Assembly: GCA_947490615.1 (NCBI GenBank)
Contig: CANLHK010000008.1
Span: 1-64,000 of the forward strand
DNA from: Planctomycetaceae bacterium
GTDB lineage: Bacteria; Planctomycetota; Phycisphaerae; Phycisphaerales; SM1A02
DNA: 64,000 bases
Reading direction: 5' to 3'
The notes beneath the pieces were generated by a model that saw nothing but the letters and a program-made list of their open reading frames with translations, made no database searches and was not told the origin of the DNA. The position numbers were made by a program, and so were the translations under genes. Shown here one piece after another: positions 1-64,000 of this stretch. Numbering within the stretch: the stretch's first letter is position 1; each line of letters starts with the position of its first letter.

Positions 1-1118
1 CCAGCTCGTTTGGCCAGTGCACGGTTCCGACCAATCTCGGCACGACCTCACAGATCGCAGCGGGCGCAGCCCACACGGTGGCGCGGCGGACCAACGGTAC
101 GGTGGTCTGTTTTGGATACAACGGGCACGGCCAGTGCAACACTCCAGCGGCGCTCGGGAGCACCTCGATGATTGCTGCAGGCTGGTACCACACCGTTGTG
201 ATCAAGAGTGACGGCTCGATCGCGTGCTGGGGGCACAACCAATACGCGCAGTGTGAAGTCCCCGAGGAGCTTGGTTTCGCCGTGAAGGTTTCTGCGGGAC
301 TCGGACACACGGTTGCCCTCTTGGCCGATGGCACCATCGCCTGTTGGGGAGACAACGGCTCGGGACAGTGCAACATCCCTGCCGACCTCAACGCACTGAA
401 CGCGACCACTGGCGTGCCCACACCGATCGCGGATATCGAAGCCGCGGGCAACCGCACCATGGTCCGTCTGTGCAAGGCGCCATCCTTCGAGCGCCACTCG
501 GGAAATCTCGGTGCGATCGGATTCAACGCGCCGCGCGCCTTCACCTTCACGGCGCTTCCCGCACCAGTGGGCTCTGCCACACTGACCATCCGCGCGCGCG
601 GTGACTTCGATTTGACCAGCGAGTTTCTCACGCTGCGACTCAACGGCGTGCTGCGCAACGAACTCCTCTTCGCAGAGAACGCCAACGACTGCCCGTCCTC
701 ACCAGACTCCATCGCGCTCGCCCTGCCCTACGACGAACTCACCGCACTGCTTTCAAACGGCTCGCTCACGGTTGGTCTCGAAGCAAGCCGCGGAGTGAGC
801 GCAACGCAATGCAACGATGCGCTCTGTGAGATCAGCCTGCGCTACGAAAGTGTTGCGGAGGACTGCAACGCCAACGGTGTCCTGGACAGTTGTGAGATCG
901 CCACAGGCGCGCCGGACGCCGATGCCGACCGAGTGCTCGACGAATGCGAGTACGCGCGCGGCGACTTCAACCTCGATGGACAGGTCGGCACGCAGGACCT
1001 CGACTTTCTCCTCTCCAATTGGGGCGCCGTGAATCCCGATCTCGGCGACATCAACGGTGACGGAGTCATCGCGGTGCAGGACCTCGTGATTCTGTTGCAC
1101 CATTGGGGCCCGTACTAA
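1..1118 (+). CDS. RCC1-repeat secreted protein with C-terminal dockerin-like module (5' partial)
   Basis: The reading frame is open from the left edge (frame of base 3), so the N-terminus lies outside the window; 371 residues are visible. The first part holds three complete and one partial RCC1-type repeats of about 39 residues, each with CWG or CFG followed by GQC and a VP/IP turn, as in beta-propeller blades. A beta-rich domain follows (GNLGAIGFNAPR onward), then a calcium-binding stretch DCNANGVLDSCE and a paired EF-hand/dockerin-like end (GDFNLDGQVG ... GDINGDGVIA) closing with HHWGPY. It is a close paralogue of the next gene. The role is unknown; an extracellular or cell-surface propeller is inferred from the domains. 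Confidence 0.85.
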   Translation, partial: SSFGQCTVPTNLGTTSQIAAGAAHTVARRTNGTVVCFGYNGHGQCNTPAALGSTSMIAAGWYHTVVIKSDGSIACWGHNQYAQCEVPEELGFAVKVSAGLGHTVALLADGTIACWGDNGSGQCNIPADLNALNATTGVPTPIADIEAAGNRTMVRLCKAPSFERHSGNLGAIGFNAPRAFTFTALPAPVGSATLTIRARGDFDLTSEFLTLRLNGVLRNELLFAENANDCPSSPDSIALALPYDELTALLSNGSLTVGLEASRGVSATQCNDALCEISLRYESVAEDCNANGVLDSCEIATGAPDADADRVLDECEYARGDFNLDGQVGTQDLDFLLSNWGAVNPDLGDINGDGVIAVQDLVILLHHWGPY

Positions 1119-1262
1119 GGCGCGCCTCCGCGCTGTCGCACCGCGCTCCACCACAGTTTTTTTCCCATCATTCCCCGTTTCCCCGCACGCCCACCAAGGC
1201 GACCGTGCGAGGATGCGCGCTGCGTTGCGTTCCCACTGCGGTGCCACTCTCGAGAAGTATGG

Positions 1263-3635
1263 ATGATCTGGATGAACACCACACGATCGGTTTCGCGATG
1301 GCAGACCGTTGGCACGGCGCTCGTGTTCGTGACGCTCACGACGCTCACTCGTCCTGCACACACGCAAGACATCCAAGCTTGGGGCTTCACGGGCTTCAGC
1401 AACATCGATGATCTGTCGAGCGTTTCTACGGTTGCTGCGGGCGTCTTCCACACCGTCGCCGTCAAGAGCGATGGCTCTGTCGCCTGTTGGGGATACAACA
1501 AGTTCGGGCAATGCACGGTGCCGCCGTCGCTCAGCGCCGTCACCATGGTGGACGCTGGCCACCTGCACACGGTGGCGTTGAAGAGTGACGGCTCAGTCGT
1601 CTGCTGGGGACACAATGCCAGTGGGCAATCGAGCGTGCCGATTTCGCTGGGCGAAAGCTCGATGGTTGCGGCGGGCTACCAACACACCGTCGCCTTACAA
1701 ACGGATGGCGTGGTCGTCTGTTGGGGCGACAACGACTACGGCCAATGCACAGTGCCGAGCAAACTTGGCTCGATCGCCATGATCGCTGCGGGCGGCTTTC
1801 ACACCGTCCTGCTCAAGGCCGACAGCTCCGTCGTGTGTGTTGGCGACAACAGCGAAGGCCAGTGCACGGTGCCGACTTCACTTCGAGCAGTCAGCAAGAT
1901 CGCAGCGGGCGACCTGCACACGGTGGCGCTGCGCACCGATGGCTCCGTCGTTTGTTGGGGGCTCAACACCAGTGGTCAGTGCACGGCGCCGACTTCACTT
2001 GGCGGAGTCGCCTCCGTCGCAGCGGGCGGTACTCATACTGTCGCACTCAAAGGCGATGGCTCGGTCGTCTGTTGGGGAGATCCCTACTACGGCGCGTGCG
2101 TGGTGCCGAATTCGCTTGGGCCAGTCACGATGGTGAGTGCGGGCTACTACCACACCGTCGCGCTCAAGAGCGATGGCTCCGTCGCGTGTTGGGGATTCAA
2201 CGAGTACGGCCAATGCACCGCGCCGACAACGCTTGGCGTGACTTCGATGGTGACGGCGGCCACGGACCACACCGTCATCCTCAAGCCCAACGGTTCGGTC
2301 GACTGCTTTGGGTTTGAAATCTTTGGCGCGTGCACCGAGCCCTACTCGCTCGAGCCCTGCGTGATGGTTGCTGCGGGGAAGGAACACACGGTCGCGCTGC
2401 GCACCGACGGCACGGTGACCTGTTGGGGCGCGAGCAGCAACGGACAGTGCACTGTGCCGCCTGCGCTGCCAACGGTCTCGATGGTTGCTGCGGGCGACTA
2501 TCACACGATCGCGCTCACGAGTGACGGCTCCGTGAGTTGTTGGGGCTTCAACGCCAGCGGCGAATGCACTGTGCCCAGTGGGCTCGGAGCGGTCTCGATG
2601 ATCGATGGAGGCGGCGAGTACACCGTTGCTGTCAAGGTCGATGGCTCGGTCGCGTGTTGGGGCGGCAACAGCAACGGACAGTGCACGGTGCCCGCATCAC
2701 TCGGCGCAGTCGCCAAGATCGCAGCGGGCTTCAGCCACACGGTCGCACTGAAGAGTGACGGTGCTGTCCTGTGTTGGGGGAACAACGCCAGCGGACAATG
2801 CACGGTGCCCGCGACACTCGGAACAGTTTCGAGCATCGCTGCGGGCAACTATCACACCGTCGCGCTGCGCACCAACGGCACGGTCGCCTGCTGGGGACTC
2901 AACACCGACCGCCAATGCGCCGTGCCGCCGACACTCGCAGTGGTCTCTTCGATCGCTGCGGGCGCGCGACACACGATCGTGCGCCTCTGCTCATCGCAGG
3001 TCGAAGTGCGCGGCTCAGGAAACCTCGGCGCGATCGGTTTCGGCACGCCGCGCGAGGTCACCTTCGCGTCGCTTCCAAGTGCGGGTGGTCCAGCGACGCT
3101 CACGATTCGCGTGCGCAGCAATCTCGATCTGGCGAATGAGTTTCTCACGCTCAAGCTCGATGGAGTCACGCAAAGCCCGCTGCTCTTTGGCGTCACTGGT
3201 GAGGATTGCCCGAGCAGTCCCGACAGCGTGTCGATCGCGTTGCCCTTGACGCAACTCACGCCCTTGCTCGCTGATGGCGCTCTGACTGTCACGCTCGAAG
3301 CCTCGGGCGCCGTGAGTCCCACGCTGTGCGTCAACGGCTTCTGTGAGATTCGTCTGCACTACGAGCAACTCCCCGTCGACTGCAACGAGAACGGCGTGGA
3401 AGACGCCTGCGACATCGCGACGGGCGCACCAGACGCGGACCTCGACGGCGTGCTCGACGAGTGCGAGTACGCGCGTGGAGACTTTGATCTCGATGGAGAG
3501 GTCGCAGGCGCGGACCTCGCGATCTTGCTGTCGATTTGGGGCGCGGTCGATCCGGAGTTTGGGGATCTCGATGGCGACGGACAAGTCGGAGGGGCGGACT
3601 TGGCGTTGTTGTTGGGGGGCTGGGGCCCCTACTAA
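1263..3635 (+). CDS. RCC1-repeat secreted protein with C-terminal dockerin-like module
   Basis: A complete 790-residue protein. The N-terminus is a signal peptide (basic SRWQ, then hydrophobic VGTALVFVTLTTL) with likely cleavage near TQD. About 13 full RCC1-like repeats of roughly 39 residues run from residue 45 to 590 (pattern HTVALKSDGSVVCWG ... GQCTVP), two propellers' worth. The same post-propeller beta domain, DCNENGVEDACD calcium stretch and terminal paired EF-hand module (GDFDLDGEVAG ... GDLDGDGQVG) as in the preceding gene follow, ending GGWGPY. The first ATG at 1263 and the ATG nine bases later are both usable; no ribosome site decides. RCC1 proteins bind varied partners, so no specific function can be named. 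Confidence 0.85.
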   Translation: MIWMNTTRSVSRWQTVGTALVFVTLTTLTRPAHTQDIQAWGFTGFSNIDDLSSVSTVAAGVFHTVAVKSDGSVACWGYNKFGQCTVPPSLSAVTMVDAGHLHTVALKSDGSVVCWGHNASGQSSVPISLGESSMVAAGYQHTVALQTDGVVVCWGDNDYGQCTVPSKLGSIAMIAAGGFHTVLLKADSSVVCVGDNSEGQCTVPTSLRAVSKIAAGDLHTVALRTDGSVVCWGLNTSGQCTAPTSLGGVASVAAGGTHTVALKGDGSVVCWGDPYYGACVVPNSLGPVTMVSAGYYHTVALKSDGSVACWGFNEYGQCTAPTTLGVTSMVTAATDHTVILKPNGSVDCFGFEIFGACTEPYSLEPCVMVAAGKEHTVALRTDGTVTCWGASSNGQCTVPPALPTVSMVAAGDYHTIALTSDGSVSCWGFNASGECTVPSGLGAVSMIDGGGEYTVAVKVDGSVACWGGNSNGQCTVPASLGAVAKIAAGFSHTVALKSDGAVLCWGNNASGQCTVPATLGTVSSIAAGNYHTVALRTNGTVACWGLNTDRQCAVPPTLAVVSSIAAGARHTIVRLCSSQVEVRGSGNLGAIGFGTPREVTFASLPSAGGPATLTIRVRSNLDLANEFLTLKLDGVTQSPLLFGVTGEDCPSSPDSVSIALPLTQLTPLLADGALTVTLEASGAVSPTLCVNGFCEIRLHYEQLPVDCNENGVEDACDIATGAPDADLDGVLDECEYARGDFDLDGEVAGADLAILLSIWGAVDPEFGDLDGDGQVGGADLALLLGGWGPY

Positions 3636-3642
3636 CCCCTGC

Positions 3643-3648
3643 TACCTT
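3643..3648 (+). promoter_or_regulatory. -10-like box directly upstream of lutA
   Basis: TACCTT lies 9 bases before the lutA ATG with no Shine-Dalgarno between them. Transcription starting the usual 6-8 bases downstream would give a leaderless or nearly leaderless mRNA. It is one of a set of matching boxes in this window. Confidence 0.5.
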
Positions 3649-3657
3649 GCGCGCCTC

Positions 3658-4398
3658 ATGCGCGTCGCCCTCTTCACCACTTGTCTTGCCGAAGCGCTCG
3701 CGCCGCGCGCGCTCAAGGCAACCGTGTTGGTGTTGGAGCATGTCGGCGTGACGGTTGAGGTTCCCGACGCGCAGACTTGCTGCGGTCAGCCGCTGCTCTC
3801 CAACGGGTTCCCCGCCGACGCTGCCCTGTTGGCGCGACGGATGGTTGAGCTCTTTGCGCCCTATGACGCCGTCGTGACGCCGTCGGGCTCCTGTTGCTCG
3901 GTCGTGCGCGAGAAGTACGCGTCGCTCTTTCCTGAAGACTCAGCCGATCATCACGCAGCGGCGGCTCTCGCAGCCAAGACCTACGAGCTCATCGAGTTTC
4001 TTGAGACGAAGCTCATGATCGACCCCGCGACGCTGCGCGGGAAGTCGTGCGCGACGACCTTGACTTGTCACGATGCTTGCCACCTCCGCTCCATCAACCG
4101 TCACGGCTGCACGGCGCCGTACTTGAAGGCCGCGTGCTGCGGCGACCTGCGCGACTTGCCTGACATGGCGCAATGCTGCGGCTTTGGTGGCATGTTCAGC
4201 ACGCAGTTCCCTGAAGTCTCGACGGCGCTCGGCGCGGAAAAGCTTGCGCACATCGCTTCGACGGGCGCCACGACTTTGGTCGCGAGTGACACGGGTTGCG
4301 CGGCGCACCTGGCTGGACTGGCCCATCGGGAACGCATGACGCTGCGGGTAATCTCTCCCGCCGAAGCACTTGCCGAGTCACTGGGGCTTCTCGCGTGA
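3658..4398 (+). CDS. lutA: LutA/YkgE-type (Fe-S)-binding lactate oxidation subunit
   Basis: A 246-residue protein with the two cysteine-rich CCG domains of the LutA/GlpC/HdrB type: CCGQPLLSNGF near residue 40 and CCGFGGMFSTQFPEVS in the C-terminal third, with TCHDACH between. With LutB and LutC it forms the cytoplasmic Fe-S complex that oxidises L-lactate to pyruvate. The frame stays open upstream into the RCC1 gene, but the ATG at 3658 follows a -10-like box and starts at the usual family N-terminus (MRVALFTTCL). Its stop overlaps the lutB start by four bases (GTGA), so the genes are translationally coupled. Confidence 0.93.
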   Translation: MRVALFTTCLAEALAPRALKATVLVLEHVGVTVEVPDAQTCCGQPLLSNGFPADAALLARRMVELFAPYDAVVTPSGSCCSVVREKYASLFPEDSADHHAAAALAAKTYELIEFLETKLMIDPATLRGKSCATTLTCHDACHLRSINRHGCTAPYLKAACCGDLRDLPDMAQCCGFGGMFSTQFPEVSTALGAEKLAHIASTGATTLVASDTGCAAHLAGLAHRERMTLRVISPAEALAESLGLLA

Positions 4399-5870
4399 AC
4401 GAGCTCATCGCCCCCGCGCTTCCCTTTGACATGCTGCCTCGCGCGCGCGAAGCCGTGCGCGATGTGAAGTTGCAGCAGTTTGTCGGCAACGCCACGCATC
4501 TCAAGGACACGCAGCGCGGCGGCATCTTCGGCCGCGACTTCGGCAACGACTACGACGATCTGCGCACGGTTGCGCGGGACACGAAGCAGTATGCGCTTGA
4601 CCATCTCGACGAACTTCTTGAGCGGTTCATTGAACGCGCGCAAGCTTCGGGTGCTCGCGTCCACACCGCGACCACTGCAGCCGACGCGTGCAACATCGCG
4701 CTCGAGATCGCGCGGCATCACGGCGCGAAGTCCTGCGTGAAGAGCAAGTCGATGGTGACCGAAGAGATCGGCCTCCTACCCGCGTTTGAAGCCGCGGGCA
4801 TCGCGACGCTTGAAACCGACCTCGGCGAGTTCATCCTGCAGATTGATGGTGACGCGCCCTCGCACATCGTCACGCCGATGATCCACAAGGATCGCGTCGC
4901 GACGGCCAAGAGCTTCGTGCGCGAACTTGGCGCGCGCTACACCGAAGATCCGACCGAGCTCACGATGATCGCCCGCGAGCACATGCGCGGCGTCTACCGC
5001 CAAGCCGACCTTGGCGTCTCAGGCGCGAACTTCTTACTCGCCGACGAAGGCGCTGCCGTCATCTGCACCAACGAAGGAAACTTCGATCTCTCGGTGGGTG
5101 GCCCGCCTGTCCATCTTGTGTTTGTCGGAATCGAGAAGCTCATCCGCGGCGCCTGCGATCTCGCGCCCTTTCTCAAACTCCTCGCGCGCAGCGGTACCGC
5201 GCAGCCACTCACGGTCTACACCTCGTTTGTGCGTGGTCCGCGACGCAGCGATGAACACGGTGGGCCGAAGGAGCTCCACTACATCCTTGTGGACGCAGGC
5301 CGCATTGGCGTCCTTGCGGGTAAGAAGCGCGACCTCTTACGCTGCATTCGCTGCGGCGCCTGTCTCAACGCTTGCCCTGTGTATCGCAAGGTTGGCGGTC
5401 ACTCCTACGGCTCGATGTATGCGGGACCGATCGGCGCGGTGCTCACGCCTGAGCTCGAGCGCGCGCAAGGCGGCCACGACGCTGGTCTGGCCAACTACAA
5501 GGATCTTCCGCGCGCGAGTTCGCTGTGCGGCGCGTGCTACGAAGCGTGCCCCGTGAAGATCGACATCCCGAAGTTTCTGTTGCACGATCGCGCTCGACTG
5601 CGCGCGCGCGGACTCTCGCCAAAGTCCGAGGGAGCGACGCTCGCACTCTGGCGCATGCTCTCGCAACGCCCCGTGCTCTTTCGCATGGCTCTGCGCGCGG
5701 TGCGCTTTCATGCGCGGATGTTGGGCAAAGCCGACGGTGAGCAGTCGTGGCTCACGCACGCGCCTGGACCAGCGGGCGCGTGGACCAAGAGTCGCGACCT
5801 CGGCGTTGCAACGGGCGAGAGTTTCCGCGAGTGGTTCAAGGAGCACAAGCGAAGTGGAGGCGCGCCATGA
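4395..5870 (+). CDS. lutB: LutB-type iron-sulfur lactate oxidation subunit
   Basis: A 491-residue protein begun at a GTG that overlaps the lutA stop; an upstream open stretch is only lutA in another frame. The N-terminal two thirds are a LUD-type domain (KSKSMVTEEIGL, ANFLLADEGA, VFVGIEKLI). The C-terminal part carries two ferredoxin-like cysteine clusters, CIRCGACLNACPVY near residue 315 and CGACYEACPVKIDIPK near residue 375, which bind 4Fe-4S centres. Length and order match Bacillus LutB/E. coli YkgF. It passes electrons from lactate oxidation, probably to the quinone pool. Confidence 0.93.
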   Translation: MNELIAPALPFDMLPRAREAVRDVKLQQFVGNATHLKDTQRGGIFGRDFGNDYDDLRTVARDTKQYALDHLDELLERFIERAQASGARVHTATTAADACNIALEIARHHGAKSCVKSKSMVTEEIGLLPAFEAAGIATLETDLGEFILQIDGDAPSHIVTPMIHKDRVATAKSFVRELGARYTEDPTELTMIAREHMRGVYRQADLGVSGANFLLADEGAAVICTNEGNFDLSVGGPPVHLVFVGIEKLIRGACDLAPFLKLLARSGTAQPLTVYTSFVRGPRRSDEHGGPKELHYILVDAGRIGVLAGKKRDLLRCIRCGACLNACPVYRKVGGHSYGSMYAGPIGAVLTPELERAQGGHDAGLANYKDLPRASSLCGACYEACPVKIDIPKFLLHDRARLRARGLSPKSEGATLALWRMLSQRPVLFRMALRAVRFHARMLGKADGEQSWLTHAPGPAGAWTKSRDLGVATGESFREWFKEHKRSGGAP

Positions 5871-6484
5871 ACGAAGCGTTTCTTGCTCGCGTTCGCGCAG
5901 CGGTGCGCGCGCAGCCTGTGACCGTCCACGCAGTCCCCTCGCATGCCGTGGTGCGCCGTGTGGCGGTTGAGGCGCGCGGGCTTGCCGAGCTCTTCGCCAA
6001 GAACGCCACGGCCGTTGGCATGCGCGTGACGCGGGTTTCCGACGCGGATCTCAACGCGACGCTCCTGCGATTGCTCGAACCCCACGGCGCGACCGTTGTC
6101 GCGGTGCGTGATCCAGACCTTGCCGCGCGCGCAGCAAAGTCCGCGGGTTCACGCCTCGTCGCCAACGACAACGCGGACGCGCTCTTTGACTGCATCGTCG
6201 GCATCACCGATGTGGAGTGCGCCATCGCAGAGAGCGGCTCGATTGTTGTGAGCACGACCGGTCGCATCCGAAACGCGTGGATCACGCCGCCGATTCATAT
6301 TGCCATCGTGCGCGAATCGCAGATCCTCGCGGATCTCGTGGATCTGTTTGAGTCGCGTCCTGACGCGCTTGACGCTGCCTCGACCACGATCATCACAGGT
6401 CCATCCAAGACCGCCGACATCGAAGGCGTGCTCGTCACGGGTGTCCACGGGCCTGCCGCAGTCGAAATCGTGTTGCTCGCCTAA
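5867..6484 (+). CDS. lutC: LutC-type lactate oxidation subunit (LUD domain)
   Basis: A 205-residue LUD-domain protein. The ATG overlaps the lutB stop by four bases (ATGA) and sits after GGAGGCGCGCC, a plausible ribosome site. Typical LUD features are DCIVGITDVECAIAESGSIV and the C-terminal GPSKTADIEGVLVTGVHGP. It completes the LutABC set in the standard order. No adjacent lactate permease or GntR-type regulator (LutP, LutR) is present; the downstream neighbour is the convergent pdhC, ten bases away. Confidence 0.92.
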   Translation: MNEAFLARVRAAVRAQPVTVHAVPSHAVVRRVAVEARGLAELFAKNATAVGMRVTRVSDADLNATLLRLLEPHGATVVAVRDPDLAARAAKSAGSRLVANDNADALFDCIVGITDVECAIAESGSIVVSTTGRIRNAWITPPIHIAIVRESQILADLVDLFESRPDALDAASTTIITGPSKTADIEGVLVTGVHGPAAVEIVLLA

Positions 6485-6493
6485 CGCGCGGTC

Positions 6494-7855
6494 TTAGACA
6501 ACCAGCGTCTCAGGCTCTTCGATGAACTCTTTGAGGCTCGCGAGATATTGCGCAGCCATCGCACCGTCGATCACGCGGTGATCGAGCGAGAGCGTGGCTT
6601 GCATCTGCGTGCCCACGACGAGTTGTCCGCCGCGCACGACAGGCTGCTGCACCGCCGCACCACAGGCGAGGATCGCCGAGTTGGGTGGATTGATGATCGC
6701 CGTGAAGTGCTCGACGCCAAACATCCCGAGGTTGGAGATGGTGAAGGTCGCGTCGGACATGTCCTGCACCGAGAGGCCCTTGGTGCGCGCCTTCTCAGCG
6801 AGATTCTTGGTGTCGGCAGAAATCTGCCGCAGGCTCTTGTGATCCGCATCCTTGATGACGCCAACGACGAGCCCGCCGCCCTTCTCTTCGGGCAGCGAGA
6901 TCGCCACGCCAATGTTGACGACTTCGTGCAGACGCACATGGTCGCCCGCGAAACTCGCGTTGAAGTACGGATGCTCGGCCATCGCCAAGGCGCATGCGCG
7001 CACGAGGAAGTCGTTCACGCTGAGCTTGACGCCCGAGCTCTTGAGCTTCTCGTTGTAGCTGCCGCGCAAGTCGATGAGCCGATCCATGTCGAACTTCATG
7101 GTGACTTGGTAGTGCGGAATCGTGCTCTTACTTTCGACAAGGCGACGCGCGATGGTCTGGCGCATCCCCGAAAGCGCGACATTGCGGCCAGGCAACGCCA
7201 ACGCCAGCGGCGAGGAGTTGGTCTGCACGCCACCCGTCGACACCGCGAGTGCTTGCGCGGGGGCAATCGACGCGCTCTTGGCGGCCAACTTGTTCTCGAT
7301 GGCCTGCTCGACATCGCGCTTGATGATGCGACCCGCTGGGCCCGTGCCCGCGACCGCGTCGATGCTGATGCCGTGCTCTTGCGCCATGCGCCGCGCGACG
7401 GGACTCACGCGCATGCGCGGGCCATCGTCCGATTCAACAGGAAAGCCTTCCATGCCGTGACGCGTTTCGGTTTGCACGATGATCGCGGGCTTTGCGGCTG
7501 CCACAGCGGGCGCGACTGCTGCGACGGGCGCGGCCGCTGCGACGGGCGCGGCTGCGTTCACGGGCGCCGGCGCGCTCGACCTCACTCCGCTCGCCTTCAC
7601 GCGTGCGGCGTCTTCACCTTCGAGTGCGACGAGTGCGATCGGCGTGCCGACCTTCACCTGACGACCTGGCTCCACGAGAATCGCAGCCATCCGACCATCA
7701 TCAAAGCACTGCATCTCCATCGTGGCCTTGTCGGTCTCGATCTCCGCGACCACCGAGCCCGACTTCACGGAGTCGCCTTCTTTCACATTCCACTTGATGA
7801 CGGTGCCCGCCTCCATCGTGTCGGAGAGTCGAGGCATGGTGATTTCAATTGGCAT
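6494..7855 (-). CDS. pdhC: Pyruvate dehydrogenase E2, dihydrolipoamide acetyltransferase
   Basis: A 453-residue three-domain acyltransferase. An N-terminal lipoyl domain has the lipoylated lysine in ETDKATME (K43); an Ala/Pro-rich linker covers roughly 80-135; an E3/E1-binding domain lies near 145-185 (VSPVARRMAQEHG ... GTGPAGRIIKRDV); the catalytic domain ends in DHRVIDGAMAAQ with the active His near 426. A single lipoyl domain is present. It transfers the acetyl group from E1 to CoA. It is the third gene of a pdhA-pdhB-pdhC operon; no lipoamide dehydrogenase gene is in the window. Confidence 0.95.
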   Translation of the reverse strand: MPIEITMPRLSDTMEAGTVIKWNVKEGDSVKSGSVVAEIETDKATMEMQCFDDGRMAAILVEPGRQVKVGTPIALVALEGEDAARVKASGVRSSAPAPVNAAAPVAAAAPVAAVAPAVAAAKPAIIVQTETRHGMEGFPVESDDGPRMRVSPVARRMAQEHGISIDAVAGTGPAGRIIKRDVEQAIENKLAAKSASIAPAQALAVSTGGVQTNSSPLALALPGRNVALSGMRQTIARRLVESKSTIPHYQVTMKFDMDRLIDLRGSYNEKLKSSGVKLSVNDFLVRACALAMAEHPYFNASFAGDHVRLHEVVNIGVAISLPEEKGGGLVVGVIKDADHKSLRQISADTKNLAEKARTKGLSVQDMSDATFTISNLGMFGVEHFTAIINPPNSAILACGAAVQQPVVRGGQLVVGTQMQATLSLDHRVIDGAMAAQYLASLKEFIEEPETLVV

Positions 7856-7899
7856 GGGTGGTTCGCAGTCGAGAGTGGCAGGCGATTCAGACTTGAGCT

Positions 7900-8937
7900 T
7901 TACGCGCGATAGGTCGCTGAGCGCACCGCTTCGCAGATCTTGCGGACATTCGGGAGGTACTCCTGCTCAAGCTTGCTCGAGTAGGGAGTCGGCACATCGT
8001 CCGAGTGCACGCGGTGCACAAAGTTGTCGAGGTCATCGAAGCAGTGCTTGTGAATCTGCGCAGCCAACTCGCTGCCAGGCGAAGCAAAGCTCCACGACTG
8101 ATCAACGACGACCGCGCAGCTGGTCTTGCGCACACTTTGGACCACGGTTGGAAGATCGAGCGGACGAATCGTGCGAAGGTCGATGACCTCGCAGTCGATT
8201 CCTTCTTTGGCAAGGATCTCTGCCGCCTCAAGCGCAAAGGCCACAGGGCGACCCCACGCGGTGATGGTGCAGTCCTTACCCGCGCGACGAATCGCTGCGT
8301 GACCAAAGGGAATGAGATACTCACCCTCGGGCACATGGCCCTTGATCGAGAGCAAGCGCTCGCTCTCAAGGAAGAAGACAGGATCGTCGTCTCGAATCGC
8401 AGTCTTGAGCAGACCCTTGGCGTCGGCTGGGCAGGATGGAATCACGATCTTCACGCCAGGCACATTGGAGAAGAGACCCTCGACGGCCCACGAGTGGGTC
8501 GAACCGAGTTGTCCGCCCGCGCCATCGTTGCCGCGGAACACAATCGGGCAACCAAGTTGGCCACCCGACATGTAGAGCATCTTCGGTGCGTTGTTGAGAA
8601 TCGGATCGGCCGCGACGAGCGAGAACGACCAGGACATGAACTCGACAATCGGACGCAAGCCCATCGACGCTGCGCCGATGGCCATGCCTGCGAATCCAGA
8701 CTCCGAGATCGGCGTGTCGACGATGCGACGCGCACCAAACTCAGCGAGCATGCCCTTGGACACCTTGTAGGCGCCGTCGTATTGCGCGACCTCTTCACCA
8801 AGCAGGAAGACCCGCTTGTCGCGGCGCATTTCTTCGCTCATCGCCTCGCGCAGCGCATCGCGAAACTCGATTTCACGCGTCGCGCCACTCATCGACTCGG
8901 GCTCACGGAAGACTGGGTTGTGAAGCACTGCGGTCAT
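7900..8937 (-). CDS. pdhB: Pyruvate dehydrogenase E1 component, beta subunit
   Basis: A 345-residue transketolase-like beta subunit. Hallmarks are FLLGEEVAQYDGAYKVSKGM near the N-terminus, DTPISESGFAGMAIGAA, the TPP/cation region GGQLGCPIVFRG and the C-terminal EVIDLRTIRPLD. The chosen ATG at 8937 overlaps the pdhA stop (ATGA), which beats longer upstream starts lying inside pdhA. With the alpha subunit it decarboxylates pyruvate and reductively acetylates the E2 lipoyl group. Confidence 0.95.
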   Translation of the reverse strand: MTAVLHNPVFREPESMSGATREIEFRDALREAMSEEMRRDKRVFLLGEEVAQYDGAYKVSKGMLAEFGARRIVDTPISESGFAGMAIGAASMGLRPIVEFMSWSFSLVAADPILNNAPKMLYMSGGQLGCPIVFRGNDGAGGQLGSTHSWAVEGLFSNVPGVKIVIPSCPADAKGLLKTAIRDDDPVFFLESERLLSIKGHVPEGEYLIPFGHAAIRRAGKDCTITAWGRPVAFALEAAEILAKEGIDCEVIDLRTIRPLDLPTVVQSVRKTSCAVVVDQSWSFASPGSELAAQIHKHCFDDLDNFVHRVHSDDVPTPYSSKLEQEYLPNVRKICEAVRSATYRA

Positions 8938-10403
8938 ACCAGGCCTTCCTTTCCATCGGTCGCGCGGAAGGTGCAGACATTGTCGGCGCCTCCCGTGAAG
9001 GTCGGCTGCGACGAGCCTGGGAAGCGTCCCCATGGTTCGACAAAGACATCGGTGTAGAGATCCGACATCGGCGGCTCCGCGTTCTCGTTGGAGAACTGCA
9101 CCGCGTCGCGCACCTCTTCGCGGCAGCTGGTCATGATCTCTTTGATGGAACCCTCGTTCACGACACCGTGATCAAGCAGCACGCGCTCGAACTTTCCGAT
9201 TGGATCGTTCGCTTCGTGGCGCTCCTCTTCTTCACGGGTGCGGTACTTGCGCGGATCGGACATCGAGTGACCCTTGTAGCGGTAGCACTTCATGTCGACG
9301 ATCGCAGGGCGCGAGTGCTCGCGGCACCACTCCGCCAGCGCGTGCATGTCGTGGTAGACCGCCAGCAAATCCATGCCGTCGATCGTGGCTTCCTTGAGTC
9401 CGTGCGCGCGGCCCTTGATGCAGAGATCATGACTCATGGTCGTACCGCGGTTGATCGCGGTGCCCATCGAGTAGCCGTTGTTCTCAACGATGAAGATGAC
9501 GGGAATGTCGAAGAGCCCCGCGAGATTCATGGTCTCGTAGAAGGCGCCTTGGTTCACCGCGCCATCGCCGAGGAAGCAGAGGGTGACGCGACGGTTCTTG
9601 CCATCGTTGAGCACTTCGTCTTCATACTTGGTCGCGAAGGCGAGACCCGTGCCAAGCGGAGTCTGCGCGCCGACGATGCCGTGGCCGCCATAGAGGTTGT
9701 TGGGGCGATCGAACATGTGCATCGATCCTCCCTTGCCCTTGGCGCAGCCGTCGATCTTTCCAAACATCTCCGCCATGCAGGCGCGCGCGGTCATGCCGCG
9801 AGCAAGCGCGTGACCGTGATCGCGATACGCCGTGACAATCGGATCCTCGGGACGCACCGCAGCGGTGCAGCCGACGGCGATGGCTTCTTGTCCGATGTAG
9901 ACATGGCAGAAGCCGCCGATCTTCTTCTCTTGGTAGCTCTGCATGCAGCGCACTTCAAACTCGCGGATGAGGTGCAGTTCGCGCAGCCACTTGACCAAGG
10001 TTGCGGGCGGAAGCGACGGCAGCCGTCGCGGGCCGCCCGTCTGCGTTGGACTCGAGGTATTCGTCGGTGCCATGGAATGGGTCATGGAGGGGTTCTTCGC
10101 GCTTGCACTTCGGGCTTTCGAGCGTGTCGTCTTGGTGCGACGGGTACTCGGTGCGCCTCGGCGCGTTTTTGCCGCGGACTTCTTGGCGGCGGTCTGAACG
10201 ATGGACTTGCTTGAACGCTTCGTGGTCGCCTTCTTTGGCGATCGCGAACGGCTGGCAGACTTGTTGGACCTTGGTGACGGAATCGCACGACTCACAAAGG
10301 GTGAACCAACGGGTTGCCAACCGACTGGCAAGTCGTGCATTGATACCCGAAGAAGGGGCATCATCGCAACCGTTGAGCCCCCCGCAACGCTCCTGAAAGC
10401 CAT
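8934..10403 (-). CDS. pdhA: Pyruvate dehydrogenase E1 component, alpha subunit with basic N-terminal extension
   Basis: The catalytic part begins at about residue 130 of the 489 drawn here (LVKWLRELHLIREFE) and has the TPP-binding GDGAVNQGAFYE ... VENNGYSMGT stretch, so this is E1alpha of about 350 residues. Ahead of it the frame carries about 70 residues rich in Lys, Arg, Ser and Ala (SPKKATTKRSSK, TAAKKSAAKTRR, TRRTKTTRSKAR), like histone H1 tails. The start is uncertain: ATG at 10403 follows AAGGG, other ATGs lie at 10364, 10343 and 10085, and no downstream ATG has a ribosome site. A terminator at 10432-10461 bounds the gene upstream. Confidence 0.88.
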   Translation of the reverse strand: MAFRSVAGGSTVAMMPLLRVSMHDLPVGWQPVGSPFVSRAIPSPRSNKSASRSRSPKKATTKRSSKSIVQTAAKKSAAKTRRGAPSTRRTKTTRSKARSASAKNPSMTHSMAPTNTSSPTQTGGPRRLPSLPPATLVKWLRELHLIREFEVRCMQSYQEKKIGGFCHVYIGQEAIAVGCTAAVRPEDPIVTAYRDHGHALARGMTARACMAEMFGKIDGCAKGKGGSMHMFDRPNNLYGGHGIVGAQTPLGTGLAFATKYEDEVLNDGKNRRVTLCFLGDGAVNQGAFYETMNLAGLFDIPVIFIVENNGYSMGTAINRGTTMSHDLCIKGRAHGLKEATIDGMDLLAVYHDMHALAEWCREHSRPAIVDMKCYRYKGHSMSDPRKYRTREEEERHEANDPIGKFERVLLDHGVVNEGSIKEIMTSCREEVRDAVQFSNENAEPPMSDLYTDVFVEPWGRFPGSSQPTFTGGADNVCTFRATDGKEGLV

Positions 10404-10431
10404 CGCGGAGCCCTTGGAGAAGTCCCAAAAA

Positions 10432-10461
10432 CAACATCGCCCGCGTGTGCGGGCGATGTTG
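10432..10461 (-). terminator. Rho-independent terminator after the S41 peptidase gene
   Basis: A perfect 13-bp stem (10432-10444 with 10449-10461) around a GTGT loop is followed on the minus strand by TTTTTGGG. It lies 33 bases beyond the S41 peptidase stop and separates that gene from pdhA. Confidence 0.9.
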
Positions 10462-10494
10462 GACTGTGTGTGATGAAGTGTGGTGCTGTTTCGC

Positions 10495-12966
10495 TTAGCC
10501 GCCTGCGCCGCTGGAAGCTCCACGAGTTGGAACCTTTCCTGCGGCACCGACGCGATCGGCCGCAGCGCCTGCTCCTGCCTTCGGAGCAACATCGACCATC
10601 GCTGCGCGAGCAGCGGCGTCGAGGTCCTTCAACGCGCGTGCTTGCAGGACAAGCAGCGCGAGTTCAAGTTGCGGATCAATGCCTGTGGCGATGAGCTCTT
10701 CGACATTCGGGCGCGACTTCACTTCGCCGTCGGCCTTGGGCTTCTTCTGCTCGATGACATCGGCGTTGGAACGCAACATCGTCGACTTCTCGATCTGGTC
10801 AGGCGTCATCTTCACGACGAGGTCAGGATTGACGCCCCAGTCGTTGAGTCCAGGACGCTTGTGCACGAGACGCGGCTCGGTCTCACCAGGTCCTGGTGGA
10901 AGCACGTAGTACTGCGTGGTCAACTTCAACTGCGCGTCGGCGCGACCATCGCCGCAAGGATGCACGGTCTGCACCGAGCCCTTACCGAAGCTGCGCTCAC
11001 CGATGATGACGGCGCGATCGTGGGCTTTGAGTGCACCCGAGACGATCTCGCTCGCGCTGGCCGAGCCTTGGTTCACCAACACCACGAGCGGGAGATCCTT
11101 GTAGATCGCGCGCTGCGGCTCGGCGCCCATCTGCCAGACTTGCTTTCCTGCGCGATCCTGGCCCGCGACGATCTTGCCCGAATCGATGAAGGCGTTGGAG
11201 AACTCCACCGCGCTCTTGAGCAAGCCACCTGGATTGAAGCGGAGGTCGAGCACCACGCCATGGAGCGGACGCTCGGCGCGCATCTCGTCGATCGCTGCGA
11301 CGAAATCGTCGAAGCTGTCGTCGTTGAAGCTCAAGAGTCGCACATAGCCAATGCCCGCAGCGGGATCGATGTACCAATCCCAGATCGGTGTGCCGCGCTC
11401 GTCGAGTGCCTTCTTCCACCAACCATTGACCGAGCGGATCTTGATCTCTTCGCGGTTGAGCGCGAGTTCGATCGGCTCTTCAGTGCCTTCGCGCTTGATG
11501 CTGAGTACAACATCCTTGCCCGCAGGACCGGTGATCGAGTCGACGGCCTTGTTCAGCGTCCAACCGATGGTGCTCTTGCCGTCGACGGCAACGATGCGGT
11601 CATCGCTCTCGACGCCCGCGCGATACGCGGGACCACCTTCAAGTGGATTGATGACTTGGATGTCGCGGCGATCGTCATGACGAATCATGATGCCCACGCC
11701 GACGAAGTTGCCCTTGACCATCTGCTCAAAGCGACGGAGTTGGTCGGGCCAGATGACCTGCGAATACTCGTCCTCAAAGCGGCCCGCGAGCTCCTCGAGC
11801 GCGCCATCGCCAAACTCGCGATAGAGCACGGTGAGCGGCAGTTCGGGGCCCTTGGCGTTGGCGTCCATCAGGTCGCGCATCGCAGCGTTGAACTGCGGCT
11901 TGCCGATGGTGTCGCGATTCAGACGCGCGAGGCCTTCGGTGTTGCGGATGACTGCATCAACGAGGACCTGCGCCTTGGCGGTATCGCCGAGGCCAGGGAA
12001 GGTCTCCTTGAGCGTTGCGGTCGTGGCGAGCACGCGCACCGACTCAAGGCCGCCCTTGACCAGCGGCTCCCAACCGCCCGCAGAGATGTGCTCGTTGGCG
12101 GCTGTGTTCAGCGCGCTGGCGAGCATGCCCTTGGAAATGCCGTCGAGCGACTCCTTCCAGTCGCCTGCGAAGGCTTCATTGAATTCGGGGAACGGCTTGG
12201 TTGGATCAACGCGCTCAGAGATCTGACGACGCAGTTCCCACAAGGCGCGCGGCGCGTACTGCGCGAGCAGTCCGATGCGCTTGTTCACTTCGTGGAGTTG
12301 CGCGGTGTACGAACGAAGCAGCGCCGCGTCCGTCGACTCTTCGTGCAGCGTGCGCAGGCGATAGAGAATCTCCTGCGCGACCAACCAATCGCCCTTGGTT
12401 TCGGCTTCTTCACGAGCGACTTCAGCCTTCTTCATCACCTCTTGGATCTCGGGGACCAAGAGCGCGCTCGACATGTCGTCAGAGAGCGTCTGGAACTTCA
12501 CCGCTGCGGTGAGTGCCTTGGTGATGCCGCCCTTGGTGAACGAGGGATCGGCGATGAGGGTCTTGAGGTCCTCAAGAGACTTGGCGCGATCGGCGTCGCG
12601 CACTTGCTTACTTTGCCCAAGATGCTCAGCGCGGGCAGCAGCGCTCGCGCGCAGTTGCTTGGCTTCTGCTGCGACATTGGCATCGGGGATCTTCTCGAGA
12701 GCCTTCTCGACGGTGGCCAAGTCGCCTGAACGCGCGGCGTTCCAGACGGTCTCTGACCAACGATCGACATCGGTGTCAGCGCGCGCTGGCGTGGACGCCT
12801 TGCGCGGCGCTTCGGTAGACGCGGCGTCGCGCGCCTCAGGTCCAGCAGCCGCGACGAACGCGACCAGCGGAGTCCAAGCAAAGACGCCAGAACAAACAAC
12901 CGCGCCAAGGAGCGCGGCAGGACGGAAGAAGCGATTGGCGCTGGTCGAGGACTTCAGAAACTGCAT
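10495..12966 (-). CDS. S41 family C-terminal processing (tail-specific) peptidase
   Basis: An 823-residue secreted serine protease. The N-terminus is a signal peptide (ANRFFRPAALLGAVVCSGVFAW). Residues about 60-380 are a helical Prc-like N-terminal domain; a PDZ domain follows (VGVGIMIRHDD ... AYRAGVESDDRIVAVDGK); the catalytic domain has Ser637 in GSASASE and Lys662 in SFGKGSVQ, 25 residues apart as in E. coli Tsp. It is longer than Tsp (682), with a Gly/Ala-rich tail. The ATG at 12966 is chosen because GGAG lies six bases before it. It probably degrades or trims periplasmic proteins. It is divergent from the zinc-ribbon gene across a palindrome-rich spacer. Confidence 0.9.
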   Translation of the reverse strand: MQFLKSSTSANRFFRPAALLGAVVCSGVFAWTPLVAFVAAAGPEARDAASTEAPRKASTPARADTDVDRWSETVWNAARSGDLATVEKALEKIPDANVAAEAKQLRASAAARAEHLGQSKQVRDADRAKSLEDLKTLIADPSFTKGGITKALTAAVKFQTLSDDMSSALLVPEIQEVMKKAEVAREEAETKGDWLVAQEILYRLRTLHEESTDAALLRSYTAQLHEVNKRIGLLAQYAPRALWELRRQISERVDPTKPFPEFNEAFAGDWKESLDGISKGMLASALNTAANEHISAGGWEPLVKGGLESVRVLATTATLKETFPGLGDTAKAQVLVDAVIRNTEGLARLNRDTIGKPQFNAAMRDLMDANAKGPELPLTVLYREFGDGALEELAGRFEDEYSQVIWPDQLRRFEQMVKGNFVGVGIMIRHDDRRDIQVINPLEGGPAYRAGVESDDRIVAVDGKSTIGWTLNKAVDSITGPAGKDVVLSIKREGTEEPIELALNREEIKIRSVNGWWKKALDERGTPIWDWYIDPAAGIGYVRLLSFNDDSFDDFVAAIDEMRAERPLHGVVLDLRFNPGGLLKSAVEFSNAFIDSGKIVAGQDRAGKQVWQMGAEPQRAIYKDLPLVVLVNQGSASASEIVSGALKAHDRAVIIGERSFGKGSVQTVHPCGDGRADAQLKLTTQYYVLPPGPGETEPRLVHKRPGLNDWGVNPDLVVKMTPDQIEKSTMLRSNADVIEQKKPKADGEVKSRPNVEELIATGIDPQLELALLVLQARALKDLDAAARAAMVDVAPKAGAGAAADRVGAAGKVPTRGASSGAGG

Positions 12967-13040
12967 GGGAGACTCCATCGTGGTCTGACTTGAAGTTGAA
13001 ACGCGCGGAACTGACTGCCGCGCTCTATGCCGCGGGTAAG

Positions 13041-13135
13041 GACCTCCGCGCGCAGAACCGTTCTGAGACAGGCTGTTCGTCGGCAATTTTCTGGCACCGA
13101 TTCAAATTGTCTCAGAATGCCGCGCCACGGAGGTC
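13041..13135. promoter_or_regulatory. Nested inverted repeat between divergent genes
   Basis: The outer arms GACCTCCG (13041-13048) and CGGAGGTC (13128-13135) enclose a second pair, TTCTGAGACA (13061-13070) and TGTCTCAGAA (13108-13117); a smaller pair CAATTT/AAATTG (13084-13089, 13104-13109) lies inside. All are perfect. The block sits in the 230-bp spacer between the S41 peptidase and the zinc-ribbon gene and could be an operator pair or a structured leader. Confidence 0.5.
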
Positions 13136-13196
13136 GCCCCTGTACCATTTCTATCGGCTCTAGTTCCGACGCGGCTCGTCGGATTCGAGATTTCCG

Positions 13197-14276
13197 ATGG
13201 CCGACGCGAACGACCGAGACAACCCCGCTAAGCCCACTCCGATTCGCCCTGCGATGCTCGATGACGCGGCCGCAGGGACCTACGAGATCGAGCAGAGCAG
13301 CGAGCGCAGCGAGCAGGCCGCCTTGCCTTCGGAGTCAGTCCGAACGCACTCTGAAACGCCCCGCGCAGCCGCAGACCCTTTCAGCCCGCCGCCCGCGCCG
13401 CCTGCACGAGCCAAGCGACCCGTCAGCGATGCCCCTCTGCCATGCGGCCAGTGTGGTTATGACTTGCGCGGCCTGCCTGCTGGACGCAGCTGTCCCGAGT
13501 GTGGCAGCTCGATCCCGAAGCGCCTGCGCGTGCAACTCTCGCGCTCAGCGGCTTCGGACCAACTCGATCTGAGGATGGAACTGGCGGGTTGCTGGCGCAC
13601 GCTGGCGTCGGCGAGTCTGGCGCCGATCGTTCTGATGAGCCCGATCCCCTACCTCCTGCCATTTGGCATCGCCATGGCGGTGGCAACGGGGCTCGCGCCA
13701 GGATTTCGCATTGTGGCGCTTCGGAAATTTCGCAACCTCGTCGAACTGCCCGAGGCTGGCCGCCCCGCCACTGCGCTTGCGCAACTGGCCGCAGAGTTTC
13801 GCGTCGGCATCAAGCGACTGCTGATCATCGCGTTCGTTGAACTGACGCTGGCATCGATCGTCGTGCTCGCATTGTGGGGAACTTTCGGGTCGATCCCTGC
13901 AGCGATCAAACCGCTCTACCCGTTTGCAATCGTCGCGTGGTGGATGGTTGCCATGGGCGGAGTCGTCTCCCAGCTGCGCATCGGTGCAGCGCTCGCTGCG
14001 CGACTTCGGCTCCACTCAACATCGAACGCCGAAGAGCCTTCCATTACTCGCGTCGTCCTCATGGCACGCATCGCGCTCGGTACGGGAATTCTCGGCGTGG
14101 CCATGCTCATCAACGGCGCAGCGATCGGTCCGAGCAACATCGCCGTGCTGAAGGTCCTCGCGGGGTTCACGCTGCCCGTCTTCATGCTCGCTGCGCTGAT
14201 TGGCGCCTGGGTCTGCCTGAAATGCGCTTCCCACGCGAACTATGTCGCGGAATCGGTCTTCAGTTGTGACGGGTAG
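13197..14276 (+). CDS. Zinc-ribbon multi-pass membrane protein
   Basis: A 359-residue protein with no assigned function. Residues 1-75 are acidic and Pro/Ala-rich, probably disordered; then comes a zinc ribbon CGQCGYDLRGLPAGRSCPEC, a form common in planctomycete membrane proteins. After that there are about six hydrophobic segments (SLAPIVLMSPIPYLLPFGIAM, LLIIAFVELTLASIVVLAL, YPFAIVAWWMVAMGG, RIALGTGILGVAMLI, VLAGFTLPVFMLAALIGAW). It stands alone, divergent from the S41 peptidase; the ATG at 13197 is the only sensible start. Confidence 0.75.
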   Translation: MADANDRDNPAKPTPIRPAMLDDAAAGTYEIEQSSERSEQAALPSESVRTHSETPRAAADPFSPPPAPPARAKRPVSDAPLPCGQCGYDLRGLPAGRSCPECGSSIPKRLRVQLSRSAASDQLDLRMELAGCWRTLASASLAPIVLMSPIPYLLPFGIAMAVATGLAPGFRIVALRKFRNLVELPEAGRPATALAQLAAEFRVGIKRLLIIAFVELTLASIVVLALWGTFGSIPAAIKPLYPFAIVAWWMVAMGGVVSQLRIGAALAARLRLHSTSNAEEPSITRVVLMARIALGTGILGVAMLINGAAIGPSNIAVLKVLAGFTLPVFMLAALIGAWVCLKCASHANYVAESVFSCDG

Positions 14277-14419
14277 CGAACCAGTGCGACGCAGCGCGAA
14301 CTCGAAGAGATGTTTCCAACACTCGCAGCACCGACGATTGCCTCGGACGCGGCGTCGAAACCCGCGACTGCTCCTGGTTGGCAAGATGACGACCCAGTTC
14401 CGCTGGCGTGATTCGCCGT

Positions 14420-15982
14420 TTAGCCGCGCACAAACGCAGCTTCGGCAAGATCAATCGCGCGACCGAGCGCGGAAGCCTTGTTGAGCGTCTCCTGCCATTC
14501 CGCAGTTGGGACGCTGTCGCGCACGACACCAGCGCCCGCCTGCAGATGCACGGTCCACGGCGCACGACCGCCAGTCGGAACTGGAATGACCATGGTGCGC
14601 AACGCCAGCGCGATATCCATGTCGCCGCTGTAGCCGACAGCGCCGATGCCGCCTGAGTACGGGCCGCGACGCATGGGCTCAAGCTCATCAATGATCTCAA
14701 TGGCGCGAACCTTGGGCGCGCCCGAGACCGTGCCCACGGGAAGCGTGGCCCGCAGCGCATCAAACGCGTCGCAGCCAGACTTCAGCGTTCCTGTGATCGT
14801 CGAACTGATGTGCATGACATGGCTGTAGCGCTCGACTTCCATGCAGCGATCAATGGAGATCGTCCCCGCGGCGCAGACGCGACCGAGATCGTTGCGCCCA
14901 AGATCCACGAGCATGACATGCTCTGCGCGTTCCTTGGTATCGGCGAGCAACTCGCGTTCGAGTGCTTCGTCAAGTTCAGGAGTCGCGCCGCGTGGTCGCG
15001 TACCTGCGAGTGGACGATTGGTCACGACACCGTCGTGCACGCGACAGAGAATCTCAGGACTCGACGCCACGAGAATCGCGCCTTCTCCCTGCAGATAGAC
15101 CTGATACGGACTCGGATTCACCACGCGCAGAGCGCGATAGAGATCAAACGGATCCGCGTGCGTGGTTCGCTCGAGTCGCTGCGAAAGCACCACTTGGAAC
15201 GCGTCGCCCGCTGCGATGTACTCCTGCGCCTTGACCACCATCGACTCGAACTGCGCCTGCGTGAGATTCGATGCAGGCGTCACGGGAGCGCGCGAGAGAT
15301 CGAGCTCAATCGAACCATGCGCGAGGCGTGGACCGTCTGCGAAGAGCTGCGCCTCAAGTGCATCGAGTCGATCGATGAGCGCCGCAAAGGCCCGCTCGGG
15401 CGACGGCGACTCGTCGACGCGCGCAGAGACAATCGCGTGGAGCGTCTTACCGACATGATCGAAGACCACGACATCTCTGTAGAGACCAAAGTGGAGATCG
15501 GGAATCTGGCGATCGTCGTGGGGCGCGCGCGCAAACGAGAGCTTGCTGGGCTCGAGATAACGCACGCTGTCAAAGCTGGCAAAGCCCACGAATCCGCCCA
15601 CAAATGCCCGTGGAAGCCGCAAAGACGCCAGCGCCGCAGCGGGCGCGGGGCGATAGGGCTCTGCAAGTTCGCGCAGGAGCGCCAGCGGGTCGCTCGACTC
15701 GACGGTGCGCCGCGTCTGACGACGGTGATCCGCGATGATGGCACGGTGCTCGCGCGCGGTGAGTTCCAGCGCAGGACGCGCAGCGAGGATCGAGTAACGG
15801 CCGACATTGGCGCCGTTCTCGACCGACTCAAAGAGGAAACTCGGCGCGGTGCGCTCGTCAGGCAGAACCAGCTTCCGATACGCCACCACGGGCGTGAGTT
15901 GGTCGCTCATCAGACGGCGCGAGAGAATCACCAGCGGCCCGTGGGCGCGTTGGCGGTCAAATGATTCCTTCAGTTCCTTCAC
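14420..15982 (-). CDS. trpE: Anthranilate synthase component I
   Basis: A 520-residue chorismate-binding enzyme of the TrpE/PabB family. The N-terminal domain contains the tryptophan-site region SRRLMSDQLTPVVAYRKL ... FLFESVENG; the catalytic part has AAGDAFQVVLSQR, PLAGTRPRG, LVDLGRNDLGRV and LPVGTVSGAPKVRA. The length fits TrpE better than PabB. It converts chorismate and glutamine to anthranilate with a TrpG partner that is not in the window. The start is GTG at 15982: it restores the family N-terminus and sits 7 bases after a TACCTT box. The frame stays open further upstream, but that would overlap the divergent ABC gene. Confidence 0.92.
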   Translation of the reverse strand: MKELKESFDRQRAHGPLVILSRRLMSDQLTPVVAYRKLVLPDERTAPSFLFESVENGANVGRYSILAARPALELTAREHRAIIADHRRQTRRTVESSDPLALLRELAEPYRPAPAAALASLRLPRAFVGGFVGFASFDSVRYLEPSKLSFARAPHDDRQIPDLHFGLYRDVVVFDHVGKTLHAIVSARVDESPSPERAFAALIDRLDALEAQLFADGPRLAHGSIELDLSRAPVTPASNLTQAQFESMVVKAQEYIAAGDAFQVVLSQRLERTTHADPFDLYRALRVVNPSPYQVYLQGEGAILVASSPEILCRVHDGVVTNRPLAGTRPRGATPELDEALERELLADTKERAEHVMLVDLGRNDLGRVCAAGTISIDRCMEVERYSHVMHISSTITGTLKSGCDAFDALRATLPVGTVSGAPKVRAIEIIDELEPMRRGPYSGGIGAVGYSGDMDIALALRTMVIPVPTGGRAPWTVHLQAGAGVVRDSVPTAEWQETLNKASALGRAIDLAEAAFVRG

Positions 15983-16030
15983 GCGCGGCAAGGTAGCCGA
16001 TTGCAACGACGCGTTACCATCGCTTCCTTC
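15983..16030. promoter_or_regulatory. 48-bp divergent promoter region, trpE / ABC ATPase
   Basis: The minus strand has TACCTT (bases 15990-15995) 7 bases before the trpE GTG. The plus strand has TACCAT (16015-16020) 10 bases before the ABC ATPase ATG. No Shine-Dalgarno is seen for either gene, and 48 bp holds both start regions. Confidence 0.55.
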
Positions 16031-16822
16031 ATGGAGAGCGCGACCACGACGACCACGCACGGCACCCCGCATGGCTCCCAGCCTGCCTCCCAATTAGGAG
16101 TCGCGCCAGCGGCACGCCTGAAGGGAATCACCAAGACTTACTTCAAGCCTGACGGATCGGTCCTCGTCGAAGCGTTACGCGCGCTTGATCTCGACATTCC
16201 TCGCGGCCAATACATCGCGATCATGGGAGCGTCGGGTTCAGGCAAGAGCACGCTGATGAACCTGCTTGGTTGTCTTGATCGACCCACTGCGGGTCAGTAC
16301 GAACTCGACGGCAAGCCAGTGGAGAGTCTCGGTGACGACGAACTCAGTCGCGTGCGCGGCGAGAAGATCGGCTTCGTCTTTCAGGCGTTCAACCTCATCT
16401 CGGAACTCTCGATCCTTGAGAACGCGGAGATTCCGCTGCTTTACCAAGGCATCCCCGCCAAGGAACGGCGCGTGCGCGCGTTCGAAAGTTTGTCGTTGGT
16501 TGGACTCGAGAACCGCGTCCATCATCGCCCGCGCGAACTTTCGGGAGGCCAGCAGCAGCGCGCAGCGATCGCCCGCGCGTTGGTCGGTCGACCTGCGATT
16601 CTCATGGCCGACGAGCCGACAGGAAATCTCGACAGCGCCACAGGCCAAGCGATCCTCGAGGTCTTCGAGGAGCTCCACAAGAAGGGGCTCACGCTCATCA
16701 TGGTCACCCACGATGATCGCATCGCGCAACGCTGCCAGCGCGTGGTGCGACTGCGCGACGGTTCGATCGAGTTTGATCGCGTGAACCAGCAAACGATGGC
16801 GCACCGCGGAGACTCTGCGTGA
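16031..16822 (+). CDS. ABC transporter ATP-binding protein, MacB/LolD type
   Basis: A 263-residue nucleotide-binding subunit. Walker A GASGSGKST, Q-loop FVFQAFNLISELS, signature LSGGQQQRAAIARAL, Walker B ILMADEPTGNLDS and the switch His in MVTHDD are all intact. The wording (LLGCLDRPTAG, FQAFNLI, TGNLDSATG) is that of the LolD/MacB/FtsE group, which drives lipoprotein release or efflux through partner permeases. No permease gene is adjacent; ruvC follows with a four-base GTGA overlap. The ATG at 16031 is supported by the TACCAT box; about 25 N-terminal residues are a Thr/His/Pro-rich extension. Confidence 0.9.
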   Translation: MESATTTTTHGTPHGSQPASQLGVAPAARLKGITKTYFKPDGSVLVEALRALDLDIPRGQYIAIMGASGSGKSTLMNLLGCLDRPTAGQYELDGKPVESLGDDELSRVRGEKIGFVFQAFNLISELSILENAEIPLLYQGIPAKERRVRAFESLSLVGLENRVHHRPRELSGGQQQRAAIARALVGRPAILMADEPTGNLDSATGQAILEVFEELHKKGLTLIMVTHDDRIAQRCQRVVRLRDGSIEFDRVNQQTMAHRGDSA

Positions 16823-17358
16823 AGTCCACCAAGCCCGATGGCTCGTGGATCGCCGTCGAGCGACACGCTCGCGTGCTCGGTATCGATCCAGGCACGCGGC
16901 TCGCGGGCTACGCAGTCGTGGACTTCGACACGCGCAGCGCAGAAACGACGGTGGTGGACGCGGGCGTCCTTCGCCTCAGCGCCGACGCGTCGCTCTCGGT
17001 GCGCTTACAACAGTTGTTCGATGACCTCAACCAAGTGATCGCAGAGCACGCGCCGACCCACGCGTGCGTCGAAGCGGTCTTCTCCCATACCGACTTTGCT
17101 GGAAGCGCGATCACGCTCGCGCACGCGCGCGGCGTTGTCCTCTTGGCACTGCAGCAGCGCGCGCTCCCGATCGCGGAGATTCCGCCCGCGGAAATCAAGA
17201 AGGCCGTGGCAGGCAACGGACGCGCGACGAAAGAGCAGATGCAGCGCGCCGTGATGACCCAGTGCGCGTTGGCGACGCTGCCTGAGCCACCTGATGTCGC
17301 TGATGCGATCGCCATTGCACTCTGTGGCGGACGACGGTTGCGCGGAGTGCAGCCGTGA
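16819..17358 (+). CDS. ruvC: Holliday junction resolvase RuvC
   Basis: A 179-residue RNase H-fold endonuclease. The catalytic acidic residues appear as Asp in VLGIDPGTRLAGYAVVD, Glu in CVEAVF, and the Asp pair in PPDVADAIAIAL; the DNA-binding stretch is PAEIKKAVAGNGRATKEQM. Family length is about 160-175, so it is complete. It cleaves Holliday junctions formed by RuvAB; ruvA and ruvB are not in the window. The start is GTG, overlapping the ABC ATPase stop, and its own stop overlaps the next gene in the same GTGA fashion. Confidence 0.94.
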   Translation: MKSTKPDGSWIAVERHARVLGIDPGTRLAGYAVVDFDTRSAETTVVDAGVLRLSADASLSVRLQQLFDDLNQVIAEHAPTHACVEAVFSHTDFAGSAITLAHARGVVLLALQQRALPIAEIPPAEIKKAVAGNGRATKEQMQRAVMTQCALATLPEPPDVADAIAIALCGGRRLRGVQP

Positions 17359-18131
17359 CGCACGCTCAACCTTCGCGCACCACGCGTCGGGCGATCATGC
17401 ATGTCTTGCTGACGATGCTCGCGCTCACAGTGAGTGCGTGCAGCACGCCGCGAGCGACTCCCGCAACCACAGCGTGGACCACGCTCTCACCGACGATTCG
17501 CATCGATCGCACGCAGGGCATCGTGGAGTTCACTGCGACCAGCGTCATCAGTGTGGGCTTCCTCGAAACCTCCGTTTGCACAGTGGGAACACGCGAACAC
17601 GAATCGCTCTTCGCCTTTGATGGCGCCGCGAGCGAGATTCACGCGGCGCTTTTGCTCGCGGGCTTTGTGCCGGGAACTCCAGGTCGTTGGCGCGAAGTGA
17701 CGGCGGCCGATGGTTCCTTCAGCGTTGAGAGCGTGCCGCCGACGGGTGAAAGCGTTGAAGTCGGCGTGCGACTGCCCGATGGCCAACAGTTCCCCGTCGC
17801 ACATTTTGTGCGCGCCGCGCCGATCACGGACGAGGCCGCGCTGCTCACACCTCCAACCGCGATGGTCTTTGGTGGATCGCGTCTTCGCACCGATCGACGC
17901 ACGGGTCGCGAGATCTATCTCGCCGATGCGTCGGGCTCGCTGATTGGGTTGGTGACCTTCGGTGATGAGACCATCGGGTGCGTCGAAGTCATTCCCGATC
18001 AAGCCAGCGTCGCAGCGCCGATCTGGGAAGTCTTCACCGAGCGCATGCCAACGCCTGGCACGGCCGTCACCATCGTGGTTCGACGGAGCACTCCCACAAC
18101 TTCGGCTGCCACACCCGAGGCAAAAAAATAA
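17355..18131 (+). CDS. Putative lipoprotein, YdjY-like
   Basis: A 258-residue protein with a basic N-terminus (RTTRRA), a hydrophobic stretch and the lipobox TVSAC, so it is probably lipid-anchored at Cys29. The body (IRIDRTQGIVEFTATS ... LETSVCTVGTREHESLFAF) resembles planctomycete YdjY-type proteins of unknown role. The GTG start overlaps the ruvC stop, making a three-gene coupled unit; an internal ATG at 17397 would give a shorter leader. The tail is Thr/Pro/Ala-rich and ends in two lysine codons that form part of the A-run before the hairpin at 18134. Confidence 0.7.
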   Translation: MTHAQPSRTTRRAIMHVLLTMLALTVSACSTPRATPATTAWTTLSPTIRIDRTQGIVEFTATSVISVGFLETSVCTVGTREHESLFAFDGAASEIHAALLLAGFVPGTPGRWREVTAADGSFSVESVPPTGESVEVGVRLPDGQQFPVAHFVRAAPITDEAALLTPPTAMVFGGSRLRTDRRTGREIYLADASGSLIGLVTFGDETIGCVEVIPDQASVAAPIWEVFTERMPTPGTAVTIVVRRSTPTTSAATPEAKK

Positions 18132-18165
18132 AAGGCCCGGTCGAAGCAGAGCCTCAGACCGAGCC
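18122..18165 (-). terminator. Terminator-like hairpin facing the minus strand
   Basis: The arms 18134-18142 and 18157-18165 (9 bp with one G-U pair on the minus strand) are followed on the minus strand by TTTTATTTTTTT. On the plus strand the same position is a C/A mismatch and no T-run follows, so termination would act on an antisense transcript. No minus-strand gene is seen to the right. Confidence 0.55.
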
Positions 18166-18276
18166 CTTCCGGGGGCAAGATGGAGTGGGGTGTAAGCCCT
18201 ACTTCAAAGACAAGATACGCGGTTTTTCAGGCTCGTCAAGTTGAGTGGAGCAGCGACCTCGCCTTCCTAGAGAATC

Positions 18277-19128
18277 ATGGCGCAATCAAACCTCCCACAC
18301 GCACTTACGCGGAACTTCCGACTCGCACTCAGTTCTCTAGAGGCGCGCGATGGCGGTTCGAATGGACTGCTTGGGGGTGGCGGAACGGTTGGAGTGGGCG
18401 CGATTGGTGAGTTGGAGGTCACCGTGGTCGGGATTCCGAGTCCGACCGGCTACCTCCTCGACATCACGGTGCTTGATGCTGCCCTGCGCCGGACCGCAAC
18501 GCCACGGTTTTGCGCGGCAGTTCGGACTGAAGCTGCAACAGGCAAGCCGACCGATCTTGTGCAGTTGCTTCAGGAGGTTGCCGCCGCCACCGCGGTGGAG
18601 TTACCCGTCACGGTCGCCTCACTGGCCTACAGGCCGAGCCCGTTTCGCAGCGTCGCCGTCACTTTGAACACCCTCTTGCAGGACAACGCCATGGATACGC
18701 ACTCACCACCCACGCAAGGCGTCGGAGCGCTGCTCAGCGAGACCTTCGAGTTTGCCGCTGCGCACCGCCTGCATCTGGCCACGCTCAGCGACGAGGAGAA
18801 CCGTCGCCTCTTTGGAAAGTGCAACAACCTCCACGGGCATGGCCACAACTATCGCATCGAGGTCGCCGTCGCCGTCCCCACCGATGATTCAGGCTCGTTC
18901 GGGTTTGCGGCGCTGCAGGAAGTTGTCCAACGCGAGATCATGGATCGCTTCGACCACAAGCACCTCAACATCGACTGCCCCGAGTTTCGGACCTTGAATC
19001 CCTCGGTTGAGAACATCGCCAAGGTCTGCCACGATCTCTTGGTCGGCCCACTTGCCAAGCGCGGCGGAGCGTTGCGCTTCGTGCGCGTGTGGGAGACGGA
19101 CAAGACGAGTTGCCAGTATCCAGCGTGA
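18277..19128 (+). CDS. 6-pyruvoyltetrahydropterin synthase/QueD family protein with degenerate N-terminal copy
   Basis: A 283-residue protein, about twice the usual 120-140. The C-terminal half (from about residue 150) is an intact PTPS/QueD domain: FEFAAAHRLH and HGHGHNY supply the zinc histidines, the Cys of GKCNNLHGHGH is the catalytic position, and FDHKHLN and VRVWETDKTS are conserved. The N-terminal half (residues 1-135) keeps PTPS-like pieces (LEVTVVGIPSPTGYLLDITVLDAAL) but lacks the histidines and cysteine, so it is probably a dead duplicate used in packing. The product could be 6-carboxy-tetrahydropterin for queuosine; no other queuosine gene is nearby. Confidence 0.85.
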   Translation: MAQSNLPHALTRNFRLALSSLEARDGGSNGLLGGGGTVGVGAIGELEVTVVGIPSPTGYLLDITVLDAALRRTATPRFCAAVRTEAATGKPTDLVQLLQEVAAATAVELPVTVASLAYRPSPFRSVAVTLNTLLQDNAMDTHSPPTQGVGALLSETFEFAAAHRLHLATLSDEENRRLFGKCNNLHGHGHNYRIEVAVAVPTDDSGSFGFAALQEVVQREIMDRFDHKHLNIDCPEFRTLNPSVENIAKVCHDLLVGPLAKRGGALRFVRVWETDKTSCQYPA

Positions 19129-19168
19129 TCACCGATCCAAACTTGAGATCGAGAACGAGAACCAGAGC

Positions 19169-20545
19169 ATGCACCTTTCACTTCGATCAACTGCCCGTGC
19201 CACCATCATGGCGCTCGCCCTCACCGTCGTAGGTCACGCGCACGCGCAGAAAGCGATTCAAGTTCCGCCTCCAACGGGACTCGCCAAGCCGCCTGCGGTT
19301 CCTCTTCCGCCCCCACTCTCTCGCAATGAAGGGCGCTACCGCGAGCTCGCGACCTACATCAAGACGCGCGGTGAGCTTGATCCTGCCACGCGCGTTGAGG
19401 TGGAGAAGCTCGCCGTCGACATCGATGTCGACCTCGCTGCGCCGACGACCGATCGTGAGCAGATGCTTCGACTCCTGCCCGCACGCGCCCAGATGGCGAT
19501 TTGGCTCGACGATTCCGCTGCGATGGACTCCGCGTTTGAGCGACTCGTCGCCATGACGCCAGCAACGGAAGCCGTCGTGCTGGCGTGGGCGCGCCAACTC
19601 AATCGTGAGGCGCGTTTCGAGAAGACCATCACCGTGCTCGAAGGCCGCGAGTTCACCACGCCCGCGCGATCGATCGACGCCAAGATTGTTCTCGCCGATG
19701 CGCTCATCGGGCTCAACCGCTTCGAGCCCGCGCAAGCAGAGCTCAACACCGCGCCCGCTCTTGGTCGCAGCTCCGAGCAATTGGCTGCGATCTCGCTCTT
19801 CTCGCGACGCGCGTCCCTCGGGCGCAACCTCTTCAATCGTGAGCTCGGGGCACAGCTGAAGGACCAGAAGCGCGGCGATCTTCCCACCGTCGAACTCATG
19901 ACGACCAAGGGCTCGATCATCGTGGAGCTCTTTGAGGAGCAAGCACCCAACACCGTGGGAAACTTCATCGAGCATGTCGAGCTCGGCACCTACAACGGAA
20001 CGACCTTTCATCGGATCATGCGCGGCTTTGGTGTTCAGGGCGGTGATCCCGCGACGGCGTCAGGCGCAGCGGGCGGGCGCGGAACTGGTGGCTGGGTCAC
20101 TCCCGACGAGTGCACACTGCCTGATCACCGCGTACCGATGGCTGGGCGACTGGTCATGGCTCGACAGGGCGCATCCGACGGCCCGGTGAAGCCTGCAGCC
20201 AACTCAGCAGGATGTCAGTTCACGATTCTCACTGGTCCAGCGGAGAGCCTTGACGGCGTCTACACCGTCTTTGGTCGCGTGATCGACGGCATGGATCGCG
20301 TGACGCAACTGCGCGCGGACGATCTCATCGTCACCGCGACGGTGCTCTTCAAGCGCAAGCACGAGTACAAAGGTGTTCGTCTGGGCGAAGGTCGAGCAGG
20401 CGAGTATCTCTTGCCGCGTGCTGGGATCCCGCTGACTCCTGTGCAGGCAGGCGAGGTCAGCCCTTCGCCGACGCCGAATTCGACGCCGGCTTCGACGCCA
20501 ATTCCCGTCCCGACCGCGCCAGGGATTCCCAGCGCGACGCCGTGA
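19169..20545 (+). CDS. Secreted cyclophilin-type peptidyl-prolyl isomerase with helical N-terminal domain
   Basis: A 458-residue protein. The signal peptide (STARATIMALALTVVGHAHA) is followed by about 210 residues of helical repeats resembling TPRs. A cyclophilin domain follows (VELMTTKGSIIVELFEEQAP ... FHRIMRGFGVQGGDP ... GCQFTILTG ... YTVFGRVIDGMD). A low-complexity tail of Pro, Ser and Thr closes it. The active-site Arg of FHRIM is present, but the usual SQFF reads CQFTI. The ATG at 19169 is 40 bases after the preceding stop. It probably helps fold exported proteins. Its stop directly abuts that of the convergent CDGSH gene. Confidence 0.85.
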   Translation: MHLSLRSTARATIMALALTVVGHAHAQKAIQVPPPTGLAKPPAVPLPPPLSRNEGRYRELATYIKTRGELDPATRVEVEKLAVDIDVDLAAPTTDREQMLRLLPARAQMAIWLDDSAAMDSAFERLVAMTPATEAVVLAWARQLNREARFEKTITVLEGREFTTPARSIDAKIVLADALIGLNRFEPAQAELNTAPALGRSSEQLAAISLFSRRASLGRNLFNRELGAQLKDQKRGDLPTVELMTTKGSIIVELFEEQAPNTVGNFIEHVELGTYNGTTFHRIMRGFGVQGGDPATASGAAGGRGTGGWVTPDECTLPDHRVPMAGRLVMARQGASDGPVKPAANSAGCQFTILTGPAESLDGVYTVFGRVIDGMDRVTQLRADDLIVTATVLFKRKHEYKGVRLGEGRAGEYLLPRAGIPLTPVQAGEVSPSPTPNSTPASTPIPVPTAPGIPSATP

Positions 20546-20767
20546 TCACTCCGCGGCGCTGCGTTCGAGTGTCTCGGGGTCGTAGCGGTAGCAGCAGCCT
20601 GGCGCTTCGTCGCGGGTGAGCTTGTGGCTTCCATCGCACAGCGGAAACTGCTTGGAGATTCCGCACGCGCAGATGGCGATGAGTTTGCCCGGCGGATTCT
20701 TCGCCGCAAACTCCGCTGGATCGATCTTGACCGGACCTGTTGCTTCGAGTCGCACCAACCGCGCCAT
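20546..20767 (-). CDS. CDGSH iron-sulfur domain protein
   Basis: A 73-residue protein with the full CDGSH signature: CAC, then FPLCDGSH, giving the three-Cys/one-His ligand set of a 2Fe-2S cluster. Small single-domain bacterial forms of this size are common; their role (electron transfer or Fe-S handling) is not settled. A good ribosome site, GAGGAG, precedes the ATG. It lies 35 bases after the ACT gene on the same strand, so the two are probably co-transcribed. Confidence 0.9.
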   Translation of the reverse strand: MARLVRLEATGPVKIDPAEFAAKNPPGKLIAICACGISKQFPLCDGSHKLTRDEAPGCCYRYDPETLERSAAE

Positions 20768-20802
20768 AGCTACTCCTCGTTCACTGACTCAAGAGACTGC
20801 AC

Positions 20803-21273
20803 TCAGAACTCAAGATCCGCCTCGCCAAAGAGACGGAATCCTTTGCGTCGCAGGATCTGTCCCGCAAGCGTGTTGTCATCGGTCGAGAGCACGACGGTCG
20901 GTCTTCCGTCAGGTCGCGGCATTGTCGGATAGGCGAAGCGGATGTTGAGCTCCGCCGCAAGCAGGAACTTGCAAAGGTGATGGAGCTCGTGGTCGGTGCC
21001 GAGTTCTGCCACCAACACATTGGTCTGGCAAACTGGATAACCGTGGCGCTCAAGGAAGGCGTTGGCAATCGCGGGCTTGTCGAGGATCAGTCGGATCACC
21101 GCGAAGTCCGAGCTGTCCATGATCGAGATGCCACGCACCGAGACGCCGCTCTCCTCGCTGAGATCACCGAGCAACTCGCGCAGCTTGCCCACGCGATTGT
21201 CGAGGAAGATGCTGAAATGTCGCACCATTGGTGGCGCGTACCCCAGCTCGGTGTCTTGCGGCGTTCGACTCAT
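20803..21273 (-). CDS. Tandem ACT-domain protein
   Basis: A 156-residue protein made of two ACT-like folds. The first covers about 18-85 (HFSIFLDNRVGKLRELLGDLSEESGVSVRGISI), the second about 86-150 (ELHHLCKFLLAAELNIRFAYP ... VVLSTDDNTLAGQILRRKGF). ACT pairs bind amino acids and act as free-standing sensors, so an amino-acid regulatory role is inferred, not shown. The ATG at 21273 is 10 bases after a TACCAT box (minus strand, 21284-21289) with no ribosome site. Confidence 0.8.
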   Translation of the reverse strand: MSRTPQDTELGYAPPMVRHFSIFLDNRVGKLRELLGDLSEESGVSVRGISIMDSSDFAVIRLILDKPAIANAFLERHGYPVCQTNVLVAELGTDHELHHLCKFLLAAELNIRFAYPTMPRPDGRPTVVLSTDDNTLAGQILRRKGFRLFGEADLEF

Positions 21274-21283
21274 GAAGGGTGGG

Positions 21284-21289
21284 ATGGTA
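21284..21289 (-). promoter_or_regulatory. -10-like box directly upstream of the ACT gene
   Basis: On the minus strand TACCAT ends 10 bases before the ATG. The 36-bp gap to the upstream dockerin-type gene holds it, so the ACT/CDGSH pair likely has its own leaderless promoter. Confidence 0.5.
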
Positions 21290-21309
21290 TCGAGTGGTTC
21301 ACGAGTGGT

Positions 21310-22128
21310 TCACGACCAGTTCGAGAGCAGAATCGCGAGATCGGGCGCATCCACGGAACCATTCCCGTTGAAGTCCGCAGGGCTCGCCACTCCCCACGCG
21401 CTCAGCAAGATCGAGAGATCGGGCGCTCCCACAAGCCCGTCGCCGTCGAGGTCGTAGGGATTCAGCACGACATACGGCCCGACGAGCGTGGTGTTGGCCA
21501 GATTCGTGCTCACCGTAATCGTGAGCGCCGTGACGCCTGCAGGCAATGATGCGGGATCGACGACGGTGGTCTGGGGTGCCATCACAAACTGGTCAAAGCG
21601 AACCGTCGAACCAGTCGTCGCCAAGACGCGGCCAGTGAGACCTGCGTTACTGACCGAGGAAAGCGTTCCTGAAGCGCTCGCCACTCCTGTTGCCACATAG
21701 TTCGCCTGCATGAGCACGGGCGCACCGACGAAGTTCACTGCACCGAGCGCTCCAACGGGAGAGGTCGATGGCGCCTGCAGATCAAACACCAATCCCGTCA
21801 GCGCCACATCAAGCGACTGGCAACCGATGAAGGGAAAGCAGTAGAGATCGAAGTGGAAGTTCGCGTCCGCAGGATCGAGATGCATCTGACTCATCGTGAC
21901 GGCGTTCCACGCAGGATCAGGACCCGCAAGAAACGACTGGCCGAAGCCCGTCACCGCCAGTGTCTTCGCGTCGGTATCGGAACTCGTGCCGAGCGCTGTC
22001 GTGATGGAGATCTGCACCGTGAGCACCATCGAACCCGTGCGCGGCACAGTGAGCGATGCGTTGCTGTCTGCGTGCAGCGTGGATGCGGCGAACGACGCAC
22101 AAAGAGCGGTCAACAGACTTCGGTTCAT
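21310..22128 (-). CDS. Secreted protein with C-terminal dockerin-like module
   Basis: A 272-residue protein. The N-terminus is a signal peptide (MNRSLLTALCASFAASTLHA). A beta-rich body of about 190 residues shows no family I recognise (FHFDLYCFPFIGCQSLDVAL, GTLSSVSNAGLTG). The end is a paired EF-hand module, DLDGDGLVGAPDLSILLSAWG and DFNGNGSVDAPDLAILLSNWS, which runs to the last residue. GGAGG lies six bases before the ATG at 22128, so this start is firm; the frame stays open far upstream only as an antisense shadow of the DUF885 gene. Confidence 0.85.
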   Translation of the reverse strand: MNRSLLTALCASFAASTLHADSNASLTVPRTGSMVLTVQISITTALGTSSDTDAKTLAVTGFGQSFLAGPDPAWNAVTMSQMHLDPADANFHFDLYCFPFIGCQSLDVALTGLVFDLQAPSTSPVGALGAVNFVGAPVLMQANYVATGVASASGTLSSVSNAGLTGRVLATTGSTVRFDQFVMAPQTTVVDPASLPAGVTALTITVSTNLANTTLVGPYVVLNPYDLDGDGLVGAPDLSILLSAWGVASPADFNGNGSVDAPDLAILLSNWS

Positions 22129-22227
22129 CGTGTCCTCCTCGAGGCGTCGTTGGTGACGCGGACTCTGAACTTCGAGGCAGACTAACTGCAAACGGTCCGA
22201 AGACCATCCCTCACGCGGTACGCTTGG

Positions 22228-24078
22228 ATGATGTTTCCTGCCCGCTCGTTTGCCTCGGCCCTTCTGTGCACGCTCCTCTTGAACTCCGCGTCGAACGGCC
22301 AAGGAGAGGCACGAAAGCCACAAGACCCGCTGCAACAGGACGCTGCGCTCACGGCCCGACTCAACCAACTCATCGATGCCCACGATGAGTGGCGGCTCGT
22401 GGTCTTTCCCGAGTACGCACTCAAGCGCGGCCATGAGACCCGCGCGGGCGAACTCACCGACAGCTCGCTGGCGGGCATTCATCGCCGCAATGCCACCGTC
22501 GTGCAGTTTCTGGAAGAGGCCCGCGCGATTGATCCCGCGCATTTGTCGGATGCCGACGCGCGCGACTATCACCTCTTTCGTCGCGACCTCGAACTCTCGG
22601 TCGATGGCTTTCGCTTTGGCGCGTGGATGATGCCCGTAAGCGGACGCAACGGCCCGCATCAGGACATCGCGCAGATGGGTGAACTGGCGACCTTTGCAGA
22701 TCTCGACGACTACGAGGCCTACCTCAATCGCCTGCTCGGAGTGCCTGGCTCGCTGCTTGGAACCATGGAAGTCATGCGCGCTGGATTGGCCGCTGGGCTT
22801 GTTCCACCTTCCGTGACCGTCACCGAAGTGCCGCTGCAGATTCGCGCCGCGCGCGTCGGACTGCGCGACAGTTTGCGCAAACCCTTCACGCGCATGCCCA
22901 TGTCGATCGAGCCTGCTGATCGCGAGCGACTCCTGCGCGACTTTGAACGCACGCTCGAACCGATCGACATCATGCTCACTGAGTTTGAGGTGTTCTTTAC
23001 GAACGAGTACCTGCCCAAGTGCCGCGCCACCATCGCCGCGTGCGATATGCCCGACGGCGCAGCGTGGTACGCGCACCAGTTGAAGGTGCACACCACCACA
23101 AGTCTCACGGCGAAAGAGATCCACGAGACTGGACTCTCCGAGGTCGCCCGCATTCGCGCCGAGATGATGACCGTGATTGCACGCACCGATTGGTACGCAG
23201 CGGACAAGAGTCGCGCCGAGATGTCCGACGACGCGCGCTTTGCGGCCTTCATCCACTACCTGCGCACCGACAAGCGCTTCTACTGCACGACGGCCGAAGA
23301 ACTGCTCGCGCGTTACCGCGATGTCTCCAAGCGCATCGACCCGAAACTTCCCGCGCTCTTTGCAACCTGTCCACGATTGACCTACGGCGTGCGGGAAATC
23401 CCCCGCTTCATGGCGCCGTCGCAGACCACCGCCTACTACCAACCAGGAAGTCCGCAGCGCGGTGAGCCTGGCTACTTCTACGCCAACACCTACGCGCTCG
23501 ACCAGCGCCCCACCTACGAGTTCATTCCGCTCACGCTGCATGAGGCAGTGCCTGGTCATCACTTCCAGATCGCCCTTGCGCAGGAACTTTCAGGGAGTCG
23601 CGAGTTCCGCAAGGATCTCGACTCAACGGCCTTCACCGAAGGTTGGGCGCTCTACGCAGAACGACTCGGGATTGAGATGGGCTTCTTCGAGGATCCCTAC
23701 GACGACTTTGGTCGCCTGCTCTACGAGATGTGGCGCGCCTGCAGATTGGTTGTGGACCCTGGCATGCACGCCTTTGGTTGGTCGCGCGATCAGTCCATCG
23801 GCTTCCTGCAACAGAACACGGCGCTCAGCGAGCTCAACATCATCAACGAGGTCGATCGCTACATCGGTTGGCCAGGACAAGCGTGCGGCTACAAACTGGG
23901 CGAACTCGCGATCCGTCGACTTCGCGCCGAGGCCGAAGCGGCGCTTGGAACCGCGTTTGATCTCCGTCAGTTCCACGATGCGGTCTTGTTGAGCGGTCCA
24001 ATCCCTCTTGATCTCCTCGAACGGAACATCGCGCAGTGGATCGCGGCGGAGAGGCGACACCTTGCTCCCCAAGGCTGA
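22228..24078 (+). CDS. Secreted DUF885 family protein (putative zinc carboxypeptidase)
   Basis: A 616-residue protein with a signal peptide (ARSFASALLCTLLLNSASNG). The DUF885 metal-site motif HEAVPGHH is present at about residue 438, with EGWALYAE downstream and the conserved GWPGQACGYKLGEL near the C-terminus. The HExxxGHH arrangement suggests a gluzincin-like metallopeptidase; few members are characterised. Two ATGs stand at 22228 and 22231; TACGCT ends three or six bases before them. RecQ follows 22 bases later, probably in the same transcript. Confidence 0.85.
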   Translation: MMFPARSFASALLCTLLLNSASNGQGEARKPQDPLQQDAALTARLNQLIDAHDEWRLVVFPEYALKRGHETRAGELTDSSLAGIHRRNATVVQFLEEARAIDPAHLSDADARDYHLFRRDLELSVDGFRFGAWMMPVSGRNGPHQDIAQMGELATFADLDDYEAYLNRLLGVPGSLLGTMEVMRAGLAAGLVPPSVTVTEVPLQIRAARVGLRDSLRKPFTRMPMSIEPADRERLLRDFERTLEPIDIMLTEFEVFFTNEYLPKCRATIAACDMPDGAAWYAHQLKVHTTTSLTAKEIHETGLSEVARIRAEMMTVIARTDWYAADKSRAEMSDDARFAAFIHYLRTDKRFYCTTAEELLARYRDVSKRIDPKLPALFATCPRLTYGVREIPRFMAPSQTTAYYQPGSPQRGEPGYFYANTYALDQRPTYEFIPLTLHEAVPGHHFQIALAQELSGSREFRKDLDSTAFTEGWALYAERLGIEMGFFEDPYDDFGRLLYEMWRACRLVVDPGMHAFGWSRDQSIGFLQQNTALSELNIINEVDRYIGWPGQACGYKLGELAIRRLRAEAEAALGTAFDLRQFHDAVLLSGPIPLDLLERNIAQWIAAERRHLAPQG

Positions 24079-24100
24079 GCTCGTCGAGAGAATCTCCGTG

Positions 24101-26362
24101 ATGACACCGCACACGATGCGCCCGAAGGCCTCCCCCACTGATCTCTCGGCGCTCTTGAAGCGCGTGTTCGGCTACGACTCGTTTCGTCCATTGCAACGAG
24201 AGATCATGGAGGTCTCGCTGCGCGGGCAGGACGCCGTGGCGATTCTCCCGACAGGCGCAGGCAAGAGCCTCTGCTACCAACTGCCCGCCCTCGCGCGTGA
24301 CGGTCTCACGGTTGTCGTCTCACCGCTCATCGCGTTGATGAAGGACCAGGTCGATCAACTGCAAGCAGCAGGTGTCGCGGCGACGGCGTTGAACTCGTCA
24401 CTCGACGATGCCGAAGCACGAAGGCGACTGTCCGATCTCGAATCAGGTAAGACGAAGATCCTCTTTGTTGCCCCCGAACGACTGGTGCTGCCCGACTTTC
24501 TTGCGCGCCTGACGCGGTGGAAAGTTGCGGCGCTTGCCGTCGACGAAGCGCACTGCATCAGCGAGTGGGGCCATGACTTTCGACCCGAGTACCGACGACT
24601 GCTCTCGGTGCGCAAGGCACTGCCTGGAGTGCCGACCCTCGCACTCACCGCGACCGCGACTCCGCGCGTCCGCGCTGACATCGTCACGCAACTGCAGCTT
24701 GAAGCGCCCGAAGTTTTTGTCGCGAGCTTCAATCGACCCAACCTCATGTATCGCGTGCTCGCCAAGGACGGAGCCGCCGCGCAAGTGGTCGCCTTCGTTC
24801 GAACGCGACGCGACGACGCGGGCATCGTCTACTGCCAGTCGCGCAAGTCGACGGAGGCGATGGCTGCTGCACTTGTGAAAGCGGGCGTTCCTGCTGCGGC
24901 CTACCACGCGGGACTCGACGCCACAACGCGCGCGAACAACCAGGATGCCTTTCTGCGCGACGAAATCCGCGTGGTCTGCGCGACGGTCGCCTTCGGCATG
25001 GGCATCAACAAGCCCAATGTGCGCTTTGTGATTCATGCCGATCTCCCCAAGAACATCGAGGGCTACTACCAGGAGACGGGTCGAGCTGGACGCGATGGTC
25101 TACCGAGCGAGTGCCTGCTTCTCTATTCGCGCGGCGATGTTGCCAAGTACATCGGCTTCATCAGCGAGATCGAAGACGAGGAGGCGCGTCGCGTCGCACG
25201 CAGTCAACTCGATCGCATGGCGGCCTTCGCGGACAGTGCTGCGTGCCGCCGCGTGGAACTCCTCGGTTACTTCGGTGAGGCGTGGACCAACGACGACGGT
25301 GCCGCCAGTTGCGACGGCTGCGACAACTGCCTCGAGCCACGCGAGGGGTACGACGCGACGGTGGAGAGTCAGAAGTTCCTGAGTTGCGTGCTGCGCATCG
25401 CGCAGAAATCGGGTTTCGGCGTCGGGCTCCAACACATCGCCGATGTGCTGGCTGGTGCCGACACCGAGAAGATTCGTCGATGGTCGCACGACACCTTGCC
25501 CACCTACGGCATCGGGAAGGATCGCCCACGCACAGCGTGGATTTCGCTGGGGCGGCAGCTGGTGCAGTCGGGGCACCTCGCGCTGAGTGAAGGTGCCTTT
25601 GCGACGATCGAAGTCAGCGCGCTTGGTGTGGACGCGCTGCGCCAGCGGGCGCCGATCGTTCTCGTGAAACCCATCGTGCCCGCGGCCACGAGTGATGATG
25701 CGAAACCCAAGCTCAAGGCTGGAGCGATCGAGTGCGATGACGCGCTCTTTGACCACTTGCGCGCCCTGCGCAAGGAGATCGCCAGCGCGCGCGGCGTGCC
25801 GCCCTATGTCGTCTTTAGTGATGCCACGCTGCGACACATGGCGCGGATCTATCCCACCGACAACGAGGCGATGCTGCGCGTTCCTGGTGTGGGCGAACGC
25901 AAGCGCGCGGACTTTGGCGACGATTTCTCCAGCGCGATCCGTTCGTGGCTCTCGACGCATCCACGACTGACCTTTCTCACCGAAGAACGGCTCGCGCCGC
26001 GCAAGCCTTCCAAGCAAGGTAAACGCGGCGGGCTCAACGACACCACGCAACAAACGCTGGCGCAGTTTCACAACGGGAAGTCGATCGACGAGATTGCGCA
26101 AGAGCGCGGACTCGTGGTGAGCACCGTTGAAGCGCATCTTCTTGCGGCACTCGAGGCAGGTGAAGATCTGCCGCGCGCGCGACTCATGACCCGCGAAACC
26201 GCACGCGCCATCGAGTCAGCGTTCGAGGAGTCAGGACGATCAGGACTGCGCACGGTCTTTGAGGCACTGAACGGCCCAAACTCGCACGAGGGCGCGCCGC
26301 AGATCACCTACGGCTTGCTGCGCCTGCATCTCGCGCTCCAAGCCAAAGAGCGCGGCAGCTAA
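24101..26362 (+). CDS. recQ: ATP-dependent DNA helicase RecQ
   Basis: A 753-residue superfamily 2 helicase. The order is: helicase core with Walker A LPTGAGKSLCYQLP, DEAH box VDEAHCISEWGHDFR and motif VI ETGRAGRDG; RecQ zinc domain with the cysteines of SAACRR and CDGCDNC; winged helix; HRDC domain (LFDHLRALRKEIASARGVPPY ... LRVPGVGERKRADFG); and a C-terminal helical repeat (SIDEIAQERGLVVSTVEAHL) seen in long bacterial RecQ. It unwinds 3'-5' in recombination repair. The frame is open upstream; the ATG at 24101 gives a normal N-terminus and avoids overlap with the DUF885 gene. Confidence 0.95.
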   Translation: MTPHTMRPKASPTDLSALLKRVFGYDSFRPLQREIMEVSLRGQDAVAILPTGAGKSLCYQLPALARDGLTVVVSPLIALMKDQVDQLQAAGVAATALNSSLDDAEARRRLSDLESGKTKILFVAPERLVLPDFLARLTRWKVAALAVDEAHCISEWGHDFRPEYRRLLSVRKALPGVPTLALTATATPRVRADIVTQLQLEAPEVFVASFNRPNLMYRVLAKDGAAAQVVAFVRTRRDDAGIVYCQSRKSTEAMAAALVKAGVPAAAYHAGLDATTRANNQDAFLRDEIRVVCATVAFGMGINKPNVRFVIHADLPKNIEGYYQETGRAGRDGLPSECLLLYSRGDVAKYIGFISEIEDEEARRVARSQLDRMAAFADSAACRRVELLGYFGEAWTNDDGAASCDGCDNCLEPREGYDATVESQKFLSCVLRIAQKSGFGVGLQHIADVLAGADTEKIRRWSHDTLPTYGIGKDRPRTAWISLGRQLVQSGHLALSEGAFATIEVSALGVDALRQRAPIVLVKPIVPAATSDDAKPKLKAGAIECDDALFDHLRALRKEIASARGVPPYVVFSDATLRHMARIYPTDNEAMLRVPGVGERKRADFGDDFSSAIRSWLSTHPRLTFLTEERLAPRKPSKQGKRGGLNDTTQQTLAQFHNGKSIDEIAQERGLVVSTVEAHLLAALEAGEDLPRARLMTRETARAIESAFEESGRSGLRTVFEALNGPNSHEGAPQITYGLLRLHLALQAKERGS

Positions 26363-26371
26363 GCGCGTCGA

Positions 26372-28093
26372 TCAACCGCGGAAGATCGCGCCGGCCTTCT
26401 TGCCCACGAGCGCAGCGGCCGTCGCCAGTGCGATACCAAGGAACGCCATCGCCCACACTCCAAGCGCACTCGCGACGCCTGGTCCGTCACCGAGTCGCTC
26501 TGCGAGCGAGAAGATCGCCTTGGTGATCGGATAGTCCCCTTCGCGCTGCGCGAGAATGAGACTGTCGGAGACTTCGAGCATCGCGAAACAGAACGCGAGA
26601 ATCGCACCCGCAGCGATGTTGGCGGCCAAGAGCGGCAGCACAATCTTGCGCGTCACGCGCCAACGCGAAGCGCCGAGGTTGAAGCCCGCTTCTTCGAGCG
26701 CGACGGAAGTCTGCTCGAGCCCTGCAGCGGCAGATCGCACGACATAGGGAAGTCGACGCACCGCGTAGGCGAGAATGAGAAACGGAATCGGATTCGGCGT
26801 CGGTCCGAGGATGTCACCGACAAAGTGCAACGGCGAACCCGCGCTAAACGGCCAGCGCAAACTCGCGGCAACAAGACCAAACGCGAAGACGAGTCCAGGC
26901 ACCGCCAGCGGCAACATCACGAGCGCATCGAGCACAGCGCGACCCCGCACCGTGCCACGCACAAGAAGCCGCGCGACAAAGAGCCCGACCACCACATCGA
27001 TCACCGTGGCGATCCCCGCGAAGATGATCGAATTGCGCACGCTGCCTGCTGCCAGTGGATGGGTCAGCGCTTGCACGAAGTGATCCGAGGTCAAGCTCTC
27101 GGGAAGAATCGTTTGATACCAACGACCGTTCGAAGCCAACGCAGTGCCGATGACGCCGAAGTGTGGCAGCAGCGCGACAAACGCCACGAGCGCAAACGCC
27201 AAAGCAGCCAATCGCGCGCGCACACCAACGAGCTTCTGCAGTCCAGCGCCTGCGCTCGCCTTCGCGAGCATCGCGTGACCCTTGCCGCCCAGGACGAGGC
27301 GTCCGACGGTGTAGGAGAGAATGGTCGCAGCGAGCATGACCGCCGTCAGCGCATAGGGCTGGCGCGAGGCCTCCATCTCTTTGATCCCGTTGAAGATCTG
27401 GACGGGCGTCGTCTTGCTGAACTCAAGCATGAGTGGCGTGCCGAGCTCGGTGAAGCTCCACACGAAGACGATCGTTCCACCCGCAAAGAGTCCCGGACGA
27501 ATGAGCGGCAGCGTGATGCGGCGGAAGCGCGTCCAGCGCCCTGCGCCTGCGTTGATTGCTGCCTCTTCCATCGAGGGATCGAGGTTGGCAATCGCAGCAA
27601 CGAGGTTGAGGTACAGAATCGGAAAGAGCGCGACCGCTTCAAGGAGCACGATGAGCGCAAATCCGCCGCGACCGAGGAAATCAACGGGTTCGGACACCGC
27701 GTGGAGATCGAGCAAGAACGCGTTCACGGCGCCCTCGCGTCCCAGCAGCTGGCGCATACCGATCGCTCCAACAAAGGGCGGAAGAATGAGCGGCGCGAGG
27801 ATCAGCGTCGAGAGCAGCGGCTTTCCCGCGAACGAGGTCCGCGCCGACAACAGCGCGAGCGGCAAGGCGATGACCACGGCGACCGTCGTGGTGCAAGTCG
27901 CGATCAGAAACGCGTTGAGCAGCCCGTCGCGCAGGACGGGATCGCGAAAGACATTGGCGATGTGCAAGAAGGTCAGCGTGCCATCGTCGTTGGCAAACGC
28001 ACTCGCGACGCCAAGCCAGATCGGATAGACCAGCGGCACGCCGACAAGAAGGATGAGCACCATTAGCCAGAGGCGCTGGGTCTTCGGACGCAT
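26372..28093 (-). CDS. ABC transporter permease, iron(III)/2-aminoethylphosphonate type (fused double permease)
   Basis: A 573-residue inner-membrane protein with about 12 hydrophobic segments in two homologous halves, as in FbpB/AfuB/SfuB. Each half has an EAA-type loop that contacts the ATPase: EEAAINAGAGRWTRFRRITLPLI near residue 180 and EEAGFNLGASRWRVTRKIVLP near residue 465. Ferric iron or another small ligand is the likely cargo. The matching ATPase and binding-protein genes are not adjacent. The ATG at 28093 follows a TACCAT box (minus strand, 28103-28108) by 9 bases. Confidence 0.87.
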   Translation of the reverse strand: MRPKTQRLWLMVLILLVGVPLVYPIWLGVASAFANDDGTLTFLHIANVFRDPVLRDGLLNAFLIATCTTTVAVVIALPLALLSARTSFAGKPLLSTLILAPLILPPFVGAIGMRQLLGREGAVNAFLLDLHAVSEPVDFLGRGGFALIVLLEAVALFPILYLNLVAAIANLDPSMEEAAINAGAGRWTRFRRITLPLIRPGLFAGGTIVFVWSFTELGTPLMLEFSKTTPVQIFNGIKEMEASRQPYALTAVMLAATILSYTVGRLVLGGKGHAMLAKASAGAGLQKLVGVRARLAALAFALVAFVALLPHFGVIGTALASNGRWYQTILPESLTSDHFVQALTHPLAAGSVRNSIIFAGIATVIDVVVGLFVARLLVRGTVRGRAVLDALVMLPLAVPGLVFAFGLVAASLRWPFSAGSPLHFVGDILGPTPNPIPFLILAYAVRRLPYVVRSAAAGLEQTSVALEEAGFNLGASRWRVTRKIVLPLLAANIAAGAILAFCFAMLEVSDSLILAQREGDYPITKAIFSLAERLGDGPGVASALGVWAMAFLGIALATAAALVGKKAGAIFRG

Positions 28094-28102
28094 GAGCGGC
28101 GG

Positions 28103-28108
28103 ATGGTA
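28103..28108 (-). promoter_or_regulatory. -10-like box directly upstream of the ABC permease
   Basis: TACCAT on the minus strand ends 9 bases before the ATG at 28093, inside the 42-bp gap after the subtilase stop. No Shine-Dalgarno is visible. Confidence 0.5.
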
Positions 28109-28135
28109 GTAGAAACGATCTCCGCTTGAGATCGC

Positions 28136-29728
28136 TTACAGCACAGCGCCCCACGCACCCAAGAGAATCGCGAGGTCAGGCGCGTTCACGACATTGTCGC
28201 TGTTGAGATCGGCGATGCCGCCCGCGCCCCAACCGTTGAGCAAGATCGCGAGGTCCTGCGAGTTGACCGTGCCGTTCCCATCGAGGTCAGGCGACGGAGT
28301 GGTGTTGGGCATGTACCACGAGACCACAACGGGAAGCGCGGACTGCGTGCCCGTGTTCCGATGGAGTTCAAGCACATAGTCGCCCGCAGCGACGCCGTGG
28401 AGTACGAGAAGCTCGGTGTTCTCTGTGCTGCTCTTACTCTCGCAGTTGCCGCTGGTAAACGAGCTCGCCCCAGCATCGCCGGTGATTGACACCAGCACGC
28501 CGTTTTGCAGCTTCCACAAGCGAAGGTCGAGGTCCTGCATGTTCCAAGTCGTGAAGTTCGTGGCGACCTGTCGGTTCCATGACGCAGCCACGCTGACCTC
28601 GTCGACACCTTGGTTCAACCGGAACGACCAGTAGGCGCTGGTATTGGACAGGACGGTCGGGATGTAGTCCCAACCTTGATGACGGGTGAAGGTCGCGGGC
28701 TGTGGCGCCGCAAACGCAGTGGCCTCGCCGCCCGTGAAGATGCGGTGGGCGCGGTCGATGTTCAGGAGATCAGCGCCATAGATCGGATCAAGCGGCGCCG
28801 TGCTGATTCCGCGCGAGGCGCCGCTGGTTGGAGCACCGTTACTCCACGCGGGACGATGCGTCGTGCCCGCCATGATCGCGCTCTTGATCGTGAGTGCTTT
28901 GTTCGCGTTGGCGTTGGCCGAGATCGCAGGATCGCTGTCGGCTGCGTCAAAGAGCAGCGCCGCCGCGGCACCGACGATTGGCGTCGCGTAGCTCGTGAAG
29001 AGGCCAGGTGCGACGATGTCAGGCTTGCGACGCGACGGTCCATCGAGTCCAGCGGGCGTGAGTGCCGCCGCGTGATTGCCATCGGCGAGTCCGACGGTGA
29101 TGTTGTTGAAGGCGTAGGCGAGAAGCGGTTGCGCCGCACTGCCCGCGCCGTTGTTGGTGCCGACGGCCATGAAGAGGTTGTCGCGCGCGATGGCAAAGTC
29201 GAGTCGGCGCAATCCATCGTTGTCATTGGTGGCGTTGCCGAACGATCCGATCCACGAGTGGTTGAAGACCTTCACACCAACTGGTGGAGTCGCGGGGACC
29301 ACCGCGGCGCCCTGACCGACATGGAGATAGACCGAGGTGAGCCACGGATTCACATTCCAGTTGGAGATGCTCGTCACACCCTTGGCGATCGATCCTGTGT
29401 TCCCGTAGAGATTGCGGCCGACCTCTGTGGCGTGTCCGCTTGGCGCGAGTCCCGTGCCCGAGAGCAGACTGAAAGTCTTGCCGCTGAACTCGACAAGCGT
29501 GGTGTCGGGCGCGTAGGACCCTCCCGCATTCTCGGGTGCTTCAACATGACCGATGCCAATGCCTGCACCCGTTGGAGTCGCTGCACCAAGGCGCGTCACG
29601 AGGTCGGTGTACTTGATGTCAGAGAAGACATCAGCCTGCGCGACCAGAGCACAGAGTGGTATGGACAGAATCATCGCACCGCAAACGCGGGTGCTCATCG
29701 AGAAGAGTGTGCGCTGGGGGCTGGGCAT
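28136..29728 (-). CDS. Divergent subtilase-like secreted protein with C-terminal dockerin-like module
   Basis: A 530-residue protein. After a signal peptide (STRVCGAMILSIPLCALVAQA), a subtilisin-like domain has His99 in SGHATEVGRNLYG, the oxyanion-region GTNNG, and Ser246 in FTSYATPIVGAAAALL. The catalytic Asp position (usually VIDTG) reads GHVEA, giving Glu63. A beta domain (about 350-455) follows, and paired EF-hand repeats (DLDGNGTVNSQDLAILL, DLNSDNVVNAPDLAILL) end the protein. Whether it still cleaves peptides is open. A GTG three bases upstream is a possible alternative start; TAGGTT lies six bases before the ATG. Confidence 0.8.
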   Translation of the reverse strand: MPSPQRTLFSMSTRVCGAMILSIPLCALVAQADVFSDIKYTDLVTRLGAATPTGAGIGIGHVEAPENAGGSYAPDTTLVEFSGKTFSLLSGTGLAPSGHATEVGRNLYGNTGSIAKGVTSISNWNVNPWLTSVYLHVGQGAAVVPATPPVGVKVFNHSWIGSFGNATNDNDGLRRLDFAIARDNLFMAVGTNNGAGSAAQPLLAYAFNNITVGLADGNHAAALTPAGLDGPSRRKPDIVAPGLFTSYATPIVGAAAALLFDAADSDPAISANANANKALTIKSAIMAGTTHRPAWSNGAPTSGASRGISTAPLDPIYGADLLNIDRAHRIFTGGEATAFAAPQPATFTRHQGWDYIPTVLSNTSAYWSFRLNQGVDEVSVAASWNRQVATNFTTWNMQDLDLRLWKLQNGVLVSITGDAGASSFTSGNCESKSSTENTELLVLHGVAAGDYVLELHRNTGTQSALPVVVSWYMPNTTPSPDLDGNGTVNSQDLAILLNGWGAGGIADLNSDNVVNAPDLAILLGAWGAVL

Positions 29729-29823
29729 CACCTGAACCTACCACGGCAGCGGCGTTGTTCAAGAACGGTGCGATTCAAGGCGCCCAATTTGGGGGCTATG
29801 GAGTGTCCGACTGTATGGGTCGT

Positions 29824-30729
29824 TCACTCTGTGTGACGCGGCGCCGAGGCGGAGCCTGCAGCGGGCCGCGTGGGGGTGCGCGACGGCTCGCGTGGAGGCG
29901 CCGACTTGTCGAGCACCTCAATCTCAACACGCTGGTTGTGGGCATCGGCGCTCGCTCCCGAGGGGAACGGTTCGACGCGATCTCCATCGCCCGCGCCGCG
30001 AATGCGAATGCGCCAGTAGTCGAGTCCGCCCGCGACGAGTCGCTTGCTGACCGAGAGCGCGCGATCGAGCGACAACTTCATCGCGCGTTCCGAGTCGCCA
30101 ACGCTTTCGCCAGCGCCCACATGTCCGTAGACCTCAACGATGGTGCTCTGACCATCGATGCGCTTGGCGAGATCATCAACGATCTTCTGCCCAGCGTTAC
30201 TCAGCGTCGAAGAGCCCGACGCGAACATGACATTCGTGCCGCGCGCGCTGCGCTCACCTGGACGAACCGTCGTGACATTGCGTTCCTTGCCTGAGACCCC
30301 AGGGTCTTCGCTGTCGCCTGCGTCACCTTCGCTGCGCTCCCTGATGTGCTCACGGAGCCGAGCGTCCTCTGGATCCATGCCGTCTGGATCGACAGGGTTG
30401 TTGAAGGCGCGCCGCAGCGCGATCACATAGTCGAGCTGTGCTGGTGAGAGCGCCACGCCGTCACTCTCTTCGCCTGCGCCACCAGGGTTGCCACCCTTGG
30501 GCTGCACATTGAGCGCAAAGAGAATCACGAAGAAGCCCATCATGAGCATCACCATGTCGGCGAATGAGATGAGCCACTCGGGCGCGCCCTCGTGCTCTTC
30601 GTGCGCTCCACCGCCATGGCCGCCACCACCGTGGCCACCATGCTTCTTCTTATGACCGCCGTCATCGCCCTTGCCGCCGCCATGGCCGGCGTCTTTCTTT
30701 CCGTGCTGATCGTGCTTGGCGTCGCTCAT
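29824..30729 (-). CDS. motB: Flagellar motor stator protein MotB, His/Gly-rich N-terminus
   Basis: A 301-residue stator subunit. One membrane helix, EWLISFADMVMLMMGFFVIL, carries the proton-binding Asp58. The periplasmic OmpA-like peptidoglycan-binding domain spans about 160-275 (FASGSSTLSNAGQKIVDDLAKRI ... ALSVSKRLVAGG ... NQRVEIEVL). The cytoplasmic N-terminus of about 48 residues is mostly His, Gly, Lys and Asp (HGGHGGGGHGGGAHEEH), well beyond the usual short basic tail. It lies 26 bases after motA on the same strand. With MotA it forms the ion channel that powers flagellar rotation. Confidence 0.9.
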   Translation of the reverse strand: MSDAKHDQHGKKDAGHGGGKGDDGGHKKKHGGHGGGGHGGGAHEEHEGAPEWLISFADMVMLMMGFFVILFALNVQPKGGNPGGAGEESDGVALSPAQLDYVIALRRAFNNPVDPDGMDPEDARLREHIRERSEGDAGDSEDPGVSGKERNVTTVRPGERSARGTNVMFASGSSTLSNAGQKIVDDLAKRIDGQSTIVEVYGHVGAGESVGDSERAMKLSLDRALSVSKRLVAGGLDYWRIRIRGAGDGDRVEPFPSGASADAHNQRVEIEVLDKSAPPREPSRTPTRPAAGSASAPRHTE

Positions 30730-30755
30730 GGCAGATGGCTCATTTCAGCGGGAAA

Positions 30756-31535
30756 TCAGGCGGCAATCTTGAGGTTGCGTCGCGCGCTGTTGGGGATGAA
30801 GGCAAGCATCTTCTCTTGCGTGGCGCGTGGATTGTCGCCAGCCTGGATCGAGAGGATTCCCTGCAACATCATCTCCTTCGAGAGGATCTCTTCACCCGAA
30901 CGCAGTGCGAGCTTGTCACCCATGGGACCAGCGACGGCGTTGGCGAGCACGGTTCCGTACATCGTCGCAACGACTGCGATGGCGAGCATGTGGCCGAGCA
31001 CATCGATACCGCCGTTGAGGTTGCCGAACATGCCGACCTGACCAATCAAGGTCGCGACGAGTCCGTATCCAGGCGCGTAGAGCTTGATGAGATCGAAGAA
31101 CTTCTTGCCCGCAGCGTGACGCTGTTGAATCGCCATGACTTCGAGGCGCAGTGTCGTCTCGATGATCTCTTCGTCGGTGCCGTCGACCGCCATGCGCAGG
31201 CCCTTGGCCAGGAATGGATCGTGGATCTTCTCGATCTCGTTCTCAAGGCTGAGGATGCCATCACGACGCGCCTTGTCCGAGAGCGTGCTCATGAGCTTGA
31301 CGGTCTCAACCGCAGAGATGCCCTTGTTGAAGAAGAAGCGGCGGATGTAGCCAGGCACCGACTTCAGGTTTTCCCACGGCATGGCCATGAGCAGCACGGA
31401 GACCGTGCCGCCGAACACCATGATCAGGCCCTTCTCCGAATAGAACATGCTGAAGTGACCATGCGAGGCCATCCACATGACGACCACGCAGGCGACCACT
31501 CCGATGATGCTTCCGACAACGCTGGCCTTGTCCAT
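30756..31535 (-). CDS. motA: Flagellar motor stator protein MotA
   Basis: A 259-residue four-helix membrane protein of the MotA/TolQ/ExbB group. Features are the N-terminal helix SVVGSIIGVVACVVVMWM, FGGTVSVLLMAMPW, the cytoplasmic loop rich in charged residues (RRDGILSLENEIEKIHDPFLAKGLRMAVDG) and the paired C-terminal helices with PGYGLVATLIG. GGAGG lies eight bases before the ATG at 31535, so this start is preferred to in-frame upstream codons. It is the first gene of motA-motB, divergent from the 2-hydroxyacid dehydrogenase, and lies 18 kb from the main flagellar cluster. Confidence 0.92.
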   Translation of the reverse strand: MDKASVVGSIIGVVACVVVMWMASHGHFSMFYSEKGLIMVFGGTVSVLLMAMPWENLKSVPGYIRRFFFNKGISAVETVKLMSTLSDKARRDGILSLENEIEKIHDPFLAKGLRMAVDGTDEEIIETTLRLEVMAIQQRHAAGKKFFDLIKLYAPGYGLVATLIGQVGMFGNLNGGIDVLGHMLAIAVVATMYGTVLANAVAGPMGDKLALRSGEEILSKEMMLQGILSIQAGDNPRATQEKMLAFIPNSARRNLKIAA

Positions 31536-31748
31536 GAAACTCGCCTCCGGCGTTGCAGTGATGCAACGCGCTGAACCGCGTGGAGTCCGGTAGGACGCCA
31601 CGAGGGTCCGCCTCGTGATCGGCTCATCGGAGTCGTGCCATCGGTGCGGTTCATGCGATCAGGGAGGTTCAAAACCATCTGTGCCGTTTCGACCGGCAGG
31701 GTCCCAAGACATGGTCGTTCTCGGACGGCGGAATGGTGGGTTTGCGTC

Positions 31749-31754
31749 TATCCT
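31749..31754 (+). promoter_or_regulatory. -10-like box upstream of the 2-hydroxyacid dehydrogenase
   Basis: TATCCT ends 17 bases before the ATG at 31772, giving a very short leader of about ten bases. It matches the series of boxes closer to other start codons. Confidence 0.4.
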
Positions 31755-31771
31755 CGCCGCTTCGCACGACC

Positions 31772-32740
31772 ATGATTGAGCCGAAGCCCACCAACCCACA
31801 GAAACCACTTGCCGTTGTCACCGAGCATTTGGCAGACGAAGCGACTGCGTGGTTGGGCGAGCGCTGCGAACTGGTGCACGCCTCCGTCGGCGATGCGCGC
31901 TTCATCGAACTCGCGCACGCGGTTGAGGCGCTCGTCGTGCGCACCTACACCGTCGTCGATGCGCAACTCCTCTCGATGCTGCCGCGACTTCGCGTGGTTG
32001 GCCGCGCTGGTGTCGGCGTTGACAACATCGACCTCACGGCGTGTGCGCAACGCGGAGTGCGCGTCGTGTCAACGCCTGACGCCAACACCCAGGCGGTCGT
32101 GGAATATGTGGTCTGTCTCTTGTGCGACGCGCTTCGTCCGCGCCTCCATCTCAAGCACGCAGTCAGCGCGCAAGAGTGGAACGAACTGCGACAAGATGTC
32201 GTTGGGCTCTCGCAGATGAACGAGTTGACGCTCGGCATCCTCGGCCTCGGACGAATCGGCAAGCGCGTCGCGGAAGTCGCGCGCGCTATCGGTTTCACGG
32301 TGCGCTACCACGATCTCACCGAGATTCCACTTGCTCTGCGACAGGGCGCGCAGGAAGTCTCGCTCGCCAAGTTGTTCGCGGAGAGCGATGTCCTGACGGT
32401 GCACATCGATGGCCGTCCGAGCAATCGGCGGTTTGTCGGCAGTGCGCTGATTCAGTCGATGCGCCCTGACGCGGTGCTCCTGAACACCTCGCGAGGCTTT
32501 GTCCTCGATGAGTCTGCACTGGCAGCGTGGTTGCGCGCCAATCCCGCCGCACAAGCACTGCTCGATGTGCATGACCCCGAGCCCTTCACCGCCGAGAGCC
32601 CCCTGCTTCAGCTCGCCAACGCGCATCTTGCGCCGCACCTCGCGAGTCGCACCATGACGGCGATGGACAACATGAGTTGGGTTGTGCGCGATGTCGTGGC
32701 GGTGCTCGACGGACGCGAGCCGCTTCATCCAGCGTCGTGA
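31772..32740 (+). CDS. D-2-hydroxyacid dehydrogenase, phosphoglycerate dehydrogenase-like
   Basis: A 322-residue NAD-dependent enzyme. The Rossmann motif GILGLGRIGKRVAE, the substrate-site GRAGVGVDNID, catalytic Arg in LNTSRGFVLDE, Glu in DVHDPEPF and His in LAPHLASRT are all in place. The short form without an ACT tail is compatible with SerA-type 3-phosphoglycerate dehydrogenase or another 2-hydroxyacid dehydrogenase; the substrate cannot be fixed from sequence. It converges on enolase, the next enzyme for 3-phosphoglycerate-derived metabolites, 19 bases away, but the two are not co-transcribed. Confidence 0.85.
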   Translation: MIEPKPTNPQKPLAVVTEHLADEATAWLGERCELVHASVGDARFIELAHAVEALVVRTYTVVDAQLLSMLPRLRVVGRAGVGVDNIDLTACAQRGVRVVSTPDANTQAVVEYVVCLLCDALRPRLHLKHAVSAQEWNELRQDVVGLSQMNELTLGILGLGRIGKRVAEVARAIGFTVRYHDLTEIPLALRQGAQEVSLAKLFAESDVLTVHIDGRPSNRRFVGSALIQSMRPDAVLLNTSRGFVLDESALAAWLRANPAAQALLDVHDPEPFTAESPLLQLANAHLAPHLASRTMTAMDNMSWVVRDVVAVLDGREPLHPAS

Positions 32741-32759
32741 GGCGCTCGTATCTTGTCGG

Positions 32760-34106
<1,347 letters not shown>

Positions 34107-35822
34107 TCACGCGTATGAGTGCAATCCCGTGATGACGAAGTTGATGACGATCCAGTTGAAGAGCATCACCAGCGCGCCCACCACGGAGAGCACCGCGGTC
34201 CACAGTCCCTTGTCCTTCACGCGAAGTCGCACATGGACGAGGACCGCAAAGACGAGGAAGGTGTTCAGCGCAAAGACTTCCTTGGGATCCCATCCCCACG
34301 GTCGACCCCACGAGTGATCAGCCCAGATCGCGCCCATGATGATGCCCGTCCACAACAGGACAAACGACAGCTCCATGAGCACCATGGTGACGCCGTCGAG
34401 CACTTCACCCGTGGCTGCGCGAGCCCCTGCTTCGAGTGGAGTTCCCTTTGGTGACGCGAGGATTAAACTTCCCGCGCCACCCACCCGCGCATAGGACGCC
34501 GCTCCACCCAATGCGCGGTGCACGAGATAGAGCGCGCCCGAGACTGACGCCATGAAGATCAGCACATAGCTGAAGATGATCACATTGGTGTGGATGTAGA
34601 GCCAGACATCATGCAAGACAGGCGTCATGTTGTTGATGTCGGGGTTCAATTGGACGGTCAAGAAGTGCGCGGCCATCAAGGCGACCATCGCGCTGACCGC
34701 TGCACCAAGCGCGAAGAAGCTGCGCATCGCGCTGCGCCGCGAGACATACTCCAAGACCAGCGCGGCCACGCAGCCAAACCACGCAGCAGTCGTCACCGCC
34801 TCAAACATGTTGGAGTTGGGCCAGCGTCCCGCGATGTACCAGCGCAGTAAGACGGCGATGGTGTGGAGCGCCAACGCCAGTGCAAACACGATGGTCCCCG
34901 CGGTGCGCGCCCGCGGCCACTTCCACACCACGCCAAGGAGCAGCAGGATCGACGCAGCGAGGTAGACGATCCAGGTCTTCGTCATGTGATCGTTGGCGAA
35001 GTACCAATGCTCCCACTGCAAGCGGCGCAGGTCGGGATAGCCGTTGGGGTCAATGCTGCGCAGTTCTGCGGCCAGCGCAGTCGCTGCGGAAGAGACCATC
35101 GTCGCATCACCTTCGAGCCAACCGTTTACGAGTTGCTTCCACGCCGCTGCCACTGCCTCGCGTGCTTGAACTGGAACATCGAGCGCTGACGCCTGTTCTT
35201 CCGCGATGATGACGGTCGTGATGCCATGCCACGGCCGCTGCATTGCTCCGTCGCCGCGCGGAATGATGCGCAAGCGCGACAGGAGAAAGCGCGGGTCCTT
35301 CACCCGCAGCGCACTCTCGATGGCGTCGACCACCTTGGCGCTACGGACAAGATCAACTTGCATCTCTTCAAGGACCGCGAGCACCGCTTCTTGCGAAAGA
35401 AACTCTTCCGAGATCAGCCCGCTGGCCTCAAAGGACTCCATGCGAAGCGCCATCTCTGCACTAGGATCGGCGCGGCGCAGCGCGTCGGCCAATCGCACCC
35501 GCGACGGCGCGCTCTTCACGAAGATCACATCCGCCTCGCGGTAGGCCTTGGGATGGAAGAGCATGTCGAGGTAGGTGAAGAGCGGATCTTGATCGGCAAT
35601 CGCGCGCGGACCGGAGACGACGCGCATCATCTCACTGGCGAAACTTGAGAGGCACTTCAAGCGACCATCGGCCTGAACCGCGATCGTTGCCAGCGGCGTG
35701 AGGTCGACGCGTTTGGCAAACGGAAGCGCAGACTCATCGGCCACGGCCACGCGTGCGAACAGCGCGAACAGCACGAATGCAAGCGATTTCCACGGGCCTC
35801 GGCTCCACGCGCGGCGCATCAT
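34107..35822 (-). CDS. ccsA: Cytochrome c assembly protein CcsA/ResC
   Basis: A 571-residue protein of system II cytochrome c biogenesis. A signal-like helix (SLAFVLFALFARVAVA) leads a periplasmic domain of about 280 residues; the C-terminal half has seven or eight membrane helices with the haem-handling WWD-type motif WGRPWGWDPKE and histidines at helix ends (LMAAHFL, YIHTNVI). The periplasmic N-terminal domain is longer than in classic CcsA. The ATG at 35822 overlaps the resB stop by four bases. With ResB it exports haem and joins it to apocytochrome c. Confidence 0.9.
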   Translation of the reverse strand: MMRRAWSRGPWKSLAFVLFALFARVAVADESALPFAKRVDLTPLATIAVQADGRLKCLSSFASEMMRVVSGPRAIADQDPLFTYLDMLFHPKAYREADVIFVKSAPSRVRLADALRRADPSAEMALRMESFEASGLISEEFLSQEAVLAVLEEMQVDLVRSAKVVDAIESALRVKDPRFLLSRLRIIPRGDGAMQRPWHGITTVIIAEEQASALDVPVQAREAVAAAWKQLVNGWLEGDATMVSSAATALAAELRSIDPNGYPDLRRLQWEHWYFANDHMTKTWIVYLAASILLLLGVVWKWPRARTAGTIVFALALALHTIAVLLRWYIAGRWPNSNMFEAVTTAAWFGCVAALVLEYVSRRSAMRSFFALGAAVSAMVALMAAHFLTVQLNPDINNMTPVLHDVWLYIHTNVIIFSYVLIFMASVSGALYLVHRALGGAASYARVGGAGSLILASPKGTPLEAGARAATGEVLDGVTMVLMELSFVLLWTGIIMGAIWADHSWGRPWGWDPKEVFALNTFLVFAVLVHVRLRVKDKGLWTAVLSVVGALVMLFNWIVINFVITGLHSYA

Positions 35823-38320
35823 GTTGCACCGCCTTCGTCCGCGCGCCCCTCGAGTCCCGCACGCTTGGCCGCCGCCGCGAGTTCCGCAAGCACCCCTGCC
35901 TGACGGCGCCGCTTCACAATCGGCTTCAGATAGAACGCGTAGAGCATGCCTGTCACAGCAACGCAACAACCGAGCAGTTGCAGGTGCACGCCCTCGCGAT
36001 TCCCCACACCAAGCACGGTGTAGTTGAGTCCCGCGCTCGCGACCTCACCTTCGCGCGGACGAGTTTCGGGCGGATCCCACTGCGCTTGGAAGTACCAAAG
36101 TCCTTCGTGCTCCACCGGACTGTTCACGCTGACATCGACGGGCTCGCTCCACGCGGCTTCCGTACCGTCCCCGCGAAACCGCAGACGGCTTCGGTAATCG
36201 CGAATCGTGGAGTCTTCTCCCGTGTACCCACCGACATGCGAAGTGAGTACGAACTCATCGAGCGCCACATCGCTCCCAAGCGGCAGCCGTTGACGCGAGA
36301 AGAGCACCTCGACCTCGCGACCGTCACTCAGGCGAAGCGTGTGCGGCTCAAACGGCGCGCGCCGCAACGCCTCTTGCGCGCTGTCGAAGACCCACCGCGT
36401 AAAGGGAATCCATTGCGCGTCGCCTGCGCCCGCGGCTTCGACGCGAATCTGCGCGAAAGTCTCCATCGCATCGCGCGAGCGTTGCAGGCGCGGCACGACG
36501 AGCGGCTTCGTTTCGAATCTTCCACGCGGGAAAAACTCCGCGACCTTCACGCTGACGCCGGCACCAATCGGGATTGCGGTGTTGATCGCAACCTCATGAA
36601 TCGCTGGCGTGGCTCCCACCGCAGAGATGAGGCGCAAACGCCCGAGTTCAGGTCCATGCGCGAGGACGACCAACGCCAAACCGTTGCCTGGCTCGAAACG
36701 AATATCAATCGAGTCATCTTCCAACTTCGGCGCGCCATGAGCGTCGCGCGCGTCGGGCGTCACAACATCGCGGGTGAGCGTTGGATTCTCAAAAACCCAG
36801 CGACGAAAGAAGCCCTGAGGGGTCTTCACTTCGAGAATCGCGACGGCGACTGTGCCGCCAGCAATCGGAATGGAGTCCTGCACATTCACGACGCGATAGG
36901 CATAGCCCGTGGCAGAGGCGTTCGGTGGCGCGCCCATGATCTCCACAAACGGCGCGTTGGGATTTGCCGCAGCGACATCGCGGATCTCTTCGCGCACTTC
37001 GATGTTCTGGCTGGGAATGCGCACAACGATGGAGGGCTGTCGCGTGAAGCGCTCGAACGCAGCTTCATGGTCGAGGTCGACGAGGCGAAGGACGCCGCCG
37101 TCCGCTTTCGACGCGACAGCATCATGTGCGACGAGTCGATAGGTCTCTGGTTTCGTCTGCGTGCTCGACACCGTCACGGAGGCAATGGGATTGAGCGCAG
37201 CGTTGGCGCCGCCATCGGTCACGCGCGTTTGCGCCACTGCAAAGCGTAAGTAACCCGATACGCGCAGATCAACGCCGCGCAACGGATCATCGGCCGCGAA
37301 GGCTCCCACGCGCACATCCAACGGGTGAAGCGGAAGCGACTCATCGCTCTCAAGCTGGAACACATCGTCACGCTGAGCAACGCAGTCGTTGTAGAGCGGA
37401 AGCCCATCGATCGGCCGTTGCGTCCACTTGGTCGTGCCTTTCAGCCGCACATAGAGCGCCCACGACTTGGCGAGATCGTTGCGCAGGTAGAACCACCTCT
37501 GCGCCGTGTATTCAAGGCTCAAAACCATGGACTCATCCGAAATCGGCTTGCCCAGTTCCTCCACCGCGCGCTTGATGGGCTGCGCTTGATCGTCGGTGAT
37601 CAAGAGGTCCTCGGTCAGCGCGGGATATCCGGCTAGGAGCTGCCGGAGATAGCGCTTTCCCGCACGCTCCACGAGCACGGTCACGCTGTAGGCGCGCTTG
37701 CCTTTGTCCGCGCCCGTCAAGAGTTCCCACTGAGGATCGACGCTGCGCACCTCGAAGTTGACGCGCGAACTTCCCTCGCCGATCTCTGCGCGCTGTCCTG
37801 GCGAGGCCACGAACTCCACGCGCTGGTTGGTCACCGATCCATCGGTCTGTGGCACGGCGAACTCAGCCACAACTTTGCGTCGCGCGACTGGCGTGTCGCC
37901 TTCGACCTTCTGCCCGAAGTACACGAACGAACCCGCGATGAGCAACAGAATCCCGCCATGGATCATCCACACTCCGTAGTGGACAGGCGTGAAGGGAATG
38001 CGTCGGAGGGTGGTCACCACGATCGAGAGGGCGATCAGCAGCAACATCGTCGTGAAGGGCCACCAATGAAACCACTCGAACTCGGTCATCTCGAGTCCGC
38101 GCCATTGCCGCACTTGATCGTGCACCCAACTGTCCGCGGAGAAGATCGCCCAGTGCTCGGGATAGACGATGCCCGCGGAGCCGATGGATGAATACACGAA
38201 GAGCGCGACGAGAAGCCAGATTCCGAACTTCAGGTTGGAAAGGAGATCAAGCACTGCGACCACCACGCGCCGAGGCTTCGAATGCGCTGATTTGGCGATG
38301 GGCTGTGTGGTGGATCGCAT
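35819..38320 (-). CDS. resB: Cytochrome c biogenesis protein ResB/Ccs1
   Basis: An 833-residue membrane protein. The N-terminus has the ResB signature helices (LLSNLKFGIWLLVALFVYSSIGSAG; WWPFTTMLLLIALSIVVTTLRR; GVWMIHGGILLLIAGSFVYFG). A large periplasmic region of about 650 residues follows, then a final helix (VHLQLLGCCVAVTGMLYAFYL). It is the partner of CcsA in system II, coupled to it by an ATGA overlap. It is longer than Gram-positive ResB (about 550). Confidence 0.85.
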   Translation of the reverse strand: MRSTTQPIAKSAHSKPRRVVVAVLDLLSNLKFGIWLLVALFVYSSIGSAGIVYPEHWAIFSADSWVHDQVRQWRGLEMTEFEWFHWWPFTTMLLLIALSIVVTTLRRIPFTPVHYGVWMIHGGILLLIAGSFVYFGQKVEGDTPVARRKVVAEFAVPQTDGSVTNQRVEFVASPGQRAEIGEGSSRVNFEVRSVDPQWELLTGADKGKRAYSVTVLVERAGKRYLRQLLAGYPALTEDLLITDDQAQPIKRAVEELGKPISDESMVLSLEYTAQRWFYLRNDLAKSWALYVRLKGTTKWTQRPIDGLPLYNDCVAQRDDVFQLESDESLPLHPLDVRVGAFAADDPLRGVDLRVSGYLRFAVAQTRVTDGGANAALNPIASVTVSSTQTKPETYRLVAHDAVASKADGGVLRLVDLDHEAAFERFTRQPSIVVRIPSQNIEVREEIRDVAAANPNAPFVEIMGAPPNASATGYAYRVVNVQDSIPIAGGTVAVAILEVKTPQGFFRRWVFENPTLTRDVVTPDARDAHGAPKLEDDSIDIRFEPGNGLALVVLAHGPELGRLRLISAVGATPAIHEVAINTAIPIGAGVSVKVAEFFPRGRFETKPLVVPRLQRSRDAMETFAQIRVEAAGAGDAQWIPFTRWVFDSAQEALRRAPFEPHTLRLSDGREVEVLFSRQRLPLGSDVALDEFVLTSHVGGYTGEDSTIRDYRSRLRFRGDGTEAAWSEPVDVSVNSPVEHEGLWYFQAQWDPPETRPREGEVASAGLNYTVLGVGNREGVHLQLLGCCVAVTGMLYAFYLKPIVKRRRQAGVLAELAAAAKRAGLEGRADEGGAT

Positions 38321-38423
38321 CGTGTCGGTGGCCGTGATGGAAGACGGTTCAACGCCAACGAGATGCTACGCGCCTGCTCGTTTCACTGCGTTCGCACCCG
38401 CTGCTCATCGTGTGAGGATGGGC

Positions 38424-38429
38424 TATCAT
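38424..38429 (+). promoter_or_regulatory. -10-like box upstream of the cyclophilin gene
   Basis: TATCAT lies 26 bases before the ATG at 38456, with AGGATC between them as a possible ribosome site. Here the short leader is long enough for one. Confidence 0.4.
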
Positions 38430-38455
38430 CGCCGCCTCTTTCTAGGATCCACACC

Positions 38456-39190
38456 ATGCTCACTTCGAAACTCGTTGCCGCCGCCGCTCTCGTGACCTCA
38501 CTCGCCCTTGGCACACTTGCCTTCGCACAGAACGGTGCGCCAGCCGCGACTCCGCCCGTCGCGCCCGCCGCTGCTCCCGCCAAGGCGCCCGCTACGGCTG
38601 CCGCGATGGAGTACGCCATCTTCCACACCAACAAGGGCGACATCGTCATCGAGCTCGACCACGCGAAGGCTCCGATCTCGGCAGCGAATTTCGCGCGCTA
38701 CATCACGGACGGCTTCTACGACGGCACGGTCTTTCACCGCGTCATGGCGGGCTTCGTGATTCAGGGTGGCGGCTTCGACGAGGCAGGCGTGCAGAAGAAG
38801 ACCAAAGACCCGATCTCCAACGAGTGGCAGAACGGCCTCAAGAACAACCGCGGCACACTCTCCATGGCGCGCACTGCGGATCCCAACAGCGCCACGAGCC
38901 AGTTCTTTGTGAACCTGAAGGACAACGCAGCGCTCGACATGGCTCGCGGCGGCGCGGCCTATGCCGTGTTCGGGAAGGTCATCGCCGGCATGGAAGTCGT
39001 CGATGTCATCGCGGCGGTGAAGTGCGTTCCTAAGGGCGGCCGCGAAGTAAGCTCGCCCGTCGAGGCGATCGTCGTGTCGAAAGCGGAGATCATCACCAAG
39101 GAAGCGGCCGACAAGTTGGTCGCCGCTGCACCAAAGACTCCTGCACCAGCAGCCCCAACTGCGCCCGCCGCACCAGCTGCGGGCAAGTGA
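38456..39190 (+). CDS. Secreted cyclophilin-type peptidyl-prolyl isomerase
   Basis: A 244-residue protein: signal peptide (TSKLVAAAALVTSLALGTLAFAQ), an Ala/Pro linker to about residue 50, then a cyclophilin domain with FHRVMAGFVIQGG, TDPNS-like ARTADPNSATSQFFVNL and YAVFGKVIAGMEVVD. All active-site residues of bacterial PpiA (Arg, Phe, SQFF) are visible. An Ala/Pro-rich tail ends it. It should catalyse proline isomerisation in the periplasm. The frame is open upstream; the ATG at 38456 begins the signal peptide. Confidence 0.92.
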   Translation: MLTSKLVAAAALVTSLALGTLAFAQNGAPAATPPVAPAAAPAKAPATAAAMEYAIFHTNKGDIVIELDHAKAPISAANFARYITDGFYDGTVFHRVMAGFVIQGGGFDEAGVQKKTKDPISNEWQNGLKNNRGTLSMARTADPNSATSQFFVNLKDNAALDMARGGAAYAVFGKVIAGMEVVDVIAAVKCVPKGGREVSSPVEAIVVSKAEIITKEAADKLVAAAPKTPAPAAPTAPAAPAAGK

Positions 39191-39210
39191 CGCCAAACTT
39201 GTGAGGCACG

Positions 39211-39879
39211 ATGAGCGACCTGCTCCGACCAAGTGACGAGCGCCCCCGTAGCGATGCTGCGAGCGCTGGCAACTTGGCGCGCGATCATGTCGAAGTCGCG
39301 CTCGCCGACGACCCGCGCGGATTCACAGGAGTCCCGCGGGTGCGTCTCTTATGGGGACAGCATCTGCTCGATGACATCGTGGCTGGCCGCTATCGCACGG
39401 TCGTCTGCGCGATCAACGATGTCGACAACTCGCAGGGACTCATCGGGCAGATCATCGGCTTAGTGCCAGGCTCACAGTGGACGGTCGCCAGCGCGACCAG
39501 TTACGCCCGCGTGTTTCGCGACGCTGTGAGTCTCCACGCCAAAGAAGATCGCGAGCCCTTCGTGCTCAAGTTTGATCTCGATCGCGTGCTCGTGCTGGCA
39601 CTGCTTCGTCCAGCGGGCCGCGCCTACTTCGAGCTTGCCGACATCTATCGCGGATTTCGCACCATCAGCTCGATGGTCGACGGACGACGCGATCGGCTCC
39701 CGATTGCCTCGGTAAGTTTTCTCGGAGCCAAAGCCAATCGCGTGCTCGATGAACACGGCGTCGAGCCATCGCTTGATGCGATGGTGAAAGCGATGCACAC
39801 CGCGGGCTTCGAAGGCGATCTCTATCCGCCGCCCACGATGCGCGCTGGCGCGGTTCGTCCCGTCTATCCGCCCGCGTGA
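39211..39879 (+). CDS. Conserved hypothetical protein
   Basis: A 222-residue soluble protein I do not recognise. It has a charged N-terminal 30 residues, then a folded region (VRLLWGQHLLDDIVAGRYRTVVCAINDVDNSQGLIGQIIGLVPGSQW) and a helical C-terminal part (SLDAMVKAMHTAGFEGDLYPPP). No signal peptide or membrane segment is seen. GAGG four bases before the ATG is a plausible ribosome site, and the gene follows the cyclophilin by 20 bases. It converges on the aldehyde dehydrogenase with six bases between stops. Confidence 0.7.
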   Translation: MSDLLRPSDERPRSDAASAGNLARDHVEVALADDPRGFTGVPRVRLLWGQHLLDDIVAGRYRTVVCAINDVDNSQGLIGQIIGLVPGSQWTVASATSYARVFRDAVSLHAKEDREPFVLKFDLDRVLVLALLRPAGRAYFELADIYRGFRTISSMVDGRRDRLPIASVSFLGAKANRVLDEHGVEPSLDAMVKAMHTAGFEGDLYPPPTMRAGAVRPVYPPA

Positions 39880-39885
39880 CTGCGG

Positions 39886-41430
39886 TCAGATGTCGAAACG
39901 GATCCCCTGCGCGAGCGGCAACTCCTTCGACCAGTTGATGGTGCAGGTCTGTCGTCGCATGTACTGCTTCCAACTGTCGCTGCCCGACTCGCGGCCGCCG
40001 CCCGTGTCCTTCTCACCACCGAACGCGCCACCGATCTCGGCACCCGAGGTTCCGATGTTCACATTCGCGATGCCGCAGTCGGAACCTTCGGTACAGAGGA
40101 ATCGCTCCGCTGAGCGCATGTTCAGCGTAAAGATCGCGCTCGAGAGTCCTTGGTCGACCGAGTTCTGAATGGCGATGGCCTCGTCGAGCGACGCCACCGA
40201 GTAGACATAGAGAATCGGCGCGAAGGTTTCCTCGCAGCAGATCCGCGGCCGCGCGCCGTGAGGAACGCGGTAGAGCGTCGGCTCTACGAAGTTGCCTGGC
40301 TTTGCGCGCATTCGCTCGATTCCCGCGATGCCACCCGCGAGAAGCGTGCAGCCTTCGCGATCTGCCTCGGCGCACGCATGGCGCATGCCTTCGACCGCCT
40401 GCTTGTTCACCAGTGGTCCCATGAGCGTGCCATCCTTGAGCGGATCACCGATAGGAACGCGCGCGTAGGCCTTGGCCAATCGCTCGCACAAACCATCGAC
40501 AACCTTCTCATGCACGAGAAGCCGTCGCGTCGTGGTGCAACGCTGACCCGCGGTGCCGACAGCTCCGAACACCACGGCGCGTGTGACAAGTTCCATGTCG
40601 GCGTCATCCATCACGATGATCGCGTTGTTGCCGCCGAGCTCCAAGAGCGCACGACCAAGTCGCTTGGCCACCACTTCTCCCACGCGACGACCCATGCGAC
40701 ACGACCCCGTCGCGGAGATCAACGGCAGGCGTCGATCCGCAACCATCGGCTCGCCGACTTCGGCGTCGGTGCCGATGATGAGCGGGAAGAGATCCGCAGG
40801 ATCGATCCCTGCAGCGGGTCGCCAGACTTGTTGCTCGCGCAGCACTTTCCAGCAGATCTCACTCGTGGCAATCGCGGTGACTGGCGTGATGAGCGACGGC
40901 TTCCAAATGCACGCGTCACCGCAGACGGCTGCCAACATCGCGTTCCACGCCCACACGGCATTGGGGAAGTTGAACGCGGTGATGATGCCAATGGTGCCGA
41001 GCGGCTGCCACTGCTCGTACATGCGATGGCCAGGACGCTCCGAGTGCATGGTGAGGCCATAGAGCTGTCGCGCGAGACCGACCGCAAAGTCAGCGATGTC
41101 GACCGACTCCTGCACTTCACCAAGACCTTCGGCGCGGATCTTTCCCATCTCGAGTGAGACGAGTTCACCCAGCGGTTCCTTGAGTGCGCGCAGAGCGTTT
41201 CCCATCTGTCGAACAATCTCGCCGCGCGCGGGCGCAGGAAGTTGCCGCCACGAAACCTGGGCCGCCATCGCGCGGGTCACGGCGCTCTCGTAGTCGGCGC
41301 GCGACTCAAGCCGCACCGCCGCGATCGGCTGACCCGTCGCGGGCTCGTCGCTCGTGACCGAGTTCGCTGTTCCAGGAGCACAGAGGCGCGGGTTGTTGGC
41401 CAGACCAAGACGAGTGAGGACAGGATGCAT
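39886..41430 (-). CDS. ALDH7-type aldehyde dehydrogenase (alpha-aminoadipic semialdehyde / piperideine-6-carboxylate dehydrogenase-like)
   Basis: A 514-residue NAD(P)-dependent aldehyde dehydrogenase. Catalytic Glu is in [11 protein letters not shown] and Cys in [13 protein letters not shown], the wording typical of the ALDH7/antiquitin group, together with [11 protein letters not shown] and [15 protein letters not shown]. In that family the substrate is alpha-aminoadipic semialdehyde from lysine breakdown; this is inferred from family only. The ATG at 41430 sits 9 bases after TATCCT (minus strand, 41440-41445). It is divergent from the CoA-transferase subunit gene. Confidence 0.9.
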
Positions 41431-41508
41431 GAGGCGCGCAGGATAGCGCTGTCCTCTCGCCAATTCAGCAGCCGAACGGCAACGCGGAGTGTCGTATCAT
41501 CTGCCTCT
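41431..41508. promoter_or_regulatory. 78-bp divergent promoter region, ALDH7 / CoA-transferase
   Basis: The minus strand has TATCCT (41440-41445) 9 bases before the ALDH7 ATG; the plus strand has TATCAT (41495-41500) 8 bases before the CoA-transferase ATG. Neither gene has a visible ribosome site. Confidence 0.5.
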
Positions 41509-42174
41509 ATGCCACTTGATCGCAACCAGATCGCGCAGCGCGCTGCGCAGGAACTCCATGACGGCTTCTATGTGAACCTCGGGATCGGCATGCCGACCTT
41601 GGTGGCGAACTTCGTCCCGCGCGGCATGACCGTTTGGCTGCAATCGGAGAACGGATTGCTCGGGATGGGACCGTTTCCTGAGGACAGCGAGGTCGACGCC
41701 GATCTCATCAACGCAGGCAAGCAAACGGTGACGGGCGTCCCTGGCCACTCGTTCTTCTCAAGCGCCGACAGTTTCGCGATGATCCGCGGCGGACACATCG
41801 ATCTCGCCATTCTCGGCGCGATGGAAGTCTCACAAGAAGGCGACATCGCCAACTGGATGATCCCTGGCAAACTCGTCAAAGGCATGGGCGGCGCCATGGA
41901 TCTCGTCGCAGGCGTTCGCCGCGTTGTGGTGATGATGGAACATGTGAACAAGAAGGGCGAGTCGAAGATCATCCCCGCCTGCACGCTTCCACTCACAGGC
42001 CGACGATGCATCGACCTCATCATCACCGAGCTCTGCGTGCTCGAGATGGACAAGACTCGCCGCCGTTACGCGCTCAAGGAACTCGCGCCAGGCGTGTCCA
42101 TCGAAGAGGTGCTCGCCAAGACGACGGCCGAAATCCTCGTCCCCGCATCGGTCGGGACGGTCGCGTGCTCCTGA
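41509..42174 (+). CDS. scoB: 3-oxoacid CoA-transferase subunit B
   Basis: A 221-residue beta subunit of the SCOT/butyrate-acetoacetate CoA-transferase family. The catalytic Glu is in [11 protein letters not shown], with [16 protein letters not shown] upstream and the C-terminal [10 protein letters not shown]. It is normal in length and looks intact. The alpha subunit gene (scoA), usually directly upstream, is absent: the neighbour is a divergent dehydrogenase. The last coding bases overlap a 21-base relic of the ABC-F start (42165-42185). Confidence 0.92.
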
Positions 42175-42185
42175 CCGCGAAAGAC
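42165..42185 (+). pseudogene. Relic of the ABC-F gene start overlapping the scoB stop
   Basis: The 21 bases match the first seven codons of the ABC-F gene at 45143-45163 with one difference (GTG CTC CTG/CTC ACC GCG AAA GAC). Here they are followed by TGA. They indicate that the ABC-F gene formerly began overlapping the scoB 3' end. Confidence 0.7.
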
Positions 42186-42200
42186 TGAGCACCGCCAAAG

Positions 42201-42234
42201 CCGACGGGGCGCGGCGAGTGCCACGCCCCGTCGG
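42201..42234. terminator. Hairpin between convergent scoB and dockerin-type fragment
   Basis: An 11-bp perfect stem (42201-42211 with 42224-42234) encloses a 12-base loop. Only short T-runs follow in either direction, so it is a weak two-way terminator candidate. Confidence 0.5.
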
Positions 42235-42261
42235 AAAGCAGTCCGCACACCGCCAGTCTCG

Positions 42262-42780
42262 TCAGTTGCACGGCCCCCACGCCGAGAGAACCAATGCGAG
42301 ATCGATGCTGCTGACCACTCCATCGTGGTTGACATCGCCGACGCCTGACGCAGCCGCAGCGCCCCACGAACTCAACACGATTCCGAGATCGCCGCCGTTG
42401 ATGACGCCGTCCCCAGTGATATCCGCGAAACAACCGCAGACCGTCGCGGGGTCCTCCAACAAGAACGGACCATCCACATCAATCGGTGCGTTCCCGCAGA
42501 TGCTCGTGCTTCCCGACACGACACACGACGACTGTCCGCCAAGGACGCGAAGTCCCGCTGCACCTGCAAGCAGAGGATCGCCAGAGCTGTTCTTGCTGAT
42601 GAGCGTGTCGATGAGGTGCAGCACTACGGGGTGGTACTGGGCAACTGCTGCATGTCGACATCGGATTGGCGGATGCGTTGGTGCGCTGTAGAGTGAAGCG
42701 TCCGCGCGTGCGTGCGACACGCTTGCGTGAAGAGCGGTCAGCGAGCACGAGAACACATTTGAGCAAATCGTAGACTCCAA
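42262..42780 (-). CDS. Dockerin-like C-terminal fragment, probably a gene remnant
   Basis: A 172-residue frame from a TTG. Its last 60 residues are a clear paired EF-hand module (FADITGDGVINGGDLGIVLSSWG, DVNHDGVVSSIDLALVLSAWG) as in the intact secreted proteins of this window. The N-terminal part has a signal-like stretch but then runs through the 43-base repeat at 42643-42685, and the middle (SSCVVSGSTSICGNAPIDVDG) looks like the tail of a larger protein. I read it as a truncated or chimeric remnant, though expression cannot be excluded. Confidence 0.45.
   Translation of the reverse strand: MESTICSNVFSCSLTALHASVSHARADASLYSAPTHPPIRCRHAAVAQYHPVVLHLIDTLISKNSSGDPLLAGAAGLRVLGGQSSCVVSGSTSICGNAPIDVDGPFLLEDPATVCGCFADITGDGVINGGDLGIVLSSWGAAAASGVGDVNHDGVVSSIDLALVLSAWGPCN
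42643..42685 (+). repeat. 43-base repeat, copy 1
   Basis: This copy begins AACTGCTGCATGT and contains GGATTGGCGGATGCG. It matches 44441-44483 at 39 of 43 positions with no gap. It lies about 190 bases upstream of the cysteine-rich protein gene. Confidence 0.75.
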
Positions 42781-42875
42781 GTTGTAGGTTTATGGGGGGG
42801 GAAGGGTAATCTGCGCTCGAGCGCACTGATCTGGTGAGCGACGCGACTCGTTCAGAAACTCCTTGAAGCGGCACC

Positions 42876-43781
42876 GTGAAACGGAACCCAACCAGTCATT
42901 TCCTCGGCGTTTGGGCAGCGATCTTGGCGATGGGCAGTTGGATGATTCCGACCGGCGCTGTTCTGTACCACACCGAAACTGCAATCGCGGAGCCGACGGA
43001 TGATGACGCGCCAAGCGACGACCTGAAGAAATCGGTTCGCGTGGAGGAGTTGCCACTGGCGATGCTTCCAGTTGAGGAGATCAGCGCAGACCCAGCGGGC
43101 AACTTTGAGGTACTCGTCACGCTTTCCCGCTTTGACTGCGAGGGTCCCCTTGGTCCAACCACGGCCAGTGTTCCGCTGAGCAGCCCCGGACAACCGTTGA
43201 ACGAAACCATGTTGATCAGCGGTTCGACCGCCATCGTCGCGGTCATGTTTGTTGATGGCAACGGCCAATTCGGCTTCGGGGCTGGCATCGTTTCGAACAT
43301 CACGCTCGAGTGCATTGGCGGGGGAGATGCCGCGCCGCACAAGGGGTGTGCATTCCGGTTGAAGGAGCGAACCGCGACGGCGCAGGAAGCGCTTTTCGCG
43401 GCGGAATCTGCCGCAACGCGCATTGCGGCGCACTCCGCATCTTGGTTGACTGAGCCAATTCAGCTGACTCCTGGAACCTATGGCCACTGCTGGGCAACCT
43501 GCATGGCTGCGGAAGACCAGACAAACTGGAACGAGTATGTCGCCTGCTGTCGGGGGTTTCTTGCGCTTCAACCTGGCCAATGGGAGACGCTTTTGTCATC
43601 GTGCGCTCTGGGCTGCGTTCCCCTCGCGCTCGTTGGTGGGGTGGGTTACCTCGCGTGTCTGTTCGCGTGTCTCGAGTCGCTCGTGGGAGCTGAGGTGATC
43701 GCGTGTGCAGCCTGTCTCACTGAGTACGGTCTGAAGCATCTTGGGTCTGCTGCTGGTTGCGCGTGGGAGTGTGCATGGTGA
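42876..43781 (+). CDS. Cysteine-rich secreted protein of unknown function
   Basis: A 301-residue protein with a GTG start. A signal peptide (MKRNPTSHFLGVWAAILAMGSW) leads an acidic, beta-rich region to about residue 200. The last 90 residues hold about a dozen cysteines in CxxxC-like groups (GHCWATCMAAED, YVACCRGF, SCALGCVPLAL, LACLFACLESL, ACAACLTEYG, GCAWECAW) mixed with hydrophobic segments, suggesting a disulfide-rich or membrane-associated end. I know no family. The third-codon GC looks lower than in neighbouring genes. The following small membrane protein overlaps its stop. A broken copy of its signal peptide lies at 44737-44790. Confidence 0.6.
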   Translation: MKRNPTSHFLGVWAAILAMGSWMIPTGAVLYHTETAIAEPTDDDAPSDDLKKSVRVEELPLAMLPVEEISADPAGNFEVLVTLSRFDCEGPLGPTTASVPLSSPGQPLNETMLISGSTAIVAVMFVDGNGQFGFGAGIVSNITLECIGGGDAAPHKGCAFRLKERTATAQEALFAAESAATRIAAHSASWLTEPIQLTPGTYGHCWATCMAAEDQTNWNEYVACCRGFLALQPGQWETLLSSCALGCVPLALVGGVGYLACLFACLESLVGAEVIACAACLTEYGLKHLGSAAGCAWECAW

Positions 43782-44089
43782 ATTTGCGTCGGGCTCGGTG
43801 TGAAAGTGTCGTATGGGGGATATGGTTCTTTGGCGCCTTTGCGGCTGCGATTTTCCTCCGGCGGATGGCCCCCGCAAGGTTTGAAACAGCGGCGTCCATC
43901 ATCGAACTACTCGTGGTCCTTTCAGCGCTCCCGATGTCGATGCGATACCGGCACTTGACTCGCGGTACGCCCGAGGGTGAGCGGTGGTCGCGTTTGAGGC
44001 AACGGTTCTTCCTCGGCTGGGCGCTGCTGGCAGTGCTCGCTTTGATGGCGATGGCGCTCTACAAAGGGATTTCAGCAATCAACTCGTAG
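43778..44089 (+). CDS. Small two-helix membrane protein
   Basis: A 103-residue protein with two hydrophobic segments (VVWGIWFFGAFAAAIFL near 10-27 and FFLGWALLAVLALMAMALY near 77-95) separated by a charged loop. The GTG at 43778 overlaps the stop of the cysteine-rich gene (GTGA); an in-frame ATG at 43775 is equally close. The coupling suggests a joint function with its partner, for example membrane anchoring or export, but this is inference from position alone. Confidence 0.55.
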   Translation: MNLRRARCESVVWGIWFFGAFAAAIFLRRMAPARFETAASIIELLVVLSALPMSMRYRHLTRGTPEGERWSRLRQRFFLGWALLAVLALMAMALYKGISAINS

Positions 44090-44091
44090 CG

Positions 44092-44109
44092 GTGGCGGTG
44101 TGTCGCCAC
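44092..44109 (+). terminator. Small hairpin after the membrane-protein gene
   Basis: GTGGCG pairs with CGCCAC across a GTGTGT loop, three bases beyond the stop. No T-run follows, so termination is uncertain. Confidence 0.3.
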
Positions 44110-44440
44110 GCGCTCTCAAGTCGCGCACGATTGGGACGCGAGTCCATCGCGCGTGCCAGCGGGATGCCCACATGGCAACTTGGTTCGAGGCCGGTACCCG
44201 CGGCCAACCCTCGCGGCGTGGCGCGGAGACTCGGAAGGACGCGGCTGCGCGACGAGCACTCTTCAAGCTTTGCTTTTTCGTGCTGCTGTTCCTGGCAAGG
44301 CTCGTCCGTGTGTCGTTCCTCGGGAAGTGAGGCGCGCGCCACACAAACGGCGCGCGAACAGGCATGAGTCGCCGTCTTGCGCGATCACGCCGCCGCGATT
44401 CGATTTCTCGCAGGGCCAGAAAGCGCATGCACCACGGGCT

Positions 44441-44483
44441 AACTGCTGCATGTTGACGGCGGATTGGCGGATGCGTTTGTGCG
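44441..44483 (+). repeat. 43-base repeat, copy 2
   Basis: The second copy of the sequence at 42643-42685, 39 of 43 identical, in the same orientation. It lies about 250 bases upstream of the broken signal-peptide copy, paralleling the first copy's position before the intact gene. Confidence 0.75.
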
Positions 44484-44736
44484 GCAGGGACGGACAATCA
44501 CGGAGCGCGGCAGACGCACGCCATCGCTGAGCGGGTGTGATTCGGCGCGCGGCCGGCAACGATGAACCGCTCATCTTGCGCGTGCGCATGTCTGGGCTCA
44601 CGCCGATCGAGTGTTTGCAAAGTGATCCAAAGATAGTTTGCGCATGTTGCATTCGTTGGGGGGCAGCAGACTCGTCAAGAGCGGGCCGCTCTCGTGGTCG
44701 TCACCCATTCGGTCAACCCACATTGGATCAGCACTC

Positions 44737-44790
44737 ATGAAGCTGAACACATCCGTTCGATTCCTCAGCGTTTGGGCAGCAAGCTCCTAG
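44737..44790 (+). pseudogene. Broken copy of the cysteine-rich protein's signal peptide
   Basis: An 18-codon frame, [17 protein letters not shown] then stop, matches the start of the protein at 42876 (MKRNPTSHFLGVWAA). The DNA is nearly identical over the TTCCTC ... TTTGGGCAGC part. Nothing of the rest of the gene follows. Confidence 0.6.
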
Positions 44791-44858
44791 TCCTGCACGG
44801 CCTTTGGGCTGCTGGGATCGCCGAGTGGTTGCTCGCTCCCGAGGGGCGGGGGACCTTA

Positions 44859-45028
44859 CAGCGTGCTGCGCAGGAACTCCGTGACGGCTTCTCTGTGAAC
44901 CTCGGGATCGGCATGCCGACCTTGGTGGCGAATCTCGTCCCGCGCGGCATGACCGTTTGGCTGCAATCGGAGAACGGCCTGCTCGGGATGGGACCGTTTC
45001 CTGAGGACAGTGAGGTCGACGCCGATCT
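44859..45028 (+). pseudogene. Truncated scoB duplicate
   Basis: A gap-free match to scoB bases 41536-41705 with about eight differences in 170 (roughly 95%), coding the part from QRAAQEL through the SENG catalytic region to DSEVDADL. It lacks the true start and the last two thirds; after 45028 the sequence diverges and the frame ends by 45122. The surviving frame is open, which points to a recent event. Confidence 0.85.
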
Positions 45029-45126
45029 TCATGATGACTCCTTTGCGGCTGAGGCGCCGCACTCTCCATACGACATCGCGAACCTCGCGCGCACGCAATC
45101 GCTTCCCACTCTTCCGCTCTGATCGC

Positions 45127-45132
45127 TACCCT
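45127..45132 (+). promoter_or_regulatory. -10-like box directly upstream of the ABC-F gene
   Basis: TACCCT ends 10 bases before the GTG at 45143, without a ribosome site. It lies in DNA with no counterpart at the scoB end, so this gene may have gained its own promoter after the rearrangement. Confidence 0.45.
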
Positions 45133-45142
45133 CTCGCCCTCC

Positions 45143-47044
45143 GTGCTCCTCACCGCGAAAGACCTCTCCAAGTCCCATGGCCACCGCGAGTTGTTTCGCG
45201 GCGTGTGCATCTCCATTGCTGAAGATGAGCGCATCGGGATGATCGGCCCCAACGGCGCAGGGAAATCGACGCTGCTGCGCATGCTTGCCTCGCGGGAGGA
45301 ACCCGACGATGGCACGATTCGAACGCCGCGCGGCACGGTGACGGTGTATGTCCCGCAGTCCGATGATTTTGCGGCGGGTGTCACGGCACTGGGGGCTGCG
45401 ACCGAAGCTGCGATGCGTTGCGCGCAGACGCACGGCGATCATCACGAGGCCGAAGTCCTCGCGGGGATGATCCTCGGAAAGATTGGCTTCGATACGACGC
45501 GCATGGAGTTGGAGGCGATCCGCCTTTCGGGCGGCTGGCGCAAGCGACTCAGCGTTGCCTGCGCGTTGGCGAGTGCGGGAGGCAAGCCCGATTTGCTCTA
45601 CCTCGACGAGCCGACGAACCATCTCGATGTCGAAGGCCTGCAATGGATGGAGGAGTTTCTCCTGCGCGGCAGCCACGATCTCTCGGCGGGCGCCGTCATC
45701 TTTGTGACCCACGATCGCGTCTTTCTTGAGAACTGCGCCACGCGCATCATCGAACTTTCGCGCGCCTATCCCGAGGGCACGCTCTCGGTGGACGGCAACT
45801 ACACCGAGTTCCGCCGTCGCAAGGGCGAGTTTTTGCAGATGCAGTCGCGCGCGCAAGAGAGCCTCCAAAACACGGTGCGCGAAGATGATCGCTGGCTTGG
45901 TCGACGCGCCAAAGCGCGACGAACCAAATCGCAGTCGCGCATCGATGAGAGCGCGGATCGTCGTGCAGAACTCTCGGTGCTTTCAGCACGCAACAACGCA
46001 GCGGGCGGCGACACCGCGGGCATCGACTTTTCCGCAAGCGGACGCAAGACGCGCAAGTTGATCTCGGCCGAAGGCATTGCCAAGTCGATGGGTGGCAATC
46101 TCCTCTTTCAGAAGCTCGACCTCGAGGTCGTGCCTGGTGAATGCATTGGGCTCATGGGTCCAAACGGCGCAGGAAAGACCACGCTGTTGCGTGTCCTCAC
46201 TGGTGAACTCACCGCCGACGCTGGAACGGTGCGCGTGGCTGATCCCAAGCCGCGCATCGTCACCATGTCGCAGACGCGCGCGGAGTTCCCTAAGGGCGCG
46301 CTCTTGCAGGATGCGATCTCACCGTGGGGCGAGAAGGTTCGCTTCCGTGATACCGAGATGCACATCAAGAGTTGGTCGCGTCGATTTCTCTTTCGCGATG
46401 AACAACTCCTGCAGGCGGTTTCCATGCTTTCGGGCGGCGAACTCGCGCGTGCGCATGTCGCGCGCATGATGCTCGAATCCGCTGACATGCTCGTGCTTGA
46501 CGAGCCGACCAACGATCTCGACATCCCCACCCTCGAAGTTCTTGAAGAAGCGATCTCGACTTTCCCAGGCGCAACGCTTCTCGTCACCCACGATCGTGCG
46601 ATGCTCGAGAGTCTCGCGACGCGCATCGTCGTGCTTGGCGCGCCCGACCGCGTTCCTCGCGTGGTCACCAGCCTCACCCAGGCACTGCGCGCGCTTGGAG
46701 AGTTCGAGTCTGCCTCGACTTCGGACGCGCCGACGCGCAAGAGCACCACTCCCGCGTTGGTGGCGACCGTGCCCACTCTCGCCGCTCCACCCACCGCTCC
46801 TTCCACCGCCCCCCCCACCAAGGGGAAACTTTCCTACAACGAGCAGCGCGAGCTTGGTGGTATAGAGGCTTCCATCGCGGCAGCCGAGAAGAAGGCGTCT
46901 GAGGCAGACGCCAAAGTGAACGACCCACGGTTGATCCCCGATCATGTCGCCTATGCGAAGGCGTGCGATGCGCTCAACGCAGCGCAGACCGAGGTTGCGC
47001 GCCTCTACGCGCGCTGGGAAGAACTCGAAACCAAACGAGGCTAA
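45143..47044 (+). CDS. ABC-F family ATPase (Uup/EttA-like)
   Basis: A 633-residue soluble protein with two nucleotide-binding domains and no membrane part. Domain 1: Walker A GPNGAGKSTLL near residue 35, signature LSGGWRKRL, Walker B LYLDEPTNHLD. Domain 2: GPNGAGKTTLL, LSGGELARAHV, LVLDEPTNDLD. The linker between is charged, and a C-terminal coiled coil (LSYNEQRELGGIEASIAAAEKKASE ... LYARWEELETK) after a Pro/Ala/Thr spacer matches the ABC-F C-domain of Uup. Such proteins act on the ribosome E site or on branched DNA. It starts with GTG; the next gene follows after two bases. Confidence 0.92.
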   Translation: MLLTAKDLSKSHGHRELFRGVCISIAEDERIGMIGPNGAGKSTLLRMLASREEPDDGTIRTPRGTVTVYVPQSDDFAAGVTALGAATEAAMRCAQTHGDHHEAEVLAGMILGKIGFDTTRMELEAIRLSGGWRKRLSVACALASAGGKPDLLYLDEPTNHLDVEGLQWMEEFLLRGSHDLSAGAVIFVTHDRVFLENCATRIIELSRAYPEGTLSVDGNYTEFRRRKGEFLQMQSRAQESLQNTVREDDRWLGRRAKARRTKSQSRIDESADRRAELSVLSARNNAAGGDTAGIDFSASGRKTRKLISAEGIAKSMGGNLLFQKLDLEVVPGECIGLMGPNGAGKTTLLRVLTGELTADAGTVRVADPKPRIVTMSQTRAEFPKGALLQDAISPWGEKVRFRDTEMHIKSWSRRFLFRDEQLLQAVSMLSGGELARAHVARMMLESADMLVLDEPTNDLDIPTLEVLEEAISTFPGATLLVTHDRAMLESLATRIVVLGAPDRVPRVVTSLTQALRALGEFESASTSDAPTRKSTTPALVATVPTLAAPPTAPSTAPPTKGKLSYNEQRELGGIEASIAAAEKKASEADAKVNDPRLIPDHVAYAKACDALNAAQTEVARLYARWEELETKRG

Positions 47045-47046
47045 CC

Positions 47047-47562
47047 ATGAGCACGAACCCGATCCCGCGCGCCGAACCTCTCAAGTCGGTGCGCGATTTG
47101 GCGATGCGTCTCAACAATCGAGCGTGGGACCTCGTGGAGCTCGAGCGACGCACCGCGAAAGAGACCATCGAGATGGTCGACGCCGCCTACGGCTCACGCG
47201 CGCTGTGGCGCATGGCCACCGACGACGAAGACTCCGTCGAGCGTTTGCGCGCGCATCATGTTGTCGCTTGCGCCTGCGCCCGCGCGCGCTACGGCGACCA
47301 AGCGCTGCGAGCCGCGCGGATGGCGGCAGAACATGAACGACGCTTCACCAGAGGCATCAGCGAGTTTGATCGCGCGATGACGCTGGTTTCGATGCACTTG
47401 GCCCTGCTCTTACATCCTGGCGCACCGATCGTCGAGCCGCTCATGACGCTGATCGATGGGTTGGAGCCCGACGAGGCTGAGGTGCTTTCGCGACTGTTTC
47501 CGTGGCCGCGCTTCCGCACGGGTCAAGGCACGCAGGCGTCGCGGGTTGCCGTTCCCACCTGA
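47047..47562 (+). CDS. Conserved hypothetical helical protein
   Basis: A 171-residue, mostly helical, charged protein with no signal peptide. Segments such as VRDLAMRLNNRAWDLVELERRTAKETIEMVDAAYGSRALWRM and ALRAARMAAEHERRFTRGISEFDRAM suggest a TPR-like or four-helix fold. It begins two bases after the ABC-F stop, so it is surely in the same transcript. I recognise no family. Confidence 0.65.
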   Translation: MSTNPIPRAEPLKSVRDLAMRLNNRAWDLVELERRTAKETIEMVDAAYGSRALWRMATDDEDSVERLRAHHVVACACARARYGDQALRAARMAAEHERRFTRGISEFDRAMTLVSMHLALLLHPGAPIVEPLMTLIDGLEPDEAEVLSRLFPWPRFRTGQGTQASRVAVPT

Positions 47563-47615
47563 GTCCGTTTCAACAGCGGGCAACGCGCGGCTCCTCAGGC
47601 TTGGCCTGCTGCCTG

Positions 47616-47621
47616 TACCTT
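47616..47621 (+). promoter_or_regulatory. -10-like box directly upstream of the twin DUF1080 gene
   Basis: TACCTT ends 6 bases before the ATG at 47628. The short gap and absence of a ribosome site fit a leaderless transcript. Confidence 0.5.
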
Positions 47622-47627
47622 GCGCGA

Positions 47628-49013
47628 ATGCCGTTGCCATTCCTCACTCGGGCCGCACTCGCGGCGATCCTCGTCTGCGCCGCCTCAACGCCGATCTTCG
47701 CTGCGTCCGCGCCTGCTGACCAGTCTGGCGACCTCTTCAATGGCCGCGATCTCGCGGGTTGGATTCCCGTGAACACCGCGCCATCGACCTTCACCGTCGG
47801 GAAGGACGAAACTGGCGCGCCCATCATCAAATGCTCAGGTGTCCCCACGGGGATCATGCGAACCGAGAAGCCCTACGAGAACTTCGTCCTCGAGCTTGAT
47901 TGGAAGCATCTCACCGAACCAGGCAACGCGGGACTCTTCGTGTGGAGCGATCCGATGTGCGCCAAGGGCGTGCCCTTCTCGCGCTCGATCGAAATCCAAA
48001 TCATGCTCACGCCCGACAACATCGACGCCAAGGGGCACACGATGTACACCGGGCAAGGCGACATCTTCTCGATCTGGGGCGCGCGCATGACTCCCGATCG
48101 TCCGCATCCAGGTGGTTGGGAGCGCTGCCTACCCAGCGCACGCATGACCAAGGGCGCGGGAGAGTGGAACCACTACAAGGTCACCTGCAAGGACGGCGTC
48201 ATCAAGCTCGAGATCAATGGCACCGAAGTCTCGGGCTGCTCGAATGTGACGCCGCGCAAGGGCTTCATTTGCCTCGAAAGCGAAGGCACCGAAGTCTGGT
48301 TCAAGAACCTCCGTTTGCAGGAATTGCCCGCTGCTTCGAAGGCGCTTGCGCCCGACATGATCTCTGATCTCGCGCACGCTGGCCTGCGTCCGATGTTTGA
48401 TGCACTCACGGTGACGGGTTGGAAGGAAGGCGGCGATCGCGGCGAGAAGGCCCCCGAACACTGGACGATGGGCGGCAACACGCTGCACTACGACGGCAAG
48501 GGAACCAACCTCTGGACCGAGACTTCCTATGACGACTTCGAGATGCTCTGCGATTGGAAGTGGACCAGCGAGCATCAAGGCAAGATGCAGCGCCCCTACA
48601 TCGGCCTCGATGGCAACATCGTGAAGAACCCCGATGGTTCTGACAAGACGATTGAAGTCGAAGAGCGCGACGGCGGCATCTACCTGCGCGGCAGTTCCAA
48701 GAGCCAGGTCAATCTCTGGATGTGGCCATGCGGTTCGGGTGAGGTCTACGGATACCGCACCGATTCCAAGATGAGCCCCGAAGTGCGCGCAGCGGTGACG
48801 CCGCGCATGAACGCCGATGCGCCAGTCGGTCAATGGAACCGCATGCGCGTCCGCATGGTCGGTGAGACGCTCAATGTGTGGCTCAACGACAAGCATGTCA
48901 TCATCGACGCGCAACTTCCTGGCGTGGCCAAGAGTGGTCCCATCGCGCTGCAGTCGCATGGCTGCCCGATCGAGTTCACCAATGTGATGATCGAGCGCCT
49001 CACGAGCAAGTAA
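47628..49013 (+). CDS. Secreted protein with two DUF1080 (3-keto-disaccharide hydrolase-like) domains
   Basis: A 461-residue protein with a signal peptide (LPFLTRAALAAILVCAASTPIFAA). Two homologous concanavalin-like beta-sandwich domains follow: residues about 30-230 (SGDLFNGRDLAGWIPV ... NFVLELDWKHLTEPGNAGLFVW ... GEWNHYKVTCKDG) and about 245-460 (FDALTVTGWKEGG ... DFEMLCDWKW ... GIYLRGS ... QWNRMRVRMVGE). DUF1080 proteins are abundant in planctomycetes, and some act on 3-keto-glucosides; the present substrate is unknown. A strong terminator follows the gene. Confidence 0.88.
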   Translation: MPLPFLTRAALAAILVCAASTPIFAASAPADQSGDLFNGRDLAGWIPVNTAPSTFTVGKDETGAPIIKCSGVPTGIMRTEKPYENFVLELDWKHLTEPGNAGLFVWSDPMCAKGVPFSRSIEIQIMLTPDNIDAKGHTMYTGQGDIFSIWGARMTPDRPHPGGWERCLPSARMTKGAGEWNHYKVTCKDGVIKLEINGTEVSGCSNVTPRKGFICLESEGTEVWFKNLRLQELPAASKALAPDMISDLAHAGLRPMFDALTVTGWKEGGDRGEKAPEHWTMGGNTLHYDGKGTNLWTETSYDDFEMLCDWKWTSEHQGKMQRPYIGLDGNIVKNPDGSDKTIEVEERDGGIYLRGSSKSQVNLWMWPCGSGEVYGYRTDSKMSPEVRAAVTPRMNADAPVGQWNRMRVRMVGETLNVWLNDKHVIIDAQLPGVAKSGPIALQSHGCPIEFTNVMIERLTSK

Positions 49014-49038
49014 GTCGGAGTTCGCGCACCAAACGACG

Positions 49039-49080
49039 CGCGGCGCACGGAGGTTGACTCCGTGCGCCGCGTTGGTTTTT
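49039..49080 (+). terminator. Rho-independent terminator, possibly bidirectional
   Basis: A perfect 14-bp stem (49039-49052 with 49058-49071), loop GTTGA, then TTGGTTTTT on the plus strand. It ends the DUF1080 gene and, in the other direction, lies 26 bases past the fliA stop. Confidence 0.92.
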
Positions 49081-49097
49081 GCGTGGATGGCGCGGAC

Positions 49098-50282
49098 TCA
49101 GTCTTCGGTCGTCTCGCGATTCTGCATTTGCGCCTTGAGACGCGCGAGAATCGATGAGTGCATCTGGCTGACGCGCGATTCGCTGAGATCAAGCGTGGAA
49201 CCGATCTCCTTCATGGTCATTTCCTCGTAGTAGTAGAGGATGACGATGAGCCGCTCGGCGCGCGAAAGACCCTTGGTGATGAGTTGCTGGAGGTCAATCT
49301 TCTGGACGACCTGCAGCGGATTCTCCTGACGGCCATCTTCGACGACATCAATCTCACGCACATCCTTCGAGCTGTCGGTCTCGAAGCACTTTCGCGTGAG
49401 GCTGACCATCGAGATTGGACGCGAGTCCTTCTGGAGCTTCTCGAACTCATCGCTCGAGACATTGAGTCGCGTCGCGACCTCGTCTTCGGTCGCGCGTGCG
49501 CCCGTCTCCATCTCAATGCTCTTGCGAACCTTCTCGACCTTGGCGGTGCGACTGCGCACGAGACGCGGCACCCAGTCCATCGAACGGAGTTCGTCGAACA
49601 TCGCGCCGCGAATGCGCTGCGTGCAGTAGGTCTCGAACTTCACGCCACGATCGGGATCGAACGACTCAACCGCGTCCATAAGACCGAAGGCGCCAGCGCT
49701 CTTGAGGTCGTTGATCTCCACCTCGCTCGGCAGGCGCTTGTGCAAGCGCTCCGCTGCGTAGGCCACGAGGTCAAGGTGACGAGCGATGAGGAAGTTTCGA
49801 ACCTCTTCGGTCGTGGTCGAGCGGTATTCGCGCCAGACTTGCTCGATCGGACGCTCGGAGAGCTTCAGCGGCTTCGGCGGCGCCTTGGCAGCGCGGGTGG
49901 CTGCTGCGGCGGCCGAGGTCGACTTACTCACGGTGCGCACGGGGCGCTGCGCTGCGACCTTCTTGGTCGAGGCGCGTGGCGGAGCTGTAGGTTCGGTCGC
50001 GATGATGGGGGCAAGGCTGGGGGCGATCGCTGCCGCTGCGCGCGTTCGCTGACGCGGCGCGTCGACGATCGTTGCAGGAGTTCGTGCGGGCTTGGTCGAA
50101 GCCGCGCGAACTGATTGGGAAGCAGCAGCTTTCGGAGCGGCTCTTGAGGCAAGAGCGGTTGCAGCAGTAGCCGCTGCCGATCTTCCTGCGGCCTTGCTGG
50201 CTGGCTTGGTGGCGGGCTTGGTTTGGGCGATGGCCCGCGAGGGCGACTTCGAGGTTGTGGTTTCGCGTGCAGTCCTGGACAT
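49098..50282 (-). CDS. fliA: RNA polymerase sigma factor, FliA/WhiG (sigma-28) type, with long N-terminal extension
   Basis: A 394-residue protein; FliA is normally about 240. The sigma part begins near residue 140: region 2 (FLIARHLDLVAYAAERLHKRLP ... DLKSAGAFGLMDAVESFDP ... KFETYCTQRIRGAMFDELRSMDWVPR), region 3, and region 4 with LSRAERLIVILYYYEEMTMKEIGSTLDLSESRVSQMHSS. Ahead of it are about 135 residues made mainly of Ala, Lys, Arg, Thr and Pro. The ATG at 50282 has AAGGAG eight bases upstream, so the extension should be translated. It probably directs late flagellar genes. It lies at the end of the flagellar cluster after a 553-base gap. Confidence 0.9.
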   Translation of the reverse strand: MSRTARETTTSKSPSRAIAQTKPATKPASKAAGRSAAATAATALASRAAPKAAASQSVRAASTKPARTPATIVDAPRQRTRAAAAIAPSLAPIIATEPTAPPRASTKKVAAQRPVRTVSKSTSAAAAATRAAKAPPKPLKLSERPIEQVWREYRSTTTEEVRNFLIARHLDLVAYAAERLHKRLPSEVEINDLKSAGAFGLMDAVESFDPDRGVKFETYCTQRIRGAMFDELRSMDWVPRLVRSRTAKVEKVRKSIEMETGARATEDEVATRLNVSSDEFEKLQKDSRPISMVSLTRKCFETDSSKDVREIDVVEDGRQENPLQVVQKIDLQQLITKGLSRAERLIVILYYYEEMTMKEIGSTLDLSESRVSQMHSSILARLKAQMQNRETTED

Positions 50283-50835
50283 TCGGTCGGCTCCTTGACC
50301 TGTCGTCCTCTGATCTTGGATGTCGGCCAGCGTTGACCGAACACCCGTTCATCCCTCCCGCACGATGCCTTCGCAACGAGCGGGACCGATGCCAACGGTC
50401 GTTCTCCAGACGAACCGCCAGCGAGCGAACATCGCGTGCGTAGCCCCGTGTCGAAGGAATCAGCAGTGGCGCTCAGTTTTGTTCTGACTCTTCGCACGGT
50501 GCCATGTCGGCGGCGTGCATGAGAGTGAGAAGGAGAGCGCAAGCGAGATCCATTCGCACGGGCGCACGAGCTGTGCGCCCCTTTGGTCTGCAGGGTTGAT
50601 CTGGGTGAGCATTGGTGTGGTGCGCATCCGCGCGCCATCCGCAACCCGCAAGAGCAGCACGACTTCGTGCGACTCACGCTCCAGAACTTCCGTCGCAAAC
50701 CCACGCGTTTTGCAGGGCAAACTCCTTGGTTTTTGGAGCCTCCACACATCGCGCGTGTCGTGATCGATGGACATCCATGTCCACGGTCACGAGGTCAGTA
50801 TAACGAGAATCCAGAACGCGCAAGTGCCTTTCGGA
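50283..50835. other. Long upstream region of fliA
   Basis: No firm gene. On the minus strand a good promoter is visible: TATACT (50797-50802) with TTGCGC or ACTTGC about 16 bases before it. A 16-base palindrome, TGGACAT-CC-ATGTCCA (50768-50783), follows. A hairpin with 8-bp arms (50560-50567, 50573-50580) lies further down. A minus-strand frame 50460-50774 exists, but its start lacks a properly spaced ribosome site and its family is unknown. The whole could be a roughly 500-base fliA leader. Confidence 0.45.
50768..50783. promoter_or_regulatory. Palindromic operator candidate before fliA
   Basis: Perfect 7-base arms TGGACAT/ATGTCCA with a CC spacer lie just downstream of the minus-strand TATACT box. 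The size and symmetry suit a dimeric repressor. Confidence 0.4.
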
Positions 50836-51225
50836 TCACACTTCGTTCTTTTCACGACGGTTGCCAACCGCCACGCGAGTCTCCGATTGCGCGGAGGCTT
50901 CATCCAGCGGGTCAGGCAGTTCATCGACCACATCGACGCCGCCTTCCTCATCCAGATCCACCTCGGCCGCTACAGAGGCCGCGGAGTCGGCACTCATGCG
51001 GACCTCGACGCGTCCAATTTCCTCGCGAACGATCCAGTCGCACACCAATCCGACGAGGAACCCAACCGCGAATCCGAGAAGGAGCGCCAAGAGCGCCCGC
51101 GACAACACGGTGTCCACAGGATTCTCACTGCTGATCCCCACCAAGATCGACACGCTGAACGCAGCAAAAGCCGTGCACGCGCCGGCGGCCTGAGGGATCG
51201 GAATCTGTTTCGTCGACTTCGCCAT
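50836..51225 (-). CDS. Small membrane protein in flagellar cluster
   Basis: A 129-residue protein with two hydrophobic segments (ACTAFAAFSVSILVGIS near 15-31 and LSRALLALLLGFAVGFLVGLVCDWIV near 41-67) and an acidic cytoplasmic or periplasmic tail (EVDLDEEGGVDVVDELPDPLDEA). It lies 70 bases after flhG on the same strand. I know no family; its position suggests a flagellar or polar-placement accessory role, which is only inference. Confidence 0.6.
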   Translation of the reverse strand: MAKSTKQIPIPQAAGACTAFAAFSVSILVGISSENPVDTVLSRALLALLLGFAVGFLVGLVCDWIVREEIGRVEVRMSADSAASVAAEVDLDEEGGVDVVDELPDPLDEASAQSETRVAVGNRREKNEV

Positions 51226-51295
51226 GCGAATCAGAGTGCTGCAGTGGTCTCTTGAACGGAGACCTCAAGAGGAGACACGGCGGGGCTTGGTTGTT

Positions 51296-52282
51296 TCAGC
51301 GCGCTCCAAGAGCGCGGGCAAGACGAACCAAGAAACCCTTGCGTTGATCGGCATGATCGGCGTCCGCACTTTCACCCGAGAGTGAACGAGCGAGCTGACG
51401 GATCGCCTGTGCCGCCTGCGACTCGGGTGCATAGACCGAGACAGGCGTCCTTCTACGAACCGCCGCAAGCACCGCGGGGTCATGAGGAATCGAGCCCGCG
51501 AACGCGATCGGCGTACTCAGAAAAGCCCGTGAAACACGGTCAATCCGCGCATGGACCGCCCTGCCCTCGGCTTCGCTCGCAGTCATGTTCACGACGAGCT
51601 GAAGCCCTTCGCGGCATCCGCGCGCCACGAGCGTCTTGATGGCGCCGTAGGCATCGGCAATCGAAGTCGGCTCGGGCGTGGTCACCACGAGAATCGAATG
51701 CGCCGCAGCAGCAAATGCCATGGAGTTCGCGCCGATTCCCGCACCCGTATCGACGATCAGGAGATCGGTGGTCCGCTCAAGCGCGAGCAATTGATCTAGG
51801 ACATTGCGCCGTTGCGTTTGGCCCATGTCGGCCAAGCGCGAGACACCTGAAGCACCAGGGATCAATTGGAACCCCCCAGGCGCGCCGACCATGACTTCCT
51901 GCAGCGTGCGCTCACTCGACACAACATCCTCGAGCGTCGCGCGCGGCGTGATGCCACAGAGCACATCGGCGTTGGCAAGTCCGAGGTCTGCATCAAGCAG
52001 CACGACGCGTTGACCGCGCGCGGCAAAGGTCGCAGCGAGATTCACCGCGAGGTTGGTCTTTCCCACGCCGCCTTTACCACTTGAGATCGCAATCGCGCGA
52101 GCAATCCGATTCGAGCGCGTGCGCGAGTCAGCGGAGACAGGACTCACGCTGAGCGCCGCAGCAAGCGCCGCACTTGGTGTCGGCTCCGACAAGGGCACTG
52201 CGCTCGCGGGTGATGACCTCGGCGGAATGACAAGCTTTCGCAGCCGTTCGGCCTGATCTGGTGATGGCGTTCGATCATGCAT
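51296..52282 (-). CDS. flhG: FlhG/FleN-type MinD-like ATPase
   Basis: A 328-residue ParA/MinD-family ATPase. The deviant Walker A is SGKGGVGKTNLAVNLA, followed by VVLLDADLGLANADVLCGI and Walker B LLIVDTGAGIGANSM; the C-terminus is basic and helical as in membrane-targeting MinD relatives. Residues 1-60 form a Pro/Ser/Ala-rich lead with the short DQAERLRKLV helix that in FlhG contacts FlhF. It limits flagellar number with FlhF. The start ATG shares one base with the flhF stop. Confidence 0.93.
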   Translation of the reverse strand: MHDRTPSPDQAERLRKLVIPPRSSPASAVPLSEPTPSAALAAALSVSPVSADSRTRSNRIARAIAISSGKGGVGKTNLAVNLAATFAARGQRVVLLDADLGLANADVLCGITPRATLEDVVSSERTLQEVMVGAPGGFQLIPGASGVSRLADMGQTQRRNVLDQLLALERTTDLLIVDTGAGIGANSMAFAAAAHSILVVTTPEPTSIADAYGAIKTLVARGCREGLQLVVNMTASEAEGRAVHARIDRVSRAFLSTPIAFAGSIPHDPAVLAAVRRRTPVSVYAPESQAAQAIRQLARSLSGESADADHADQRKGFLVRLARALGAR

Positions 52283-54009
52283 CAGCGCACAAAACTCCCT
52301 AAGACCAAGCCAGCCAGACGACGGCTGCGCGCGATCTCTATGTGATCTGGTACTTCCTGACCCTGCGTGAAGAAGCTCACGCGCTTACCCAATCCCGACA
52401 CGAGTGAAACCAACGCGCCAAAGCTCGCGGCTTCGTCGAGTTTGGTCAGCAGAATGCGATCAACTCCCGCAGCGCCGAAAGTCTCGGCCGCGCGGGTCAG
52501 CGCGCGAAGACTCGCCGTCGCAGAGAGCACCAAATGCGTTTCGTCGGGCTGCGCAGAGCCAAGGAAGGCGCGCAACTCGGAGATCTTCATGTGATCGTTC
52601 TGGCTGCGTCCCGCGGTGTCGATGAGGATCACATCGACATCGCAGAGTGACGCACAGGCGCGAGCCGCGTCCTTGGGGCTCGAGGCGATCTCGACGGGGA
52701 GGTCGAGGATTTCCGCGTAGGTGCGCAGTTGATCCACCGCTGCGATGCGGTAGGTGTCCGCTGCGACGATGCCCACGCGCAGCCCGTGCTTGAGCTTGAG
52801 TTGCGCAGCGATCTTGGCCAGCGTCGTCGTCTTGCCGACACCCGTTGGGCCGACAAAGGCAATGCGCCTCGCGCCGTGCCGACCAGCGGGCATCTCAAAG
52901 GGATCATCGGACTCGTCGTCCACGGGAAGAAGCTTCACGAGCGACTCTTCGAGGAGTCGTCGCACTTCTGCGTCAGTGGGCTCCACCGCAGAGGCTGTCA
53001 GGTGTGGAAGGACCTCGGCGATCACGCGATCGACCAGCGTCTCGTCGAGTTCCTGATCGATGAGTCGCACGCGGGCACTCTCGACAGCGTGCGGAAGCGC
53101 GGCGCGACGCGGTGAAGATGCGTGAATTTGCTCGCGTGGCAGCGTGCGCGAATCTTCGAGCACAGGCTCGTTGGGCGAGCGCTTGAGCACGCGACCGACG
53201 AAATCAGCGATCGCGTCGAGTTCGCCCTCGCTCGCCGCTGCCTTGGATTCGACCATCGTTGCTGCGGGATCCACGCTCGAATGAGTCGGTGAGATGGATG
53301 CGGTGATCGCCGCGGGAATCGCCGTAGGGATCGCGGCAGCCGCGTCCATCTGCTCCTGCGCAATCGATTCCTCGCGCACCATCGCGGTCATCAAGCGCGC
53401 GGCGCCACCGCGATTGCTCGAGTCGGGCGTGAGCACGAAGCGTTGCGCGGGCCCGTCCATCGGCGCCGACTCTGGTCGGATCGGCTGCGGCGCGCGTGGC
53501 GCCATCCATGAAGCGACCTCGCGCACCGCGTCTTCGTTGCGAGAAGCATTCTGTCGCGCGGCGGCCTGCTTCTCGAGGGCGATGGTCATCGCTTGGGCGA
53601 GGCGTCGCGTCTTCTCTCGATCAAGTTCCATCGAGGCCGCGTCGTGCTCAGTGGCGCCGCGAGTTCCTGCTTGGCTCGCGACGGTCGAATCCGCTGACCT
53701 CGACTGCGCGCCGTAGGCCCGCGCTGCGGCGGAACCTCGAAGCGCCTCAGTCGCGCTTGGAGCTGACAAAGGCCGCGCTGCGGCTGCTCCTGCGCGTGAG
53801 GTGTCGCGTTGCGGTCCGCGAGTCTCGACGCGTGGAAGATCCTGCGCCCGTGCTGCGGTGATTTCCACCACGCTGCGCCGACCGATGCCAAAGAAACCGC
53901 CGCGTTCAAAGGTTCGCGTGTGCAGAATCACGGCGTCGGAACCGAGATCGCTCTTTACGAACGCGAGCGCTTCGGCCATCGTCCACGACTGGTAGGTCTT
54001 GAGCTTCAC
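52282..54009 (-). CDS. flhF: Flagellar SRP-type GTPase FlhF
   Basis: A 575-residue SRP-GTPase. The N-terminal FlhF signature VKLKTYQSWTMAEALAFVKSDLGSDAVILHTR starts at a GTG (54009), which gives exactly the family N-terminus. A long Ala/Arg-rich linker (about 75-330) precedes the NG domain with FVGPTGVGKTTTLAKIAAQLK, DTAGRSQND and LTKLDEAASFG. Most FlhF are 380-450 residues, so the linker is expanded. It recruits early flagellar components to the cell pole. It is separated from flhA by 258 bases. Confidence 0.93.
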   Translation of the reverse strand: MKLKTYQSWTMAEALAFVKSDLGSDAVILHTRTFERGGFFGIGRRSVVEITAARAQDLPRVETRGPQRDTSRAGAAAARPLSAPSATEALRGSAAARAYGAQSRSADSTVASQAGTRGATEHDAASMELDREKTRRLAQAMTIALEKQAAARQNASRNEDAVREVASWMAPRAPQPIRPESAPMDGPAQRFVLTPDSSNRGGAARLMTAMVREESIAQEQMDAAAAIPTAIPAAITASISPTHSSVDPAATMVESKAAASEGELDAIADFVGRVLKRSPNEPVLEDSRTLPREQIHASSPRRAALPHAVESARVRLIDQELDETLVDRVIAEVLPHLTASAVEPTDAEVRRLLEESLVKLLPVDDESDDPFEMPAGRHGARRIAFVGPTGVGKTTTLAKIAAQLKLKHGLRVGIVAADTYRIAAVDQLRTYAEILDLPVEIASSPKDAARACASLCDVDVILIDTAGRSQNDHMKISELRAFLGSAQPDETHLVLSATASLRALTRAAETFGAAGVDRILLTKLDEAASFGALVSLVSGLGKRVSFFTQGQEVPDHIEIARSRRLAGLVLGSFVR

Positions 54010-54267
54010 GCTGCGCCCCCGCAAAGAATGCGATCAAATCGCCCGCAAAGAAGCGGTGTCGCGCGCGGATTCATGCACGGGTTGAGCATCATGCGTTGGC
54101 CATCCTGGCTCTTGGGTGGGCGCGATTCGCGCCACCAGCTGCTCGTCAATAGTTCGGCGCCGAAGTGTGGTCCTTCACTGCACGATCTCTAGCACTGACT
54201 TCCTGTCGTCGGCGCTGCCAGAGGTCGTTCGACTGTGCCTGACAAGCGCACGGTCGCACTCATTCTC

Positions 54268-56436
54268 TCAGGCCACACCCGCCGACGCTTGGTGCTGCGA
54301 CGACGACTGTGGAAGTTGCACGAGCCCGACACTCTCAAGGTCGGTTCCGCGCACGACTTCGTTGTACCCGAGGACGGCCACTCCCGCAATGTGCGGCTCA
54401 AGGATCTGACGAACCTGCGCACGAACCGAAGGCGACGCGAGCACGACGATCGGTCGACCGACATCCGCGAGTGGTCGCGCCGACTCAGCGACGGCGCGCG
54501 CGATGCGCGTGGCCAACTGCGGCGGAATCGTGAAGGTCGTCCCCGACGGACTGCGATCGATGTACCCGGAGATCACATCTTCCAACGCAGGATCCATGGT
54601 CACGCAGCGCAGTCGCGGCCTCCCCCGCTCATCCACTTCGGTGAATTGCATGCAGATCGAGCGGCGCAACCCGTTGCGCACATACTCCACGAGGACATCG
54701 TGGTCCTTGGTGTGGGGAATCCACTCCGCGAGCGTCTCGATGACCGTCTCAAGATCGCGGATCGCGACCCGCTCACGCAAGAGGGCTTGAAGGATCTTCT
54801 GGAGATCACTCGGCTTGACGATGCCTGGGACAAGTTCCTCGACGAGTTTGGGCGTCTTCTGCTTGAGCTGCGCGAGCAGATTCGAGACTTCCTCGCGCGT
54901 CAGCAACTCGTCGGCGTGCACGCGAACGACCTCGGAAAGATGCGTCGCGAGCACGCTCGTGGCGTCGACGACGGTCCAGTTGGAGTTCTCCGCCTTCTCG
55001 CGAAGTCCGCGGGTAATCCAGATCGCTTCGAGGCCGAAGGCGGGTTCCTTGGTCGCGATTCCCTCGAGCTTCCCGTGCGCGAGGCCCGAGTCCATCGCCA
55101 TCAAGAGCTCGGGGTAGACCTTGCCGCTGGCCACCACCGCGCCGCGGATCTTCACGCGGTACTCGTTTGGGTCGAGTTGCATGTTGTCGCGAATCCGCAC
55201 CGAAGGCATGACGAGGCCAAGTTCGACGGCCAAGTGACGACGAATTCCCGCGATGCGCTCGAGGAGGTCCCCGCCGCGCGACGCATCGACGAGGCCGACG
55301 ACCGCGTAGCCAATCTCGAGTTCGAGCGTGTCGACTGTCAAGAGTTCTTCGACCTTCGGCTGCTCGACAGGCTTGCGCGCCGCCTCGCTGCGCGCCGAGA
55401 TTTCGGCAATCTCCTTCTGCTTGCGCGCCTTCCACTGGATCGCGTAAGCGATGACACCAAGCAGAATGCCTGCGCTCATCAGCGGGATCGTTGGCAGCGG
55501 CGTAAACGACAACAGAATGAGGAAGCCACCGATGAGGTAGAGCGCCATCGGCTGCGACGCGAGCTGGTTGGGGATTTCCTCGCCAACCGTCTTTCCGCCA
55601 CCCGCGCGTGCCACGATGAGACCCGAAGCAATCGCGACAAGGAACGCGGGAAGCTGCGAGACCAGGCCGTCGCCGATGGTCAGGAGCATGAAGGTCTTCA
55701 TCGCGTCGGCCGCGTCCCAACCGAGTTGGAACTTGGCGATGGCGAATCCGCCGACGATGTTGATGATCGTGATGATGATGCCTGCGATGGCGTCACCGCG
55801 CACGAACTTCGACGCGCCGTCCATCGCGCCGTAGAAGTCAGCCTCGCGCGAAATCTCGTCGCGGCGCGCGCGCGCCTCTTTCTCATCGATCGTGCCCGCG
55901 GAGAGATCCGCGTCGATGGCCATCTGCTTGCCTGGCATCGCATCGAGTGTGAATCGAGCGGCGACTTCCGACATGCGCGTGGCGCCCTTAGTGATCACGA
56001 CGAATTGCACGATCACGAGGATGATGAAGGTGATCGCGCCGACCACCGCGTTGTTGCCCGCAACGAAGTTGGCGAACGCCTCGATGACATGTCCTGCCGC
56101 CGCCGAGGCCGCCACGGGATCTTTGGTCTCAATCGAGAGGATGAGCCGCGTCGATGCGACATTGAGCACGAGGCGAAAGAGCGTGGTGCCGAGAAGCAGC
56201 GCGGGAAACACGCTGAAATCCAGCGGTCTGCGCATGTAGATCGTGGTCATCAGCACGATGGCGCCGATGGCGATGTTGAGACAGATCAACAGGTCGAGGA
56301 TCGCTGGCGGCAGCGGTACCACGAGCACTCCGACGAGACCAAGGAACGACAGCGGCACGATGAGGTGCCGATGGCGCGCGATCAGATGGAAGATCACGGG
56401 AAGGCCGTCGTTGGAGGAGACTGCAGTCGATGCCAT
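54268..56436 (-). CDS. flhA: Flagellar export apparatus protein FlhA
   Basis: A 722-residue member of the FHIPEP family. The N-terminal half has eight membrane helices with the conserved LDFSVFPALLLGTTLFRLVLNVASTRLIL and the cytoplasmic FHIPEP loop AIDADLSAGTIDEKEARARRDEI; the C-terminal half is the export-gate ring domain (LELEIGYAVVGLVD ... MPSVRIRDNMQLDPNEYRVKI ... DLETVIETLAEW). It is normal in length. The ATG at 56436 is 28 bases after flhB. It forms the nonamer that selects and passes export substrates. Confidence 0.97.
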   Translation of the reverse strand: MASTAVSSNDGLPVIFHLIARHRHLIVPLSFLGLVGVLVVPLPPAILDLLICLNIAIGAIVLMTTIYMRRPLDFSVFPALLLGTTLFRLVLNVASTRLILSIETKDPVAASAAAGHVIEAFANFVAGNNAVVGAITFIILVIVQFVVITKGATRMSEVAARFTLDAMPGKQMAIDADLSAGTIDEKEARARRDEISREADFYGAMDGASKFVRGDAIAGIIITIINIVGGFAIAKFQLGWDAADAMKTFMLLTIGDGLVSQLPAFLVAIASGLIVARAGGGKTVGEEIPNQLASQPMALYLIGGFLILLSFTPLPTIPLMSAGILLGVIAYAIQWKARKQKEIAEISARSEAARKPVEQPKVEELLTVDTLELEIGYAVVGLVDASRGGDLLERIAGIRRHLAVELGLVMPSVRIRDNMQLDPNEYRVKIRGAVVASGKVYPELLMAMDSGLAHGKLEGIATKEPAFGLEAIWITRGLREKAENSNWTVVDATSVLATHLSEVVRVHADELLTREEVSNLLAQLKQKTPKLVEELVPGIVKPSDLQKILQALLRERVAIRDLETVIETLAEWIPHTKDHDVLVEYVRNGLRRSICMQFTEVDERGRPRLRCVTMDPALEDVISGYIDRSPSGTTFTIPPQLATRIARAVAESARPLADVGRPIVVLASPSVRAQVRQILEPHIAGVAVLGYNEVVRGTDLESVGLVQLPQSSSQHQASAGVA

Positions 56437-56464
56437 GGTTCGTTCCTATCCGTGCGCCGGGACT

Positions 56465-57532
56465 TCAGGCGACGGCTTTACCCTTCAGTCGATAGACATA
56501 CGCGAGGATCTCCGCGACGGCCTTGTAGTGGTCGGCGGGGATCTCCTGCCCAACTTTGGAGTGCGCAAACAACGCACGCGCGAGCGGCTTGCGCTCGACG
56601 ATCGGGATGCCATGTCGCGTGGCGAGTTGCCGAATGCGCATGGCCAGGTGATCCGCACCCATGGCCACAATCCGCGGCGCCGCCATGGAGGCGGGGTCGT
56701 ACTGAATCGCCACCGAGATGTGCTCGGGGTTGGTCACGATCACATCAGCCTTGGGAACGGCAACCTGCAGGCGCTGCATGGCGATTTGCCGCGCGATCTG
56801 CATGCGGCGCTGCTTGACCTTCGGGTCACCTTCCGACTCTTTCCATTCATCGCGCACCTGTTGCTTGGTCATGCGCAGATCGCGCTCATGCTTGAAGCGC
56901 TGCACGCCGTAATCCGCCAGACCAAGGACCAAGAGCGCCGCGCCGATTTGCATGGCCAGCGTGAGTCCAAGGTCGCCGATCTTGCGGAACCCCGCATAGA
57001 CATCGAGACCAGGAAGTCCTGCAATCTCGGGCAAGACTGCGACGCCGAGGTTCCACGCGATCCACCCGACGAGGACGACCTTCATGATGTCCATCGCCGT
57101 CTTGATGACGCCGCGAACTCCGAGAATGCGCCCCGCTCCCTTGATCGGATCAAGCCGCTCAAACTTCGGCTCGAGCGCCTTTCCCGTCACCAGAAACCCG
57201 ACTTGCCAGAGATGCGCGAGCGCACCAAGCGCCGTCGCTGCCAACACGATGGGCGCGCAGGCAATGCCCGCCTCGATGAGTGTCGGTGCAATGACCGCTG
57301 TCACATCTTCTGCGCGCACCGCTTGAGCGTTGTCGCCTCCGAGGCACTTGCGCAACATCGAAGCAAGCGAGCCCAAGAGGGGTGACATGCTCGAGGAAAG
57401 CACGAGCACCGAGCCGAACAGGAGCAGCGCGTTGGCAGCGTCCTGCGAGCGCGCGATGTTGCCATCGGCGCGCGCCTCTTGCCTGCGCTTGGGCGTTGCG
57501 TCTTCGGTTCCTTCGCCAAGATCCTCAGCCAC
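56465..57532 (-). CDS. flhB: Flagellar export apparatus protein FlhB with variant autocleavage motif
   Basis: A 355-residue export-switch protein: N-terminal AEDLGEGTEDATPKRRQEARADG, four membrane helices up to about residue 210, and a cytoplasmic domain. The self-cleavage motif, NPTH in most FlhB, reads NPEH here (residues 268-271, VIVTNPEHISVAIQYD), keeping the scissile Asn-Pro and the His. The following helix and the KPLARALFAH ... VAEILAYVYRL end are conserved. It starts with GTG. It lies between fliR and flhA in a tight minus-strand run. Confidence 0.95.
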   Translation of the reverse strand: MAEDLGEGTEDATPKRRQEARADGNIARSQDAANALLLFGSVLVLSSSMSPLLGSLASMLRKCLGGDNAQAVRAEDVTAVIAPTLIEAGIACAPIVLAATALGALAHLWQVGFLVTGKALEPKFERLDPIKGAGRILGVRGVIKTAMDIMKVVLVGWIAWNLGVAVLPEIAGLPGLDVYAGFRKIGDLGLTLAMQIGAALLVLGLADYGVQRFKHERDLRMTKQQVRDEWKESEGDPKVKQRRMQIARQIAMQRLQVAVPKADVIVTNPEHISVAIQYDPASMAAPRIVAMGADHLAMRIRQLATRHGIPIVERKPLARALFAHSKVGQEIPADHYKAVAEILAYVYRLKGKAVA

Positions 57533-57592
57533 GGCGGCACCTCGCCGTCTGTGTCAGTTCGGATCGAACTGAGTACGCGCAGCAGCGAGCGC

Positions 57593-58396
57593 TCATGTGA
57601 TCGCTCCGCTGGCAAGAAGGAGTTCTTCGATCGCGCCCGAGGTTCCATCAAGGAGCGCCTCGTCGATGGCCGCAAGCGACGCGAGAATGATGGCCAATCC
57701 AATGATGATGCGGATCGGAAAGCCCACCGACATCACATTGAGTTGCGGCACACTCTTCGAGAGGTAGCCCATGACGACCGTCTCAAGGCAGACGATCGCC
57801 AGCAGCGGCGCCGCGACGCGCAGGCCGAGTTCAAAGGCCGCCGTGAGTGCTCCCGTGAAGATCGCCAGCGGCGAAACCGCATCGCTCGCGCCAGTAAACA
57901 TCGCAGGAACAGCGCCTGCAGGCAGCGAGTCAAAGCTCGCGACCACACAGGAGAACATCGACTCGATCCCGCCGAGTGCGATGAAGGTGGCCATCGCAAG
58001 AAAGAAGAGCACCTGCTCGAGCGCATCGGATTCGTCGCCGATGGCGGGGTTGTAGAACCGCGCAAATCCCAGTCCGATCTGCTGGCCCATCGCCATGCCG
58101 CCGAACTGTGCGGCCAGCAAAGGCATCGACGCCATGAATCCAATGAAAGCGCCGATGGCAAGCTCCAACGCCACCAACGGCGCGGCGGCGCCCAGACTGA
58201 GATTCGTCGGGATCGTTCCACTCGCAGCGATCGTCGGATAGACCGCGATTCCCAGCGAGAGAACCAGCAAACCCTTGATGCGAATCGGAATCGCCGGCGA
58301 CGAGAGCACTGGACCTTGGATTGCCAAACCCGTGACGCGTGCCACCACCATGGCGGCGGGCACGAGGTGCTGGGAAAGGGTCTCGATGGAGTTCAT
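57593..58396 (-). CDS. fliR: Flagellar export apparatus protein FliR
   Basis: A 267-residue hydrophobic protein with about six membrane segments, including the family pieces ARVTGLAIQGPVLSSPAIPIRIKGLLVLSL, ELAIGAFIGFMASMPLLAAQFGG and GQQIGLGFARFYNP. It joins FliP and FliQ in the export-gate core. It follows fliQ by 30 bases and precedes flhB by 60. Confidence 0.93.
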   Translation of the reverse strand: MNSIETLSQHLVPAAMVVARVTGLAIQGPVLSSPAIPIRIKGLLVLSLGIAVYPTIAASGTIPTNLSLGAAAPLVALELAIGAFIGFMASMPLLAAQFGGMAMGQQIGLGFARFYNPAIGDESDALEQVLFFLAMATFIALGGIESMFSCVVASFDSLPAGAVPAMFTGASDAVSPLAIFTGALTAAFELGLRVAAPLLAIVCLETVVMGYLSKSVPQLNVMSVGFPIRIIIGLAIILASLAAIDEALLDGTSGAIEELLLASGAIT

Positions 58397-58426
58397 GGTC
58401 TCTCTAGGAGTGCAACGACATCGAAC

Positions 58427-58693
58427 TCAACTGCCACTCACGGGTGACCAACTCAGCATCGCAGCGGAGAACTCCATCAGCTTCGTGGTAATCCACGAGA
58501 GCAAGAGCACCGTGGTCGTGACCATGGCGAGGATCTTGGGCACGAACACCAGCGTTTGCTCCTGAATCTGCGTCACGGCTTGGATGATGCTCACGACCAG
58601 TCCCACGACGAGTCCAACCGCCAGAATCGGCGCGCTGATCAAGAGCATGAGCGTGAACGCCTCGCGCACGATGTCGAGTTCATCTCCAGCCAT
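58427..58693 (-). CDS. fliQ: Flagellar export apparatus protein FliQ
   Basis: An 88-residue protein with two membrane helices (FTLMLLISAPILAVGLVVGLVVSIIQAVTQIQEQTLVFVPKI, then AMVTTTVLLLSWITTKLMEF), exactly the FliQ layout and length. The start ATG shares one base with the fliP stop (TGATG), so it is translationally coupled. Confidence 0.95.
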   Translation of the reverse strand: MAGDELDIVREAFTLMLLISAPILAVGLVVGLVVSIIQAVTQIQEQTLVFVPKILAMVTTTVLLLSWITTKLMEFSAAMLSWSPVSGS

Positions 58694-59505
58694 CACGGTC
58701 CTCCAATGGGTGCCATCACACCTGTGAGCAAGCCGCCTGCTACGAGCGTCCAACCGTCGACGAGCACGAAGAGCAGGAGTTTGAACGGCAACGACACCAA
58801 CACGGGCGGAAGCATCATCATGCCCATCGAGACCAACAAACTCGCGATGACCATGTCGATGACGAGGAACGGCAGATAGATGCGAAATCCAATCAGAAAC
58901 GCCGTCTTGAGCTCACTCAGCACGAACGACGGCACGAGCGAGAGCATGTCGACATCCTTCTCCCATGAGAGCTTCTCTGGCTCGCTGGTGTCGACGCCGC
59001 GGTGCTCAAGCATCATCAGCACCGTCGGCGTGTTGCCCGTTGCTTCGATCTGCGCAATCATGAATTCCCGCAGCGGCCGCTTGGCACCTTCCCATGCAGC
59101 GAGCTGGTCTTTCTGCTCGCCGCGCGCATATGGCCCGAGTCCTTCGTTCCACATCCGCTCGAAGGTCCCGCCCATGGCCACGGCAGTGAGCAGCACCGAA
59201 AGACCGACGATGACTTGCGACGGCGGGAGCGTCTGCGTGCCGAGCGCCTGACGAAGAAGGCCGAGCACCACCACCATGCGCGTGAAACTCGTGCAGAGAA
59301 TCAAGATCGCAGGCGCGACGGTGAGGACCGTTAGGAGCACGATGATGTTGAGCGCTGAGCTCAGTCCGCCCTCGAATCCAGGCACATTCTTCGAGGCGTC
59401 TTCGAGCACGCCAATCGGATTGAGTCCCTCGAGCGAACTCGGCGCGTTGGCCGTGCTGTTGGCCAGATCGACCGCCGCTTGAGCGAGCATCGCGGGAAGC
59501 ATCAT
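58693..59505 (-). CDS. fliP: Flagellar export apparatus protein FliP
   Basis: A 270-residue protein with a signal-like N-terminus and four membrane helices. FliP signature stretches are LTVAPAILILCTSFTRMVVVLGLLRQALGTQT, PPSQVIVGLSVLLT, LVPSFVLSELKTAFLIGFRIYLPFLVIDMVIASLL and MMMLPPVLVSLPFKLLLFVLVDGW. Its start overlaps the fliO stop by four bases. Confidence 0.97.
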   Translation of the reverse strand: MMLPAMLAQAAVDLANSTANAPSSLEGLNPIGVLEDASKNVPGFEGGLSSALNIIVLLTVLTVAPAILILCTSFTRMVVVLGLLRQALGTQTLPPSQVIVGLSVLLTAVAMGGTFERMWNEGLGPYARGEQKDQLAAWEGAKRPLREFMIAQIEATGNTPTVLMMLEHRGVDTSEPEKLSWEKDVDMLSLVPSFVLSELKTAFLIGFRIYLPFLVIDMVIASLLVSMGMMMLPPVLVSLPFKLLLFVLVDGWTLVAGGLLTGVMAPIGGP

Positions 59506-60227
59506 CGAGAGCCTCCTGAGGTTCGGTCACCCTTGCGAGGTCGTGTGAGGTCAACCATCTCGATATCCGCGTCGCGCATGATCGCGGGCATGGAGTCGCG
59601 TGGATCAATCTTCTGACGCGCGGCCCGCGTGCCCTCGGCGTCCATCGCTTTCCCCGACTGGCGCAAGAGTGCGTCAAAGGAGAAGGGCGAAGCGGCGCGC
59701 GCCCCTGCCTCGCAGCGCGCCAAGAGATCGGCGACCTCGGCTTCGGCGGTGAACTCACTGAGGGAGCTCATGCCTTGCGGAGTCTGGTTGGCCACGATCA
59801 CGCGACGACCGACTTTCAAGAGGACGACTTGCTGACCGCGCGCGATTGGGTAGCGCGCGAGCACTTCGACGACTCCCTGCGGACGACGCGCGCCCCGCAG
59901 TGATCCAGGAAGCCCGCCACCGAAACGCTTCAAACCACTGCGCACAAGCACGATGACCAAGAGCGTCGCTCCAAGCGCGAGGCCTGTCGGCAGCAATTCG
60001 CTGGCAAAGGTGCGTGAAGCCGCGCCAGCAAGCGTGCCGCGCCCCGCGCCTTCCTGATTCGTTTCCGCAAGGTCGCTCGCAGCTGTTGCCGCACCGAACG
60101 AGGGAGCGGGCGCAGTTCCTGGCCGAAACAGCGGGCGATCCTGCGCGTGCGCCGACGCTGCAAACGCAGCGACCGCGAGGCAGACGAGGACCAAGAGCAT
60201 GATGAGCGCGTTGCGCGTGTTTCGCAT
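59502..60227 (-). CDS. fliO: FliO-like flagellar assembly protein
   Basis: A 241-residue protein: signal peptide (ALIMLLVLVCLAVAAFAASAHA), a periplasmic stretch, one membrane helix (LLPTGLALGATLLVIVLVRSG) and a cytoplasmic FliO-type domain (GVVEVLARYPIARGQQVVLLKVGRRVIVANQ). FliO sequences diverge widely; the assignment rests on this domain and the position directly before fliP. It aids FliP complex formation. Confidence 0.8.
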   Translation of the reverse strand: MRNTRNALIMLLVLVCLAVAAFAASAHAQDRPLFRPGTAPAPSFGAATAASDLAETNQEGAGRGTLAGAASRTFASELLPTGLALGATLLVIVLVRSGLKRFGGGLPGSLRGARRPQGVVEVLARYPIARGQQVVLLKVGRRVIVANQTPQGMSSLSEFTAEAEVADLLARCEAGARAASPFSFDALLRQSGKAMDAEGTRAARQKIDPRDSMPAIMRDADIEMVDLTRPRKGDRTSGGSR

Positions 60228-60320
60228 GAGCCTTCCTGGCTGCCGTACTCCCGACTCCGTCGGGGATCACTCGTGTCGCCAACCTACAGAACCGTGGCGT
60301 TCCGCTGATATCACGCAGAA

Positions 60321-60653
60321 CTAGGCGTCGATCGGCGCGATGATTTCGCTCACGCGCACACAGAAATTTTCGTTGAGGACCAACACCTCGCCGCGCGCGA
60401 TCCGTCGTCCGTTGACATAGATGTCGACGGGGTCGCCTGCAGCCTTGTCGAGCTCGACAACCGAGTCGGCGTTGAGCTTGAGCACATCCTCGACCAGCAT
60501 CTTGGTGCGGCCGAGTTCAATGCGCACTTGAAGCGAGACATCCGACAGGAGTCCGATGGCGCTCGGGGTGCCCGCAGCGCTCTGCGCTCCGAAGTCTGGG
60601 AGTCCCACTGGACTTGGTCCGTCGGGAGACGGGATGGTGGTTGGTTCAGGCAT
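60321..60653 (-). CDS. fliN: Flagellar motor switch protein FliN
   Basis: A 110-residue protein: a Pro/Ser/Ala-rich lead of about 38 residues and one SpoA domain ([55 protein letters not shown]). This is the C-ring subunit that sits beneath FliM. GGAAAC before the ATG may be its ribosome site. fliM is not in the window. Confidence 0.93.
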
Positions 60654-60837
60654 GAATCGGTTTCCTCAGGCTCCGCCTGATCACCCGCTGCCATCTGATG
60701 CGAAGGGCGTCCTACCCAACGAGCGCATCGGATTTGATTGACACGGCTTGATCGGTCGCGCAAGGGTTGCCCCTGCAGAGAATCGTCGACGCGACTTCCG
60801 CCTTTCACGCGCAGATCTTGCCGAGGCCCCTGAACGA

Positions 60838-60865
60838 ACACCGCCCCGAACATTCGGGGCGGTGT
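60838..60865 (-). terminator. Strong hairpin between fliL-like gene and fliN
   Basis: A perfect 13-bp stem (60838-60850 with 60853-60865) with a two-base centre lies 31 bases past the fliL-like stop. No T-run follows on the minus strand, so it may be an attenuator or an mRNA-stabilising stem. Confidence 0.55.
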
Positions 60866-60896
60866 GAAGGTGCATCGGAACTCGCGAAACCGCCGT

Positions 60897-61586
60897 TCAG
60901 CGGTCTTGCTTGACGGGTGGAGTCGAGATGACGACAGCGCCCGTGATTCGTGGAAGACTCGATGCGTCGGCGGCTGGGTGGTCGGCGCTTCCCGAAGCCG
61001 CGGCGGCGTGGTCGTCGGCCTTGGCAGCGCCGTGATCGCCGTCGGAACCAGAAGCCTTCGCGTTCGCAGCGGATTTCGCCGCGGGCTTACTGGCCTTGGT
61101 TGGATCCTCAGGCGGATTGAGACGCACCATCAACTTCGCTTCGATGCGACGACGGAGCGACTCGAACATTTCTTCGGCGAGGTCTTCGGAGCTGGCCATG
61201 CGCCAGATTCCCGCGATCTCCGCGCGGATTCCCGCTTTGCCTTGCTCGACCTTGGCAGTGATGGCGTCGCGGTGCTTGACCTTCGTCGTGACAAAGACCT
61301 CGACCTTGAAGCCGTACGTCGAACCCTTGCGATCGTTGTAGAGCGGTCCACTGAAGACGGGGACTTCGCAGGACTCGTCACCAGGGTCAGCGGGTTTCGC
61401 CTCCTCGGTGTGGGTTGCCTGCGCGTCCTTGGGGCCGCCCATGGAGAAGAACGCGAACAGCGCGCCGCCCTCGATAAGTAGGAGCGCGAGCGTGATGATC
61501 GCGAACTTCATGCCACCCTTCTTCTTCGGGGCGGCTTCGGCCTCAGGCTTAGCCTCGCTCTTGCTGTCGTGCTTCTTGTCAGCCAT
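60897..61586 (-). CDS. FliL-like flagellar basal body-associated protein
   Basis: A 229-residue protein: charged cytoplasmic N-terminus (KKHDSKSEAKPEAEAAPKKKGG), one membrane helix (MKFAIITLALLLIEGGALFAFF) and a periplasmic domain (VFSGPLYNDRKGSTYGFKVEVFVTTKVKHRDAITAKVEQGKAGIRAEIAGI) resembling FliL. An Ala/Asp/His-rich tail follows. GGAGG seven bases before the ATG at 61586 fixes the start. FliL supports stator function; the call rests on topology, the periplasmic domain and the neighbour fliN. Confidence 0.7.
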   Translation of the reverse strand: MADKKHDSKSEAKPEAEAAPKKKGGMKFAIITLALLLIEGGALFAFFSMGGPKDAQATHTEEAKPADPGDESCEVPVFSGPLYNDRKGSTYGFKVEVFVTTKVKHRDAITAKVEQGKAGIRAEIAGIWRMASSEDLAEEMFESLRRRIEAKLMVRLNPPEDPTKASKPAAKSAANAKASGSDGDHGAAKADDHAAAASGSADHPAADASSLPRITGAVVISTPPVKQDR

Positions 61587-61722
61587 GGAACTCAACCTCC
61601 AGCCAGTACAAATCCAACGCCGCAACGATTCCAGGCCGTGAAGGCCTAGACGGACGGGTGCGTCCTCGGGGATCGGTCCACGAGTGGTGCGACTTGAGTG
61701 AACCCTCCGCTTCAGAGGCGAA

Positions 61723-62649
61723 TCACCCTGAGGAAGCGCTTCGAGCGGCGGACTTTCGGGGTCCAAGGTCCGCAGGCATGAGAACGCGCAGCCGTGGGCT
61801 GACGCACTCGATGCGATACGCCTCGCGTCCCAAAGCGTCCCCTGCCGCGTCTCCGTCGAGTTGAAGGCGCGCGGGCACGGACGCCTGAATCTCAAACACG
61901 CGCCCTCTGCGAACTCGGACCTGACGATGGCGCCGATGGAGGCCTGTCCAGAGGTATGGAATCCACGACGCAACCTCGAGCGCACCTTTCGCGGGAAGGA
62001 AGACGCCATCGAGGAGGCCGTCGTCAGGCAGCGCGTCAGGCGTGGGATTCAAGCGCACGCCGTAGTTGGGCAGGTTTCCCACGACAATCATGCCCTGACC
62101 GAGTTCTTCGCGCACGCCGTCCACGGTCCAGGTCAATGCAGGCGGCTTCCAGAGGCGCATCGTGCGAACGATCGGAGCGAGGTACGACCAATGTGAAATC
62201 GCGCCTCGGCGGTTGGCTGCGAGCGCGTGGACCACATCCGCGTCGAAACCGATCGAAGCCATGATCGAAAATGGGGCCCCATTGGCGCTGCCGAGGTCGA
62301 TCTCCCACACTTGGAGCGCGCGCAGAGCGGCCACGATCGCGCTCGGATCGGCGCTCATGCGCATGAAGCGAGCAAAGAGATTTTCCGTTCCGCCTGCAGC
62401 GTGCCACAGCGGAATGCCCGCGCGCGCCGCTTCGGGTGCAGCCATCCGCACCGCTCCGTCGCCGCCGACGACGACCAACGCCTCGACACCCGTGAGTGCT
62501 GGCCGCAGCCAATCTTCAGCACGATCCTGTTGCGTTGGAATCGCGAGCACAGCAAACCCTGCCGCGCGCAGCGCCACTTCAATCTGTCGCGCCATGCGCT
62601 CGGCGCGACCCGCGCCAGCGATGGGGTTGTAGAGCACGGCGACACGCAT
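61723..62649 (-). CDS. Diacylglycerol/lipid kinase family protein
   Basis: A 308-residue enzyme of the DagK/YegS/LCB5 group. Features are NPIAGAG near the start, the ATP-binding VVVGGDGAVRMAA, GIPLWHAAGGTENLFARFM, IGFDADVV and DGLLDGVFLPAKG. It phosphorylates a lipid such as diacylglycerol or a sphingoid base; which one is unclear. The frame is open upstream, but ATG at 62649 gives the family N-terminus and lies 9 bases after TACGCT (minus strand, 62659-62664). Confidence 0.87.
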   Translation of the reverse strand: MRVAVLYNPIAGAGRAERMARQIEVALRAAGFAVLAIPTQQDRAEDWLRPALTGVEALVVVGGDGAVRMAAPEAARAGIPLWHAAGGTENLFARFMRMSADPSAIVAALRALQVWEIDLGSANGAPFSIMASIGFDADVVHALAANRRGAISHWSYLAPIVRTMRLWKPPALTWTVDGVREELGQGMIVVGNLPNYGVRLNPTPDALPDDGLLDGVFLPAKGALEVASWIPYLWTGLHRRHRQVRVRRGRVFEIQASVPARLQLDGDAAGDALGREAYRIECVSPRLRVLMPADLGPRKSAARSASSG

Positions 62650-62715
62650 CGAGGCGTCAGCGTACCTCTGAAAGTGCGGCAAAGAGGCGATCGGATTTTG
62701 CGTACCATCGCCGCC
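62650..62715. promoter_or_regulatory. 66-bp divergent promoter region, lipid kinase / BamD-like gene
   Basis: The minus strand has TACGCT (62659-62664) 9 bases before the kinase ATG; the plus strand has TACCAT (62703-62708) 7 bases before the BamD-like ATG. No ribosome site is seen for either. Confidence 0.5.
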
Positions 62716-63825
62716 ATGATCGCCTCGCGTCCGCTTCGAGATTCCCTGCCACCATCGCGCTCTCTGCGATGGTGCTGCGCGATGCTCACGCTTGGTTTCG
62801 CAGCGGCGGCGTTCGGACAAGCCGAGCGCTACGAGCTCGATGCGCTCGACCGCTGGAAGAAAGTCGCCGCGGTCGAGCCTGGCAGCGAAGAGGCTGCGCT
62901 CCTTGCCGCGCGTCGCGCGTTGGTCGAGGGCGAACCCGCGCGCGCGCAGAAACTCACGACGGCGTTCCTTGAGCGCTATCCACTCTCCCGCTACCGCGCC
63001 GATGCGCTCCTCATTCGCGGCGACGCGCGCCGCGGCGAGGATGAGTACGAGGCGTTGTTTGACTACGAAGAGATTTGCAGGCGCTACCCAGGAAGCGAAG
63101 TCTTCGCGCCCGCACTCGAACGCGAGTTTGAGATTGCCGAGCAGTATTCGAAGGGCCTTCGCCGGCGCTTCTTCGGGACCTTTCGCCTCGTCGACACCGC
63201 AGAAGACGCGCAGGAACTCCTCATTCGCATTCAAGAACGCTTGCCAGGAAGCGAACTCGGCGAACGCGCCTGTATGGCGCTCAGCGATTTCTACTTCGCC
63301 CGCCGCGAGATGCTCATGGCGGGCGAGTCCTACCGCATCTTCATCGAGAACTATCCACGCAGCGCGCGAGTCAACAAGGCGCGGCTTCGGCTGATCTTCT
63401 CGTTCCTCGCGGGGTTCCGTGGCCCCGAGTATGACGCGAGCCCGTTGCTCGAAGCGCGCGCGAAACTGCGCTCGCTGCAGGCGCTGCAGCCAGGGCTCGC
63501 GCAGCAGATCGGCGCCGAGAGCATCCTCGTGCGCATCGAGGAATCGGAAGCTGCCAAGTTCCTCTCAACGGCCGCGTGGTACCTCGAAGTCAACGACCCG
63601 ATTTCGGCCGAGCTCTTCATCCGCCGCTTGCTGCAACGCCATCCGCGCTCGATTGCGGCGCTCGAAGCGCTGCGGATCATCCCGACTATTCTCGATCGAT
63701 TGCCGAAGTCGATCCTCGACGACGCTCCCGACTACCGCGCGCTGCGCAGGCAACTGCTTGGGATCGAGTGGAACGCGATGCCCGCCGATGTTGGGACCGA
63801 CCCCGTCCTCGGAGCGCCGCGATGA
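62716..63825 (+). CDS. Outer-membrane assembly protein, BamD/YfiO-like TPR protein
   Basis: A 369-residue exported protein. Signal peptide (SLRWCCAMLTLGFAAAAFGQA); then about five TPR-like units (RWKKVAAVEPGSEEAALLAARRALVEGEPARAQKLTTAFLERYPLSRYRADALLIRG, FDYEEICRRYPGSEVFAPALEREF, GESYRIFIENYPRSARVNKARLRL, AELFIRRLLQRHPRS), the BamD pattern. Unlike E. coli BamD, no lipobox Cys follows the signal. It should take part in beta-barrel insertion. It is coupled by ATGA to the LptE-like gene. Confidence 0.8.
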   Translation: MIASRPLRDSLPPSRSLRWCCAMLTLGFAAAAFGQAERYELDALDRWKKVAAVEPGSEEAALLAARRALVEGEPARAQKLTTAFLERYPLSRYRADALLIRGDARRGEDEYEALFDYEEICRRYPGSEVFAPALEREFEIAEQYSKGLRRRFFGTFRLVDTAEDAQELLIRIQERLPGSELGERACMALSDFYFARREMLMAGESYRIFIENYPRSARVNKARLRLIFSFLAGFRGPEYDASPLLEARAKLRSLQALQPGLAQQIGAESILVRIEESEAAKFLSTAAWYLEVNDPISAELFIRRLLQRHPRSIAALEALRIIPTILDRLPKSILDDAPDYRALRRQLLGIEWNAMPADVGTDPVLGAPR

Positions 63826-64000
63826 TCGCGCATGCTCGATCGTCTGCGCGCCTTCTGTTGGCGCTCCTCTGCACTGGATGCACCCTCATCACTGCCTGCA
63901 GCGCGACGCCCACCGAGGGTTACGCGGCCACGAGCCCATTTCCCTCTGCCTACCGCAGCGTCTCGGTTCCCGTGTTCCGAAACGACAGCCTCCTGCGCGG
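63822..64000 (+). CDS. LptE-like outer-membrane lipoprotein (3' partial)
   Basis: The gene runs off the right edge; 59 codons are visible. The ATG overlaps the preceding stop by four bases. A lipoprotein signal (ARLLLALLCTGCTLITACS) has its lipobox at Cys26. The following GYAATSPFPSAYRSVSVPVFRNDSLLR matches the start of LptE/RlpB-type lipopolysaccharide assembly lipoproteins (VxVPxFxN). With the BamD-like neighbour it points to an outer membrane with assembly machinery. Confidence 0.75.
   Translation, partial: MIAHARSSARLLLALLCTGCTLITACSATPTEGYAATSPFPSAYRSVSVPVFRNDSLLR

Follow-up and report, generated by a model that had tools for sequence, protein, structure and literature searches.

An overlapping scoB/ABC-F junction as a probable spot of recurrent insertion in a genus of Phycisphaerae

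The junction between scoB and the ABC-F ATPase gene which follows it is probably a spot of recurrent insertion and gene turnover, reshuffled by recombination between relatives, at which coupled translation is traded for autonomous expression. It lies in a window of 64,000 nucleotides (positions 1 to 64,000 of contig CANLHK010000008.1 from a Planctomycetaceae bacterium), where a patchwork of 2.96 kb stands between the two genes. ABC-F family ATPases act on ribosomes. The two genes, and the duplicated stretch at which they once overlapped, are:

41509..42174, plus strand: scoB, 3-oxoacid CoA-transferase subunit B (CoA_trans in Pfam; TIGR02428)
45143..47044, plus strand: ABC-F ATPase gene with a GTG start (best NCBIfam models Uup and EttA, though with scores short of the cut-offs that the listed ABC-F models set)
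42164..42185, plus strand: left copy of the overlap, comprising the scoB end and, after the stop, 11 nt that once coded for ABC-F (repeat search)
45142..45163, plus strand: right copy of the overlap, at the start of ABC-F (repeat search)

A near-identical repeat of the scoB end and the ABC-F start had been reported in the first-pass annotation of this DNA and was recovered here as 22 nt with one mismatch between the copies, at an offset of 2978, flanking the island exactly. With up to three mismatches allowed, only these two matches occur in the window, and none of 100 shuffles had two. The scoB stop falls inside the former ABC-F start, and the left copy runs 11 nt beyond that stop, into ABC-F codons 4-7; both copies share codons which are absent from the 10 overlapping relatives. 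From the scoB stop to the ABC-F start is now 2.97 kb, and the arrangement with the start upstream of the stop is gone here.

The locus was compared across 16 genomes of the genus, which are fragmented into many contigs and were probably assembled from metagenomes; 15 could be assessed, G005 giving neither scoB nor ABC-F at the cut-offs. The first-pass annotation had placed the probable ancestral ABC-F GTG inside the end of scoB and had named this comparison beforehand, and its expectation was borne out: an uninterrupted scoB-ABC-F overlap was found in 10 of the 16, and the ABC-F start codon also lies inside the scoB end in G063 and G064 of the sister genus, giving 12 overlapping loci of relatives. 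As the overlap is present in both genera, this comparison of sequences establishes it as the ancestral state and the island as derived. Among the 15 assessed genomes 10 are without and five are with an insert, two of the latter (G003 and G010) being half seen as their contigs end there. An antisense dockerin gene sits between scoB and ABC-F in G001 and G002, follows scoB in G010 and stands beside ABC-F in G003, the contigs of the last two ending inside the region; the ends of these inserts differ from those of the window's island. Judged from the assembled contigs, then, the split is not unique to the window's genome, since G001 and G002 are open too, as are G003 and G010 as far as the broken contigs show. 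Remnants of the ABC-F start next to scoB were not significant in G001, G010 or G002 (200, 168 and 214 of 1000 shuffles, respectively; G010 was tested with the G001 ABC-F start, its own lying off the contig), and so the duplicated overlap is shown in the window genome only.

At the right-hand end of the island, one region bears on the expression of ABC-F:

45029..45142, no strand assigned: divergent promoter-like region (comparison with G001, box search)

A new -10 box for ABC-F had been claimed here. The box itself stands, as TACCCT on the plus strand at 45127-45132, ending 10 nt before the ABC-F GTG; its novelty, however, is doubtful, as the 114 nt of 45029-45142 align with the dockerin-start/ABC-F-promoter region of G001 (score 23.5 against a null of 11.9 +- 2.6, reached by none of 2000 shuffles), which suggests that the ABC-F promoter probably came with a dockerin-type insertion and was not newly made. 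Alignment of the same 114 nt with the promoter regions of G002 and G003 was not significant, 1934 and 1566 of 2000 shuffles respectively reaching the score. The minus strand carries an SD-like AAAGGAG (45044-45038) and an ATG (45032-45030), which, read from these motifs, are the start of a lost antisense gene. A TANNNT that ends 7-10 nt ahead of ABC-F was found in all five testable open loci versus none of the 12 overlapping loci, a count which is post hoc because the pattern was picked after the scoB boxes had been seen. Those boxes are TATCAT, 8 nt before the scoB ATG, in the window, and TATCAT or TATGAT at 8-10 nt in 16 of 16 loci compared.

Several of the components which the first-pass annotation had listed for the insert were recognised, namely the dockerin remnant (minus strand, by Pfam), the Cys-rich/membrane gene pair (its membrane nature by eye) and a partial scoB copy of 170 nt, 95% identical; what had been called decayed DNA can in part be named, as two rhaD 3' ends and a broken copy of the Cys-rich 5' end. 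In order along the island the pieces are:

42201..42234, no strand assigned: G+C-rich inverted repeat right behind scoB, terminator-like by its inverted repeat
42262..42641, minus strand: dockerin gene remnant, 3' part only (Pfam dockerin match)
42636..42686, plus strand: rhaD-like 3' end fragment of 17 codons
42876..43781, plus strand: Cys-rich gene for a 301-aa protein with a signal-like N-terminus and a Cys-rich hydrophobic C-terminus, read by eye
43757..44089, plus strand: gene for a small hydrophobic, membrane-like protein, overlapping the Cys-rich gene
44379..44484, plus strand: second, longer rhaD-like 3' end of 35 codons with an in-frame stop
44738..44785, plus strand: decayed second copy of the Cys-rich gene 5' end (77% over 48 nt)
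44859..45028, plus strand: partial scoB copy, nt 28-197 of scoB (162/170 identical to scoB at 41536-41705)

The dockerin 3' end finds its best match on the genome's own contig C7, in a lectin/DUF642/dockerin gene of 805 aa (85% identity for 42275-42641), and not among the relatives' junction dockerin genes; the two ends of the island therefore need not stem from one gene. The intact copy of the rhaD-like sequence in this genome is RhaD by TIGR02632. The 301-aa Cys-rich protein gave no match in Pfam, NCBIfam or PDB sequences; full-length relatives are held by G004, G030, G066 and G076, a scan of genome contigs leading to two loci, in G076 and G066, and an ORF stands in the matching position behind the gene in these four relatives, at only 15-19% identity to that of the window. 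A structure model of the Cys-rich protein was set aside at a mean pLDDT of 46.9. A 1.8-kb tandem duplication within the island is likewise not shown: the two spacers that lead from a rhaD-like fragment to a Cys-rich 5' end did not align significantly with each other (score equalled or exceeded in 113 of 1000 shuffles), nor did the DNA that follows the two 5' ends (417 of 1000).

Identity between the scoB copy and the resident scoB is 95.3%, whereas the resident scoB is 76.5-84.0% identical to those of 15 relatives; by this measure the copy is from this lineage. At the eight sites which differ, the majority state of the relatives is held by the copy at three and by the resident gene at five, so both have changed since. 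The claim that foreign DNA was captured holds insofar as DNA of other genes was taken up. Foreign may be the right word for the rhaD-like and Cys-rich pieces; for the scoB copy it is wrong, and for the dockerin 3' end its use is doubtful. Base composition does not set the island apart as foreign (G+C 0.615 vs 0.627), and the 13 longer island ORFs, those scanned with Pfam, gave dockerin and CoA-transferase matches only, with no integrase or transposase.

Evidence of movement comes from G001 and G010. Between contig C6 of G001 and G010, identity is 98.0% for scoB (453 nt) and 95.5% for the dockerin gene (1280 nt), while the two longer matches beyond ABC-F are at 81% and 70%; contig C32 of G001 matches G010 at 77.7% over ald-scoB. 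On these identities the open allele seems to move between lineages and the scoB flank to have travelled with the insert, with the caveat that G001, which holds two scoB sequences, may mix strains. The trees differ from gene to gene: both the concatenated and the ABC-F tree place G000 beside G008 and G013, which have the overlap (bootstrap 100 in each); the ald tree joins it to G008 (97) with G013 elsewhere, and in the scoB tree it falls outside both. The flanks of G002 and G012 share 98.5% identity across 2613 and 2539 aligned positions, while the junction holds 2461 nt in the former against 29 nt in the latter; no flank mismatch occurs within 127 nt on the left or 119 nt on the right, and no donor tract was seen in the flanks beside the G002 insert.

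The history which we favour would begin with the overlap of the scoB stop and the ABC-F start as the recurrent insertion spot. As the two genes share bases there, both stay working only if an insertion duplicates or rebuilds the overlap, and the 22-nt repeat would thus be a by-product of selection and not the footprint of a transposase. In the window lineage the spot probably took up a dockerin-type gene in antisense orientation together with its divergent promoter region, as seen in relatives and suggested here by 45029-45142; the gene body would then have been replaced by the rhaD-like fragments, the Cys-rich/membrane-like pair and the scoB fragment; recombination with DNA arriving from relatives, assisted by homology, is the probable route. 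ABC-F, formerly dependent on transcription of scoB and perhaps on termination-reinitiation, would now be read from its own -10-like box, the position of which points to a message that is probably leaderless or nearly so. A bolder, rather unlikely reading is that the junction acts as a regulatory allele with two states which circulates horizontally, either closed, with ABC-F coupled to scoB, or open, with ABC-F on its own leaderless promoter and a cargo gene on the other strand, and that species switch states by allele replacement; the cargo, by freeing ABC-F from the control of a metabolic gene, would then pay for itself.

Simple tandem duplication of the scoB end and ABC-F start, with unrelated DNA inserted later, would account for the near-equal identity (~95%) which the 22-nt repeat and the scoB copy of 170 nt each show to their partner, and for the codons which both 22-mers share and the overlapping relatives lack. 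The junction has indeed been duplicated, as first proposed, but the scoB copy ends at nt 197 and is followed by G001-related promoter-like DNA instead of the rest of scoB, and at the open junction of G002 the compared DNA contained no further match to scoB; a simple tandem event is accordingly not shown, and we regard it as quite improbable. Another alternative, very improbable, takes the open state as the starting point in the genus and derives the overlaps from repeated deletions between junction repeats. In its favour, the four junction dockerin genes (G001, G002, G003 and G010) show homology over all of the sequence available, and their genomes are scattered on the tree; against it, the sister genus overlaps too, and G006, G011 and G012 share one form of overlap, so that G002, the sister of G012, has most simply lost it. 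Insertion of a transposon or of a site-specific element, with 22 bp of target duplicated, is hardly credible. A direct repeat does flank the island exactly, but it lies on the gene overlap itself, and there a duplicate is needed in any case if both genes are to be kept; the Pfam matches of the 13 island ORFs scanned are limited to the two families named, none of the 25 inverted-repeat pairs listed (of 30) joins the island ends, and the inserts of relatives end differently.

Recurrent insertion with reshuffling between relatives thus remains our preferred reading, under which the junction is ordinary in kind and unusually clear in anatomy. The separation of overlapping, coupled genes has been little studied, and according to PMC4161906 published studies of overlapping pairs had treated their creation and not their loss. 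One junction offers several natural replicates, including G002 and G012, which are near-identical around the junction and differ there by the insert, and with a -10-like box at each testable opening the exchange of coupling for a promoter becomes directly measurable. As far as the sections consulted describe them, integration hotspots between conserved core genes, which turn over by homologous recombination of the flanks (PMC5635113), are alike in their variable content and rapid turnover, in the lack of a recognised mobile-element gene (here among the 13 island ORFs scanned) and, in G001/G010, in a flank which seems to have moved with the insert. They are unlike it in that here the flanking genes overlap by ~10 nt, so that each opening must duplicate or rebuild a start region, and in that the insert amounts to a single gene or a handful of fragments. 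In the excerpted account of overlapping-pair turnover (PMC4161906), neighbours likewise gain and lose overlap over short evolutionary times, but here the overlap was lost through a kilobase insertion and not through changes of start or stop codon. Pairs coupled by termination-reinitiation, in the extracts of two further papers (PMC6728339, PMC10666635), resemble this one in being co-directed with a stop/start overlap, as in the relatives; unlike them, the pair in the window no longer overlaps, and its former coupling is inferred.

The first-pass annotation had placed scoB and an ABC-F gene at the two ends of an island of about 3 kb, with a shared stretch of 21 bases at both edges, and this arrangement was recovered with a repeat of 22 nt:

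41509-42174, scoB
42164-42185, left copy of the direct repeat
45142-45163, right copy of the direct repeat (one mismatch, offset 2978 nt)
45143-47044, ABC-F gene, GTG start

At three or fewer mismatches these are the sole matches to the repeat in the window, and two matches were seen in 0 of 100 shuffles; the left copy does not end with scoB but continues for 11 nt after its stop, over sequence that corresponds to codons 4 to 7 of ABC-F. The ABC-F protein itself did not reach the cut-off of any ABC-F model in the 25 listed NCBIfam matches (of 238), and may belong to Uup, EttA or another subfamily.

The earlier suggestion that the two genes overlapped in the ancestor agrees with the state of the junction in relatives. 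We searched for scoB in 61 genomes (G000, which carries the window, and 60 relatives) and for ABC-F in 16 genomes of the genus, 15 of which yielded junctions; neither gene was found at the cut-offs in G005. ABC-F begins within the 3' end of scoB in 10 of the 16 (G004, G006, G007, G008, G009, G011, G012, G013, G014, and G015), and likewise in G063 and G064 of sister genus g17. Elsewhere in that genus, a spacer of 49 nt separates the two genes in G031, and the ABC-F search found nothing in G062 at the cut-off. No scoB was found within up to 1.5 kb upstream of ABC-F in 14 loci examined from other genera. A tree of three concatenated proteins groups G000 with the overlapping G008 and G013 (bootstrap 100), as does the ABC-F tree (100); the ald tree pairs G000 with G008 (97) and places G013 elsewhere, and the tree of the short scoB gene puts G000 outside both. 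Given the trees and the overlap in both genera, the overlap is most simply read as ancestral and the island as derived.

From left to right, the island is composed of:

left overlap copy
terminator-like hairpin
dockerin 3' part (minus strand)
rhaD-like 3' end
Cys-rich/membrane-like gene pair
longer rhaD-like 3' end
broken Cys-rich-like 5' end
170 nt of scoB
114-nt promoter-like region
right overlap copy

Scanned with Pfam, 13 island ORFs gave no match outside the partial scoB copy and the remnant of the dockerin gene. That remnant shares 85% identity with a gene of 805 aa on another G000 contig, C7 (L096 3345-5762), which has C-type lectin, DUF642 and dockerin matches, a weak pectinesterase match, and a 3' end matching the island remnant. 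TIGR02632 identifies the product of the intact G000 gene as RhaD, and rhaM comes after this gene. The two rhaD-like pieces share 86% identity over 50 nt and are 68-83% identical to eight intact rhaD genes (76% and 77% to the genome's own copy); being closer to each other, they probably derive from a single allele, diverged or imported, rather than from today's rhaD. Identity to the resident scoB is 95.3% for the scoB piece, against 76.5-84.0% for the scoB genes of the 15 relatives compared. At the eight differing sites the relatives' majority state is found in the piece at three and in the resident gene at five, so that both, judged by these sites, have changed since duplication, and an assembly echo is thus unlikely.

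The Cys-rich protein has no family name or solved relative in Pfam, NCBIfam or PDB sequences, and its predicted structure is of low confidence. A single-sequence search (E 0.01 or better) matched 7 of 181 family genomes including G000 (three matches short), and a profile search 5 of 397 sampled class genomes, again including G000 (two short). Full-length relatives occur in G004, where the gene adjoins an ISL3-type transposase, G030, G066, and G076; the relative in G061 is weaker and interrupted. A small ORF overlaps the gene end in all four full-length relatives, sharing just 15-19% identity with that of the window. The two genes form a sporadic unit (42876-44089, and L137, L136, L100, and L101), a secreted-looking protein with a hydrophobic, Cys-rich C-terminus and, after it, a small membrane-like protein; that it is bacteriocin-like is a guess. 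The signal-like N-terminus (42876-42960) is similar to those of G010 and G007 proteins that differ in the rest of their sequence (L103, L104).

Four further genus members have an open (non-overlapping) junction: G001, G002, G003, and G010. An antisense gene lies between scoB and ABC-F in G001 (contig C6) and G002, and the same gene follows scoB in G010 and stands beside ABC-F in G003, both contigs ending there. Domain scans of the gene in G001, G002, and G010 gave beta-helix and dockerin matches in all three, and kelch matches as well in G001 (715 aa) and G002 (692 aa); the G010 ORF is partial. Aligned pieces of the antisense gene are 66-95% identical in nucleotides. The open state is not clustered on the tree: four open/closed changes are needed on the ald and ABC-F trees (the latter without G010) and five on the concatenated and scoB trees, and five random labels on the concatenated tree often require as many (five changes in 2412 and four in 2007 of 5000 draws).

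Open G002 and closed G012 are 98.5% identical on both sides of the junction, with no differences in the first 127 nt on the left side or the first 119 nt on the right, yet have 2461 nt and 29 nt, respectively, at the junction itself. The genomes closest to this pair in the concatenated tree, G006 and G011, carry the G012 form of the overlap, so the G002 junction most simply opened recently. An open allele has also probably moved between lineages, since contig C6 of G001 is 98.0% identical to G010 in the 3' part of scoB (453 nt) and 95.5% in the dockerin gene (1280 nt), whereas the next 13.5 kb of C6 gave six matches to G010, the two longer ones at 81% and 70%, and a second G001 contig, C32, is just 77.7% identical to G010 over ald-scoB. 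The two scoB sequences of G001 are 82.8% alike, and are followed by nearly identical DNA (compared over 97 nt on C32); they may be tandem copies or reflect mixed strains. A 15-nt tandem unit, GCGTGCTGAATAGGG, which starts like the ABC-F start motif, follows scoB in G001 and G010 (three copies at the end of L086, reverse strand; two at L085 456-540; one at L088 3689-3760).

At the right edge of the island, an AAAGGAG resembling a Shine-Dalgarno sequence lies with an ATG on the minus strand of 45029-45142. This region aligns with the beginning of the G001 antisense dockerin gene and the DNA upstream of it (score 23.5 versus 11.9 +- 2.6 for shuffled sequences, reached in 0 of 2000); alignments with G002 and G003 were not significant (1934 and 1566 of 2000 shuffles). 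Most simply, the promoter of ABC-F would have arrived with a dockerin-type insertion, the body of which has since been replaced; the left dockerin end and the right edge need not have belonged to one gene. TATCAT or TATGAT stands 8-10 nt before the scoB ATG in all 16 loci compared. In a post hoc count, TANNNT ending 7-10 nt before the ABC-F start was found in 5/5 testable open loci (G000, G001, G002, G003, and G031; the ABC-F of G010 is off its contig) and 0/12 overlapping loci. This suggests that opening of the junction goes along with ABC-F having its own, probably leaderless, promoter; in the closed state ABC-F would, from the overlap, be coupled to scoB.

The scoB/ABC-F junction appears to behave like the recombination-driven integration hotspots of PMC5635113. 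Its distinctive feature is that scoB and ABC-F overlap when the junction is closed, so that any opening has to copy or reconstruct the overlap and also provide a promoter.
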